Source: Holophagaceae bacterium (GTDB taxonomy: Bacteria > Acidobacteriota > Holophagae > Holophagales > Holophagaceae). From it: 47,474 nt of DNA. Below are positions 1 through 47,474 of this stretch, piece by piece. The notes under the pieces were generated by a model. It saw only the letters and a program-made list of their open reading frames with translations, had not been told where the DNA came from and searched no databases. Position 1 is the stretch's first letter. The number at the start of each line of letters is the position of its first letter. The stretch covers positions 1 through 47,474 of the forward strand of contig PLUC01000110.1 in NCBI GenBank assembly GCA_003165415.1. Reading direction: 5' to 3'. A program made the position numbers and the translations under genes.

Positions 1-13
1 GTCCAAACTGCAG

Positions 14-46
14 ACGTGATGACCGGGCTCCGCCCGGTCATCACGT
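14..46. repeat. Perfect 15-bp inverted repeat (hairpin)
   Basis: The left arm (14-28) and right arm (32-46) are perfectly complementary around a 3-base loop. It lies about 60 bases past the stop of the minus-strand kinase-regulator gene, so it could act as a transcription terminator or mRNA 3' stabiliser for it. There is no T-run on either side, so a classical intrinsic terminator is not shown. Confidence 0.6.
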
Positions 47-105
47 GGGGAGCACGAGGGGGACGTAGAGGGAGCGAAGCGACCGGGCGGTCCCCTTCGT
101 TCATG

Positions 106-1938
106 TCAATCCTCAAGCTGGATGAGGCCTTCCTTGATGGCGAACCGGGTGAGCCCGGCCATGCTGTTGATGTGGAGCTTCTCCATGATGTGCTGGCGGT
201 GGGTCTCGATGGTCTTGGGGCTGAGGTTCAGTTCCGCGGCGATCACCTTGGCCGAGCCACCCTTGGCCAGCATGCCCAGCACCAGGCGCTCCTGCCGGGT
301 GAGCTTGGCGGCGCCCTTGGCGGCGTCCGGCCAGGAGCCCCGCACCACCTCGTCGGCCACGTGGGCCGCCAGCCCCGGGCTCAGGAAGGAGAAGTTGGCC
401 TGCACCACCCGGATGGCCTGGGCCAGGTCCTCCCGGACGCAGTCCTTGAGCAGGTAGCCGGTGGCCCCGGCCCGGAGCATCTCCAGCACGTACTGGCTGT
501 CGGCATGCATGGACAGGGCCACCACCCGGGTGGCGGGGAGTTCCTTGAGGATCCTCCGGGTGGCCTCGATGCCGTTGAGCTTGGGCATGGCGATGTCCAT
601 CACCACCACGTCCGGCCGGTGCTCCAGGCACAGGGCCACGGCCTCCTCGCCGTCCGCGGCTTCGCCCACCACCTCCAGGTCAGGGCACTGCTCCAGCAGA
701 GAGCGCAGCCCGGCCCGGGTGAGGCTCTGGTCCTCGGCCAGGAGGATGCGGATCCGCCGGTCGGGCTTGACCGCCGGGCCCGCGGCCACCGCGGGGATGT
801 GCCTTTCCGCCCTTTCCTTGTCCAGCAGGGGGGCGTGGAGGATCACCCGGGTGCCCTGCCCCGGCGCGGAGATGATCTCCATGCGGGTTTCCAGGTGGGC
901 CATGCGCTCCCGGACGCTGAACAGCCCCATGCCGACGGTGCCCTGGCGCAGGGCGCGGTACAGGGCCGGATCGAAGCCCACCCCGTCGTCGACCACCTCC
1001 AGCCACAGTTCGCCCGCCACCACCTTGGCCGTCACCCGGGCCATGTTGGCCCTGGAGTGCTTGCCGACGTTGGTGAGCAGTTCGCGCACGGCCTGGAACA
1101 GCACGATGCGCAGGTCGTCGGTGAGCGGCTTGGGCTTCAGGTCGTCGTAGAACTGGCCGGCGATGCCGAAGTTGGCCCGGAGCTGGTGCACCAGCCATTC
1201 CAGCGCCGCGCACAGGCCCAGCTCGTGCAGCACCGGCGGGCTCAGTTCGTAGGTGAGGTTGCGGGAGGACTCGATGGTCCGCTCCAGCAGCACCAGGCTC
1301 TCGTCCAGCTCCTTGTCCTGGGACGACTGCTTGAGCAGGCCCAGCTTGAACTTGATGGCGGCGAGGTTCTGGCCGATCTGGTCATGGAGTTCCTGGGCGA
1401 TCTGGCGCCGCTCCCGCTCGCTGGTCAGGGCCAGCTCCGAGGCCAGGGAGCGGAGCTGCGACTGGTACTCGCTGATGCGCTCCTTGGCCCGGTAGTGGAT
1501 CACCACGGCGCCCACCCGCTCGGCGATGCTGTCCAGCAGGTTGCGCTCCTCCGGCAGGAACGGCTCGTCGCCCATGGCGGCGACGAATTCCCGGTAGCCC
1601 ACCTCCACGAAGCCGATGGCCTCGCCCTGCTTCCTGATCTCGCTGCTCTGGGTGGCGACACAGTTGGAGAATTCGCCGACCCCGTACTCGTCGTCGAACA
1701 CCCGGATCCTGGCCACCGCCACCTCCGGGAACTGCCAGGCGGGGGGCAGCAGCTTCACCATCTCCCGGAAGAATTCCTGCAGGGTCAGGTCGTCCCCTTC
1801 CCGCAGGCGGGAAATACCGTAGAGGCAGGCCAGTTCCTTCACCCGCTCACCCAGCTCCCAGCTGCGGCGCCGCAACTCGGCTTCGGCGTTGGCCGCCGCC
1901 GAATGCTTGGTCGCTCGGTCCTTTACCGGATCAGCCAT
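106..1938 (-). CDS. Fused GAF-like sensor histidine kinase and NarL-type response regulator
   Basis: A 610-residue two-component protein with kinase and regulator in one chain. Residues about 30-150 form a GAF-like sensor region with no membrane segment, suggesting a cytoplasmic signal. A HisKA_3 dimerisation region follows with the phosphoacceptor H185 in an ELHDQ motif. The ATPase domain has its N-box near N290 and G-boxes at 317-339. A short linker (372-395) leads to a receiver domain with acidic pocket E402/D403, phosphoacceptor D448 and K499, then a LuxR-type helix-turn-helix at about 545-605. NarX/NarL-type partners are normally separate proteins, so this fusion is unusual but every key residue is present. 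The ATG at 1938 is preceded by GAGG at good spacing. It is transcribed alone and its target genes are not evident. Confidence 0.92.
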   Translation of the reverse strand: MADPVKDRATKHSAAANAEAELRRRSWELGERVKELACLYGISRLREGDDLTLQEFFREMVKLLPPAWQFPEVAVARIRVFDDEYGVGEFSNCVATQSSEIRKQGEAIGFVEVGYREFVAAMGDEPFLPEERNLLDSIAERVGAVVIHYRAKERISEYQSQLRSLASELALTSERERRQIAQELHDQIGQNLAAIKFKLGLLKQSSQDKELDESLVLLERTIESSRNLTYELSPPVLHELGLCAALEWLVHQLRANFGIAGQFYDDLKPKPLTDDLRIVLFQAVRELLTNVGKHSRANMARVTAKVVAGELWLEVVDDGVGFDPALYRALRQGTVGMGLFSVRERMAHLETRMEIISAPGQGTRVILHAPLLDKERAERHIPAVAAGPAVKPDRRIRILLAEDQSLTRAGLRSLLEQCPDLEVVGEAADGEEAVALCLEHRPDVVVMDIAMPKLNGIEATRRILKELPATRVVALSMHADSQYVLEMLRAGATGYLLKDCVREDLAQAIRVVQANFSFLSPGLAAHVADEVVRGSWPDAAKGAAKLTRQERLVLGMLAKGGSAKVIAAELNLSPKTIETHRQHIMEKLHINSMAGLTRFAIKEGLIQLED

Positions 1939-1991
1939 GGATCGACCTCGGGTAGCGTAGAGATCATCCAGGTTACCACCGCACCCCCCCT

Positions 1992-4900
1992 TCATGGCTG
2001 GGGGAGGCCCCCGAAGCGTGAGAAGAAGAGGGCCACATCTTCGTCGTTCACGACGCCGTCCCCGTTGAAATCGCATGCGGAGACCACCGGGAGGGTGCCC
2101 CAGGCGTCGGCGAGGATGGCCAGGTCGCCGAAGTCCAGGATGGTGACCCCATTGCCGTTGAGATCGGTGGTCTTGACGGTGACGGTGGCCTGGGCGGTGA
2201 GGGAGGCGTCGGTGGTGCTGGTGGCCACCATGTGGTAGGTGCCGGGCGCCGCGGGGGCGGTGTAGCTGCCGCCCTGGTTGGATCCGCCCGCGCTGCCCTC
2301 GAGGATGCTCCAGGTGACGGCGGGATTGCCGTAGTTGGGCGCGGTGACCGAGAAATCCTGGCTGGCTCCGGTGAGCACCGTGGCCGCGGCCGGGTTGATG
2401 GCCAAGCCATTGACCACTGTCACCAGCACGTTGAAGCTGTTGTCGGGGTACTGGACGCTGGTGGCCGACACAACGTAGTTGCCCGCCGTCTGGGGCGCGG
2501 CATAGAGGCCCGTGGAACTGATGCTGCCTCCGGCGTCCCCGCCCAGGACCGACCAGGTGACGGCCGCGCCGGTCTGCCCGTTGACCGTGGCCGTGAATTG
2601 GCATCCAGCCCCGACCGCCAGGTTGACCTGGGCGGGCGCCACGGCCATGGCCGGCACGTAGACCACGGTGAGGCTGGCGGCGGCGGTGGCGCCGCTGGCG
2701 GGATCCGTGGCCTGGAGGGTGTAGCTGCCCGGAGTGGCCGATGCGGTGTAGATGACCTGGGTCGACCCTGGCTGCCACTGGAAGGTTCCCGGGTCCGGGC
2801 CCCCGCTCAGGGCCAGCACGGGCGCCACCCCCGGCGCGGCGGCCAGGTTCAGGAGAAGGCTGGTGCCGGTCGCAAGGCTGGGAGCGGCAGGGCTCAGGGC
2901 CAGCCGAGGCCTCACCCGGACCGGGGCCTGGGCGATGGCGCCCGGATCAGCGTTGCTTTGGGCCTGGAGCAGGTAGGTGCCGCTGGCGGCCGGCGGGGTA
3001 TAGTTGCCCGCGGCGTCCACGGCGCCCCCGCCCACGGCCGTCCAGGTGACGGAAGCGTTGGTGGTCCCGGTCACCTGGGCGGTGAAGGCGGTGGGGGTGG
3101 TGGTCCCCGGCCATACCTCCAGCCAGTTAGGCATCAGGGTGAGGTCCACCGGCGGGGTCGCGGAGCACAGCACACTCACATCGTCCACGTTGAACCTGGT
3201 GCCGGTGCCGGGTTGGATGAAGTCGAGGAATTGAAGTTCCACCGATCGCCCCGCGTAGGGGGAAAGATCGAAGGCCACGGGAGTCCAGACTCCCAGGGGC
3301 TGGTTCGCCAGGGCGAAGACACCCAGGAGCGACGCTGGTGCCCCGGGTTGCTGGGAATTCGGGACGATCTTTACTCCGAACTCCTCCTGTCTGGTCGGAA
3401 CCTCGCTTTCACAGCGGAGCCATAACTTCAGGGAAGCGTAGCCCGATCCGGCAGGTATCGTGACGACAGCCGCCACCACTTCGTTCGCATTGCCCGAGGA
3501 CCCGTCGAACTTCAGCCAGCGGAAGCCCGTGTGGGGGGCGGAGCCCGTGGGATCGAAGCTCAGGACCGAAGAGAAGTTCCCTTCCGTGGTCACCCACCCC
3601 CCGCCACGGCCTCCGCCCTCCAGCCCGGGATCCGGCAGGATCTGCTGCAGGGCGTTGGCCAGGGTGAAGGGCACGTCCGCGGAGGTCGCCACCAGTCCCG
3701 CCCCGCTGAAGGCCTTGGCCAGAAGGGTATGGCTGCCGTTGGCCAGGGTCCTGCTCGAGTCCACCGTCACCGCGTAGGGCGGCGCGGAGGCGCTTCCGGT
3801 GTAGATGCCGTCCACGTAGAACAGCACCTTGGTGACCCCGGCGGCGGGGCTGGCGCTCAGGGTCAGCAGGGCCCCGGCGAGGGTGGCCTGGGCCGGCAAC
3901 GGCACCTGGGCGAGCGGAGCCGGGGTGTCCGCGGATCCCACGGCGATGGCCGCGAAGGCGCTGGCCACCGCCTGGGTTTCGGGGGAGCCGGCGCCGTACA
4001 GATCCAGCGCGGACTGCAGGACCTGGTTCCTGGCATCGGCATAGTCGCTGGGGGTGGTCAGGTAGGTGTTGAGGGCCCGGTACCAGATCCGGGCGGCCTC
4101 GTCGTTGCCGACCCCGCCCATGCCGAAGGGCAGGAGCGCCGAGTAGGCCTGGTTGGCCGGATCGCCGGAACTGCCCTGGCTCAGGAAGTAGAAGGCCCGA
4201 TTCATGGGGCCGGAGCCCGCATGGACATCCTCCTTGTAGAGATCCGGAAACCAGGCGTCCGGCGCCCCGCGGCCGGCGCTGGAAGGCTTGATGTAGCTGC
4301 GCTGGACGCTGGGCGTCATGGCGCCGCCGGGCGAGGCGGTATAGAAGATCATGTCCCAGACCGTGCCGATGTTGCCGATGGTGGTTCCGGAGCCATTGCG
4401 GACCCAGGTGTTGGCCATGGCCCCGAAGATGTCCGACGAGGCCTCGTTCAAGCCGCCCGATTCCCCCCGGTAGATCAGGTTGGCGGTGAACTCGGTCACG
4501 CCGTGGGCGACCTCGTGAGCCAGGATGGGAAGGGTGGTGAGCGGCAGGTAGGCCCCAGGCTGGTAGACCTCGAAGGTGAACCGGTTGCCGCGCAGCCACA
4601 TGGCGTTGTCGGTCTTGCCGTTGCCCGGGTGGGCGATGCCGCGGACGGCGGTGCCCAGGCCGTCCGGGCCCAGGCGGTTGTGAATGGTGTGGAAGTAGTC
4701 CCAGACTTCCTGCAACCCGGCGGCCATATCCACGGCCATGGTCTGGCCGGTGGGGGAGGCGGTGTCCACCCCGGGAGCCTCGGCCAGACCGTTGCCCCAG
4801 GTGTCGGTGGGGTTGGCATAAACCGTTGGCAGTACTGGAAGATACCTGCCATCGGTCATCTGGTTGAAGCCGAACACTCCGCCGCTGCCCCGGGTCAGAT

Positions 4901-5483
4901 CCTGCAGCAGGAACCCGGCCCCGGTGGCAGTGGTGTCCAGGGTGACCGCGCCTTGGTAGAGGGAATTCCCGATGCCCTGGGACGGGGTCTGGTCGGGAAG
5001 CTGCACGGGAATCTGTTCGAGCACTTCGCCGGTTTCGGCATCCACGATGAAATCCCAGGCATCCGCCCCAGGGTCATCGGGGTCGGTCTGGGCCGCGATG
5101 TAGAAGGCATCCCGGTAGTCCACCAGATCCCGATCCATGAGTTCGGCATTGCTGCCGTTATCCGCCGGCACCTGGACGTAATCCGGCCAGAGCACGGGCT
5201 CGCCTTCGGCCGGCGGGGAGGCCAGGAAGGCCTGGAACTTCGGGGAAACATGCGTAGAAAGAGCCAGGTTCAGGGTGGGCGGCGCGGCTCCGGGGCCCAG
5301 GTGGTCCACCATTTCCGAACCCCAGACCCGCAGGCCCCGGTAGCGGTGGGTGTAGCGGATGTGGGTCTGGCCCAGCTCATCGGTCCACTGGGACCTGGGC
5401 GTGAGGGTGTGGCCGGGACCCAGCGTGGGAGGGGCGGCGGCCAGGAACACCCCCAATGGGGCCAGCAGCAAGGTTCGGCGCAA
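1992..5483 (-). CDS. Secreted M4 (thermolysin-like) metalloprotease with Ig-like repeats and C-terminal dockerin-like domain
   Basis: A 1163-residue secreted zinc endopeptidase. Residues 1-18 look like a signal peptide. About 20-170 is an FTP/PepSY-type propeptide. The peptidase domain spans about 180-510: HEVAH supplies zinc ligands H323 and H327 with catalytic E324, and the third ligand is E347 in GGLNEASSD. Then come carbohydrate-binding- or Ig-like beta domains (about 520-1100). The last 60 residues hold two EF-hand-like calcium loops (1107-1117 and 1138-1149) in dockerin spacing. Such tails normally bind cohesins, and no cohesin gene is visible here. The start is a TTG at 5483; the GGAGG lies directly against it, so a start a few codons downstream is possible. 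The gene is divergent from the DUF4097 gene. Confidence 0.9.
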   Translation of the reverse strand: MRRTLLLAPLGVFLAAAPPTLGPGHTLTPRSQWTDELGQTHIRYTHRYRGLRVWGSEMVDHLGPGAAPPTLNLALSTHVSPKFQAFLASPPAEGEPVLWPDYVQVPADNGSNAELMDRDLVDYRDAFYIAAQTDPDDPGADAWDFIVDAETGEVLEQIPVQLPDQTPSQGIGNSLYQGAVTLDTTATGAGFLLQDLTRGSGGVFGFNQMTDGRYLPVLPTVYANPTDTWGNGLAEAPGVDTASPTGQTMAVDMAAGLQEVWDYFHTIHNRLGPDGLGTAVRGIAHPGNGKTDNAMWLRGNRFTFEVYQPGAYLPLTTLPILAHEVAHGVTEFTANLIYRGESGGLNEASSDIFGAMANTWVRNGSGTTIGNIGTVWDMIFYTASPGGAMTPSVQRSYIKPSSAGRGAPDAWFPDLYKEDVHAGSGPMNRAFYFLSQGSSGDPANQAYSALLPFGMGGVGNDEAARIWYRALNTYLTTPSDYADARNQVLQSALDLYGAGSPETQAVASAFAAIAVGSADTPAPLAQVPLPAQATLAGALLTLSASPAAGVTKVLFYVDGIYTGSASAPPYAVTVDSSRTLANGSHTLLAKAFSGAGLVATSADVPFTLANALQQILPDPGLEGGGRGGGWVTTEGNFSSVLSFDPTGSAPHTGFRWLKFDGSSGNANEVVAAVVTIPAGSGYASLKLWLRCESEVPTRQEEFGVKIVPNSQQPGAPASLLGVFALANQPLGVWTPVAFDLSPYAGRSVELQFLDFIQPGTGTRFNVDDVSVLCSATPPVDLTLMPNWLEVWPGTTTPTAFTAQVTGTTNASVTWTAVGGGAVDAAGNYTPPAASGTYLLQAQSNADPGAIAQAPVRVRPRLALSPAAPSLATGTSLLLNLAAAPGVAPVLALSGGPDPGTFQWQPGSTQVIYTASATPGSYTLQATDPASGATAAASLTVVYVPAMAVAPAQVNLAVGAGCQFTATVNGQTGAAVTWSVLGGDAGGSISSTGLYAAPQTAGNYVVSATSVQYPDNSFNVLVTVVNGLAINPAAATVLTGASQDFSVTAPNYGNPAVTWSILEGSAGGSNQGGSYTAPAAPGTYHMVATSTTDASLTAQATVTVKTTDLNGNGVTILDFGDLAILADAWGTLPVVSACDFNGDGVVNDEDVALFFSRFGGLPQP

Positions 5484-5645
5484 CCTCCGGCTCCGACCGG
5501 GCTCCAGGTGACCGTCCTGGGGTCGGCCTGGAGGCTGAATACCACCCCCCGGCCGGACACCGAGGGACCGGGCCCCTGCAGGTTTTGGCCGGTGTCTTCC
5601 TGATCCTGGGTTTCCCTATTCTTGCGCAAACCAAGGATGAACCCG

Positions 5646-5652
5646 CCCCCCC
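5646..5652 (+). other. C7 homopolymer at an apparent frame switch
   Basis: Seven consecutive C bases separate two plus-strand frames. Upstream, positions 5573-5645 encode a hydrophobic stretch ending in ILAQ that resembles a secretion signal. Downstream, in the other frame, lies the Pro/Ala linker and body of the DUF4097 protein. One extra C, or -1 slippage on the tract, would join them. This could be phase variation, a sequencing error or real decay. Confidence 0.5.
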
Positions 5653-5745
5653 GCGCCTGCGGCTCCAGCCCCGCCCCTTGCGGGCACGGCCGATCCCGCC
5701 CTGCCGCCAGCGATCCCAGGTCCTGGCGCGCTGGCTGGTCCTGCG

Positions 5746-6660
5746 GTGCCCCATCCCGCACCTGGGGCCGGAGCAGCGACCGCCGGCCTGGAGACCCGTA
5801 TTGTGGCCCGCACGGAACCAATGACTGCGCCATCCAGGCTGGTCATCAGGAACCGGGGAGGGGCCATTCGCGTGACGGGCTGGGACCGGGAGGAGATCAA
5901 GCTCACGGCCGAGATCCGGGACTCCGCCGGCCAGAGGATCGAACTTGGGCTCAATCGCACCCGAGAGGGGATGGAGATCGAGGCTCAATTCCCGGCTGGA
6001 GCTTCGGCCGCGGCCCCCAGCGCCGCTGCCGAAAGCGAACTCAAGGCGGCAGGCATACAGATCGGCGGTCGCGTGGGTGCGGCCAGTGCATGGGGCAGGG
6101 CGGTCATTCATTCCACTGGCTCTGGCTCTGTTGTCTCAGTTTCCGGCCCCGCCGCCGTCTTTGCCGATGAAGCGCCCTCCTCCAATATGACCCTTTTCGT
6201 GCCCCACCGGATCGCCCTCCTCGTCCAGAATGCCAGTGGCGCCATTGAGATCCGGAGCATGGCCGGTGCCGTGGAAGTGGCGGCCACCAATGCGCCCCTT
6301 GCGGTCCATCACCTCCAGGGCCGGATCACGGGCAGGACCACCAACGCGGTCATAACCCTTGAAGACGTCGAGGGTGGGGTGGCCCTGGAAACCACGAACG
6401 GCGCGATCAATGCCAGCCGGCTCGATGGCCGTGGTGAAGGGATCAGGCTGAAGACACGCAATGCCGGCATTTCAGTCAGCCTGGGCAGTACGACCGGCGA
6501 GATCCATGGCTCCTACCGGAATGGCAAATGTACAGTCGAGTTGCCAAGCGCCACCGTCCTGGCGAGTGCCCGATTTTCTTTCAGCCTTCTATTGCCGGGT
6601 CCGGTCCACCAGCGCATTGACCTTGAGACAACCAATGGCAATGTCACGCTAAGGCCGTAG
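5746..6660 (+). CDS. DUF4097-family beta-strand repeat protein, probably exported
   Basis: A 304-residue protein made of repeated short beta-strand units, many with a TTNG or TTNA turn, typical of the DUF4097 putative adhesin family; the biochemical role of that family is not established. The listed start is a GTG without a clear ribosome binding site. An ATG at 5821 is an alternative. The open frame extends back to a stop at 5638-5640 as a Pro/Ala-rich linker. The protein lacks a signal peptide in this frame, but one is encoded just upstream in another frame across the C7 tract. Other secreted proteins in this window are also predicted to be cut just before or after Ala-Gln. The body is confident; the N terminus is not. 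Confidence 0.75.
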   Translation: MPHPAPGAGAATAGLETRIVARTEPMTAPSRLVIRNRGGAIRVTGWDREEIKLTAEIRDSAGQRIELGLNRTREGMEIEAQFPAGASAAAPSAAAESELKAAGIQIGGRVGAASAWGRAVIHSTGSGSVVSVSGPAAVFADEAPSSNMTLFVPHRIALLVQNASGAIEIRSMAGAVEVAATNAPLAVHHLQGRITGRTTNAVITLEDVEGGVALETTNGAINASRLDGRGEGIRLKTRNAGISVSLGSTTGEIHGSYRNGKCTVELPSATVLASARFSFSLLLPGPVHQRIDLETTNGNVTLRP

Positions 6661-6698
6661 CGCCAATTCCGCACGGATCTTTTCGAGGCCGCGTCAAG

Positions 6699-7841
6699 TC
6701 ACCACCGCACCGTCAAGCGGCTGCCGCCTTCGGGCCGCAGGACGATGACCAGATCGGCCCCCTGGACGTTGAGCCACTTGAGGGCCAGGGGCAGGCCCAG
6801 CCCGGTCCCGTCGGGACGGCCGCTTTCAAACGGCTTCAGCATCCGGGCGGCGGCCGCGGGGTCAAGGCCGGGCCCTTCGTCCAGGATCTCCAGCAGGCCG
6901 TCGGCGACGTCCACCTGCACCCGGCCCCCGGGCGGGGTGGCCTGGGCGGCGTTCTCCAGCAGGTTCACCAGGGCCTGGTGCAGCAGCATGGGGTCGGCCA
7001 GGGCCCGGCCCCGGCCGGACACCACGAAGGTCCGGTTCTGGAGGGCCGGCCGCCTGCGCACCTCGGCCGCGGCCTGGGCGGCCACCTCTTCCAACTGCAG
7101 GTCGGCGCACTGGGGCTCCAGGGGCCTGGCCCACTGCAGGAACCGCTGCACCAGGCGCTCCAGGGAGCCGGTCTCCTCCAGCAGGCCCTGGGCCGGTTCC
7201 ACCTGGCCGGCCCGCTGCAGGAGCTGGCCGTGCCCCTTCAGCACCGCCAGGCTGTTCTTCAGCTGGTGGGCCACGCCGGCGGTCATCTCCCCCAGCTCGG
7301 CGAACCGGTCCCGGAGCTGCTGGCGCCGTTCGTCCTGCTCCCACTGGGTGATGTCCTCGAACTCCAGCAGCGTGCCCACCATGTCCGGAGCCTCGATGCG
7401 CCGGAGCCGCCACCGGCGTTCGCCGCCGTCGCAGCGCCAGGCCGGGCCGGGCGCCTGGGCGAGCCCGGCCAGCAGCCAGGGGAAGGGCTCCAGCACGAAC
7501 CGGGCGTCCAGGCCGATGACCCCGGGCCTGACCCCCAGGAGGGCCCGGCCGGGGGCGTTGAGGGCCGCCACCCGCTGCCGCTGGTCCACCCACAGGATCC
7601 CGAACGGCAGGGCATCCAGCAGGCGCTCGTGCACGGTCCGCAGTTCCCCCAGGGTGGCCGCCAGCTGGCCCCGCTCCTGGAGGCTCTGGGAGACGGCCCC
7701 CAGCAGAAGCTCCTCCGGCTCCGCCCCTGAGCGGGGACGGAGCCGGATCCAGCGGTTGACGAACATGAACAGCCCCACCAAGCTCATGCCCAGCGGCAGG
7801 CCGAGCAGGATCCAGGCGGAAGCGGGGCTGGGGTGGGTCAC
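6699..7841 (-). CDS. Membrane-attached PAS-type sensor histidine kinase
   Basis: A 380-residue NtrB-like sensor kinase. Residues 9-29 form one membrane segment, 62-170 a PAS-like domain, and 175-240 the HisKA domain with phosphoacceptor H192 (AHQLKN). The ATPase domain holds the N-box N297, the DEGPGL box at 321-326 and a TGLGL lid at 346-350. The start is GTG at 7841; no ATG lies further upstream. No response regulator is adjacent, so it is an orphan whose partner must be elsewhere. It converges on the DUF4097 gene with 38 bases between the stops. Confidence 0.9.
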   Translation of the reverse strand: MTHPSPASAWILLGLPLGMSLVGLFMFVNRWIRLRPRSGAEPEELLLGAVSQSLQERGQLAATLGELRTVHERLLDALPFGILWVDQRQRVAALNAPGRALLGVRPGVIGLDARFVLEPFPWLLAGLAQAPGPAWRCDGGERRWRLRRIEAPDMVGTLLEFEDITQWEQDERRQQLRDRFAELGEMTAGVAHQLKNSLAVLKGHGQLLQRAGQVEPAQGLLEETGSLERLVQRFLQWARPLEPQCADLQLEEVAAQAAAEVRRRPALQNRTFVVSGRGRALADPMLLHQALVNLLENAAQATPPGGRVQVDVADGLLEILDEGPGLDPAAAARMLKPFESGRPDGTGLGLPLALKWLNVQGADLVIVLRPEGGSRLTVRW

Positions 7842-7871
7842 GGGCCGATTATACCCCAGCCCCGGAGGATA

Positions 7872-8447
7872 TTACGGGACCTTGGGCGCGGGAGCGGCCG
7901 GAGCCGGGGGGCAGGGGCACTGGCCCTTCATCATGGACCCGCCACCCATCCTGCCCTGCTCGAAGCCGCCCCAGCCGCCGCGGCCTTCCCGCCTCATCCC
8001 CATGCGCTGCCCCATCATGAAGGCCGCCTTCTCCCGCTGTTCGGGCGTGAGGATGGCGCGGAGTTCCTGGCGCACGGCCCGGCGCTCGAGGATGGCTTCG
8101 AGGCGGGCGTCAGCCTTGGCGCGGTTCAGGGTCTTGAGGGTGTCCGGGGCGGTATCGGGCTTCTGCATGGCCTCGAAGAAGGCCTTGCGGGCCTCCCGGG
8201 CGGCCTTGCCCTTGGCCTTCAGGCTGTCCTTGTGCTTCTCGATGACGGCCTTGCAGCTCGTCCTCTGGACCTCGGTGAGCTGGAGCTTGTCCGCCATCCG
8301 CTTCATCATCATGTCCCGGCGGCCTTCCGGCCCGGGGCACATCTTGGGCGCGGCAGGGGCGGGGGCTCCCTGGGCCATGGCCGGCAGCAGACCGGATCCC
8401 AGCGCGAGGGCGAATCCGAGTACGGTGAGCGTGTGATTGATCTTCAT
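7872..8447 (-). CDS. Spy/CpxP-family periplasmic LTxxQ protein
   Basis: A 191-residue exported protein with a signal peptide (1-26, ending AMAQ). The mature region is mostly basic alpha-helix and carries two LTxxQ motifs (57-61 and 133-137), the hallmark of the Spy/CpxP/CnrX family. Members act as periplasmic chaperones or as sensors that restrain envelope-stress or metal-responsive systems. The C-terminal tail is rich in Gly and Met (160-180) and ends in a CPCPP segment, hinting at metal contact, though this is inference. GAGG lies 8 bases before the ATG. The neighbouring upstream gene on the same strand is pap, separated by a hairpin. Confidence 0.8.
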   Translation of the reverse strand: MKINHTLTVLGFALALGSGLLPAMAQGAPAPAAPKMCPGPEGRRDMMMKRMADKLQLTEVQRTSCKAVIEKHKDSLKAKGKAAREARKAFFEAMQKPDTAPDTLKTLNRAKADARLEAILERRAVRQELRAILTPEQREKAAFMMGQRMGMRREGRGGWGGFEQGRMGGGSMMKGQCPCPPAPAAPAPKVP

Positions 8448-8481
8448 TTTCTTATCCTCGGGAAGGGAGCCTGGTCCAAGC

Positions 8482-8502
8482 TCACCGGACTAGACCCGGT
8501 GA
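8482..8502. repeat. 7-bp inverted repeat between pap and the spy-like gene
   Basis: Arms at 8482-8488 and 8496-8502 are perfectly complementary. It sits just after the minus-strand pap stop and could be a weak terminator or processing site. No T-run follows it. Confidence 0.35.
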
Positions 8503-8536
8503 ACTACCAAGAAGGTTTAAGGAGGTCAGGGAATTC

Positions 8537-10015
8537 TCATAACCTGGCTTCGATCCCTTCACACAGGGTCCGGAGGATCTTGATCCTGCCAAAGTACTTG
8601 TCCTCGCTCTCCACCAGGGTCCAGGGGGCGATCTCGGTGCTGGTGCGTTCCAGCATGGCGCAGATGGCGGCTTCGTAACTATCCCATTTCGAGCGGTTGC
8701 GCCAGTCGTCGTCGGTGATCTTGAAGCGCTTGAAGGCGCTGTCCCGGCGCAGCTCGAACCGGCGGAGCTGTTCCTCCTGGCTGATGCTGAGCCAGAACTT
8801 CAGGATGATGCCGCCGCTGTTGTGGATCTGCTCCTCGAAGTCGTTGATCTCCCCGTAGGCCCGCATCCAGTCGGCCTCGCTGCAGAAGCCTTCCACCCGC
8901 TCCACCAGCACCCGGCCGTACCAGCTCCGGTCGAAGATGGCCAGGCGGCCCCGCCGGGGCAGGTTGCGCCAGAACCGCCAGAGGTAGGGCTGGGCCCGCT
9001 CCTCCTCGCTGGGGGCGGCGATGGGGGTGATGTGGCAGAGCCGGGCGTCGATGGCCTGGGTGATGCGGCGGATGGCGCCCCCCTTGCCGGCGGCGTCCAC
9101 CCCCTCGAACACCATGACGACGTTGTGGTCCCAGAAAGCCTTGTGCCGGGTCAGCAGGTTGAGCCGGCCCTGGTACTTCTCCAGTTCCCGCTCGTAGTCC
9201 GGCCTGCCCAGCTTCTGGCTCAGGTCCAGGGATTTCAGGATGTTCCGCCCGTCGAGGTCGGGCAGCGCGGCGGCGGCCTGGATGATCTCGGGCTGGGGCG
9301 CGGGGCGGTTCAGCCGGAGCCGGATCTGCTCCAACAGGGTCTTGCCCACCATCAGCTTCTGGTAGCGGGAGTCCACGGCCTCCACCTGGATCCAGGGGGC
9401 CTCGGCGGTGCTGGTGCGCCGCAGGGCCCGTTCGCTGACCTCCTGGAAGGTGTCGTACAGCTCGAAGTGTCTCCAGTCCCGTTCGGTCACCCGCCAGCGG
9501 GTCAGGGGGTCACTTTCCAGTTTCTTCAGGCGCCTTTTCTGGGCCAACCTGGACAGGTGCATCCAGAACTTGAGGATCACCGCCCCTTCGTCGATGAGCA
9601 TCTGCTCGAACCGGCGCACCTCTTCCAGGGCCTGGTCGAACTTGGGGTTCTTGATGCGGCCCGCGGCCCGCTCAAAGATGGGCCAGGCGTACCAGCTCCC
9701 GTCGAAGATGCCGATGCGGCCCTTGGGCGGGAGCTGGCGCCAGAACCGCCACATGTGCGGCCGCTCCAGCTCCTCGTCGGAGGGCGCGTCGGTGCCGTGG
9801 GTCTGGATGAACCGGGGGTCCATCCACTCATTGAGGGTGTTGGCGGTGGCGCTCTTGCCGGCCCCGTCCAGGCCGGCGATGAGGATGATCACCGGGAACT
9901 TCTTGCTGGTTTCCATATCGAACTGGGCGTTCAGCAGCGCTTCCCGCAGGGCTGGCAACTCTTTGTCGTAGGCGGACTTATAGACGGAATGGCCGAGTTC
10001 GGCGGATTCGAACAT
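8537..10015 (-). CDS. pap: Polyphosphate:AMP phosphotransferase (two-domain PPK2)
   Basis: A 492-residue tandem-domain PPK2 enzyme that transfers phosphate from polyphosphate to AMP, making ADP. Walker A motifs lie at 48-55 (GLDGAGKS) and 305-312 (GVDAAGKG). The C-terminal domain keeps the full FDRSWYGR motif at 361-368. In the N-terminal domain the equivalent is FDGSWYAW (104-111), so the Arg and Gly-Arg residues are lost. In the two-domain class the C-terminal half is generally the catalytic one, which agrees. Length and architecture are normal for the family. It stands alone with no ppk1 or ppx gene nearby. Confidence 0.95.
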   Translation of the reverse strand: MFESAELGHSVYKSAYDKELPALREALLNAQFDMETSKKFPVIILIAGLDGAGKSATANTLNEWMDPRFIQTHGTDAPSDEELERPHMWRFWRQLPPKGRIGIFDGSWYAWPIFERAAGRIKNPKFDQALEEVRRFEQMLIDEGAVILKFWMHLSRLAQKRRLKKLESDPLTRWRVTERDWRHFELYDTFQEVSERALRRTSTAEAPWIQVEAVDSRYQKLMVGKTLLEQIRLRLNRPAPQPEIIQAAAALPDLDGRNILKSLDLSQKLGRPDYERELEKYQGRLNLLTRHKAFWDHNVVMVFEGVDAAGKGGAIRRITQAIDARLCHITPIAAPSEEERAQPYLWRFWRNLPRRGRLAIFDRSWYGRVLVERVEGFCSEADWMRAYGEINDFEEQIHNSGGIILKFWLSISQEEQLRRFELRRDSAFKRFKITDDDWRNRSKWDSYEAAICAMLERTSTEIAPWTLVESEDKYFGRIKILRTLCEGIEARL

Positions 10016-10042
10016 GACGGCTCCCCTGAGGTTTGGTTCATA

Positions 10043-11269
10043 CTATCGCGGCTCGGGCAATTCCCATTCATCGAACCGGCGCAGCAGGAGCAGGCCGGGG
10101 ATGGCCAGGGCCATGCAGACCATGAAATACGCCGGCCAGCCGAAGGCCCCGGCCAGGATCCCGGCGGGGCTGGCGAACAGCACCCGGGCGGCGGCCGAAA
10201 GGCTGCTGAGCAGGGCGAACTGGGTGGCGGTGCTCTTGCGGTCGCAGCAGCGCTGGATCATGGCCAGATAGGCCACGGTGCCCATGGCGAAGACGGAATT
10301 CTCGACGGCGATGGTGACCAGCAGCAGGGCGTGGTTCTTGCCCAGGGTGGCCAGGGCCACGTGGCCGACCATGGAGACCATCTGCAGCAGGCCGAAGGTC
10401 CAGAGGGAACGGAGCAGGCTCCAGCGGCTCATGAGCAGGCCCCCCACCAGGCCACCAACGATCAGGCAGGCCATGCCCATGGCCTTGTTGGCCACCCCGA
10501 TCTCGGTCATGGAGAAGCCCAGGCCCATGAGGAAGGGCGTGTTGAGGGCGGTGCAGAGGTTGTCGCCCAGCTTGAACAGCAGGATGAAGGCCAGCACCTC
10601 CAGGGCCCCCTTGCGCCGGAGGAACTCGGTGAACGGTTTCACCACGGCTTCCCGGAGCGTCCTGGGCTGACTCAGGCCTTCCGGCTCCGGAGCCAGGAAG
10701 GTGGTCAGGGCTCCCGGCAGGAGCCCCAGGGCCATGATCACGTAGACCATGCGCCAGGACATCCGGTCCGCCAGGATCAGGGCCACCCCACCGGCGAACA
10801 CCATGCCCAGCCTGTAGGTGGTGATGTGCAGCCAGGTGCCCAGGCCCAGCAGTTTGGAGGGCAGCAGTTCGGTGCGGTAGGCGTCCACATTGATGTCCAC
10901 GCTGGCACTGAAGAAGGCCACCCCGAGGGCGAGGGCGGCCACCATCCGCAGGTGCTCCCTGGGGTCCGACTGGGCCAGGGCGGCGAGCAGCACCATGACG
11001 GTGATGAACATCAGCAGGATCCAGCCCCGCCGGCGCCCCAGGAAGGGCGGATGGAACCGGTCCATGATCGGCGACCACAGGAACTTGAGGGTGTACGGCA
11101 GGCCGGCCAGGGCGAAAAAGCCCATGGTCTTCAGATCGACCCCCGCGGTCTGCATCCATGCCTGCAGGGTGGAACCGGTGAGGAGCAGCGGAACGCCCGA
11201 CGTGAACCCAAAAAACCCCACCGTCGCGAGGACGGGCAGGCGGAGCGCTGGGCGGGAGGTTCCGTTCAT
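10043..11269 (-). CDS. ampG: AmpG-like muropeptide MFS permease
   Basis: A 408-residue inner-membrane permease with about 12 hydrophobic segments. The N-terminal GLPYTLKFLWSPIMDR stretch and the following RRRGW loop are characteristic of AmpG, which imports GlcNAc-anhydroMurNAc peptides released from peptidoglycan for recycling. The substrate is inferred from family resemblance. Ddl, a peptidoglycan precursor ligase, is encoded close by on the same strand, which fits cell-wall metabolism. No ampD or beta-lactamase gene is present here. Confidence 0.85.
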   Translation of the reverse strand: MNGTSRPALRLPVLATVGFFGFTSGVPLLLTGSTLQAWMQTAGVDLKTMGFFALAGLPYTLKFLWSPIMDRFHPPFLGRRRGWILLMFITVMVLLAALAQSDPREHLRMVAALALGVAFFSASVDINVDAYRTELLPSKLLGLGTWLHITTYRLGMVFAGGVALILADRMSWRMVYVIMALGLLPGALTTFLAPEPEGLSQPRTLREAVVKPFTEFLRRKGALEVLAFILLFKLGDNLCTALNTPFLMGLGFSMTEIGVANKAMGMACLIVGGLVGGLLMSRWSLLRSLWTFGLLQMVSMVGHVALATLGKNHALLLVTIAVENSVFAMGTVAYLAMIQRCCDRKSTATQFALLSSLSAAARVLFASPAGILAGAFGWPAYFMVCMALAIPGLLLLRRFDEWELPEPR

Positions 11270-11293
11270 CCCCCTAGGATGCCAGCAAACCGT

Positions 11294-11611
11294 TCATCCA
11301 TTCATGTCGAGGGCGGTTCCCAGCAGGCTGTTCTGCACCTGGGTGAACTTGAGATCAGCCTGGTAGGCGGTGCCCTGGACATCGAGATTGACCGCCTGGG
11401 TGGCCAGGTCCACGTTGCTGCCGCCCGGCTCCAGGGGCGCCTGGCTCTGCTGCACGGCCGCGCCGTATACCCCGCCCCCGGGCAGGGTCTCCTGCACCAG
11501 ACTCTGGGACCGGAAGCCGGCGCTGTTGACATTCGCCACATTGTTGGCCGACAGGGCGATGCTTTGGGCCGAGGTGCTCAGGCCGGACAGGCTCGCCCAA
11601 ATTCCGTCCAT
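11294..11611 (-). CDS. Small flagellar rod/hook-like protein (FlgC-like)
   Basis: A 105-residue protein. The N terminus (residues 8-33, with SANNVANVNSAGF) is the classic motif of flagellar basal-body rod and hook proteins (FlgB, FlgC, FlgE, FlgG). The C-terminal half (66-100) resembles the FlgC-type C-terminal helix that packs with it. It is shorter than usual FlgC (about 130-150 residues) because the central part is minimal. No other flagellar gene lies in the window, so it may be a rod paralogue used elsewhere or a remnant. It lies between ampG and ddl on the same strand. Confidence 0.75.
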   Translation of the reverse strand: MDGIWASLSGLSTSAQSIALSANNVANVNSAGFRSQSLVQETLPGGGVYGAAVQQSQAPLEPGGSNVDLATQAVNLDVQGTAYQADLKFTQVQNSLLGTALDMNG

Positions 11612-11662
11612 GACATCCCCCTTGGGCCCAAGGATAAGTTGAACTCGCTAACAAGCAAGGCG

Positions 11663-12754
11663 TTACTGCGCGAACCACTGGCTGCCGCTCTGGAAGAACC
11701 GGGTCTTGGCGTCCTTGTCCTGGTGCCGGCGCAGGGCCAGGTCGATCAGCCGGCTGAGCAGGTCCCGGTATGGGATGCCGCTGGCCTCCATGAGCTTGGG
11801 ATACATGCTGATGCTGGTGAAGCCCGGGATTAGGTTGATCTCGTTGAGGTACAACAGACCGGTGGTGCGGTCCAGGAAGAAATCCACCCGGGCCATGCCG
11901 TAGGCGTCCAGGGCCCGGAACGCGGCCATGGCGTAGCGGGTGATGAGGTTGGCCATGCCTTCGGGCAGATCGGCCGGGATTTTGACATAACTTTTGCCGT
12001 CAATATATTTATCTTTGAAATCGTAGAACTCGCCGGCCACCATGATCTCTCCGGGCACGCTCACGAAGGGGTCGTCCCCGCCCAGGACCGCCACTTCCAG
12101 TTCCCTGGCGTTGACGCCCTGCTCCACCAGCACCCGGCGGTCGAAACCGAAGGCCCGGTCCAGGGCCGCCGGGAGGTCCTCGGCCGTCTTCACCTTCTCG
12201 ATGCCGATGCTGGAGCCGAGGTTGGCCGGCTTGACGAACAGCGGCAGGCCCAAGTGCTCCAGGCTGTGCAGGATGGGCTGGGGCGACCTGCGCCAGTGCT
12301 CCTCGGTGAGGCCGCGGTAGGGCACCACCGGCAGGCCTTCGTTCTCCCAGATGCGCTTGGTGATCCACTTGTCCAGGGCCACGGCCATGGCCAGCAGGCC
12401 GGCGCCGGTGTAGGGCCGGTGCAGGGGCTCCAGGTAGCCCTGGATCTGGCCGTCCTCGCCCCCGGCCCCGTGGATGGCGTTGAAGAACACGTCGGGCAGC
12501 GGCGCGGCCTCGGCGCCCCGCTCCAGGGGCAGGAACGGGCATTCGCCGCGCTGGGGCAGTTCCCCGGCCGACAACCGGGCCAGGGGATCGCCGTTCATCA
12601 CCCAGACGCCGTTGCGGGCGATGCCCATGGGCCGGACCTGGAACCGGGCCGGATCCAGGTGGGCGGCGATGCTCCGGGCGGTGACGATGCTCACTTCGTG
12701 CTCGGGGCTTTCACCGCCGAACAGGAGGCCTACGGAAAGACGGGCATTTGTCAT
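11663..12754 (-). CDS. ddl: D-alanine--D-alanine ligase
   Basis: A 363-residue ATP-grasp ligase joining two D-Ala residues for peptidoglycan precursors. The N terminus has the FGGESPEHEVS motif (12-22) typical of Ddl, the middle the KPANLGSSIGI ATP-binding segment, and the C terminus the NEINLIPGFT magnesium-binding segment. The ATG at 12754 lacks a strong ribosome binding site. The gene is divergent from coaD with 46 bases between them, which must hold both promoters. The stretch before the start is locally A/T-rich. Family assignment is firm. Confidence 0.96.
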   Translation of the reverse strand: MTNARLSVGLLFGGESPEHEVSIVTARSIAAHLDPARFQVRPMGIARNGVWVMNGDPLARLSAGELPQRGECPFLPLERGAEAAPLPDVFFNAIHGAGGEDGQIQGYLEPLHRPYTGAGLLAMAVALDKWITKRIWENEGLPVVPYRGLTEEHWRRSPQPILHSLEHLGLPLFVKPANLGSSIGIEKVKTAEDLPAALDRAFGFDRRVLVEQGVNARELEVAVLGGDDPFVSVPGEIMVAGEFYDFKDKYIDGKSYVKIPADLPEGMANLITRYAMAAFRALDAYGMARVDFFLDRTTGLLYLNEINLIPGFTSISMYPKLMEASGIPYRDLLSRLIDLALRRHQDKDAKTRFFQSGSQWFAQ

Positions 12755-12800
12755 AGCAAAAAGTTTAAACTAACATTCCTTTCCCGCCGAAGGAGTTCCA

Positions 12801-13295
12801 TTGCGCGTCGCCATCTACCCAGGATCCTTCGACCCCGTCACCCTTGGCCACTGGGACCTCATCCAACGCGCCGGAAGGCTGGTGGACCGGCTGGTGGTGG
12901 CGGTCCTGTACAACCCGGCCAAGACCTGCGCCTTTTCCGTGGCGGAGCGGGTGGATTTCCTGCGGGAGCTGCTGGCCGACACCCCCCATGTGGAGATCGC
13001 CACCTTCCACGGCCTGCTGGTGGACTACGCCAAGCAGCAGGAGGCCCACTTCATCGTCCGCGGGGTGCGGGCCTTCTCGGACTTCGAATACGAGTTCCAG
13101 ATGGCCCTGATGAACCGCAAACTGGCCCCGGACCTGGAGACGGTGTTCCTCATGCCCAAGGAGGAGTATAGCGTGGTGAGCAGCCGGATGGTGCGGGAGG
13201 TGGGCGCCATGGGCGGGGACATCTCCGGGCTGGTGCCGGAGATGCTGGTGGAGCGCATCGCCTCACGGCTGCTGAACCCGGCTCAGTTGGGCTGA
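12801..13295 (+). CDS. coaD: Phosphopantetheine adenylyltransferase
   Basis: A 164-residue nucleotidyltransferase catalysing the penultimate step of coenzyme A synthesis. It begins with YPGSFDPVTLGH, where the TxGH motif binds ATP, and carries the SSRMVRE segment typical of CoaD near residue 130. The start is TTG at 12801, supported by AGGAG six bases upstream and by the exact position of the family N terminus. It slightly overlaps the convergent DUF3299 gene end. Confidence 0.96.
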   Translation: MRVAIYPGSFDPVTLGHWDLIQRAGRLVDRLVVAVLYNPAKTCAFSVAERVDFLRELLADTPHVEIATFHGLLVDYAKQQEAHFIVRGVRAFSDFEYEFQMALMNRKLAPDLETVFLMPKEEYSVVSSRMVREVGAMGGDISGLVPEMLVERIASRLLNPAQLG

Positions 13296-13768
13296 CCCTC
13301 GGTGGTGACCCGCTCGGCGTCCATCTGGTAGATGGAGCAGAGGAAGGTGCCCTCCCACCGCTCCCGCACGTGCAGGTGGCCGACCACGGTCACGGGGGTG
13401 TCCATCAGCACCTTGGTGGGGGTGTCGATCTTGAGCACTTCCACCACCTCGTGCAGTTCCGGGGGGATGCCGAAGCAGCAGGTGTTCTGGGTGCGCAGCA
13501 GCATGAACTCCGTGACCAGCCGGTTGTGGATCCGGATGGGCAGCATGAAGCCGGTGAGGGCCACTTCCCTGCCGTCCAGGCTGCGGATCGACTCGGGGAT
13601 GAAGGCGCGCACGTGGCCGGGCTTGGCCTTGAAGATGGCGTCGGGCAGGTGGAAGCCGGCCAGCACCTTGAAGGAGGTCTTCAGGGGGCCGGAGGGGGCC
13701 TGGGGGGTGGTGGCGGCCAGGCTCAGGGCGGCGAGCACCGGCAGCAGCTTGGCGAATGGACGGATCAT
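13283..13768 (-). CDS. DUF3299 secreted protein (copy 1)
   Basis: A 161-residue protein with a signal peptide (about 1-20). The core (65-150) matches DUF3299 and carries the CCFGIPP segment that is also present, as CCFGFPP, in the neighbouring paralogue. DUF3299 proteins are periplasmic with an OB-fold-like beta barrel and unknown function. They are often found beside ABC export systems. The two Cys residues could form a disulphide or bind metal (inference). It is 12 bases downstream of the second copy and so probably co-transcribed with it. Its end overlaps that of coaD by 13 bases. Confidence 0.8.
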   Translation of the reverse strand: MIRPFAKLLPVLAALSLAATTPQAPSGPLKTSFKVLAGFHLPDAIFKAKPGHVRAFIPESIRSLDGREVALTGFMLPIRIHNRLVTEFMLLRTQNTCCFGIPPELHEVVEVLKIDTPTKVLMDTPVTVVGHLHVRERWEGTFLCSIYQMDAERVTTEGQPN

Positions 13769-13780
13769 GGGCGCTTCTTT

Positions 13781-14335
13781 CTATTCGAGGCCTTCGGACT
13801 GGGGTGTGCGGGCCAGCAGCAGGGGCTTCAGCGGGGATCCCGAAGTCACGGTGTCCGCCTCCATCTGGTAGAGGGAACCGAGGTCGCGCCCGGCCCAATG
13901 CTCCTGGATATGGAATTGTCCCACCACGTTCACGATCCTGTCCATGAGCGGCTGGGCGGAAGCGCCGGTCATGCGCACTTCCAGCACGTCGGAAATCTGG
14001 GGCGGGAACCCGAAGCAGCAGCTGGCCTGGCTGCGCACCAGGAGGAATTCCCTGACCCGGTGGTTCTCGGTCACGGTGGGGATCATGAAACCCTGGATGA
14101 GAACCTGCTGGCGGTCCAGCTGGAGGATCGACTTGGGCAGGCATTTCAGGTAATCCCCCTGCCTGGCACGCCCGCCGGGATCCGGCAGCCGGGCCGATGC
14201 CAGGTCGCCGAAGCCCACCAGGGTCACCCCGGGGGGGACCTTCACCGCCGGCGGCGCGTCCCGCACCTCCAGGCCTACGCCGTAGGCCAGGATGCTGCCG
14301 AAGCAGGCGAGGGTGATTTTTACCAAAAGGTTCAT
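13781..14335 (-). CDS. DUF3299 secreted protein (copy 2)
   Basis: A 184-residue paralogue of the adjacent protein. An N-terminal hydrophobic segment (4-20) serves as a signal or membrane anchor. The DUF3299 core (about 60-165) includes CCFGFPP and the conserved IQGFMIP, FLLVRSQ and YQMEAD segments. Sequence similarity to copy 1 runs the length of the core, so the pair arose by tandem duplication followed by strong divergence. Function is unknown. It is the first gene of the two-gene minus-strand unit; the region upstream is shared with the divergent zinc-ribbon gene. Confidence 0.8.
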   Translation of the reverse strand: MNLLVKITLACFGSILAYGVGLEVRDAPPAVKVPPGVTLVGFGDLASARLPDPGGRARQGDYLKCLPKSILQLDRQQVLIQGFMIPTVTENHRVREFLLVRSQASCCFGFPPQISDVLEVRMTGASAQPLMDRIVNVVGQFHIQEHWAGRDLGSLYQMEADTVTSGSPLKPLLLARTPQSEGLE

Positions 14336-14468
14336 AGACCAGCCAGTCCGAAGGTTCAGACGTTCATGACTATGAGGATAGGTCCCATCCCGTTCCTCTG
14401 CCAGGGAAATGGAAAAGGAGGTAGGCTTTCCTCACCCACCAGGACCCCATTCCGAGCCAGGAGCCACC

Positions 14469-14690
14469 ATGGACGAGCCCACCGTCTCCAATGTCAGCTT
14501 CGGCGAGGCTGAATACATGATGGAAAAGCCCCTGCCCTGCCCCCACTGCCACCAGCTGATCAGTTCGGTGGTCATCGTCCGCCTGCTCCGGGGCCGGGTC
14601 AACTTCGTCTCCACTCTCCCCAGGCGGGGCCACGTGGCGGCCTGCCCGGCCTGCCAGGGCATCCTTTCGGTGGGGCTGGGCGGGCTCTAG
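14469..14690 (+). CDS. Small zinc-ribbon-like protein
   Basis: A 73-residue protein with two knuckles: CPHC near residues 24-27 and CPAC near 61-64. That spacing suggests one zinc ribbon. The intervening segment is basic and hydrophobic. I do not recognise the family. AGGAG six bases before the ATG at 14469 supports the start; an upstream ATG at 14409 lacks such a site. A hairpin directly follows the stop. It may be a nucleic acid- or protein-binding adaptor, but nothing in the context shows which. Confidence 0.6.
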   Translation: MDEPTVSNVSFGEAEYMMEKPLPCPHCHQLISSVVIVRLLRGRVNFVSTLPRRGHVAACPACQGILSVGLGGL

Positions 14691-14722
14691 CAGCCGTTAT
14701 TGAGCTCGCTCCGTTACGGCTG
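14691..14722. repeat. Hairpin of the CAGCCGTT...ACGGCTG family, copy 1
   Basis: Outer arms CAGCCGT and ACGGCTG flank an inner GAGC/GCTC pairing. It starts immediately after the stop of the zinc-ribbon gene and lies between two converging genes, as expected for a bidirectional terminator. A closely related, longer hairpin occurs at 46973-47008 in the same post-gene position. Confidence 0.6.
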
Positions 14723-14762
14723 TGCCAAGGCGCATGCCGAATCAAGACGCTATCTAACGGTA

Positions 14763-16856
14763 TCAGGAGATTTCCGCCAGCTTCAGCCGGGCCTGCTCCT
14801 GCTTCAGCCAGACCGTCTGCGGCTCGCTGAGGCCGCGCTGGACGGCCCTGTCCGCGGCTTCCCGGCACAGGTTCAGGAGCTGCCGGTCGCGCACCAGGTC
14901 CGCGGCCTGGAACTGGGGCAGGCCGGCCTGGCGGGTGCCGAAGAACTCCCCCGGCCCCCGCAGCTCCAGGTCCTTCTGGGCGATGCGGAAGCCGTCCTGG
15001 GTCTCCACCAGCACCCGCAGGCGCTCGGTGTCGCTGGCGGAGAGCATCAGGAAGTGGCTGCGGGCCTCGCCCCGGCCCACGCGCCCGCGCAGCTGGTGGA
15101 GCTGGCTGAGGCCGAACCGCTCGGCGTGGTCCACCACCATGACCGTGGCGTTGGCCACGTCCACGCCCACCTCGATCACCGTGGTGGCGAGCAGGATCCG
15201 GGCCCGGCCGGCCACGAACGCCTCCATGCGCTCGGCCATGGCGTCGGCCTTGAGCCGGCCGTGGACCACCGCCAGCTCGAAGTCGGGAAACAGGGCCCGG
15301 AGCAGCGCCTCCATGGCCTGGATGTCCCTCAGCGGCACCTTGCCTTCGTCCTGGGGATCGATGGCCGGGCTCACCACGAAGGCCTGGTGCCCCGCCTCCA
15401 GCTCCCGCCGCACCAGCTCCCAGGCACGCTCGGCGTCGGCGGGATCCAGCAGCCGGGTGGTGATGGGCTGGCGCCCCGGCGGCAGTTCGTCCAGCACCGA
15501 CTGCTCCAGGTCGCCGAACAAGGCCAGGGCCAGGGAACGGGGGATGGGGGTGGCGCTCATCACCAGCCAGTGGGGATCCAGGCCCTTCTGCTTGAGCGCT
15601 TCCCGCTGGCGCACCCCGAACCGGTGCTGCTCGTCCACCACCACCAGCTGGAGCCTGCTGAAGGACACCGCTTCCTGGAACAGGGCGTGGGTGCCGATGA
15701 TGTAGGAAGCCTCGCCGGAGGCGATCCGGGCCAGGGCCTGGCGCTTCTCCGCCGTCTTCATGGGGCCCAGCAGCAGCACCATGCCGCCCGCGGATTCCTT
15801 CAGCAGCCGCTGGATGGTGGCGGCGTGCTGCCTGGCCAGCACTTCGGTGGGCACCAGCAGCGCCGCCTGGCAACCGGTCTCGGCCACCATGGCCATGGCC
15901 AGGAAGGCCACCAGGGTCTTGCCGCTGCCCACGTCGCCCTGCAGGAGCCGGTGCATGACCCGCCCCGACGTGAGGTCGGCCACGATCTCCCGGAACGCCT
16001 GGCGCTGGGCGGCGGTGAGCCGGAAGGGAAGGTAGTCCTTGAGCCGTTCCCGCAGTTCCGGGGTGGTGGGCACGGCCTGTCCGCGCCGGGCCATGCGCCC
16101 GGCCCGGCGCAGGGTCACCCCCAGGGCGAAGGCGAACAGCTCTTCGCTGGCCAGGCGCTGGTGGGCGGGGGTGGCGTGCGCGTCCAGCTCGGCCGGGTCG
16201 CTGTCGTCCGGGGGCTGGTGCAGGAGGCGCAGGGCGGCCAGGGTCCCGGGCACCCCCCGGGCCAGTTCCGCGGGCAGCCATTCCTCGGGATCCGCGGCCC
16301 GGGCCAGGGCCTCCTGCACCATCCGCTGGCGGGCCCGGCCCATGACCGGTCCCAGCTTGCGGTACAGGGGCAGGTAGCGGCGCACCCACAGGTTGTCCTC
16401 GTCGCCGCCCCGGCCCATGAGCTCGAACGCCGGCCCGCGCATTTCCAGGCCGTGGCGGCCCGAGGCCAGCGGCCCGAACACCAGCACCCGGTCCCCGGCC
16501 CGGAACAGCTTGCCCACATAGGGCTGGTTGAACCAGACCAGGCGCAGCGTGCCGGTGCCGTCGGTGATGAGCGCCTCGGTGAGGCTCATGCGCTGAACCC
16601 GGGTGGTGCTCTGGCGGAGATCCTGGATGGTGCCCAGCACGGTCACGATCTCCCGGTCGCCCGGGTCCGGGCGGAAGTCCAGCTCGCCGATCTTCTGCAG
16701 GCTGCCGCGATCCACGTAGCGGTGCGGCAGGGCCCAGAGCAGGTCCTTCAGGGTCTGGATCCCGGCCGCCTCCAGCGCCTCGGCGTACACCGGTCCCACC
16801 CCGCGCAGGGCGGTGACCTTGGTGGCGAGGGGGAACCGGGGGAGGGATTCGGCCAT
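14763..16856 (-). CDS. recG: ATP-dependent DNA helicase RecG
   Basis: A 697-residue superfamily 2 helicase that reverses stalled replication forks and migrates Holliday junctions. An N-terminal wedge/OB region (about 60-160) binds the junction. Walker A is GDVGSGKT at 307-314, the DEQHRFG box lies near 408, and SATPIPR and the later helicase motifs follow. The C terminus has the usual GPGEFFGTRQAG element. The length is typical. It begins 2 bases after the dnaB stop, so it is translated in one unit with dnaB. Confidence 0.97.
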   Translation of the reverse strand: MAESLPRFPLATKVTALRGVGPVYAEALEAAGIQTLKDLLWALPHRYVDRGSLQKIGELDFRPDPGDREIVTVLGTIQDLRQSTTRVQRMSLTEALITDGTGTLRLVWFNQPYVGKLFRAGDRVLVFGPLASGRHGLEMRGPAFELMGRGGDEDNLWVRRYLPLYRKLGPVMGRARQRMVQEALARAADPEEWLPAELARGVPGTLAALRLLHQPPDDSDPAELDAHATPAHQRLASEELFAFALGVTLRRAGRMARRGQAVPTTPELRERLKDYLPFRLTAAQRQAFREIVADLTSGRVMHRLLQGDVGSGKTLVAFLAMAMVAETGCQAALLVPTEVLARQHAATIQRLLKESAGGMVLLLGPMKTAEKRQALARIASGEASYIIGTHALFQEAVSFSRLQLVVVDEQHRFGVRQREALKQKGLDPHWLVMSATPIPRSLALALFGDLEQSVLDELPPGRQPITTRLLDPADAERAWELVRRELEAGHQAFVVSPAIDPQDEGKVPLRDIQAMEALLRALFPDFELAVVHGRLKADAMAERMEAFVAGRARILLATTVIEVGVDVANATVMVVDHAERFGLSQLHQLRGRVGRGEARSHFLMLSASDTERLRVLVETQDGFRIAQKDLELRGPGEFFGTRQAGLPQFQAADLVRDRQLLNLCREAADRAVQRGLSEPQTVWLKQEQARLKLAEIS

Positions 16857-16858
16857 GC

Positions 16859-18226
16859 CTAGCCCATTTCAGAATCGGTGGTGCGCTCCAGTTCGCGGTA
16901 GCGGGCGTACTCCCCCTCGAAGTAGAGGCCGACGGCGCCGGTGGGGCCGTTGCGGTGCTTGGCCAGGAGCAGCTCGGCGCTGCGGTCCTCCTCGTCGCCT
17001 TCCATGACGGCCTTCATCTTGCGATGGATAAACATAACAATATCAGCATCTTGCTCGATGGCGCCGGAATCGCGAAGGTCCGACAGCTGCGGCCGCCCCC
17101 CCTGCCGGTGCTCCACTTCGCGGTTGAGCTGGCTGAGAACCACCACCGGGATGCCGTGGTCCTTGGCCAGCAGCTTGAAGCCGCGGCTGATCTCGCCGAT
17201 GCGCACGGCCTCGCTCTGCTTGGCGGCCCGGGATGACTCGGGGCTGGTCATGAGCTGCAGGTAGTCCACGATCAGCAGGTCCAGCTTCTGGTTGGAGCGG
17301 GACAGGTGGCGGTCGACCATGGCGGTGATCTCGCGCACGGTGATGCCGGCCTGGTCGTTGATCCAGATGGGCATCTCCAGGAGGGCGTCCCGGGAGCGCA
17401 GCAGCCGCGCCTGGATCTCCTCGTCGAAGGTGCCGGCCTGGACGGCCTTCATGTTGATGCTGCTGTGGGCGGACAGCAGCCGGTTGAATACCTCCTCCTT
17501 GGACATCTCCAGGGAGAAGAAGGCCCCGCGGGCCCGGTGGTACTGGGCCGAGCGCAGCAGCCAGTTGAGGGCCAGGGCGGTCTTGCCGATGCCGGGGCGG
17601 GCGGCCAGGATGATCAGGTTGCCGGGCTGGAAGCCCTGGGTGATGGCGTCCAGGCGGCTGAAGCCGACCTTGAGCCCGGTGGAGCCGCGGCCCTCCAGGC
17701 GGTCCAGCAGGGCCTCCATGGCGTCCCGGGCCACGTCGCCGATGTGCTCCAGCCCCCTGCGGTCCTGGCCCTGGGCCAGCCGGAACAGGTCGAGGGCGGC
17801 CTGCTCCACCAGGGTGTCGGGCGGCGCCTCCTCCTCGGCGGCCTGGCGCACCAGCTGGGCGCCCAGGCGGATCAGCTGCCTCAGCTTGCGCTTGCGCACC
17901 AGCAGATCACCCAGCACCTGGGGCCTGCCCACCTCCTCGGCGCTGAGCAGCTCCACCAGCCCGGTGTAGCCCCCCACCCGGGACAGGTCCCCGGCCTGGT
18001 CCAGGGCGTCCTTGAGGGTGAGGGAGTTGACCTCGACCTGGGCCTCCACCAGGGAGCGCAGGGCCTTGAACACCGCCCGGTGCGCCGGGTGGACGAAGTC
18101 CTCATCGGTGAGCGAAAGGACGATCTCGGTGGCGGCCAGCTCCGCCCCCGCCGCGCAGCAGGTGGCCAGCAGGGCCCGTTCGGCCTCGATGTCTTCGGGA
18201 AGACGCTCGGGGAGCCATTCAGTCAT
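16859..18226 (-). CDS. dnaB: Replicative DNA helicase DnaB
   Basis: A 455-residue hexameric replicative helicase. The N-terminal domain (10-115) is the primase-interacting helical domain. A linker leads to the RecA-like motor: Walker A ARPGIGKTA at 209-217, the LLIVDYLQL Walker B, and the SQLNREVE and LRDSGAIEQDAD motifs. The ATG at 18226 gives the normal family N terminus. It heads a dnaB-recG unit, and its start is only 3 bases from the end of the large lipoprotein gene, so all three may be one transcript. Confidence 0.97.
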   Translation of the reverse strand: MTEWLPERLPEDIEAERALLATCCAAGAELAATEIVLSLTDEDFVHPAHRAVFKALRSLVEAQVEVNSLTLKDALDQAGDLSRVGGYTGLVELLSAEEVGRPQVLGDLLVRKRKLRQLIRLGAQLVRQAAEEEAPPDTLVEQAALDLFRLAQGQDRRGLEHIGDVARDAMEALLDRLEGRGSTGLKVGFSRLDAITQGFQPGNLIILAARPGIGKTALALNWLLRSAQYHRARGAFFSLEMSKEEVFNRLLSAHSSINMKAVQAGTFDEEIQARLLRSRDALLEMPIWINDQAGITVREITAMVDRHLSRSNQKLDLLIVDYLQLMTSPESSRAAKQSEAVRIGEISRGFKLLAKDHGIPVVVLSQLNREVEHRQGGRPQLSDLRDSGAIEQDADIVMFIHRKMKAVMEGDEEDRSAELLLAKHRNGPTGAVGLYFEGEYARYRELERTTDSEMG

Positions 18227-18229
18227 GGA

Positions 18230-21200
18230 TCACGATCCGGGGGGTGTGTAGCCTTTGCCAATCACGTCCACGAAGATCGGGTTGGTGACGGCGATGGGAT
18301 AGATTCCCCTCATTGTAAGGTTCCAGGGCGTGCCGGCGGCATAGATTCCGGTCGTCGCCAACGGCACGCCAGCCTCCACCACCACCCAGCCGTCGGTGCC
18401 GCCGGTGAGCTGGGCCATGGGCAGGGTGACGCTCCCGCTGAACATGCGCGGGTCCGAGCTGGTCTGGGCCAGGGCACCCGGATTGGCCACCAGATCGATG
18501 GTCTGGACCACAGTGCCGTTCACCACCACCCGTACCTGGTCAACCGGCATCCAGTCGGTCTTCCAGAGGTTGATGTTGAGGGTGACGCTCTGCACCGGAC
18601 CCGGGACCGTGCCACCGGGGCCGGCGGTGCCGATGCTCACGTCCAGGAACGGCCCGGTGGACGCCACCGCCGCGCCGGCCTGGAGCGCCGACAGCACGCC
18701 GGACAGATCGTTCTCCGTGGTGGGCTGGGCCAGCAGGTAGGTGCGGGCCAGGCCCACGGGGGTGTCGATGCTGAACTTGGCGGAGGAGAGGCCCAGGGCC
18801 TTGGTGAAGAAGGCGTTGGGGTGCGCGACCGTTGGAGGCGACTGCAGGTTCAGGAGCCCGAACCAGTCGGACCGTACCTGCAGGAACTCGTTGAACCAGG
18901 CCGTGGCGGTGGCGTCGGAACTGCCGTCGAAGCTGGCGCCCCGCAGCAGTTCCAGCGCGTCGAAACTGCCGTTGGTCATGCCGCCGAAGGAGAGCGGCCC
19001 ACTCCCGCTCCACCAGGAGCTGAAAGCCAGGGGCGACCCTTGGGTGGGCGCGCCCTGCACGGTGAACAGGCCCGGCGGATCGTTCTGGGGGTTCACCAGG
19101 GGGGCCCGGGGCCGGTTCACGACGTTGTACTGCCCCTGGGCCTGGGACAGGAAATCCGCGAGGACCCAGTTCTGGTTGGGCTGGGCGCCGCCCAAGGGGG
19201 CATTGGTGGACGGCGGGGTGAACAGGGCGGTGGCGGTGCCGTAGCCGTTCAGGACCGAAGTCCGCCCGCCCACCACGAAGGGATCGAAGCCATACTGCAT
19301 GTTCGGTGGCCGGTTCATGGCGCTCAGGCTGGCCGGGAGCTGGTTGTAGGTCAGGTCGGGAGAGCCGTATTCCGTCCGGTAATTCACATAGACCGCGGAT
19401 CCGTTCACGGCCAGATCCTGCTCGGTGTGGCCGACCACCTGGACCCCGTTGGCCAGGGCGGAGGTGAGCTTCTCCGAGGGGAGATAGCCGCCGGTAGTGG
19501 CCTGGCCGGGACCCGGCACATCGAAGGAGGTCCAGTTGGGGGGCAGCCCCCAGGGCTGGATGGTGAAGACGTGGTTGGTGTCGGTCTGGCCGTCGGCGGC
19601 GGTCAGGGGCAGCCTCTCCAGTTTCGACAGGGGTCCCCGGGTGCCGTAGGCGATGTAGCTGCCGCCATTGGCGAACCAGGCGAACTGGCTGGGCAGGTAC
19701 TTGGTGAAGCCGGCGCCGAACATCTCGTTGCCGCCCCGGAACTGGTCCTGGCCGGGGATCACCCCGGCGGCGATCTCGGGCACGTCGTTGGTGGGATCCC
19801 AGTAGCTGCCCAGGGTCCTCATGCGCGGCATCATCACCGGATTGGCGCTGGTGTCTGTGCGCACGAAGGTCATGCGCAGGGGCTGCAGATTGCCCACCGG
19901 CGAGTTGGCCTCGCGGGTGAGGAAATAGTGCAATGAGAATGGATTGTTCAGGATCGCCCCAACCTGGTTGGAGGTTCCGGCGGCGTCGTTGGCGGCGGCG
20001 GGACAGAGGATGCACTGGGAGCTGACCGCGTAGGTCTGGTCCTTCTGGATCCAGATGGGCCCCGCCAGATCCACCTGGTTGGCCCCGGTGGGGCTGGCGA
20101 CCACGTTCGAGTTGGAGAACACGGTCCGGGTCTGGACCAGGTCCGCACCGAGCGGAACAGCATTCTTGCAGGTGAGGATCATGCGGTAGAAGCCCACGGG
20201 CAGCTTGACCAGGAGGGTCGAGGGCGCCAGCCCGGTCCGGCTGACGATGTTCTCGTTGGGCACGAAGTATTCCACCCGCTGCAGCTGCCAGGTGTCCGTC
20301 GGCGCCGGCAGGGTCGGCGGAACCACGGTCAGGTCCCGTTCGATCCGGATCGCGGTGGGCATGGGGCCCTGGCGCTGGGACATGCCGGACAGGGTGAAGG
20401 TGAGGAAGCCGGTGTCCTGCACCGGCCGCAGGTTGACGTCAGCGTAGCGGTAGGTGTCCATGAGGTTGAACAGGCCGCCGGCCTGGTCGGGGTAGTTCAC
20501 CGAGACGGTCAGGCCGTTGACGACGTTCATGGCGGCGCTGCCGCCGCCGATGATGAACAGGAGCCGGTTGTAGGAGAGGCTATTGTTGTTGGCAAGTCCC
20601 GTGGTGTTGGGGGGGATGCTGCCCACCACTAGGCGCGCCGGGAACTGCGGACGGAGGCTGTTGGTGACGGTCAGGAGGTCCTGGGGATCGGAGGCCACCA
20701 GGACCTGGTCCGCGTCCGAAGGCAGGATGCCGAGGCTGCAGTGGGAATCCACGGTGTCGGCGCCGGGCTCGGTGTCCATGAGGCCGACCATGGGGGCCTG
20801 CACACTGGTCTGGATCGGGTTGGTGAAGTCGCTGGCCGGAATCTGCACGCCCCATTGGAGAGCCTGGGGGACAGGCATGGTAGGGTCGTACGCGGGCAGG
20901 GCGTTGCCCTGGTAGTCGGCAATGGCCGGGATGTTGAAGGCGTAACCACCGCCCTGCTGCGCGAGGTAATCACCGATGTTGAGGATGGGGAGGGTGACGC
21001 CGCTGTTGTTGGTGACCGTGGTGGTGAGCGTGAAGAAGCGCTCGAGCTGGGCCACGGAGACGCTGTGGGTCACCGTGACGCCGGCCACCAGCGGACTGCC
21101 GGCGCTGGTGCCGGTCTGGAGGATGTTCTGCGGGTCGAAGATGCTCCCGGTCATGGTGATGCTGGAAAGATTCCCGTTGTTGCCGGTGGCGTAGGAGCTG

Positions 21201-21646
21201 AACACCATCTGCAGCCTGGGGTCCTGGTTCAACACCGGGGTGAGCCGGTTCATGGCGTTGCCGGGGATGCTCACCCGGGTGTAGCTGCTGTTCAGCAGCA
21301 CGTAGCCGGCGTCGACGATGCTCCCGCCGGAAGGGGCGCCGGCCAGGGGGGTACGCGACGGATCCCCGTACACCGTGCTGTCCACGGCGATCTGGATGAA
21401 GTCGTTGCCGAGATAGTAGTCCCCCGCCCCGCTCTTGGACTTCAATCCCAGCACCGCATCACCGCCGGTCTCGGGCAGCGTTTCCGCCACCATCGGGCTG
21501 CGCTGGATTCCGGTGGCCCGGAAGCACCCGGTCCCGGCGAGGGTCCAGACGGCCAGGGCCAGCATGAACAGGCGCTTTGCCGGGGCCGCGCCGGCCAGGA
21601 GCGAGGCGGTGGTTTGGGGCGGGCGCAGGGTGGTTCTATGATTCAT
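18230..21646 (-). CDS. Very large lipoprotein with degenerate CehA/McbA-like region
   Basis: A protein of 1138 residues. A hydrophobic segment followed by the lipobox LAGTGC (Cys at about 41) indicates export and lipid anchoring. Much of the chain is beta-rich and I do not recognise it. From about residue 640 onward the order of segments resembles CehA/McbA metallohydrolases (PHP superfamily): a PSEKLTSALANGV helix followed by VVGHTEQD where the family has a TDHN/TEHN metal motif, then ASTGPFLDV and the terminal AVTNPIFVD. The metal-binding His of the TEHN motif is replaced by Gln, so activity is doubtful. A CILC motif lies near 550. I chose the ATG at 21646 over the TTG one codon upstream. 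It is divergent from the sanA-like gene. Confidence 0.75.
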   Translation of the reverse strand: MNHRTTLRPPQTTASLLAGAAPAKRLFMLALAVWTLAGTGCFRATGIQRSPMVAETLPETGGDAVLGLKSKSGAGDYYLGNDFIQIAVDSTVYGDPSRTPLAGAPSGGSIVDAGYVLLNSSYTRVSIPGNAMNRLTPVLNQDPRLQMVFSSYATGNNGNLSSITMTGSIFDPQNILQTGTSAGSPLVAGVTVTHSVSVAQLERFFTLTTTVTNNSGVTLPILNIGDYLAQQGGGYAFNIPAIADYQGNALPAYDPTMPVPQALQWGVQIPASDFTNPIQTSVQAPMVGLMDTEPGADTVDSHCSLGILPSDADQVLVASDPQDLLTVTNSLRPQFPARLVVGSIPPNTTGLANNNSLSYNRLLFIIGGGSAAMNVVNGLTVSVNYPDQAGGLFNLMDTYRYADVNLRPVQDTGFLTFTLSGMSQRQGPMPTAIRIERDLTVVPPTLPAPTDTWQLQRVEYFVPNENIVSRTGLAPSTLLVKLPVGFYRMILTCKNAVPLGADLVQTRTVFSNSNVVASPTGANQVDLAGPIWIQKDQTYAVSSQCILCPAAANDAAGTSNQVGAILNNPFSLHYFLTREANSPVGNLQPLRMTFVRTDTSANPVMMPRMRTLGSYWDPTNDVPEIAAGVIPGQDQFRGGNEMFGAGFTKYLPSQFAWFANGGSYIAYGTRGPLSKLERLPLTAADGQTDTNHVFTIQPWGLPPNWTSFDVPGPGQATTGGYLPSEKLTSALANGVQVVGHTEQDLAVNGSAVYVNYRTEYGSPDLTYNQLPASLSAMNRPPNMQYGFDPFVVGGRTSVLNGYGTATALFTPPSTNAPLGGAQPNQNWVLADFLSQAQGQYNVVNRPRAPLVNPQNDPPGLFTVQGAPTQGSPLAFSSWWSGSGPLSFGGMTNGSFDALELLRGASFDGSSDATATAWFNEFLQVRSDWFGLLNLQSPPTVAHPNAFFTKALGLSSAKFSIDTPVGLARTYLLAQPTTENDLSGVLSALQAGAAVASTGPFLDVSIGTAGPGGTVPGPVQSVTLNINLWKTDWMPVDQVRVVVNGTVVQTIDLVANPGALAQTSSDPRMFSGSVTLPMAQLTGGTDGWVVVEAGVPLATTGIYAAGTPWNLTMRGIYPIAVTNPIFVDVIGKGYTPPGS

Positions 21647-21687
21647 CAATACTCACTCACGTTGAACCCAAGGCAGGGTAAGGGTCT

Positions 21688-22416
21688 ATGCTAACCCGGA
21701 TGCGACTTCCTGCCCCACTTACTCTTTTGAAGGCTCCATCCTGGAGGCTGTGGACCGCGGTTTTCTGCGCAATGTTGCTTGTGGACATGCTTTGGATCTT
21801 CGGGGAATTTCCCCTGGGCGGCCAGGCCCGCATCTTCTCGGTGGCGTCGCTGCCGGCGCGGCAGGTGCCGGTGCTGATCCTGGGGGCCGGGGTGCTGCCG
21901 GACCGTGAACCGACCCAGGTGCTGGAATCCAGGCTCGAGACCGGCCTGGAACTGTTCCGGGAAGGGAAAGGCAGCTGGTTCCTGGTTTCCGGCGACAACC
22001 GCGCGGCCAACTACAACGAGCCCAAGGCCATGCGGCGGTGGCTGCTGAAGCGGGGGGTCCCGCCGCGCCTGGTGATCAGCGATTTCGCCGGCCGGCGCAC
22101 CTACGACAGCCTGAAGCGGGCCCAGGCCGTGTTCGGGATCGGCAAGGTGATCATCGTGACCTCCGATTTCCACCTGGCCCGGGCCCTGTTCCTGGCCCGG
22201 CGCCTGGGCCTGGACGCCTACGGGGTGCCGGCCAGCACCGAGGTCACGCCGCTGCGCCACCGGATCAGTTTTTGGTTCCGGGAGTACGTGGCCCGGCACC
22301 TGGCCACCTGGGACGCCTGGTTCCCGCCGTCGACCATGCTGGGACCGCGGGAGCCGACCCCGGACGATCAGGCGCCCACCGACGGGGCCGAAAGCAGCGC
22401 CTTCAGGGCCCGGTAG
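21688..22416 (+). CDS. SanA/YdcF-family DUF218 membrane protein
   Basis: A 242-residue protein with one N-terminal membrane segment (about 20-42). A DUF218 domain (60-190) follows, including VLILGAGV, LVSGDN and the VTSDFHLARA segment that typifies SanA and YdcF. SanA influences the envelope barrier and vancomycin exclusion in enterobacteria; the exact reaction is unknown. Its position beside a lipoprotein and phospholipid-remodelling genes fits an envelope role (inference). The 3' end overlaps the converging acyl ligase gene by about 50 bases. Confidence 0.85.
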   Translation: MLTRMRLPAPLTLLKAPSWRLWTAVFCAMLLVDMLWIFGEFPLGGQARIFSVASLPARQVPVLILGAGVLPDREPTQVLESRLETGLELFREGKGSWFLVSGDNRAANYNEPKAMRRWLLKRGVPPRLVISDFAGRRTYDSLKRAQAVFGIGKVIIVTSDFHLARALFLARRLGLDAYGVPASTEVTPLRHRISFWFREYVARHLATWDAWFPPSTMLGPREPTPDDQAPTDGAESSAFRAR

Positions 22417-25001
22417 TCGGTCTTGCCCGTCCCCAGCAGGGGAATCTGCTCCAGGGTGCGCACCATGCGCACGTTGTGGATGGGGCTGAAGCCCGCCGCG
22501 CGGATGGCGGCGTTGGCCTCCTCCCGGGCGATGGGGCGGGTGGTGAACAGCACCAGATCGGCCCGGGTCTCGGTCTCCAGGGCCTCCAGCGCCAGCGTCA
22601 CCGCCTCGTCCTCGAGCCGGCCGAACCGGGCCAGCAGCGCCTCCTCAACCGCGGGCAGGCTGACCATCTCGCCACCCATCTTCACGAACCGCTTCAGCCG
22701 CCCAGCGAACACCAGGTTGCCCGCCGCGTCCTCCCGCACCAGGTCCCCGGTGCGGTACCAGGAGGCTCCCTCGAAGGCCGCGAAGGGCTGGGGCCCATCG
22801 GAGCCCAGGTAGCCGCCGAACACGCTGGGGCCCCGGAGCAGGAGCATGCCGATCACCCCGGGCGGCACCCGCTCCCGCTCTTCCAGGTCCACCACCGCGG
22901 TGGCCAGGGACGGCAGCGGCAGGCCCACCGTCCCGCGGACGATGCTCGCCTCGCGGTTGCCGGAGACCACCGGCGAGCACTCGGTGATGCCGTAGCCTTC
23001 CAGGATGCGCATGGCCGGCCAGCGCAGGGCGATGGTGGCGAACAGGTCGTCCGGGCACTTCTCGGCGCCGGTGATGACGTAGCGGAGGGTCCTCAGCTCC
23101 GGGTCCCGGGCGGCCCGGGTGATGCCGTTGAGGAAGGTGGGGGTGCCCACCAGCAGGGTGGCGCCGTAGCTTTCGATGTGCCGGGCCAGCACCCCGCCGT
23201 CGGTGGGCACGGGGTAGTAGACCGCCCTCATGCCCATGCACAGCGGCAGGATCATGGTGCAGGTGAGCCCGAAGGAATGGAAGGGCGGCAGCATGCCCAG
23301 GATGCGGTCTTCGGGCAGGAAGCGGTACTCCTGGACCAGGTCGCGCACGTTGGCGAGGATGTTCTCGTGGGTGAGGGGCACGGCCTTGGGCAGGTTCTCG
23401 CTGCCGCTGGTGAACAGGACCACGGCGGTTTCCGGCACCGGCTGGCGCAGTTCCCGCCAGGACCACCAGCTCTTGAGCAGGGCCTTGAGCTTGGCCCCCC
23501 GGGTCAGGGAGGCCCCCACCCGCTCCAGCGGGAGCAGGAGTGCCTCCAGGGGCGACAGGTCCATGCCCTGGGACTGGATCCGGGCGACCACCTTTTCGGA
23601 CGTGAGCACCCGCCGCACCCCCAGCAGCTCAAGGCCGTGGGCCATGTTCTTCATGCCGGTGCTCCAGTTCACCATGACCGGGATCTTGCCGGCGAACACC
23701 ACCGCCAGGTACAGGGCCGCGGCGCCGCCGGAGGCGGGCAGCATGATGCCCACGTAGGGGCCTTCGATCCCCTGGATGACCGGCCTCAGGGCGAAGATGG
23801 TGGTGATCAGGCCACGGTAGGTCCGGACGCCCCCCATCTGGTCCGCCAGCGCCACCCGCCCGGGATGCCGGGCGGCCTGGGCCAGGAACACCTCGGGAAT
23901 GGTCCGGCCCGCGGGCACGGTGATCTCCAGGCCGGGGGCGAACCAGTCGGAAGGCACCGGCTTCAGCGGCGCCCCGCCCGGATCGATGGCCTTGCCGCAG
24001 GCCGCCAGCAGGACGTCGCCCACCGTGCGCAGCGATTCCGGATCGCTCACCGGATGGGCGAATTCCTGCTCGATGAAGAACTGCAGCTCCAGCCGCATGA
24101 GGCTGTCCATGCCCAGGTCCCTGGCCAGCTCGCACTCGTCCGGGAGTCCGCCGCGGCCGGTCATGCGCTCCAGCTGGGCCAGCACCTCCTCCCGGATGGC
24201 CGGGGGCACCTCCGCCAGGTCCCCCGCCAGCCGCACCTGGGGTGGGTCGGGCAGGACGCGGACGCCGCCGGCTTCCCAAAGGGTGTGCGGCACGTGCAGG
24301 GCCGTCGGCGCATCCTCGTTGTAGAAGGCCTCCAGCCGCCGGTTCAGGGCCTCCCGCCCGGCCTGGCGCGGCAGGTCCGCCGGTTCCCCGAGCTCCACCG
24401 TCACTTCGCGCCTGGGGGAGAAGAAGATGAAATTGGCCGCCAGGTCCCAGCACTCCCGCACCAGGGTCCGGTTGAAGTCCGGAGGCCCCTGGGCGCGGCT
24501 GAAGCGGCTGCCCCACAGCCCCCGGGTCCTGATCAGCACCACCCGGGTGTCCGGCGCCAGCTTCAGGATGGTCTCCACCGCGCTGTTGCCGCCGAGCTGC
24601 TCCATCCGGCTGGAGGCGAGGTGCCCGCCGGGATACAGCACCAGGTTGCCGCCCCCGGCCAGGACCCGGGCGCAGTCCTGGATGGCCTGTTCCACCTCTT
24701 TCCGGCCGGCCTCGCCGTAGCGCCCCAGGTCGGGCATGGGCAGGGCCCCGAACCGGCGGGTGATCCAGCCCAGGAGCGGCGACGAGATGCGGTCCTTGTC
24801 CGCCAGCGAGGCCGGCGCGAAGCGCCCATACAGCTCGCTGATGACGATCACCGGATCGATCAGGGCGGGGTGGTTGGGCAGGAACAGGATCCCGCGGGTG
24901 CCCCGGGCCGCCACCGGCACGATGCCTTTGACCTTGATCCGGTAGCGCAGGCGCAGCAGGCCGCGCCCCAGCCCCATCAGGATGGAAGCCATCAGACCCA
25001 T
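22368..25001 (-). CDS. Aas-like acyltransferase-ACP-acyl-ligase fusion
   Basis: An 877-residue multidomain enzyme. Residues 25-215 are a PlsC-type acyltransferase with the HxxxxD motif (H44, D49). Residues about 265-340 form an acyl carrier protein-like domain with a DSL site (S300) for phosphopantetheine. Residues 360-877 are an AMP-forming acyl ligase with FTSGSE/LPKAV phosphate-binding loop, the GYGITE core and a C-terminal TGKTD lysine. E. coli Aas has acyltransferase plus ligase and reacylates lysophospholipids using ACP; here the carrier appears built in. The ATG at 25001 has GAGGAG six bases upstream and overlaps the transporter stop, so translation is coupled. The combination suggests lysophospholipid repair in the inner membrane. 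Confidence 0.88.
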   Translation of the reverse strand: MGLMASILMGLGRGLLRLRYRIKVKGIVPVAARGTRGILFLPNHPALIDPVIVISELYGRFAPASLADKDRISSPLLGWITRRFGALPMPDLGRYGEAGRKEVEQAIQDCARVLAGGGNLVLYPGGHLASSRMEQLGGNSAVETILKLAPDTRVVLIRTRGLWGSRFSRAQGPPDFNRTLVRECWDLAANFIFFSPRREVTVELGEPADLPRQAGREALNRRLEAFYNEDAPTALHVPHTLWEAGGVRVLPDPPQVRLAGDLAEVPPAIREEVLAQLERMTGRGGLPDECELARDLGMDSLMRLELQFFIEQEFAHPVSDPESLRTVGDVLLAACGKAIDPGGAPLKPVPSDWFAPGLEITVPAGRTIPEVFLAQAARHPGRVALADQMGGVRTYRGLITTIFALRPVIQGIEGPYVGIMLPASGGAAALYLAVVFAGKIPVMVNWSTGMKNMAHGLELLGVRRVLTSEKVVARIQSQGMDLSPLEALLLPLERVGASLTRGAKLKALLKSWWSWRELRQPVPETAVVLFTSGSENLPKAVPLTHENILANVRDLVQEYRFLPEDRILGMLPPFHSFGLTCTMILPLCMGMRAVYYPVPTDGGVLARHIESYGATLLVGTPTFLNGITRAARDPELRTLRYVITGAEKCPDDLFATIALRWPAMRILEGYGITECSPVVSGNREASIVRGTVGLPLPSLATAVVDLEERERVPPGVIGMLLLRGPSVFGGYLGSDGPQPFAAFEGASWYRTGDLVREDAAGNLVFAGRLKRFVKMGGEMVSLPAVEEALLARFGRLEDEAVTLALEALETETRADLVLFTTRPIAREEANAAIRAAGFSPIHNVRMVRTLEQIPLLGTGKTDYRALKALLSAPSVGA

Positions 25002-26191
25002 CTGCATCTCCTCAATCCGGCCTGGATGGCCAGACTCAACGCCACCGAGAACAGCCCCACCACCGCAAAACTGGTGGTGGGCAGCCACAGGGCATTGAGC
25101 ACGTTGGAAAGGGGCCCCGAAAGCAGGATCCCCGCGAACACGGCGAAGTTCGCCGCCGCCAGCACCGCGCCCCGGCAGCCGGGGTCGGGCCGGGTCTGGA
25201 TGAAGCTCTCCACCGGGATGAGAAACAGGCCCCCGAACACTCCCACCAGGGCGATCAGCCCGAAGAACCCCGGCAGCCGGACCGGCGCGGGCAGGTGCGG
25301 CACGATGGGCATGGCCAGCATCGCCAGGCCCATGCAGGCGGCGGCGGGCGCCAGCACCCGGTGCCAGGCGGCGCCCTTGGCCAGCCGGGAGCTGAACAGC
25401 CCGCCCAGGCCGATGCCCAGCAGCTGCGCCACGATGAGCGCGCTGGTCAGGGATTTGCTCAGGCCGAGCTGCTGGAGCCCCAGGGGATTGATGAGGAGGA
25501 TCTGGAGCGACCCGGCGAACCAGATGAACACCGAGCTGCAGACCGCGAAAGCCAGCCACGGATCCCTGCGGATCACCACGAAGTTGCGCAGGGTGACCAG
25601 GGGCCCGGTCCAGGGGAACGGAGCCCCGGGATCCGCGGCGGGGCGCCGGGGCACCCCGAAACTCACCGCCAGCCCGGCCAGGGCCACCAGCACCACCCCC
25701 GTCCCGCAGGCGACCCGGCCGGTGCCGATGCCCATCCAGGTTCCCGGCAGGTCCTGGGCGAACCCGGCCAGGGCGATGCCGGCCAGGATGGCCAGGGTGA
25801 CCACCATGCGCAGGATGCCATTGGCCCGGGTGACCTGGTCCACCGGGAACAGCTCGGGGATGGAGCCATTGAGCGCCGGGCTGAAGCAGGTGGCCTGGGT
25901 GCCCATGATGCCGAGCATCACCAGGATCAGCGGCCATTGCCCCGTGCAGATGCCCACCGCCCCCACAGCCATGGCCGCCAGTTCAGCGCCCTTGGCCGCG
26001 ATCACCACCCGGCGCTTGGAGAACCGGTCGGCCACCCAACCGGCGGGCGCGGCGAAAACCAGGAACGGCAGGGTGAACACCGAGAGCGCCAGGCCCTGCA
26101 TGCCGGTCCGGCCTGCGGCCACGGCCAGGATCAGGATGGCCTGCTTGTAGAAATTGTCGTTGAATACCCCCAGGAAATAGGCCCCCGCCAT
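24992..26191 (-). CDS. LplT-like lysophospholipid MFS transporter
   Basis: A 399-residue major facilitator with about 12 hydrophobic segments. The start motif FLGVFNDNFYKQ and WVADRFSKRR loop match the LplT family, which flips lysophospholipids across the inner membrane for reacylation. The next gene is an Aas-like enzyme overlapping by 10 bases, the same pairing as lplT-aas in enterobacteria, often found fused. Substrate is inferred from this pairing. The open frame continues a few codons upstream of the ATG with a plausible family N terminus but no standard start, so the true start may be slightly earlier. Confidence 0.85.
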   Translation of the reverse strand: MAGAYFLGVFNDNFYKQAILILAVAAGRTGMQGLALSVFTLPFLVFAAPAGWVADRFSKRRVVIAAKGAELAAMAVGAVGICTGQWPLILVMLGIMGTQATCFSPALNGSIPELFPVDQVTRANGILRMVVTLAILAGIALAGFAQDLPGTWMGIGTGRVACGTGVVLVALAGLAVSFGVPRRPAADPGAPFPWTGPLVTLRNFVVIRRDPWLAFAVCSSVFIWFAGSLQILLINPLGLQQLGLSKSLTSALIVAQLLGIGLGGLFSSRLAKGAAWHRVLAPAAACMGLAMLAMPIVPHLPAPVRLPGFFGLIALVGVFGGLFLIPVESFIQTRPDPGCRGAVLAAANFAVFAGILLSGPLSNVLNALWLPTTSFAVVGLFSVALSLAIQAGLRRCRWV

Positions 26192-26328
26192 GGCCGCGAA
26201 CTGAGCCCTCCCGCTGCTGATCCGGCCAGCCCCCGCATGCTCCGCCAGAAGTCCCTCCTGCCCGTCCCGGAAACCCAGAAGTATAGGCTCTTTCAGGACT
26301 TGATTCTAATGGGGGGCCGAGGCCGATC

Positions 26329-26625
26329 CTACAGGTCGATTTCCCCGACGCCCAGTTCCTCGGCCGTGTCCTCGCCGCCGTCCTTGATGGCGGGGGAAAC
26401 GTCAAGGTCCGGTTCCAGGCCGAGCATTTCGCTGGAAGAGGCGAAGATCTGGGCGACGGTCTGCTTGCGGGTCTCCAGGGTCTGGATCAGTTCCTGCACC
26501 CGCTTGATCTCGTCATTGAGCCGCTGCCATTCGACCAGGATGGCCTTGTTCATCTGCTCCACTTCGGTGCGGCAGCGGTCCCGGGCCTGACTGTAGAAAT
26601 CCTGTTGGTCTTGATTGAGATCCAT
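26329..26625 (-). CDS. Small coiled-coil protein of unknown function
   Basis: A 98-residue, highly charged protein. Residues 5-62 are predicted by eye to be a single long helix with heptad-like hydrophobic spacing. An acidic tail rich in Glu and Asp follows (78-98). It has no signal peptide or membrane segment. I do not recognise the family. GGAG five bases before the ATG at 26625 supports the start over longer ORF options. It lies alone, and its upstream side faces the AT-rich region before the secreted-peptide genes. Confidence 0.65.
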   Translation of the reverse strand: MDLNQDQQDFYSQARDRCRTEVEQMNKAILVEWQRLNDEIKRVQELIQTLETRKQTVAQIFASSSEMLGLEPDLDVSPAIKDGGEDTAEELGVGEIDL

Positions 26626-27046
26626 GGAAGCTCCGAAGGGGGATTGGGGGGTGGGGCCGGGGTTGGTGGGGTGGCTCAAGGATAACGCCATTGAACAGGT
26701 TCTGTCCCAAATCATCCCGGCCTTCCATGGGCGGGGGCCCTGGCCGGCCTGCCTTGACCGAACGGTTGGATGGTTGCCGTCCCTTGTCAAAATATTAAAT
26801 TATTATTGTTTATAAATAGACTCGAATCAATTCTATGAACTTTTTGACTTAGTTCATCATATCTTGCATTCACAATTTTAAATTAAGGCGTTTTTATTTT
26901 CTCTATTATATTATATGTATTATAAAAATTTTTCAATTAATAACGATTGGATATCCCATTTGACAAAATCACAAGGGACTTTAACCTGATATTCCTCTGT
27001 GCAAGGCGCATAGGGACGATTCAAAACCATGCTATTTGGAGTATAC
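26626..27046. promoter_or_regulatory. AT-rich non-coding region upstream of the peptide genes
   Basis: This 421-base gap holds no convincing gene. From about 26780 to 27010 base composition drops sharply: 25 G or C in the 120 bases 26821-26940 (21%), against the G+C-rich surroundings. It contains many TATAAT-like hexamers, for example around 26805-26815 and 26900-26925, and a TTGACT at about 26843. Such a stretch suits a strong or nucleoid-protein-silenced promoter for the downstream peptide genes, or it came with them. No specific transcription start can be fixed. Confidence 0.6.
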
Positions 27047-27394
27047 ATGCAATTTAAAAATGCCCTCGGTCTGGTTGCATTGGATGACCGGGATCTCGAG
27101 TGGGTAACCGGATCCGTCCTACCCCCTTTCGACCCGTGGAAATGGGGACCAGGGAAAGGTGGGGAGGTGCACGTCGACCTTTCCGGGCCTCCCCTCACGG
27201 GAACCGTCGGCGGCAGCTATTCCGATGCCAACGGCAGCAGGATCGCGGGAGCCCTGTCCACGGACGGCATGGGCTGGTCGGCCGGGGTTGGTGGCTCCGT
27301 GACGTCGCGATCCGGTATGACCTCGATATCGGGATCGGCCCAATCGGATGGTCACGACTGGATGGTCCTGGGCAGCATCACCCTCAGGTTCTAA
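27047..27394 (+). CDS. Candidate secreted peptide with double-glycine-type leader (peptide 1)
   Basis: A 115-residue protein. Residues 11-23 fit the double-glycine leader pattern read back from the predicted cut after S23: L12 (-12), D16 (-8), L17 (-7), V20 (-4), G22 (-2), S23 (-1, GS variant). Such leaders are cleaved by C39 peptidase domains of ABC exporters. The rest (24-115) starts with an aromatic, Pro-rich piece and continues as Gly/Ser-rich alternating strands ending in LRF, unlike a classical bacteriocin. GGAG lies 5 bases before the ATG at 27047, preferred over the ATG at 27029. No family is recognised. The next gene begins 2 bases after the stop. Confidence 0.65.
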   Translation: MQFKNALGLVALDDRDLEWVTGSVLPPFDPWKWGPGKGGEVHVDLSGPPLTGTVGGSYSDANGSRIAGALSTDGMGWSAGVGGSVTSRSGMTSISGSAQSDGHDWMVLGSITLRF

Positions 27395-27396
27395 CC

Positions 27397-27657
27397 ATGT
27401 CGCCGCAATGGTTCAACCCAACCGGCGAAGGCAGGCCGAACGGCGGGCCCTTGGCGCCCCTCCTCCCTGAAGATTGCCTGGAAATACGGGGAGGCGCCCC
27501 GCCTGGATGCGCCAGCACGCCACCGCACGCTCTTTCGAGGCCGGTGCTCCCGGTGCCGCTGCCCTTCCCGAAACCCCCTCGGCCCATGCCCTTCCCGTTC
27601 CCGAAGCCCCAGCCCGGGCCGTTCCCGAACCCCATGCCGTCGCCGTACCCGAGATGA
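27397..27657 (+). CDS. Candidate proline-rich cationic peptide with GG leader (peptide 2)
   Basis: An 86-residue protein. Leader residues 22-33 fit the double-glycine pattern: L22 (-12), D26 (-8), C27 (-7, usually Leu), I30 (-4), G32-G33. The predicted core (34-86) has 23 Pro in 53 residues, largely as X-Pro dipeptides, with five Lys/Arg and no acidic residue. That resembles proline-rich antimicrobial peptides, which bind the ribosome, although sequence homology is not shown. Codons have G or C in most third positions, supporting real coding. The start is 2 bases after the previous stop, indicating coupled translation. A Cys lies at 38. No exporter or immunity gene is recognisable nearby. Confidence 0.6.
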   Translation: MSPQWFNPTGEGRPNGGPLAPLLPEDCLEIRGGAPPGCASTPPHALSRPVLPVPLPFPKPPRPMPFPFPKPQPGPFPNPMPSPYPR

Positions 27658-27681
27658 CCCTGACCATGGACCCCAGGGTCA
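27655..27681. terminator. Hairpin between the converging peptide and kinase genes
   Basis: Arms TGACCCTG (27655-27662) and CAGGGTCA (27674-27681) are perfectly complementary. They contain the stop codons of both converging genes. It may serve as a bidirectional terminator, though no T-run follows. Confidence 0.45.
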
Positions 27682-29646
27682 CTTGGCCAGGACCTCCCGG
27701 AGCACCCAGGCCGCCAGGATGGCCAGGACGCCGAAAGCGGCCAGCAGCCAGGGACGGACCTGGCGCGGCCGGACCGGGGCGGCGGGCGCGGGTGGGGGGA
27801 GGGCCGGGATCCCGGGACCGGGCTCCAATCCCGAAAGGGTGGGCGTATCCTCCATGGCGCTGGCCGCGGGCACCGGCGTGGCCTGACCCCGGGGTTCCGG
27901 GAGGGTGGCGGGGGTGAGTTCCGGCAGGGGGGGCGCGAACCGGGTGGACAGCAGGGACTCCGACTCCTCCCGGGTCCCCTTCAGCAACGTGTTCACGTAC
28001 TCCGCCAGGTCGTGCTCGCTCGGTTCGTAACCATGCTTGGCCAGCAGGGCCTTCAGGTCCCGCTCCAGCATTCGCGCCGAAGCGTAGCGCCGGTCCACAT
28101 CCTTCTGCAGGACCTTTTCGAGGATGGCCCCCATTTCCACGGAGATGCCAGGGTTGAGGGTGCGGACGTCCATCACCTTGCCCAAGCGCACTTTCTCCAG
28201 GACACCCAGTTCCGAATCGGCCTGGAAACACCTCTCCCCGGTGAGCAGTTCCGCCAGGACCAGACCGAGGGAGTAGATGTCGGAGCGTCCGTCCAGAGGC
28301 TGCCCGAGGGCCTGTTCGGGGCTCATGTAGAGCAGCTTCCCCTTCAGGGAGCCGGACAGGGTCTGGGTGCTCTTGGAGGCTGCCTTGGCGATGCCGAAAT
28401 CCACCAGCTTCACTGCCCCCTCGTAGGAGATCAGGATGTTCTGGGGACTGATGTCCCGGTGGACGAGCTTGAGCTCCTTGTCGTCGATGGCCCGCTTCCG
28501 GTGGGCGTAGTCCAAGGCGCCCGCCACCTTCATGATGACCGTGGCGGCCAGGGCTTCCGGCATGGGGAGCTTGTATTCCCTGACCTTGCGCAGCAGGTTG
28601 CGCAGATCCCGGCCATCCACGTATTCCATGGCGATGTAATAGAAACCGCTGGCTTTCCCCAGATCGAATATCTGCACGATATTGGGATGGCTGAGCTGGG
28701 CCGCCAGCTTCGCCTCGTCGATGAACATCCGGACAAACTCGTCGGTGTCCGACAAGTGGGGAAGAATCCGTTTGATCGCCACGATCTTTTCGAAGTTGTG
28801 GACCCCGCGCTGCCGGGCCTTGAACAATTCGGCCATGCCCCCGACCGCCACCTTTTCCAGCAGGTTGTAGTTCCCGAACTGCTCCAGGACCTCTTCCGCT
28901 TCGGGGCCGCCGGGGGGGAGCTCAGCCGGGGCGGTGACAGCGGCGATGGCCGGAGCTTGGGCAGCGGGCAACGAGGGAACCGTCATGCCCGGACGGGTCT
29001 TGGTTTCTCCCACCACCGGGGCCGACGCAGGGGCGGGAACCGGACGGGGCGCAGCCGCCGGAAGGGGCACCGGAGCGGGGGATGGGGCCGCCGCCACGGT
29101 CTCCGGCGCGGGGGGCCGGGCCGCCGCCACGGGCTCCGGCGCGGGGGGCCGGGCCGCCGCCAGGGGCTCCAGCGCGGGAGGCGGGGCCGCCGCCGGGGGC
29201 TCCGCCATGGGCGCCCCCTCCAGATCGCTGAGGATGTCGCCGAACAGGTCCTCGGCCGTGTACTTCCGTGCCGGCTCGCCGCCTACCTTCAGCAACCGGC
29301 CCAGGTGGTCGGCCCAGGCCTCCGGGCCCGCTTGGCGGTCCAGGCGGGACATCGGCTCCAGTTCTTCCGGATCGAACCACCCGGGATCCTGCCCGGGCGC
29401 GCCCAGGGCGACCAGAGGCAGCTGCGGATTCCTGGCCCGCAGGGCCCGGAGTGCCACGATCCCCCGGGGACCCACGGTGGCGGGATCGAACACCGCGAGG
29501 TCGGGCATGGCTCCATCGGCCAGCGGAGCGGCCGGGTCCGAACTGTCGGCCCAATCCAGATCCCAGCCCTGGGCTTCCATTTCCTGGAGGAGGCCTGGGG
29601 TGCGGAAGGCAGCTCCGTCCAGGACGATAATGGCCAAACGTTTCAT
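27679..29646 (-). CDS. Tail-anchored Ser/Thr protein kinase with pseudo-receiver domain
   Basis: A 655-residue Hanks-type kinase. Residues 1-120 resemble a degenerate receiver domain (start KRLAIIVLDG, DLAVFDP near the phosphorylation site). A long Ala/Pro linker (145-245) contains tandem ARPPAPE-type repeats. The kinase domain (about 258-530) has the VGGMAE loop, K292, HRDISPQN with D398 and DFG with D416, all intact. A second Pro-rich stretch precedes one C-terminal membrane helix (about 631-648), placing the kinase in the cytoplasm on the inner membrane. The substrate is unknown. GAGGGA just before the ATG supports the start. It is divergent from rpsU and convergent with the peptide genes. 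Confidence 0.92.
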   Translation of the reverse strand: MKRLAIIVLDGAAFRTPGLLQEMEAQGWDLDWADSSDPAAPLADGAMPDLAVFDPATVGPRGIVALRALRARNPQLPLVALGAPGQDPGWFDPEELEPMSRLDRQAGPEAWADHLGRLLKVGGEPARKYTAEDLFGDILSDLEGAPMAEPPAAAPPPALEPLAAARPPAPEPVAAARPPAPETVAAAPSPAPVPLPAAAPRPVPAPASAPVVGETKTRPGMTVPSLPAAQAPAIAAVTAPAELPPGGPEAEEVLEQFGNYNLLEKVAVGGMAELFKARQRGVHNFEKIVAIKRILPHLSDTDEFVRMFIDEAKLAAQLSHPNIVQIFDLGKASGFYYIAMEYVDGRDLRNLLRKVREYKLPMPEALAATVIMKVAGALDYAHRKRAIDDKELKLVHRDISPQNILISYEGAVKLVDFGIAKAASKSTQTLSGSLKGKLLYMSPEQALGQPLDGRSDIYSLGLVLAELLTGERCFQADSELGVLEKVRLGKVMDVRTLNPGISVEMGAILEKVLQKDVDRRYASARMLERDLKALLAKHGYEPSEHDLAEYVNTLLKGTREESESLLSTRFAPPLPELTPATLPEPRGQATPVPAASAMEDTPTLSGLEPGPGIPALPPPAPAAPVRPRQVRPWLLAAFGVLAILAAWVLREVLAK

Positions 29647-29816
29647 ATTCCCTCAGGGCATGCTTGATTGTATCCGTTCGCCCGGACTTGCCCAGTGCTC
29701 TGGTTCCAGGATCAAGGGTGGTAATAGCTGCGGAAACAGGATAACCTGGGAGCCGGCCCTGATTCCGGCAACGGAAAATTCCGGGCGAATCCCAGGCGAA
29801 AGGAGGTGTCCCCACC

Positions 29817-30023
29817 ATGCCACTGGTCAAAATCAAGGAAGACGAGACCTTCGAAAATGCTCTCCGCCGTTTCAAGCGGAAATGCGAAAAGTCCGGCATT
29901 CTCAGCGAGCTGAAAAAGCGCCAGCACTACGAGAAACCCAGCGCGAAGCGCAAGCGCAAGATGCTCGCGGCGAGAAAGAAGACCCTCAAACGCCTCGCCC
30001 AGGAGCGAAGGCTGATGGGCTGA
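29817..30023 (+). CDS. rpsU: Ribosomal protein bS21
   Basis: A 68-residue basic protein matching small-subunit protein S21 throughout: [20 protein letters not shown] at the start and a Lys/Arg-rich helix at the end. S21 assists base-pairing of mRNA with 16S rRNA at initiation. The start is preceded by AAAGGAGGTG, an almost perfect Shine-Dalgarno sequence. Its last 47 bases are repeated 103 bases downstream. The gap to the divergent kinase gene (29647-29816) should hold both promoters. Confidence 0.97.
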
Positions 30024-30127
30024 TCCAGCCTAGCAGCCCTGGGGGGAGGTTTCGCGTATCCGCGCAGCGGATACCGAAAGGAAGACACTGAAACGCCTCG
30101 CCCAGGAGCGGAGATTGATGGGCTGAT
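29978..30127 (+). repeat. Imperfect direct repeat of the rpsU 3' end
   Basis: Bases 29978-30024 (the end of rpsU including the stop) recur at 30081-30127. The second copy encodes the same residues [11 protein letters not shown]-stop, with differences in three adjacent codons being synonymous. Between the copies is a short segment with a perfect 8-bp palindrome at 30056-30074. It looks like the scar of an insertion into rpsU that carried its own replacement gene end. Confidence 0.75.
30056..30074. repeat. Palindrome GTATCCGC-GCA-GCGGATAC
   Basis: A perfect 8-bp inverted repeat around a 3-base loop, located inside the spacer between the two copies of the rpsU 3' end. It may be part of the inserted unit. 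Confidence 0.6.
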
Positions 30128-30153
30128 GCCCCCCTTGTCCGATGTACGATGAG

Positions 30154-30177
30154 AAGGCCCGCCCAGCGGGCCTTTTT
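30154..30177 (+). terminator. Intrinsic terminator after rpsU
   Basis: The 9-bp stem AAGGCCCGC (30154-30162) and GCGGGCCTT (30166-30174) is followed by a T-run. It ends the rpsU transcript. Because it lies directly before mutS2, the latter's true start cannot be upstream of it. Confidence 0.85.
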
Positions 30178-30184
30178 GCTGCCC

Positions 30185-32620
30185 ATGAACCTCGATACGA
30201 TCCCCAATGCCGAACTGGAAGCCATCGAGTTTCCCACCCTCACCGGCCTCGTGGCCCGGGGGGCCCGCACGCGCCTGGGCCGGGAGGCGCTTTCCCGCCT
30301 TTCCCCCTGGGACGGCCTGAGGGGCCTGCGCCGGCTGCGCCAGATGGAACTGGGCCCGCTCTGGGCCAAGGATCCCTCGGCCCTGCCCGTGGTGCCCTTC
30401 GACGAGGCCCTGGACGAGGTCCTGAACCCGCTGGGCTGGCCCCTGCCTGAACACTGGCGGCAGCTGCGCGAGGGGCTCCGCGGGTGCGCCCAGCTGCTCC
30501 GGAGCATCGCGGCGGTGGCATGGCCGGAGGGGGCGGCGGCGCCCGAAGGCACCGAGCCGGGCATCGACCTGCTCCAGGTGACGGCAGCCCTGCTCCCCGA
30601 TCCCATGCCCCTGGCCGACCTGCTGGCCCGCAGCTTCACCGAGGACGGCCAGCTGGACCCCATGAAGGTGCCCGGCCTGGCCGAACTCTACCGGGCCCGC
30701 ACCAGGTGCTTCCAGGCGGTGCAGAACCGCCTGCAGAAAACCCTCCGGGATGTACCGGAAGCCTTCCAGGAGACCAACATCGTCGAACGCAACGGCCGCC
30801 AGTGCCTGGCGGTCCGGGTGGAGCGCAGGAGCATGGTGCCCGGGCTGGTGCTGGACCGCTCCAGCAGCGGCGCCACCGTGTTCCTGGAGCCGTTCGAGGC
30901 GGTCCAGCTCAACAACGACCTGGTGGAGGCCGAGCAGGAATACACCCAGGCGGTGCACGCCTTCCTGCGCGACCTTCTGGACCGGCTGCGGGACCGCCGG
31001 TTCGACTTCGAGCGCTGGCACCGGTTCCAGGCCGACGCCGACGAGGCCCTGGCCCTGCTGCGCTGGGGCGCTCTGTGCGACGGCATCCTGCCCGATCTCG
31101 GCCAGGACCGGCTGCACCTGCTGGACGCCCGCCACCCCCTGCTCCTGCCCGGGGTCCGGGCCGCCCTGGAGCTGGAGCCGCTGGACCACGACGCGGTGCC
31201 GCTCACCCTGGAACTGGACCGGGAGCGCCCGGGCGTGGTCATCTCCGGTTCCAACACCGGCGGCAAGACCGTGGTCCTCAAGACCGTCGGCCTGCTCACG
31301 GCGCTGGCCCGGGCCGGCTGCGCCATCCCCGCCCGGGCCGGCACGGAGGTCCCGGAGCTGGTCACCCTCCACGCCGACATCGGCGACCACCAGACCCTGG
31401 TCGGCAGCCTGTCCACCTTCTCCAGCCACATCCTGCACCTGAAGCAGATCATCGCCCAGGCCAAGCGCGGCGGCCTGGTGCTGCTGGACGAGCTGGGCAC
31501 CGGCACCGACCCCAAGGAGGGCGCCGCCCTGGGCATCGCCCTGCTCCAGGCCCTGTCGCGCCGCCAGTGCTGGGTGCTCTGCTCCACCCACCTGGGCGAG
31601 ATCAGCCAGTGGGCCCTGCGCCACCCGAGGTTCCAGAACGCCTCGGTGCAGTTCGACGAAGAGCGGCTGGCCCCCACCTACCGGCTGCTGGTGGGCATGC
31701 CCGGCCAGAGCCGGGCCCTCACCATCGCCGCCAAGCTGGGCCTGCCCGCGTTCATCCTGGAGCACGCCGAAAAGGTCCTGGGCAAGCGCGAACAGGACTG
31801 GCGCGAGTTCCTGCGCCAGCTGGAGGCCGACCGCCTGCGCATCATGGAGGAGGCGGCAGCCCTGGAGGAGCGCTCCGCCCTGCTGGAGAAGGACCGCCAG
31901 ATCCTGGCCCGCCGGGAGGAAGCCCTCCGCGACCAGCAGGACAAGTTCCAGCGCGAATCCAAGGAAAAGGTCCAGCGGGTGCTCGATTTCCTGGACCACG
32001 AGTCCAGGCGCCTGGTGAAGGAGCTCAAGGAGAAGCAGAAGGCCGCCGAGGCCGGAAACGCCGACCGGATCGGCACCGAAGCCCGGGAGCGGATCCGCAC
32101 CATGGAGCAGATCGCCCGGGCCGAGCTGGGGGCGGAGGCCCCCAGGCGCCCGGCCCCGGACCAGCCCCAGCTCAAGGAGGGCGGCTTCGCCCGCCACCGG
32201 GGCCTGGGGGTGGAAGGCCGGATCACCGCCATGAAGGGCGACCGGGTCACCCTGCAGACCCTCCAGGGCCGGCAGATGGAGGCCCGGGCCGGCGAACTGG
32301 AGCCGGTCTTCCGCGGCGACCTGGGCCCGGCCGCCCCGGCCCGGGGCCAGCTGCGCCTTCGGGCCGAGGCCGCGGAGACCCAGTCCGAAATCAACCTCAT
32401 CGGCCGCGCCTCGGACGACGTGGACACCGAGATCCACCGGTTCGTGGAAAGCTCCATCGCCGCCGGCCAGAAGTTCATCCGAGTGGTGCACGGCCACGGC
32501 ACCGGCCGGCTCAAGGCCGCCGTGCGGGCGGCGCTGAAGGGCCATCCGGGCATCGCCAAAGTGGAGGACGCCCCCCAGAACCAGGGCGGGGCCGGGGCGA
32601 CGCTGATCACTTTAAGGTAG
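30185..32620 (+). CDS. mutS2: MutS2-family DNA/ribosome-rescue ATPase with Smr domain
   Basis: An 811-residue MutS2 protein. The N-terminal lever/clamp region (about 1-280) is followed by the MutS ATPase with SNTGGKTV Walker A (about 360-367), LLDELGTGTDP Walker B and the STH switch. A long coiled coil (about 520-640), a KOW-like segment and the C-terminal Smr domain with HGHGTGRLK (about 770-778) follow. MutS2 suppresses recombination and, in Bacillus, splits collided ribosomes. Adjacent rpsU and a terminator exclude a longer N terminus. The ATG at 30185 has no strong ribosome binding site. Confidence 0.95.
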   Translation: MNLDTIPNAELEAIEFPTLTGLVARGARTRLGREALSRLSPWDGLRGLRRLRQMELGPLWAKDPSALPVVPFDEALDEVLNPLGWPLPEHWRQLREGLRGCAQLLRSIAAVAWPEGAAAPEGTEPGIDLLQVTAALLPDPMPLADLLARSFTEDGQLDPMKVPGLAELYRARTRCFQAVQNRLQKTLRDVPEAFQETNIVERNGRQCLAVRVERRSMVPGLVLDRSSSGATVFLEPFEAVQLNNDLVEAEQEYTQAVHAFLRDLLDRLRDRRFDFERWHRFQADADEALALLRWGALCDGILPDLGQDRLHLLDARHPLLLPGVRAALELEPLDHDAVPLTLELDRERPGVVISGSNTGGKTVVLKTVGLLTALARAGCAIPARAGTEVPELVTLHADIGDHQTLVGSLSTFSSHILHLKQIIAQAKRGGLVLLDELGTGTDPKEGAALGIALLQALSRRQCWVLCSTHLGEISQWALRHPRFQNASVQFDEERLAPTYRLLVGMPGQSRALTIAAKLGLPAFILEHAEKVLGKREQDWREFLRQLEADRLRIMEEAAALEERSALLEKDRQILARREEALRDQQDKFQRESKEKVQRVLDFLDHESRRLVKELKEKQKAAEAGNADRIGTEARERIRTMEQIARAELGAEAPRRPAPDQPQLKEGGFARHRGLGVEGRITAMKGDRVTLQTLQGRQMEARAGELEPVFRGDLGPAAPARGQLRLRAEAAETQSEINLIGRASDDVDTEIHRFVESSIAAGQKFIRVVHGHGTGRLKAAVRAALKGHPGIAKVEDAPQNQGGAGATLITLR

Positions 32621-32754
32621 GTAAGTCCAGCCCCTACCGCGCCAACGCCTACCGCACCTTCCGCGCCGGGGACGGCGGAGCCTGGACGGCCAAGGTCCTG
32701 GGCCCGGACGGCGCGGAGATCGGGTCGGCCTGCTTCACCGTGGAAATCAGCTAG
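32621..32754 (+). pseudogene. Fragment of a DUF2914-like gene
   Basis: After mutS2 a frame with no start codon of its own reads about 43 residues to a stop at 32752-32754. It contains YRTFRAGDGG, AWTAKVLGPDG and ACFTVEI, in the order seen at the C terminus of DUF2914 domains, a family of envelope-associated beta domains. Its upstream part overlaps mutS2 in another frame, so the 5' end has been lost. I read it as a remnant of a gene truncated by deletion or insertion. Confidence 0.4.
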
Positions 32755-32809
32755 AACTCCCGCCCGCGGAGGTGCATCCTTGGGCATCCTTTTTTTCCAG
32801 GAGCCGCCC

Positions 32810-34246
32810 ATGCGCTTCCTTCTCGTTGCGTCCCTGCCCTGCCTGCTGGCGGCCCAGACGGCCCCGGAAACGGTCACCACCCTCCGCGACCAGCAGGCCC
32901 TGGCCGTGACCATCTACAACAGCAACCTGGCCCTGGTGCGGGACCAGCGGGAAGTGCGGCTGCCCAAGGGGGACGTGGAGCTGGCCTACCAGGAAGTGGC
33001 CGCGCTGATCCGCCCGGAAACCGCGCTCCTGCGCAACCTCACCGACCCCAAGGGGTTCTGGATCAACGAGCAGAACTTCGACTTCGATCTGCTCACTCCG
33101 CAGAAGCTCCTCGAGAAATTCGTGGGCCGGAAGGTGACCGTGGTGACCCCGACCCCGAACCCGTCCGGACCAGGCTCCAGAGAGGTGCGCGAGGAGGCCG
33201 AGGTGCTGGCCACCAACAACGGCGTGGTGCTGAAGTTCCCGGACCGGATCGAGACCGCCGCCCCCGGCCGCATCGTCTACCCCGAGGTGCCCGGCAACCT
33301 GAGGGCCCGGCCCACCCTGGTGCTCAACCTGCACTCGGCCGCCGACCGGACCCAGAAGCTGGAGCTGACCTACCTCACCGGCGGCCTCACCTGGCAGGCG
33401 GACTACGTGGCCAACCTGGGGCCCGACGCCAAGACCCTGGACCTGGGCGGCTGGGTCACCCTCACCAACCAGAGCGGCTCCGCCTATCCCCAGGCCACCC
33501 TCCAGCTGGTGGCCGGGGACGTGCACACGGTGGAGAAGAAGCTGCGCAAGATCGGCTCCGGGGCCGCCCGGAACGAGATGGCCATGGCCGAACGCCCCAA
33601 GATGGCGGAGGAGAGCCTGTTCGAGTACCACCTCTACACCCTCGACCGGCCCACCACCCTAAAGGAGAACCAGACCAAGCAGGTCGCCCTGCTGGATGCC
33701 AGCGACGTGCCGGTGCGCCGGGAATACCTGCTCATGGGCCAGAACTGGTACTACCTGGACCGCTACGGCGACCTGGGCGACAACCTGAAGGTGGGGGTGT
33801 TCGTGGAGTTCGACAACCGCACCGAGTCCGGCCTGGGCATGCCCCTGCCCAAGGGCGTGATCCGGGTCTACCAGCGGGACAGCGCGGGCCGGCCCCAGTT
33901 CGTGGGGGAGGACGCCATCGACCACACCCCGCGCAACGAGACCGTCCAGCTCAAGCTGGGCGATGCCTTCGATCTGACCGCCCGCCGCAAGCAGACCGAC
34001 TTCAAGAGCCTGGGCGCCCAGGGCCAGTACCGCAACGTGTGCGAAACCGCCTACCAGGTGGAGCTGAAGAACGCCAAGAAGGAGCCGGTCACCATCACCG
34101 TGCTGGAACCGCTGCAGGGGGACTGGGAGATCACCCAGAACAACCAGCCGTTCACCAAGGAGCGTTCAGGCATGGCCAAGTTCCTGGTGAACGTGCCCGC
34201 CTCGGGCAGCGCCACCCTGAGCTACCGTGCCCGGATTCGATGGTAA
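32810..34246 (+). CDS. DUF4139-domain secreted protein
   Basis: A 478-residue exported protein. The signal peptide (1-15) is cut at LLAAQ. The body matches the DUF4139 family: beta-rich segments including IYNSNLALVRDQR near the N terminus and LTYLTGGLTWQADY in the middle, then the QGDWEI and C-terminal SYRARIRW strands. Its function in bacteria is not known. The ATG at 32810 has AGGAG at suitable spacing; an earlier ATG at 32780 lacks one. It stands alone between the gene fragment and the tRNA-like region. Confidence 0.85.
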   Translation: MRFLLVASLPCLLAAQTAPETVTTLRDQQALAVTIYNSNLALVRDQREVRLPKGDVELAYQEVAALIRPETALLRNLTDPKGFWINEQNFDFDLLTPQKLLEKFVGRKVTVVTPTPNPSGPGSREVREEAEVLATNNGVVLKFPDRIETAAPGRIVYPEVPGNLRARPTLVLNLHSAADRTQKLELTYLTGGLTWQADYVANLGPDAKTLDLGGWVTLTNQSGSAYPQATLQLVAGDVHTVEKKLRKIGSGAARNEMAMAERPKMAEESLFEYHLYTLDRPTTLKENQTKQVALLDASDVPVRREYLLMGQNWYYLDRYGDLGDNLKVGVFVEFDNRTESGLGMPLPKGVIRVYQRDSAGRPQFVGEDAIDHTPRNETVQLKLGDAFDLTARRKQTDFKSLGAQGQYRNVCETAYQVELKNAKKEPVTITVLEPLQGDWEITQNNQPFTKERSGMAKFLVNVPASGSATLSYRARIRW

Positions 34247-34586
34247 GTATTTAATAATAAATCGTTTAATGCTCACCTTCCGGCCGATGTGACCAAAGTC
34301 AACGCGTTACATGCGGAACGCGACTAAATTTGAACGGTGGACGCCGTGCTGCGTGTCTGGTTTAACGACCACCCAAGACATCTGACTGGCGCCATGGTTG
34401 CGGACGAGCCGGTGGAATCGGCAGACACGTCCAGCGTGAGGCAGCGGCGCTGAGATGGATTTGCAAGCACCCTCAGGACTTGCCCCAATGGGTTTAGCAT
34501 AATTCGACTATTTTTTATCGATTAAATTTTCACGATTCACCCGCCCTCCACCCTCATTCCCCAACCCAGCAATCAGGGAGTTCTCG
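34247..34586. promoter_or_regulatory. Non-coding leader region of the hydrogenase operon
   Basis: This 340-base gap holds no protein gene. An AT-rich start (34247-34270) is followed by a hairpin with 6-bp arms at 34303-34308 and 34317-34322. A tRNA-Leu-like remnant spans about 34400-34498. A second AT-rich patch (34500-34532) is the likeliest promoter for hydBAC. No FNR-type or other recognised operator could be identified by eye. Confidence 0.5.
34400..34498 (+). other. tRNA-Leu-like remnant
   Basis: GCGGACG resembles a tRNA-Leu acceptor arm. The D-arm follows as GTGGAATCGGCAGACAC, with a GTG/CAC stem and typical Leu loop. Further on are GCAAG/CTTGC (an anticodon-type stem around CTCAGGA, the loop of a CAG anticodon, but with four extra bases) and CCCAATGGG, like a class II variable arm. 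Between D-arm and anticodon arm is an extra segment of about 34 bases with its own hairpin, and no T-arm or 3' acceptor is found. It is unlikely to be a working tRNA. A structured regulatory RNA is an alternative. Confidence 0.4.
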
Positions 34587-36764
34587 ATGGACCCACAGGT
34601 AAGCGAATTTTACCAAGCCTTGCGAGGGCGGGCAGCCGCGGTCCTGGCGGAATCCGGAAACGAGGCCAAGATCCAGATCCAGATCGGGTCGGCCACCTGC
34701 GAGCACGCCGCCGGCTCCCTGGACGTGATGGAGGAGTTCCGCAAGCACGTGCAGTCCTCCGGCCGGGAGGACATCGTCATCCACCGCACCGGCTGCACCG
34801 GCCGGTGCAGCAAGGAGCCCATCGTCGGCATCACCGTGCCCGGCAAGATGCCGGTGAAGTACGAGCGGGTGACCCGGGACCTGGCCCACAAGATCTTCGC
34901 CAGCCACATCCTGAAGGGAATCCCCCTGCCGGAGCACGCCCTGGACGGCTCCCTGGACCACCAGGCCGCCCTGGAATTCCTGTTCTGCGAGGGCCTGCGC
35001 TGCTCCAAGAAGCGCGGCCTGCGCGACCTGTTCGAGCACAAGCTGAAGGTGGCCGGAATCGCCCCGGAGGCCGCCAAGACCGGCACCGTGCGCTGCTTCG
35101 GCGCCTGCAGCGAAGCGACCGAGGGGCTCTGCAGCCATGTGCTGGTGCGGCCCGACAAGGTGTTCTACCGCATCACCGGCGAAGCCGACCTGGACGAGAT
35201 CATCGCCAGCCACGTGCAAGCCGGCGTGCCGGTGGAGCGCCTGGTGGCCAAGGAGAAGCCCATCACCCAGGACTTCTACGACCTCTACGGCGACGTCCAC
35301 TTCTTCAACCACCAGACCCGCATCGCCATGCGCAAGAGCGGCATCGTCGACCCGGAGAGCCTGAACGAGTACCTCCGGCTGGGCGGCTTCAAGGCCCTCA
35401 CTAAGGTGCTGGGCAGGAACGATCCCCAGTGGGTGATCGGCGAAGTGCTCAAGGCCAGGCTGCGCGGCCGCGGCGGCGGCGGCTTCCTCACGGGCAAGAA
35501 GTGGCAGATGACCAGTGAGCAGCCGGATCCCGTGCGCTACCTCATTTGCAACGGCGACGAGGGCGACCCGGGCGCGTTCATGGACCGGGGCATGCTCGAG
35601 TCCGACCCCTTCAGCGTGGTGGAAGGCATGATCATCGGCGCCTTCGCCATTGGCGCCGGCAAGGGCTTCTACTACATCCGCGCCGAGTACCCCCTGGCCA
35701 TCAAGCGCATCCAGAACGCCCTGGACAAGTGCCGCGCCGCGGGGCTGCTGGGCGACAACATCATGGGCACCGGCTGGAGCTTCGACATGGAGATCCGCCT
35801 GGGCGCCGGCGCCTTCGTCTGCGGCGAAGAGACCGCGCTGATCCGCTCCATCGAAGGGGAGCGCGGCCAGCCCAAGGTCCGCCCGCCCTACCCCTCCGTG
35901 CGCGGCCTCTGGGGCAAGCCCACCTGCATCAACAACGTGGAGACCTTCGCCAACATCACCGCGATCATCAACTTCGGCGGCGACTGGTTCGCCAACGTCG
36001 GCACCGCCGAAAGCGGCGGCACCAAGGTGTTCGCCCTGGCCGGCAACGTCAAGCACACCGGCCTGGTGGAAGTGCCCCTGGGCACCCCGCTGCGCAAGGT
36101 GGTCTTCGACATCGGCGGCGGCGTGCTGGGCGACCGCGCCCTCAAGGCCATCCAGACCGGCGGCCCCGCCGGCGGTTTCATCCCGGCCCAGGACGCCGAC
36201 ATGGAAGTGGACTTCGCGCCCCTGGCGCGGGCCGGATCGATCATGGGCTCCGGCGGCATGATCGTGCTGAGCGAAGACGACTGCATGGTGGACCTCTCCA
36301 AGTTCTACCTGGCTTTCACCCAGGAGGAGTCCTGCGGCAAGTGCACCCCCTGCCGCGAAGGCACCACCCGGATGCTGGAGATCCTGGAGAAGATCACCTC
36401 CGGCAAGGCGGTCCCGGCCGACCTGGACAAGCTGGAGCGGCTGGCGCGCCTCTGCCAGCAGACGGCACTCTGCGGCCTGGGCCGCGCCGCGCCGAACCCC
36501 ATCCTGAGCTCGCTGAAACACTTCCGCGACGAGTACCGCGAGCACATCGTGCAGAAGAGCTGCCGGTCCAAGAAGTGCGTCTCGCTCATCCGCTACGAGA
36601 TCAATCCCGAGAACTGCATCGGCTGCACCGTCTGCGCGCGCAACTGCCCGGTGGAATGCATCACCGGCACGCGCAAGGAAGCCCATGTCATCGACCAGGA
36701 ACGCTGCGTGAAGTGCGGCCAGTGTTTCGAAGTCTGCCGGTTCGACGCTGTCGAGCGGGTGTGA
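34587..36764 (+). CDS. hydB: [FeFe] hydrogenase flavoprotein subunit HydB (NuoF-like)
   Basis: A 725-residue NAD(P)H-oxidising subunit of a trimeric [FeFe] hydrogenase. Two thioredoxin-like [2Fe-2S] modules lie in tandem: the first with C38, C70 and C74, the second with C134, C139, C170 and C174. The NuoF core (about 230-590) has RGRGGGGF for FMN/NAD and ESCGKCTPC for a [4Fe-4S] cluster. The C terminus adds a two-cluster ferredoxin (NCIGCTVC, RCVKCGQC). AGGGAG precedes the ATG. It heads a tightly packed hydBAC operon. Electron bifurcation or NAD(P)H-linked H2 turnover are both possible. Confidence 0.93.
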   Translation: MDPQVSEFYQALRGRAAAVLAESGNEAKIQIQIGSATCEHAAGSLDVMEEFRKHVQSSGREDIVIHRTGCTGRCSKEPIVGITVPGKMPVKYERVTRDLAHKIFASHILKGIPLPEHALDGSLDHQAALEFLFCEGLRCSKKRGLRDLFEHKLKVAGIAPEAAKTGTVRCFGACSEATEGLCSHVLVRPDKVFYRITGEADLDEIIASHVQAGVPVERLVAKEKPITQDFYDLYGDVHFFNHQTRIAMRKSGIVDPESLNEYLRLGGFKALTKVLGRNDPQWVIGEVLKARLRGRGGGGFLTGKKWQMTSEQPDPVRYLICNGDEGDPGAFMDRGMLESDPFSVVEGMIIGAFAIGAGKGFYYIRAEYPLAIKRIQNALDKCRAAGLLGDNIMGTGWSFDMEIRLGAGAFVCGEETALIRSIEGERGQPKVRPPYPSVRGLWGKPTCINNVETFANITAIINFGGDWFANVGTAESGGTKVFALAGNVKHTGLVEVPLGTPLRKVVFDIGGGVLGDRALKAIQTGGPAGGFIPAQDADMEVDFAPLARAGSIMGSGGMIVLSEDDCMVDLSKFYLAFTQEESCGKCTPCREGTTRMLEILEKITSGKAVPADLDKLERLARLCQQTALCGLGRAAPNPILSSLKHFRDEYREHIVQKSCRSKKCVSLIRYEINPENCIGCTVCARNCPVECITGTRKEAHVIDQERCVKCGQCFEVCRFDAVERV

Positions 36765-36791
36765 TCCGTGACCTCCCAAAGGACTGAACCG

Positions 36792-38558
36792 ATGACCGCG
36801 ACCATGATCAACCTCACCATCGACACGGAGCCCATCCAGGTGCCCAAGGGGACCACCGTCCTCAAGGCCGCCGAACAGCTGGGCATCCACATCCCCCGCC
36901 TGTGCTACCACCCCAACCTCAGCCTCGAAGGCGCCTGCCGCGTCTGCGTGGTCCAGGTGGAAGGCTTCAACCACTTCCTCACCGCCTGCAGCCAGGAAGT
37001 GTGGGAGGGCATGACCATCCAGACCAACTCCCCGCAGATCCGCCAGGCCCGGCGCGACATTGTCGAACTGCTGCTGGACAACCACCCAAAGGACTGCCAG
37101 ACCTGCGACCGGGACGGCCAGTGCGAGCTGCAGAAGCAGGCCTACCGCCTGGGCATCCGCGACCGGCTGTTCGAGGGCAAGCGCAAGCTCTACCCAGTGG
37201 ACGAGTCCAGCGCCTCGGTGGTGCGCACCCCCGAGAAGTGCATCCTCTGCGGCCGCTGCGTGCGGGTCTGCGAAGAGGTCCAGGGCGTGCACAACCTGAG
37301 CCAGCACCGGCGCGGCTTCGAGACTGTGGTGGGCCCCGCCAACCTGGCGCACATGGACGATTCCGCCTGCATCATGTGCGGCCAGTGCATCAACGTCTGC
37401 CCCACCGCGGCCTTCCTGGAGAAGGACCACACCGAGCGGGTGTGGGATGCGCTGTCGCTGCCCCGGGGCATCAAGCACATCGTGGTGCAGCCCGCGCCCT
37501 CCATCCGCGCCGCCATCGGCGAGTGCTTCGGCATGCCCATCGGCACCCCGGCCACCGGCAAGCTGGTCACCGCCCTGCGCCGCCTGGGTTTCGACGCGGT
37601 GTTCGACACCAACTTCGGCGCCGACCTCACCATCATCGAGGAGGCCCACGAGTTCCTGCGCCGCATGGGCGGCAACGGCCCGCTGCCGCTGCTCACCTCC
37701 TGCTCCCCCGGCTGGGTGAACTTCCTGGAGAAGTTCTACCCTGAGATGATCCCCTACACCTCCAGCTGCAAGTCCCCCATGAGCATGCTCTCCACCCTCA
37801 TGAAGACCTACTATGCGGAGAAGAAAGGGCTCAAGCCGGAAGAGATCTACGTAGTGGCCATCATGCCCTGCGTGGCCAAGAAGTATGAGGCCGCCCGCCC
37901 TGAGCACGCCATGGAGGACGGCACCCCTTACACCGACGCCGTGCTCACCACCCGCGAGCTGGCCTGGATGATCAAGTCCTACGGCATCGACTTCGTCAAC
38001 CTGCCAGACGGTGAATTCGACCGGCCCCTGGGCATCTCCTCCGGCGCCGCCGACATCTTCGGCGCCACCGGCGGGGTGATGGAAGCCGCCCTGCGCACCG
38101 CGGCGGTCAAGCTCACCGGCGAGGAGCTGGGCCCCTTGGTGTTCGAGGAGGTCCGAGGCGTCACCGGCCTGAAGGAGGCCACCCTGACCATCGCCGGGGT
38201 GGACATCAACATCGCCGTCTCCAACGGCCTCACCAACGCCAAGACCATCCTGGAGAAGGTCAAGGCGGGCGGAAAGCAGTACCACCTCATCGAGATCATG
38301 GCCTGTCCCGGCGGCTGCGTGGCCGGCGGCGGCCAGCCCTATCCGCCCGATACCATGGACGTGCTCGATCCCGAGCTGCCCCGCCTGCGCGCCCAGGCCC
38401 TCTACAAGATCGATTCCGACAAGCAGCTGCGGCGTTCCCATGAGAACCCGGCCATCGAGCACCTCTACCAGGACTTCCTGGGCGAGCCCAACGGCGAGAA
38501 GGCCCACCACCTGCTCCACACCCACTACCACGCCAGCCTGCCCAGGGGGATCCGGTGA
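36792..38558 (+). CDS. hydA: [FeFe] hydrogenase catalytic subunit HydA
   Basis: A 588-residue catalytic subunit. The N terminus is a [2Fe-2S] domain (C38, C49, C52, C66), then the His-Cys-type cluster (H98, C102, C105, C111) and a two-[4Fe-4S] ferredoxin. The H-cluster domain has all three signatures: TSCSPGW (C304), MPCVAKK (C360) and MACPGGC (C505, C509). The residue after C304 is Ser, where many monomeric enzymes have a proton-relay Cys. I chose the ATG at 36792, with AAAGGA 8 bases upstream, over the GTG at 36768. The stop overlaps hydC. Maturation genes hydE, hydF and hydG are not in the window. Confidence 0.94.
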   Translation: MTATMINLTIDTEPIQVPKGTTVLKAAEQLGIHIPRLCYHPNLSLEGACRVCVVQVEGFNHFLTACSQEVWEGMTIQTNSPQIRQARRDIVELLLDNHPKDCQTCDRDGQCELQKQAYRLGIRDRLFEGKRKLYPVDESSASVVRTPEKCILCGRCVRVCEEVQGVHNLSQHRRGFETVVGPANLAHMDDSACIMCGQCINVCPTAAFLEKDHTERVWDALSLPRGIKHIVVQPAPSIRAAIGECFGMPIGTPATGKLVTALRRLGFDAVFDTNFGADLTIIEEAHEFLRRMGGNGPLPLLTSCSPGWVNFLEKFYPEMIPYTSSCKSPMSMLSTLMKTYYAEKKGLKPEEIYVVAIMPCVAKKYEAARPEHAMEDGTPYTDAVLTTRELAWMIKSYGIDFVNLPDGEFDRPLGISSGAADIFGATGGVMEAALRTAAVKLTGEELGPLVFEEVRGVTGLKEATLTIAGVDINIAVSNGLTNAKTILEKVKAGGKQYHLIEIMACPGGCVAGGGQPYPPDTMDVLDPELPRLRAQALYKIDSDKQLRRSHENPAIEHLYQDFLGEPNGEKAHHLLHTHYHASLPRGIR

Positions 38559-39109
38559 GCACGACCATGACGACCGACAACTGGACCGAGATCAAAGCCG
38601 CCTGCGAAGCCGCCCTGCCCGCGGACGTGGTGGCCTACATCCAGCGCTACCAGGGCACGGCCCACTCCGAAAGCCAGCTCATCGCCATCCTGCACATGGT
38701 GCAGGCCGCAGCCGGCTATCTCTCCAAGGAGCAGATGAACGCCGTGGCCCAGCTGGCCCAGATCCCCCTGGCCAAGGTCACCGGGGTCGCCACCTTCTAC
38801 CACTACTTCCGGCTCCACCCCAGGGGCAAGCACATGATCAACGTGTGCCTGGGCACCGCCTGCTACGTCAAGGGCGCCGACAAGATCGGCCAGCGGCTCA
38901 TGGGCGACCTGGGCATCCAGTTCGGCGAGACCACCAAGGACGGCCTGTTCTCCCTGGAGTCCACCCGCTGCCTGGGCACCTGCGGCCTGGCCCCCGTGGT
39001 CATGGTCGACGACCAGATCCACGGGCCCGTCACACCCGGCGACATCGCCACCCTCCTGGACAAGTACACCAAGAAGGAAAAGGTCTCGAAGCTCCCCGTT
39101 CAGGTGTAA
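38555..39109 (+). CDS. hydC: [FeFe] hydrogenase NuoE-like subunit HydC
   Basis: A 184-residue NuoE-type subunit passing electrons between HydB and HydA. An N-terminal helical bundle is followed by a thioredoxin-like [2Fe-2S] domain with Cys ligands in CLGTAC and CLGTC. The start is GTG at 38555, overlapping the hydA stop; an ATG at 38567 is a possible alternative. With HydB and HydA it forms the trimeric enzyme. A strong terminator follows 16 bases after the stop. Confidence 0.93.
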   Translation: MSTTMTTDNWTEIKAACEAALPADVVAYIQRYQGTAHSESQLIAILHMVQAAAGYLSKEQMNAVAQLAQIPLAKVTGVATFYHYFRLHPRGKHMINVCLGTACYVKGADKIGQRLMGDLGIQFGETTKDGLFSLESTRCLGTCGLAPVVMVDDQIHGPVTPGDIATLLDKYTKKEKVSKLPVQV

Positions 39110-39125
39110 ATTTCTTCAGCCCCAT

Positions 39126-39157
39126 GAAAGGCCCTTCCCGCCCGGGAAGGGCCTTTC
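39126..39157 (+). terminator. Strong intrinsic terminator after hydBAC
   Basis: Arms 39126-39140 and 39143-39157 form a perfect 15-bp G+C-rich stem, followed by CGTCTTGTC. It ends the hydrogenase transcript. Confidence 0.85.
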
Positions 39158-39177
39158 CGTCTTGTCCCGGAAAGCTG

Positions 39178-39282
39178 TTGACAGGGAAAAACAGAGAGGT
39201 CATGCTTCCAGCGGGCCCGGTTTTTGGCCTAAACAGAGCAATCAATAACTTTATTAACGACTTTTAACATCTTGAGGCACCC
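39178..39282 (+). promoter_or_regulatory. Probable promoter region of the cystatin-like gene
   Basis: The gap after the terminator contains a TTGACA hexamer at 39178-39183 and an AT-rich stretch (39240-39270). A convincing -10 at standard distance from the TTGACA is not seen, so the exact promoter is open. Confidence 0.3.
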
Positions 39283-39621
39283 ATGAATCGGACGCTCCTC
39301 CTAGCCTTTCTCTGCCCGCTCCTCGCCACGTTCAGTTCCGTGAGCGCCAACCCGGCCCCCCAGGCGGTTCCCATGCCGGGCGGCTACCAGCCCGCGGACG
39401 TGGAATCCGCCATGGTCCAGGAAGCCCGGGCCGCCGCACAGAAGCAGCTCCCCAACCTGCGCATCGAAACCGTCCTGGAGGCCTACGTCCAGGTGGTGGC
39501 CGGGGCGAACTACAGGCTGGTCTGCCGGGTCTCGGGGGAAGACGGGCCTTCCACCTGGGAATTCGTGGTGTGGTCCCGGCTGGACGGCCAGTGGCAGCTC
39601 ACCGACGCCAGGCGGATGTAG
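39283..39621 (+). CDS. Secreted cystatin-like cysteine protease inhibitor
   Basis: A 112-residue protein with a signal peptide (1-22). The mature part of about 90 residues follows the cystatin plan: an N-terminal PGG (32-34), a helix (38-55), a strand leading into the QVVAG loop (70-74) followed by NY as in stefins and phytocystatins, and a late Trp (W104). In eukaryotic cystatins these three elements wedge into papain-type protease active sites. Bacterial cystatins are sparse, and the target here is unknown. TTGAGG lies before the ATG. It is monocistronic and converges on tesA. Confidence 0.7.
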   Translation: MNRTLLLAFLCPLLATFSSVSANPAPQAVPMPGGYQPADVESAMVQEARAAAQKQLPNLRIETVLEAYVQVVAGANYRLVCRVSGEDGPSTWEFVVWSRLDGQWQLTDARRM

Positions 39622-39624
39622 CCC

Positions 39625-40242
39625 TCACTTCGGACCTGCGGCCCTGAGCTGGGGCTCCAGGACCTTCCACACGCCGTCCGCCACCCGCCGCGCCCCCTCG
39701 GCGTTGGGGTGGATGCCGTCCTCCTGGTTGAGGCCGGGCTGCAGGGCCACCCCCTCCAGCAGGAAGGGCATGAGGGGCACCCGGTACTCCCTGGCCAGCC
39801 GGGGGAAGAGGTCCCGGAAGGCCTCCTGGTAGCCGCGCCCGTAGTTGTCGGGCACCATGGCGCCAGCCAGCACCACCCGGGTCCCCTCCTTCCGGGCCCG
39901 GTCCAGGATGGCCCTCAGGTTGCGCTCCAGTTCCGCCACCGGAAGCCCGCGCAGGCCGTCGTTGGAGCCGATGCACACGAACAGCAAGTCCACCCTGCTC
40001 CGGTAGATCCAGTCCAGGCGCGCCCGCGCCCCGGCGCTGGTGTCGCCGCTCACGCCGGCGTTGACCACCTTCCAGTCCAGGCCGGCCCTGCGCAGGCGCG
40101 CCTCCACCAGGCTGGGAAAGGCCTGGGAGCGGTCCAGCCCGTAGCCGGCGGTGAGGCTGTCCCCCAGGAACACCAGGGCGGGCTGGGTGTGCACTGGAAC
40201 GGCCAGCACGGCGAGGAGGGGGAGCATGCGCATGGGGACCAT
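39625..40242 (-). CDS. tesA: TesA-type SGNH esterase/thioesterase
   Basis: A 205-residue SGNH hydrolase with a short signal peptide (about 1-18). Block I is FLGDSLTAGYG with nucleophile S29; G66 and N94 (GSND) form the oxyanion hole; D175 and H178 (DGIHPN) complete the triad. TesA hydrolyses acyl-CoA, lysophospholipid and arylester bonds in the periplasm. It is divergent from a YbbA/YbbP-type ABC pair with only 20 bases between starts, the same arrangement as tesA-ybbA-ybbP in E. coli. The ATG at 40233 is an alternative start. Confidence 0.92.
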   Translation of the reverse strand: MVPMRMLPLLAVLAVPVHTQPALVFLGDSLTAGYGLDRSQAFPSLVEARLRRAGLDWKVVNAGVSGDTSAGARARLDWIYRSRVDLLFVCIGSNDGLRGLPVAELERNLRAILDRARKEGTRVVLAGAMVPDNYGRGYQEAFRDLFPRLAREYRVPLMPFLLEGVALQPGLNQEDGIHPNAEGARRVADGVWKVLEPQLRAAGPK

Positions 40243-40262
40243 GGTACCGTTAACCTGAAATC

Positions 40263-40952
40263 ATGATCCAGCTCTCGAACCTCACCAAGACTTTCACGGC
40301 CCCCGGCGGCGAGCCGCTGACCGTCCTGGATGACGTCAACCTCACCCTGGCGGCCGGCAGCTCCCTGGCCGTGCAGGGGCCCAGCGGCAGCGGCAAGAGC
40401 ACACTGCTGGCCATCCTGGCCGGGCTGGAGCGGCCTTCGTCCGGAAGGATCTGGGTGACGGGGCGGCGGCTGGACACCCTGGGGGAGCGGGAACTGTCCG
40501 CCTTCCGCGCCCGGACCCTGGGTTTCGTGTTCCAGGCCTATCATCTGCTGCCCCACTTCTCGGCCCTGCAGAACGTCGCCATCGGCGCCGAGATCGCCGG
40601 CCTGCCCGCGCCCCTGGCCCGGAGCCGCGAGGCCCTGGAGCGGGTGGGCCTGGGGGAGCGCATGGCCCACCTCCCCGGCCAGCTCAGCGGGGGCGAATGC
40701 CAGCGGGTCGCCATCGCCCGGGCCGTGGTGGCGCGGCCCCCCGTCCTCCTCTGCGACGAGCCCACCGGTTCCCTGGACCCGCGCAACGCCGACCGGGTGT
40801 TCGACCTGATCATGGATCTCCACGGGGACCTGGGCACCACCCTGGTGCTGGTGACCCACGATCCCCGCCTCGCCGACCGCATGGAGAACCGCATCCTGCT
40901 GGACCGGGGAAGGATGGTGCGGCCCCAGGTGGCGCCCCAGGCCGGGCGATGA
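40263..40952 (+). CDS. ybbA: ABC transporter ATPase, YbbA/LolD type
   Basis: A 229-residue ABC ATPase. Walker A is GPSGSGKS (39-46), the signature is LSGGE, and Walker B reads VLLCDEP. The overall type matches LolD/MacB ATPases that pull on FtsX-like permeases rather than translocating solutes. Its stop overlaps the start of the permease gene (ATGA). Together with the permease and divergent tesA it matches the YbbA-YbbP system, which has been linked to extraction of lipophilic substrates, though the substrate is uncertain. Confidence 0.93.
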   Translation: MIQLSNLTKTFTAPGGEPLTVLDDVNLTLAAGSSLAVQGPSGSGKSTLLAILAGLERPSSGRIWVTGRRLDTLGERELSAFRARTLGFVFQAYHLLPHFSALQNVAIGAEIAGLPAPLARSREALERVGLGERMAHLPGQLSGGECQRVAIARAVVARPPVLLCDEPTGSLDPRNADRVFDLIMDLHGDLGTTLVLVTHDPRLADRMENRILLDRGRMVRPQVAPQAGR

Positions 40953-43495
40953 CCGCTTTCGTCCTGCGCTGCGCGTGGCGGGAACTGCTCAGCCAGGGCC
41001 GGCGGCTGCTGCTCATCACCCTGTGCATCGCCGCGGGATTCGCGGCCTTCTACGCCACCTCCGGCTTCGCCAGCCGGGTGGCCGAGGGCATCGCCTCGGA
41101 ATCCAGGGCCATGCTGGGCGCGGACCTGGCGGTGTCGGCCCGGGGGCCCATGCCGCCCGAAGCCCTGGCCGCCGTCGAGGGCCTGGAACAGGCCAGGGCC
41201 CATGGCCTCCTGTGTGATTTCCCCACCATGGCCTCCACCGGTCCGGATGCGGACACCGTGTCCCGGCTGGTGGAGATCCGCGCCGTGGAAGCCGCCTATC
41301 CCCTGGCGGGGCGCCTGGAGACGGTCCCGTCCCGGCCTCCGGGCGAGCCCCCAGGAGAGATCTGGGGCGTCCTGGTGGACCCGGGCCTGGCCGAAGCGTG
41401 GGGCCTCCGCCCCGGAGAAGCAGGCGCGCCCGCGGCCGAACTCCTGCGGGAACGCCGGGGCCTGCGCCTGGGGGACGGGGTGGTGCCGGTGCAGGCCATC
41501 GTCGGCCGGGACGACACCCGCCAGGCCACCGCCTTCGCCCTGGGGCCGCGCCTGTACCTGGGCCTGGCCACGGCCAGGGGCCTGGGCCTGCTGACGCCCC
41601 GGGCGCGGTTCTCCTCGCGCCTGCTCATCACCCTGGACCCGGGCACCGATCCCGCGGGGATCGCGGAACGGCTGCGCCGGAAGCTGCCGGCCGCCCTGCG
41701 CGTCCAGACCCACGACCAGGCCGCCACCGCCCTGGCCCAGCCCATCCGCAACACCACCCTGTTCATCCGGCAACTGGGCGTGTTCACCCTGCTGCTGTCC
41801 TGCCTGGGCGCCTGGGCCATCCTGGCCGCCTACCTGAAGGGACGGGAGCGGGACGCGGCCATCCTCCGCTGCCTGGGCGCCCCCCCCGGCGCGCCCGCGG
41901 CCATCTTCGCCATCCTGGCGGCCCTCCTGGTGGGCGCCGCCCTGGTGGCAGGCTGCGCCGCCGGCTCCGCCGCGGCCCGGATCCTGCCCGGCCTCCTGGG
42001 CGAGCTGATCCCCCAGGCCATCCGCCAGGGCGGGCCGCCCAGGCTGCCCCTGCTGGAAACGGCCACGGCCTTGCTCATGCTGGTCCTGGTCACCCTGCCC
42101 GCCCTGGCCCGGCTGCGCCGGGTCAGTCCCATGGCCCTGCTCCGGGAAGGCCCCGGGCCCCGGGGAGGGCGGGTGCTGGCCTGGTCCTGCGGACTGGGGG
42201 CGGGGCTCCTGGCCATGGCGCTGGTGCTGCGGAGCGCCCCCAGCGCCCGGGTGGGCCTGGCCACCGCCGGCGCCATGGCCGCCCTGTTCATGGTCCTGTA
42301 CGGAGCTTTCCGGCTGCTGCTCCTGGCCTACCGGCGCAGCGCCGCCGCCCTGCCCCTGCCCCTGAAGCTGGCCCTGGGCCAGATGGGCGCCCGCCCGGCC
42401 CTGGGGGCCCTGCTCATGGCCGTCATCGGTCTCTCGGTCTTCCTGGTGCTGGCCACGCAGCTGGTGAAGGACGACCTGGTCCGGCCCCTGGCGCAGCGGC
42501 ACGGGGACGGCCGGCGGGCCAACCTGTTCTTCCTGGACGTGCAGCCGGACCAGCTGGGGCCCATGACCGCCCTGGCCCGGGCCAAGGGCGGCACCGAGCC
42601 CATGGTCGCGCCCATGGTGCGCGCCCGCCTGGTCTCGGTGGCGGGCCGCGCGGTGGAGGATGGTCCCGGGGCAGGCCCGTCCATGGCGCGGCGGGAACAG
42701 AACCTCACCTGGCGGCCCCGGCTGTGGGAATCGGAAACCGTCACCGCTGGGACCTTCTGGCCCGGCGACGGCGGTCCCCGGCCCGAGATCAGCCTGGAGG
42801 AGGGCTTCGCCAGGCAGATCGGGGCGAAGCTGGGGGACCGGCTGGTGTTCGACGTCTCCGGCACCGAGCTGGCCGGCCGGGTCACCAGCCTCCGGCACGT
42901 GGTGTGGCAGAGCTTCCAGATCAACTTCTTCATCGTGCTGCACCCGTCCCTGCTCAGGGACTTCCCCGCCGTCTGGATCCTGGCCGCGGAAGTGGACGGC
43001 GCGGCCGTCCGGGCCGGCTTCCAGAACGAGGCGGCCCGGCGCTTCCCCAACATCAGCGCCATCGACGTGGGCGAGCTGGTGGAACGGGTGGGCCGGGTCC
43101 TGGACCTGGTGGCCCTGGTGACCCGCGCCCTGGCTGGACTCATGCTCGCCTCCGCCCTGCTGGTGCTGGCCGCCAGCCTCCTGGCCGGGCGCCTGGACCG
43201 GCAGCGGGACCTTGCCCTGCTGCGCACTCTCGGAGCCAGCCACGGCACCCTCCTGGCGAGCCTGGCCTGGGAATTCCTGCTCCTGGGCGGCAGCGCCGCC
43301 GCCGCCGCGGGCTTCCTGGCGTGCTGGCTGGCCCGGGCCTACAGCGCCCGGGTGCTGCAGCTGGAGGTGGCAGACGGCCTGGGCGCGGCGGTGCCGCTGG
43401 TGCTGCTGGCGGCGGCGCTCACCGCGGCGGTGGGCCTGGCCGGAAGTTGGCGGGCGCTCCAGGCCAAACCCATGGCCGTGCTGCGCGGCGAATAA
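40949..43495 (+). CDS. ybbP: FtsX/YbbP-type ABC permease
   Basis: An 848-residue inner-membrane permease with about ten membrane segments in two FtsX-like halves and large periplasmic domains after the first segment and in the middle. Each half ends with the SPMALLR or KPMAVLR-type motif that is typical of FtsX cores. It starts at 40949, overlapping ybbA by 4 bases. The size and split layout match YbbP rather than the smaller LolC/LolE. A 177-base gap with AT-rich sequence follows. Confidence 0.9.
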   Translation: MTAFVLRCAWRELLSQGRRLLLITLCIAAGFAAFYATSGFASRVAEGIASESRAMLGADLAVSARGPMPPEALAAVEGLEQARAHGLLCDFPTMASTGPDADTVSRLVEIRAVEAAYPLAGRLETVPSRPPGEPPGEIWGVLVDPGLAEAWGLRPGEAGAPAAELLRERRGLRLGDGVVPVQAIVGRDDTRQATAFALGPRLYLGLATARGLGLLTPRARFSSRLLITLDPGTDPAGIAERLRRKLPAALRVQTHDQAATALAQPIRNTTLFIRQLGVFTLLLSCLGAWAILAAYLKGRERDAAILRCLGAPPGAPAAIFAILAALLVGAALVAGCAAGSAAARILPGLLGELIPQAIRQGGPPRLPLLETATALLMLVLVTLPALARLRRVSPMALLREGPGPRGGRVLAWSCGLGAGLLAMALVLRSAPSARVGLATAGAMAALFMVLYGAFRLLLLAYRRSAAALPLPLKLALGQMGARPALGALLMAVIGLSVFLVLATQLVKDDLVRPLAQRHGDGRRANLFFLDVQPDQLGPMTALARAKGGTEPMVAPMVRARLVSVAGRAVEDGPGAGPSMARREQNLTWRPRLWESETVTAGTFWPGDGGPRPEISLEEGFARQIGAKLGDRLVFDVSGTELAGRVTSLRHVVWQSFQINFFIVLHPSLLRDFPAVWILAAEVDGAAVRAGFQNEAARRFPNISAIDVGELVERVGRVLDLVALVTRALAGLMLASALLVLAASLLAGRLDRQRDLALLRTLGASHGTLLASLAWEFLLLGGSAAAAAGFLACWLARAYSARVLQLEVADGLGAAVPLVLLAAALTAAVGLAGSWRALQAKPMAVLRGE

Positions 43496-43672
43496 GTATA
43501 GGTACGGATACCGTTCATTTTGTAATTGCCAACTCATTTTTTTAGAAACTTCTCATCGACTCCCGTCATTCAAGAGATGTCAGGCCATCGAAGGAGCGGC
43601 CATTTCTGGAACCCGCTTCCTTGTCCCTGATGAACTCCGTTCAAACCGCAACCTCTTCCAACCGGGACCGTT

Positions 43673-44981
43673 ATGAAGAAAATCATCAGCCAGGCCCTGC
43701 TGCTCGCGCTGGCGGGGCCCGTGTCCATGGCTCGGGCCAACCAGGCGGAGATCACGGGTCTCCCCGCCGCCGCCGGGGACGAGCCCCTTGCCATCATCAA
43801 AACCTTCGGGGACATGAACATCCTCGACAACTACATCCCGGAGCCCGATCCGGAGGCGTCCCATCTGGCCGAGGCCTTCGAGGAGGACTGCGTCGCGCTC
43901 CCGTCCGCCCTGGTGGCCGAGGCCGGCCGTTTCCAGCCGGCGATCCAGGAAGGCGAGACCGGCTATGTGCCCAGCGAGCATTTCACCGACCTCGCCCCGC
44001 AACTGGCTGTTATCAACCAGCTGGCCTATAAATGCCGGGATGGTGGGCCACAACCGCTCGCTCAACACCATCGTGGTGGCCCTGCACGGCTCCATCAACA
44101 CCGCCGACTGGGTGTCCAATTTCAATTCGTACGCAGTCAACCTCCAGACCCTGGATTTCCCCAGCCAGGTGCCCATCGACCGCGCCAGCCTGCCCAAGCT
44201 GCAGCTCCTGGGCCGGGCCCATGCGGGTTTCCTGCACAAGTACCTCTCCTGCCGGGCGCAGATCATGGCCGAGGTGGACCGCGCGCTGGCCGACCTGACC
44301 GACGAGGAGAAGCATGGCGTCAAATTCTACGTGACCGGCCACAGCCAGGCGGCCGCCCTCGCCCAGATCCTGTTCGGGGACCTCTGCCAGCACCTCCGGA
44401 GCCATTACGGCCCCGAGTTCAGCAACGCCCAGGAGAACCGGGTCCACCTGTGGGCCCTGTCATCCCCGGTGGCCCTTGACGCCACGGCCAAGGCCTTCAT
44501 CGAAGGCATCGGCGGCCGGCTGAACATGGTGGTGCAGAACACCTGGCTGGATCCGGTGCCCAATGTCGGCCTGACCTTCAAGGGCCGCCAGTTCAAGGCG
44601 GTGGGCACGCCGGTGATGCAGAGCACCGCCGAGGCCCTGCGCCGGGCCGCCATCGCCCACGCCCAGGCCACCCGCACCCACCTGGAGAACGGGGACTACC
44701 GGGAAGCCGCCACCGGCGCCCTGGCGCCCCTGACCGGAGGCGCGGCCAAGTTCATGATCGGGGCCGCGCACATGGCCACCGACAACGTGAACTACCGGGG
44801 CGTGGGCAGCAGCTATGCCTTCGACCCCGACATGGTGGTCAAGGACGTGGACGGGATCACCGAAGGCCTGCAGATGGCCTTCGACCACCACCAGGAGAAA
44901 CTGCGCACCCAGGCGAAGGTCAAGGCCAAGGCGGCGAACACCTCCACCTGGAGCGGGTACTTCTGGTCCTTCCTCCAGTAG
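43673..44981 (+). pseudogene. Frameshifted secreted class 3 lipase-like protein
   Basis: The first part, from ATG 43673, encodes a signal peptide (1-22, ending ARAN) and about 120 residues to the sequence AYKCRD. From about 44036 the coding frame moves by +1 and continues as MVGHNRSLNTIVVALHG to the stop at 44981. The second part is a Lipase_3-like alpha/beta hydrolase with the nucleophile in GHSQA. The alternative that both are separate genes is weaker, because the first frame turns into an Arg/Pro-rich shadow and the second has no ribosome binding site. A skipped base in the GGGA at 44037-44040 would join them. Real decay, sequencing error or recoding are all possible. Confidence 0.6.
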
Positions 44982-45030
44982 CCTGAATTCACCGTTTCCC
45001 TGGAAGGCCTGATCCAGGCATTCTGGATAG

Positions 45031-46269
45031 ATGAAGATCCCCCTGGACACCGCCCGCCTCGTCCGGCTCGCTGGCGAATACGGCACCCCCCTGTGGACCT
45101 ATGACGCCGCCGTGATCCGGGAGCGCATCGGCCAGCTGCGCGCCTTCGACGGCATCCGGTTCGCCCAGAAGGCCTGCTCCAACATCAACATCCTCCGGCT
45201 GATGCGGGAACAGGGCGTGCTGGTGGACGCGGTCTCCAGCGGCGAGCTGGAGCGCGCCCTGGCCGCCGGCTACGGCCCCGGGGGGGATCCCGCCGGAGTG
45301 GTGCTCACCGCCGACCTGATGGACGCGGGCACTCTGGCGCGGGTGGCGGGGCTCAACGTGGAGGTCAACGCCGGCTCCATCGACATGCTGGAACAGGTCG
45401 GCCAGGCCCACCCCGGGCACCGGGTGTGGCTGCGGGTCAACCCCGGCTTCGGCCACGGCCACAGCCAGAAGACCAACACCGGCGGCGAGAACAGCAAGCA
45501 CGGCATCTGGCACGCCGACCTGCCCGAGGCGATGGCGGTGCTCCGCCGCTTCCACCTGGAACTGGTGGGCATCCACATGCACATCGGCTCCGGGGTGGAC
45601 TACGGCCACCTGGAACAGGTGTGCGACGCCATGGTCCGCACCGTGCTGTCCCTGGACCACGACCTGGAAGCCATCTCCACCGGCGGCGGGCTCTCCATCC
45701 CGTACCAGGACCACGAGCCGCGGGTGGACACCGCCCACTACTTCGCCAAATGGGACGACGCGCGCCAGCGCATCGCCCAGGCCCTGGGCCACCCGGTGCG
45801 CATGGAGATCGAGCCGGGCCGATTCCTGGTGGCCGAAAGCGGCCTGCTGCTGTGCCAGGTGCGGGTGGTGAAGGAGATGGGCTCCAACCACTTCGTCCTG
45901 GTGGACGCCGGCTTCAACGACCTCATGCGCCCGGCCATGTACGGCAGTTTCCATGCCATCAGCCTGTTCCGCCCGGACGGCACCCTGCCGGAGCAGGCCG
46001 AGCGGCCCACCGTGGTGGCCGGGCCGCTGTGCGAATCCGGCGATGTCTTCACCCAGCACGACGGCGGCCGGGTGCACCCGCGCCCCCTGCCCCCGGCCCG
46101 GGTGGGCGACTTCCTGGTGTTCCACGACACCGGCGCCTACGGCGCGTCCATGTCCTCCAACTTCAACAGCCGCCCCCTGCTGCCCGAGGTCCTGGTGGAC
46201 GGCGCCTCGGAACGGCTGATCCGGCGCCGCCAGACGATCCAGGAACTGCTGGCGCTGGAGACTTTCTGA
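45031..46269 (+). CDS. lysA: Diaminopimelate decarboxylase
   Basis: A 412-residue fold-III PLP enzyme making lysine from meso-diaminopimelate. K47 in FAQKACSN is the PLP lysine, HIGSG lies near 188-192, EPGRF near 266, and CESGD near 334 marks the substrate-binding partner subunit loop. Length is normal. No other lysine-pathway gene is adjacent. The ATG at 45031 fits the family N terminus. Confidence 0.93.
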   Translation: MKIPLDTARLVRLAGEYGTPLWTYDAAVIRERIGQLRAFDGIRFAQKACSNINILRLMREQGVLVDAVSSGELERALAAGYGPGGDPAGVVLTADLMDAGTLARVAGLNVEVNAGSIDMLEQVGQAHPGHRVWLRVNPGFGHGHSQKTNTGGENSKHGIWHADLPEAMAVLRRFHLELVGIHMHIGSGVDYGHLEQVCDAMVRTVLSLDHDLEAISTGGGLSIPYQDHEPRVDTAHYFAKWDDARQRIAQALGHPVRMEIEPGRFLVAESGLLLCQVRVVKEMGSNHFVLVDAGFNDLMRPAMYGSFHAISLFRPDGTLPEQAERPTVVAGPLCESGDVFTQHDGGRVHPRPLPPARVGDFLVFHDTGAYGASMSSNFNSRPLLPEVLVDGASERLIRRRQTIQELLALETF

Positions 46270-46384
46270 ATGGAGTTAGACAAGCGCCGGGCTGTGGTGT
46301 ATGGTTGAGTTCTCTGACAGCCAAGTACTGGGTCCCCTCACATTCTGTTCTGGCCGTCAGCCTGTCTGCCCGGAGGTTGCCGTT

Positions 46385-46912
46385 TTGCCGATAAAACTGC
46401 TGAGAAGGTTCCTTTGGATCGCCTGCCTGGGCGTGATGCTGCCGTTGTGCGCGCAGACCGCCGTCCCCCAGGATAGCGCGCCCAAGGGCCAGCTCGCCAC
46501 CCTCCTGGCCAAGGCCAAGGCGTGCATCGGCGTGCCCTACCGCTGGGGCGGCATCACCACCAAGGGCTTCGACTGCTCCGGCTTCGTGCACTTCGTCTTC
46601 GGTTCCTGCGGCATCGACCTGGACCGGACCTCGGGGAACCAGGCGAAGGAGGGGGATCCCGTGGACCTCGCCAACATCCAGCCGGGGGATCTGCTGTTCT
46701 TCAGCACCCGGGGCATGCGCAAGGGCATCACCCACGTGGGCATCTACCTGGGCGAAGGCCAGTTCATCCACGCCGCCGGCTGGCGCGGCACCCGCACGGG
46801 CTGCGTCAAGCTGGGCCAGCTCGCCAGCAGCTACTTCGCAGATCGGCTGGTGGCGGCGCGGCGCATCGTCAGCCAACTGGCGCCGGAGGATCCGGAGAGC
46901 AAGCTTCCCTGA
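46385..46912 (+). CDS. Secreted NlpC/P60 peptidoglycan hydrolase
   Basis: A 175-residue exported cysteine peptidase. The signal peptide (1-24) ends in LCAQ. The NlpC/P60 domain (35-160) holds C64 in FDCSGF, H117 in THVGIYLG and H129, the usual catalytic set that cleaves peptidoglycan stem peptides. The start is TTG at 46385, with GGAGG 8 bases upstream; it gives a proper signal peptide, whereas the earlier start at 46301 adds an unlikely N terminus. It is followed by a long hairpin. Confidence 0.9.
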   Translation: MPIKLLRRFLWIACLGVMLPLCAQTAVPQDSAPKGQLATLLAKAKACIGVPYRWGGITTKGFDCSGFVHFVFGSCGIDLDRTSGNQAKEGDPVDLANIQPGDLLFFSTRGMRKGITHVGIYLGEGQFIHAAGWRGTRTGCVKLGQLASSYFADRLVAARRIVSQLAPEDPESKLP

Positions 46913-46972
46913 TCCCCGCAGGTTGTTAGCACCGTGGGGCCTCGGTGCAACTGGGTGTCCGTGCTGGGCACA

Positions 46973-47008
46973 AGCAGCCGTAAGGTCGCAAGCGACCTAA
47001 CGGCTGCT
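46973..47008. repeat. Hairpin of the CAGCCGTT...ACGGCTG family, copy 2
   Basis: An almost perfect palindrome: AGCAGCCGTAAGGTCGC pairs with GCGACCTAACGGCTGCT with one mismatch around a 2-base loop. It lies downstream of the NlpC/P60 gene and upstream of the IS630-like gene. The arms are related to the hairpin at 14691-14722, so this may be a dispersed repeat or terminator family. Confidence 0.65.
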
Positions 47009-47041
47009 AGTGTGGGTCGCCTAAAATATTTGGAACAAATG

Positions 47042-47068
47042 CCCAATTAGTCGCACCTGATAATTGGG
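47042..47068. repeat. Inverted repeat just before the transposase gene
   Basis: CCCAATTA (47042-47049) and TAATTGGG (47061-47068) are complementary. It sits 7 bases before the transposase start and could be part of the insertion-sequence left end, though the outer terminal repeat cannot be identified without the right end. Confidence 0.4.
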
Positions 47069-47074
47069 GGCGAC

Positions 47075-47474
47075 ATGGCACACGCTGGGCGGGTCGAATT
47101 AAAGGAAGAGCAACGAAAGCGCCTGGAGGAGATGGCTCGGAGCCGGACCCTGGAGGCCCGGAAGGTGTTGCGGGCAAAAATCATTCTCCGCCGTGCCAAC
47201 GGCGAATCCTTCAGGGACATTGGGCTGGCACTGGACTGCGATTTCAAAACTGCTTGGAAGTGCATCCAGAGGTGGGAGGCAGATGGTTTTGTGGGGATCG
47301 AGAAAGAACAACCCGGCAGAGGGCGGAAGTCCTGGGTGATTTCAGTGAAGGGCCGGGAAATCCTCCAAAAGACGACGCAAGAGAAGCCCGCCAATGCGAC
47401 GCATTGGAGCCGAGCGACCATGGCCCTCGCCGCCGGCGTGAGCGAAAGTACGGTAGGGCGCGTATGGAAGCTGA
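47075..47474 (+). CDS. IS630-like transposase, N-terminal part (cut by the window end)
   Basis: The frame from ATG 47075 stays open for 133 codons to the window edge. The product is a helix-turn-helix DNA-binding region: a basic helix (7-40), then a segment with SFRDIGLALDCD and WKCIQRWEADG typical of the N-terminal domains of IS630-type transposases, and a second helix-turn-helix (ALAAGVSESTVGRVWK). The catalytic DDE part would lie beyond the window. The family is inferred from these N-terminal motifs only. The presence of a longer intact frame suggests a recent insertion. Confidence 0.7.
   Translation, partial: MAHAGRVELKEEQRKRLEEMARSRTLEARKVLRAKIILRRANGESFRDIGLALDCDFKTAWKCIQRWEADGFVGIEKEQPGRGRKSWVISVKGREILQKTTQEKPANATHWSRATMALAAGVSESTVGRVWKL

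What the first reader, a model, noticed from the sequence alone, without database searches (positions are those of the whole stretch)
27047..27657. Two coupled genes with double-glycine leaders, one with a proline-rich cationic core
Both adjacent small proteins match the double-glycine leader pattern (hydrophobic -12, acidic -8, Leu/Cys -7, Val/Ile -4, Gly -2). The chance of two neighbours doing so by accident is low. The second has a 53-residue predicted core with 23 Pro, five Lys/Arg and no acidic residue, mostly X-Pro dipeptides, which resembles eukaryotic proline-rich antimicrobial peptides. The first has a different core: aromatic/Pro, then Gly/Ser-rich strands ending in LRF. No recognised modification, immunity or C39-exporter gene lies nearby, so the export system would be elsewhere. 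This is the best candidate here for an undescribed system.
Basis: partly seen in the sequence, partly recalled or inferred. Interest (0 to 1): 0.82.

Follow-up and report, generated by a model that had tools for sequence, protein, structure and literature searches.

The report
Relocating cassette of predicted secreted peptides
A small gene cassette encodes a fast-changing peptide with an export-and-cut tag that relatives in the same bacterial genus also carry, plus a proline-rich partner found only here; its job is unknown, but a secreted surface or antimicrobial peptide is most likely.

Summary
Window 27047-27394 (pep1, 115 aa) and 27397-27657 (pep2, 86 aa) both fit the double-glycine-type leader (ending GS and GG). 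Pep1 is real and belongs to an unnamed family: 6 of 6 searched genomes of its genus carry one member with leader L-(T/D)-x-x-x-L-x-x-V-x-G-S; no credible member appeared in 71 other family genomes or a phylum sample, though these searches can miss divergent ones. Five species hold it beside gluQ; here that site is empty and the cassette sits in a 1,053-bp insertion beside a kinase gene, absent from the other five. The genome has two C39-ABC exporter genes, one in a conserved HlyD/C39-ABC/second-ABC set. The core is predicted as an amphipathic beta-meander, weakly for pep1 itself. Pep2 has no homologue found; its leader beats chance (3 of 2,493 background starts) but fits the family profile poorly. 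Most likely: a secreted beta-sheet peptide of surface or matrix type, exported in trans, with a species-specific proline-rich partner; bacteriocin is the chief rival. The eukaryote-like antimicrobial reading of pep2 is unproven.

The parts
26626..27678. 1,053-bp insertion between the 98-aa gene and the Ser/Thr kinase gene, holding the cassette; the same junction is 67, 77, 87 and 87 bp in four other species of the genus and about 75 bp, counted by hand, in the fifth (G068)
26780..27030 (.). AT-rich upstream region (120-bp windows down to 22% GC; flanks about 57-73%); likely promoter/5' region
   Evidence: promoter role inferred (one search found no plus-strand sigma-70-like site)
27019..27028 (+). 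ATTCAAAACC element: exact in G067, one mismatch in G070, two in G068, only AAAACC shared in G069, not in G066; only match of WTTCAAAMCC in the window
27038..27041 (+). GGAG, likely ribosome-binding site of pep1
   Evidence: sequence
27047..27394 (+). pep1, 115-aa precursor; leader 27047-27115 (ends V-T-G-S), core 27116-27391 (92 aa, predicted beta-meander)
27397..27657 (+). pep2, 86-aa probable precursor; leader 27397-27495 (ends I-R-G-G), core 27496-27654 (53 aa, 23 Pro)
27549..27653 (+). four in-frame 8-residue repeats, about PxPxP(F/Y)P(K/N/R), in the pep2 core (24-nt units, spacings 33, 24, 24; 71-79% identical to the reference copy)

Best explanation
Pep1 is the local member of a genus-wide, single-gene family of C39-processed secreted peptides. 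The 23-residue leader is cut after Gly-Ser by a C39 peptidase-ABC exporter encoded elsewhere, most likely the conserved HlyD/C39-ABC/second-ABC set on contig C132, and the core (79-92 residues across the family) leaves the cell through a TolC-type channel. Outside it folds or assembles as an amphipathic antiparallel beta-meander and acts at the cell surface or in the extracellular matrix, in the manner of the cyanobacterial EbfG peptides. Pep2 is a species-specific second precursor in the same cassette that supplies a stiff, basic proline-rich rod. The cassette, with its upstream element, has moved or been acquired anew: it lies at gluQ in five species and beside a kinase gene here. Shown: family, conserved leader, insertion, presence of exporters and of outer-membrane channel domains. 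Inferred: which exporter, use of the cleavage site, beta assembly, matrix role, and that pep2 is made.
For: Homologues of pep1 at E 1.6e-9, 3.3e-8 and 9.8e-8 in G070, G068, G067; G069 by a profile without it, E 1.3e-13; G066 by a leader-only profile without it, E 1.6e-4, at the gluQ place: 6 of 6 genus genomes. Leave-one-out leader scores 24-36 bits against a best unrelated 11.8 among 2,500 starts. dN/dS 0.50-0.54 in three species pairs against 0.18-0.24 for gluQ: constrained but fast evolving. C39 genes in 6 of 6 genus genomes and 12 of the 71 other family genomes; the C132 C39-ABC is 85% and 80% identical to those of G070 and G067, and G070, a one-contig genome rated 98% complete, shows that C39 gene alone. 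OEP (TolC-type) domains present. Beta-type hydrophobic moment above all 500 shuffles in 4 of 6 cores; best AlphaFold2 models have 6 strands for the L143 core (pLDDT 76) and 5 for pep1 (pLDDT 73). No membrane-protein-like ORF in the insertion: of 11 ORFs of 30 or more codons the highest 19-residue mean hydropathy is 1.06, in pep1 itself. EbfG1-4 are GG-motif peptides depending on a C39 transporter, EbfG1-3 reported to form amyloid (passages of PMC4997328 and PMC9981879).
Against: No direct evidence of secretion, cleavage or assembly. Pep1's own beta moment is marginal (38 of 500 shuffles reach it) and G066's is ordinary (80 of 500). The five AlphaFold models score 76, 76, 62, 54, 50 for L143 and 73, 48, 40, 39, 39 for pep1. 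No fold match at E <= 0.001. The C39 genes found are on other contigs or at least 0.78 Mb from the peptide gene, and the C132 exporter lies beside an ATP-grasp maturase with its own small-protein candidate, so it may serve that. A soluble immunity protein cannot be excluded. Pep2 is weak: no homologue found, leader-profile rank 63 of 2,500, not among the 37 leader-profile matches at E <= 10.
Confidence: 0.4

Rival explanations
1. Class II microcin-like bacteriocin: pep1 (with or without pep2) is exported by the same route and kills or inhibits related bacteria, with immunity supplied elsewhere, by the exporter, or by a gene I did not recognise.
For: Double-glycine-type leader, C39 exporter with HlyD and OEP-domain proteins in the genome, fast-evolving cores, different place between species, NHLM-type exporter models are named as bacteriocin exporters; cores of the other five species carry net charge +1 to +5.
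Against: Class II microcins are described with a cognate immunity protein, 51-216 aa, near the precursor (PMC9746304 passages); no credible one was recognised in the 1,053-bp insertion, although immunity proteins share no sequence and unscored antisense ORFs exist. Pep1 core charge is -2.
Confidence: 0.32
2. Pep2 is a bacterial proline-rich antimicrobial peptide acting inside target cells; pep1 is its helper.
For: 23 of 53 core residues are Pro, 5 basic, none acidic, 20 X-Pro; leader motif in 3 of 2,493 background starts.
Against: Basic density is low, no homologue found, octapeptide repeats fit a structural rod at least as well; the only NCBIfam match is TonB at E 3.5.
Confidence: 0.08
3. Pep2 is not a gene: the ORF and its GG motif are chance in GC-rich DNA, and only pep1 is real.
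For: No homologue, codon usage unlike the host, frame open for 189 codons through pep1, poor family-profile score.
Against: ATG 2 bp after the pep1 stop, leader motif at the right distance, in-frame 24-nt repeats, third-position GC 0.80; pep1, which has homologues, has equally unusual codon usage.
Confidence: 0.3
4. Pep1 is an outer-membrane beta-barrel subunit of trimeric-autotransporter type (4-5 strands per chain) and the leader likeness is secondary.
For: Ends in Phe with alternating strands; chains of the AtaA and Hia anchor domains stand at ranks 4, 9, 10 and 13 of the Foldseek list at 19-20% identity.
Against: Those matches have E 0.49-1.0; a YadA_anchor search of six genus genomes did not list pep1 or its relatives among its 11 matches at E <= 10; no Pfam match; the leader is the best conserved part.
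Confidence: 0.06

Closest known systems
EbfG1-4 / PteB of Synechococcus elongatus (GG-motif biofilm peptides)
   Same: Small GG/GA-leader precursors without known domains that depend on a C39 transporter; beta-prone cores, EbfG1-3 amyloid-forming (passages of PMC4997328, PMC9981879)
   Different: No sequence relation shown (not tested against EbfG sequences); four EbfG genes lie together, here one family gene per genome and the exporter is unlinked
Class II microcins
   Same: Double-glycine-type leader; C39-ABC, HlyD and OEP-domain proteins present in the genome
   Different: No immunity gene recognised, exporter unlinked, phylum Acidobacteriota; activity unknown
NHLP/Nif11-leader RiPP systems with NHLM exporters
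   Same: The exporter genes best match the NHLM models TIGR03796/03797 (the HlyD gene matches TIGR03794 too, but TIGR01843 better)
   Different: All below the cut-offs; pep1/pep2 leaders match no NHLP or Nif11 model and no modifying enzyme was recognised in the cassette
Eukaryotic proline-rich antimicrobial peptides (recalled: Bac5, Bac7, PR-39)
   Same: Proline-rich, basic, X-Pro pattern
   Different: Lower basic density (recalled comparison), bacterial C39-type leader, octapeptide repeats; no homology shown

Membership tests
   pep1 and homologues strongly (G066 has His at -8), pep2 by pattern only, with Cys at -7
Double-glycine-type leader peptides | C39 peptidase-ABC exporter in the genome | tested here: met
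   two genes, 126 and 118 bits against a cut-off of 22
Double-glycine-type leader peptides | Cleavage after Gly-Ser/Gly-Gly and export | not testable with these tools
   needs in vitro cleavage or mass spectrometry
Class II microcin | Adaptor (HlyD) and TolC-type outer-membrane protein in the genome | tested here: met
   HlyD, below the TIGR01843 cut-off; 24 OEP-domain matches
Class II microcin | Immunity gene near the precursor | tested here: inconclusive
   11 ORFs of 30 or more codons in the insertion, none with a membrane-type segment and none credible by codon usage where scored, but immunity proteins share no sequence and pep1 itself scores poorly on codons
Class II microcin | Antibacterial activity | not testable with these tools
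   none
NHLP/Nif11 RiPP | NHLP or Nif11 leader domain | tested here: not met
   no Pfam or NCBIfam match at E <= 10 for pep1, pep2 or four homologues, except a TonB model at E 3.5 for pep2; the G066 member was not scanned
NHLP/Nif11 RiPP | NHLM exporter equivalog | tested here: inconclusive
   best model in each of the 5 C39-ABC genes tested, but below cut-off (e.g. 694 of 853 bits)
EbfG-like matrix peptide | Amyloid or surface assembly | not testable with these tools
   only beta-sheet prediction
EbfG-like matrix peptide | Precursor genes next to the C39 transporter gene | tested here: not met
   C39 genes on other contigs or at least 0.78 Mb away
Proline-rich antimicrobial peptide | Proline-rich, basic, no acidic residues | tested here: met
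   (pep2): 23 Pro, 5 K/R, 0 D/E of 53
Proline-rich antimicrobial peptide | Uptake by and action on bacteria | not testable with these tools
   none
Trimeric autotransporter anchor (YadA_anchor) | Match to PF03895 | tested here: not met

The most novel reading that the evidence does not exclude
A relocating one- or two-gene cassette, with its own upstream element, feeds an unlinked conserved C39 exporter in every searched species of one Acidobacteriota genus; its leader is fixed while the secreted beta-sheet core diverges, and in this species it has gained a second, octapeptide-repeat proline rod, making a two-component (sheet plus rod) extracellular system not tied to an immunity gene.
Probability: 0.25. 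Interest if true: 0.68.

Novelty: new variant of a known kind. Interest (0 to 1): 0.5.

Why it matters
Double-glycine peptides with distant exporters are easily missed where searches look beside the exporter. Here a leader-only profile built from five sequences found the sixth, so the same step could be repeated in other Gram-negative groups. One relative, in a one-contig genome with a single C39 gene found, makes the exporter-substrate pairing directly testable, and would show whether such orphan peptides are weapons or building material.

Tried and rejected
Rejected or dropped: (1) G145 match in another family (E 1.2e-4): one TAG inside, overlapping frames of poor coding character; I take it as chance. 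(2) Weaker leader-profile matches: C223 and C209 of this genome were first viewed on the wrong strand and again on the right one; neither is a credible precursor. The C197 core match (E 0.02) was not looked at, nor most of the other low-scoring rows. (3) Pep2 homologues: best other match in the genus E 0.003 with a stop inside, none of the 12 rows followed further. (4) The loose leader pattern in 24 gluQ loci of other genera gave 14 short matches in 8 loci; one form, LS-x-x-E-x-E-E-A-G-G-(A/G), recurs in 5 loci at the far end of the stretch, probably part of a neighbouring gene; none lies in the gluQ-methyltransferase gap. (5) PDB profile searches: only matches of E 0.21 or worse. (7) Promoter scan: two minus-strand sites, no plus-strand one. 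(8) Repeats in 26500-27800 other than those in pep2: one 15-nt direct pair and one imperfect 16-nt inverted pair, neither at the insertion ends. (9) Papers: nine searches (in only part of the hits was listed) showed no title or abstract start describing this family; I saw passages of PMC4997328, PMC9981879 and PMC9746304, and listings of the rest.

Full report
WHAT IS THERE. The window is contig C178 of a 4.84-Mb genome (completeness 94.19, contamination 7.38). Two small plus-strand genes lie at 27047-27394 (pep1, 115 aa) and 27397-27657 (pep2, 86 aa), 2 bp apart. Each has a leader of the double-glycine type, ending V-T-G-S in pep1 and I-R-G-G in pep2. Its core holds four in-frame repeats of eight residues.

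IS IT CHANCE? In 269,732 bases (the window and 15 fetched stretches) 2,500 ATG starts of ORFs of 50-250 codons were tested with the leader pattern at leader distance. Ten rows matched: six are family members (pep1 with two starts), one is pep2, three are unrelated; so 3 of 2,493 background starts. The starts are not independent and the stretches were partly picked for holding family members. A position-specific score from six leaders gives each left-out member 24-36 bits, the best unrelated start 11.8 and pep2 3.6, rank 63 of 2,500. A five-leader profile over six genomes found those five and the sixth member in G066 (E 1.6e-4), but not pep2, among 37 matches at E <= 10. So pep1's leader is secure; pep2's is a pattern match, better than chance but outside the family profile.

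A GENUS-WIDE FAMILY. Pep1 finds relatives in G070, G068 and G067 (E 1.6e-9 to 9.8e-8); a profile of these four finds G069 (E 1.3e-13); the leader profile finds G066. That is 6 of 6 genomes of the genus held. In the other 71 genomes of the family the four-row profile gave only matches of E 0.0147 or worse. That same profile missed the G066 member, so divergent members elsewhere could be missed too. In 396 phylum genomes (394 outside the genus, at least 20 of them from the same family; mostly 12 candidates scored per genome) a six-row profile gave at E <= 0.001 only G000, G066 and one match in G145 that I judge chance. Neither Pfam nor NCBIfam matched pep1 or four of its homologues at E <= 10 (the G066 member was not scanned). 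Between G070, G067 and G068 dN/dS is 0.50-0.54, against 0.18-0.24 for the neighbouring gluQ: protein-level constraint, but loose.

IT CHANGES PLACE. In G066, G067, G069 and G070 the family gene lies in a gap of about 444-745 bp between gluQ and a methyltransferase-like gene (gene starts extrapolated; that label is my reading of the sequence, Pfam gave no match). In G068 the contig ends soon after the start of that gene. In the window's genome the two genes are about 20-30 bp apart with nothing between. Of 24 gluQ loci from other genera, 15 show the methyltransferase-like match with gaps of 20-194 bp and 9 show none; none shows a credible precursor in the gap. The window copy sits in 26626-27678, between a kinase gene and a 98-aa gene, both on the other strand. 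In four other species that junction is 67, 77, 87 and 87 bp, and about 75 bp in G068 (hand count). The element ATTCAAAACC, at -28 to -19 from the pep1 start, recurs exactly in G067, with one mismatch in G070 and two in G068, at about the same distance; G069 shares only AAAACC and G066 lacks it. The pattern WTTCAAAMCC occurs once in the window, 0.07 expected. I read this as gene and upstream element travelling together; it is modest evidence. The insertion is AT-rich upstream and pep1 and pep2 have third-position GC of 0.71 and 0.80 against 0.88-0.95 in the five relatives, which suggests a recent arrival. No repeats mark its ends; I did not search for transposase genes.

EXPORTER. On C132, HlyD, C39-ABC and a second ABC gene lie in a row; the two ABC genes match the NHLM models best, below cut-off, and the HlyD gene matches TIGR01843 best, also below cut-off. 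The C39-ABC is 85%, 80% and 58% identical to genes of G070, G067 and G066; partial copies stand near contig ends in G069 and G068. G070, in one contig, shows only this C39 gene, so there it is the only candidate found. On C132 an ATP-grasp maturase of the MvdC/MvdD kind (subfamily scores below cut-off) and a 79-aa small protein lie downstream, so in this genome the exporter may have another client. The other exporter, on C15, lies beside a LanB-type dehydratase and a LanC-like protein. C39 genes occur in 12 of the 71 other family genomes, so exporters occur without a recognised family peptide. OEP domains are present.

WHAT THE CORE MAY DO. The 170-degree hydrophobic moment exceeds all 500 shuffles in 4 of 6 cores; pep1 is marginal (38 of 500 reach it) and G066 ordinary (80 of 500). 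AlphaFold2 with a two-sequence alignment gives a six-strand meander for the L143 core (mean pLDDT of the five models 76, 76, 62, 54, 50; pTM 0.52) and five strands for pep1 (73, 48, 40, 39, 39; pTM 0.52). Foldseek found nothing at E <= 0.001 for either. None of 11 ORFs of 30 or more codons in the insertion has a membrane-type segment; a soluble immunity protein is not excluded. I prefer a surface or matrix role, as for the EbfG peptides, to a bacteriocin, but not strongly (0.40 to 0.32).

NOVELTY. Leader, exporter type and route are of known kinds. New, as far as these searches go, are the family itself, its restriction to one genus, the unlinked exporter, the change of place, and the proline-repeat partner. 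I rate it a new variant of a known kind. No description of it showed in the listings of nine paper searches, which cover open-access text only.

Noticed in passing
L058 (G000:C15) 13597-13863 +: 89-aa ORF with a GG leader (...LLADHSAEVHGG) and a Cys- and Pro-rich core, directly before a LanC-like and a LanB-type gene and opposite the C39-ABC/HlyD set: an apparent class I lanthipeptide-type cluster with proline runs in its precursor.
   Followed up: partly
L057 (G000:C132) 937-2871 -: ATP-grasp peptide maturase of the MvdC/MvdD type (below cut-off) with a 79-aa small protein (TLTEAELDQAWGVGA) next to the conserved NHLM-like exporter: a possible graspetide cluster.
   Followed up: partly
L067 (G067:C1:149500-169000) 7524-8209 -: Two paralogous small proteins that look like nitrile-hydratase-type leader precursors (recalled likeness, not tested) beside a second C39 exporter of G067.
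   Followed up: no
L069 (G066:C1:2800000-2819500) 8798-14846: A C39-ABC gene appears split: positions 2-42 and 41-131 of the C39 profile lie about 4 kb apart, with two minus-strand genes among those between, suggesting an insertion inside the gene. Described only.
   Followed up: no
window 26780-27030: 250-bp stretch with 120-bp windows down to 22% GC inside a 57-73% GC region, upstream of pep1.
   Followed up: partly
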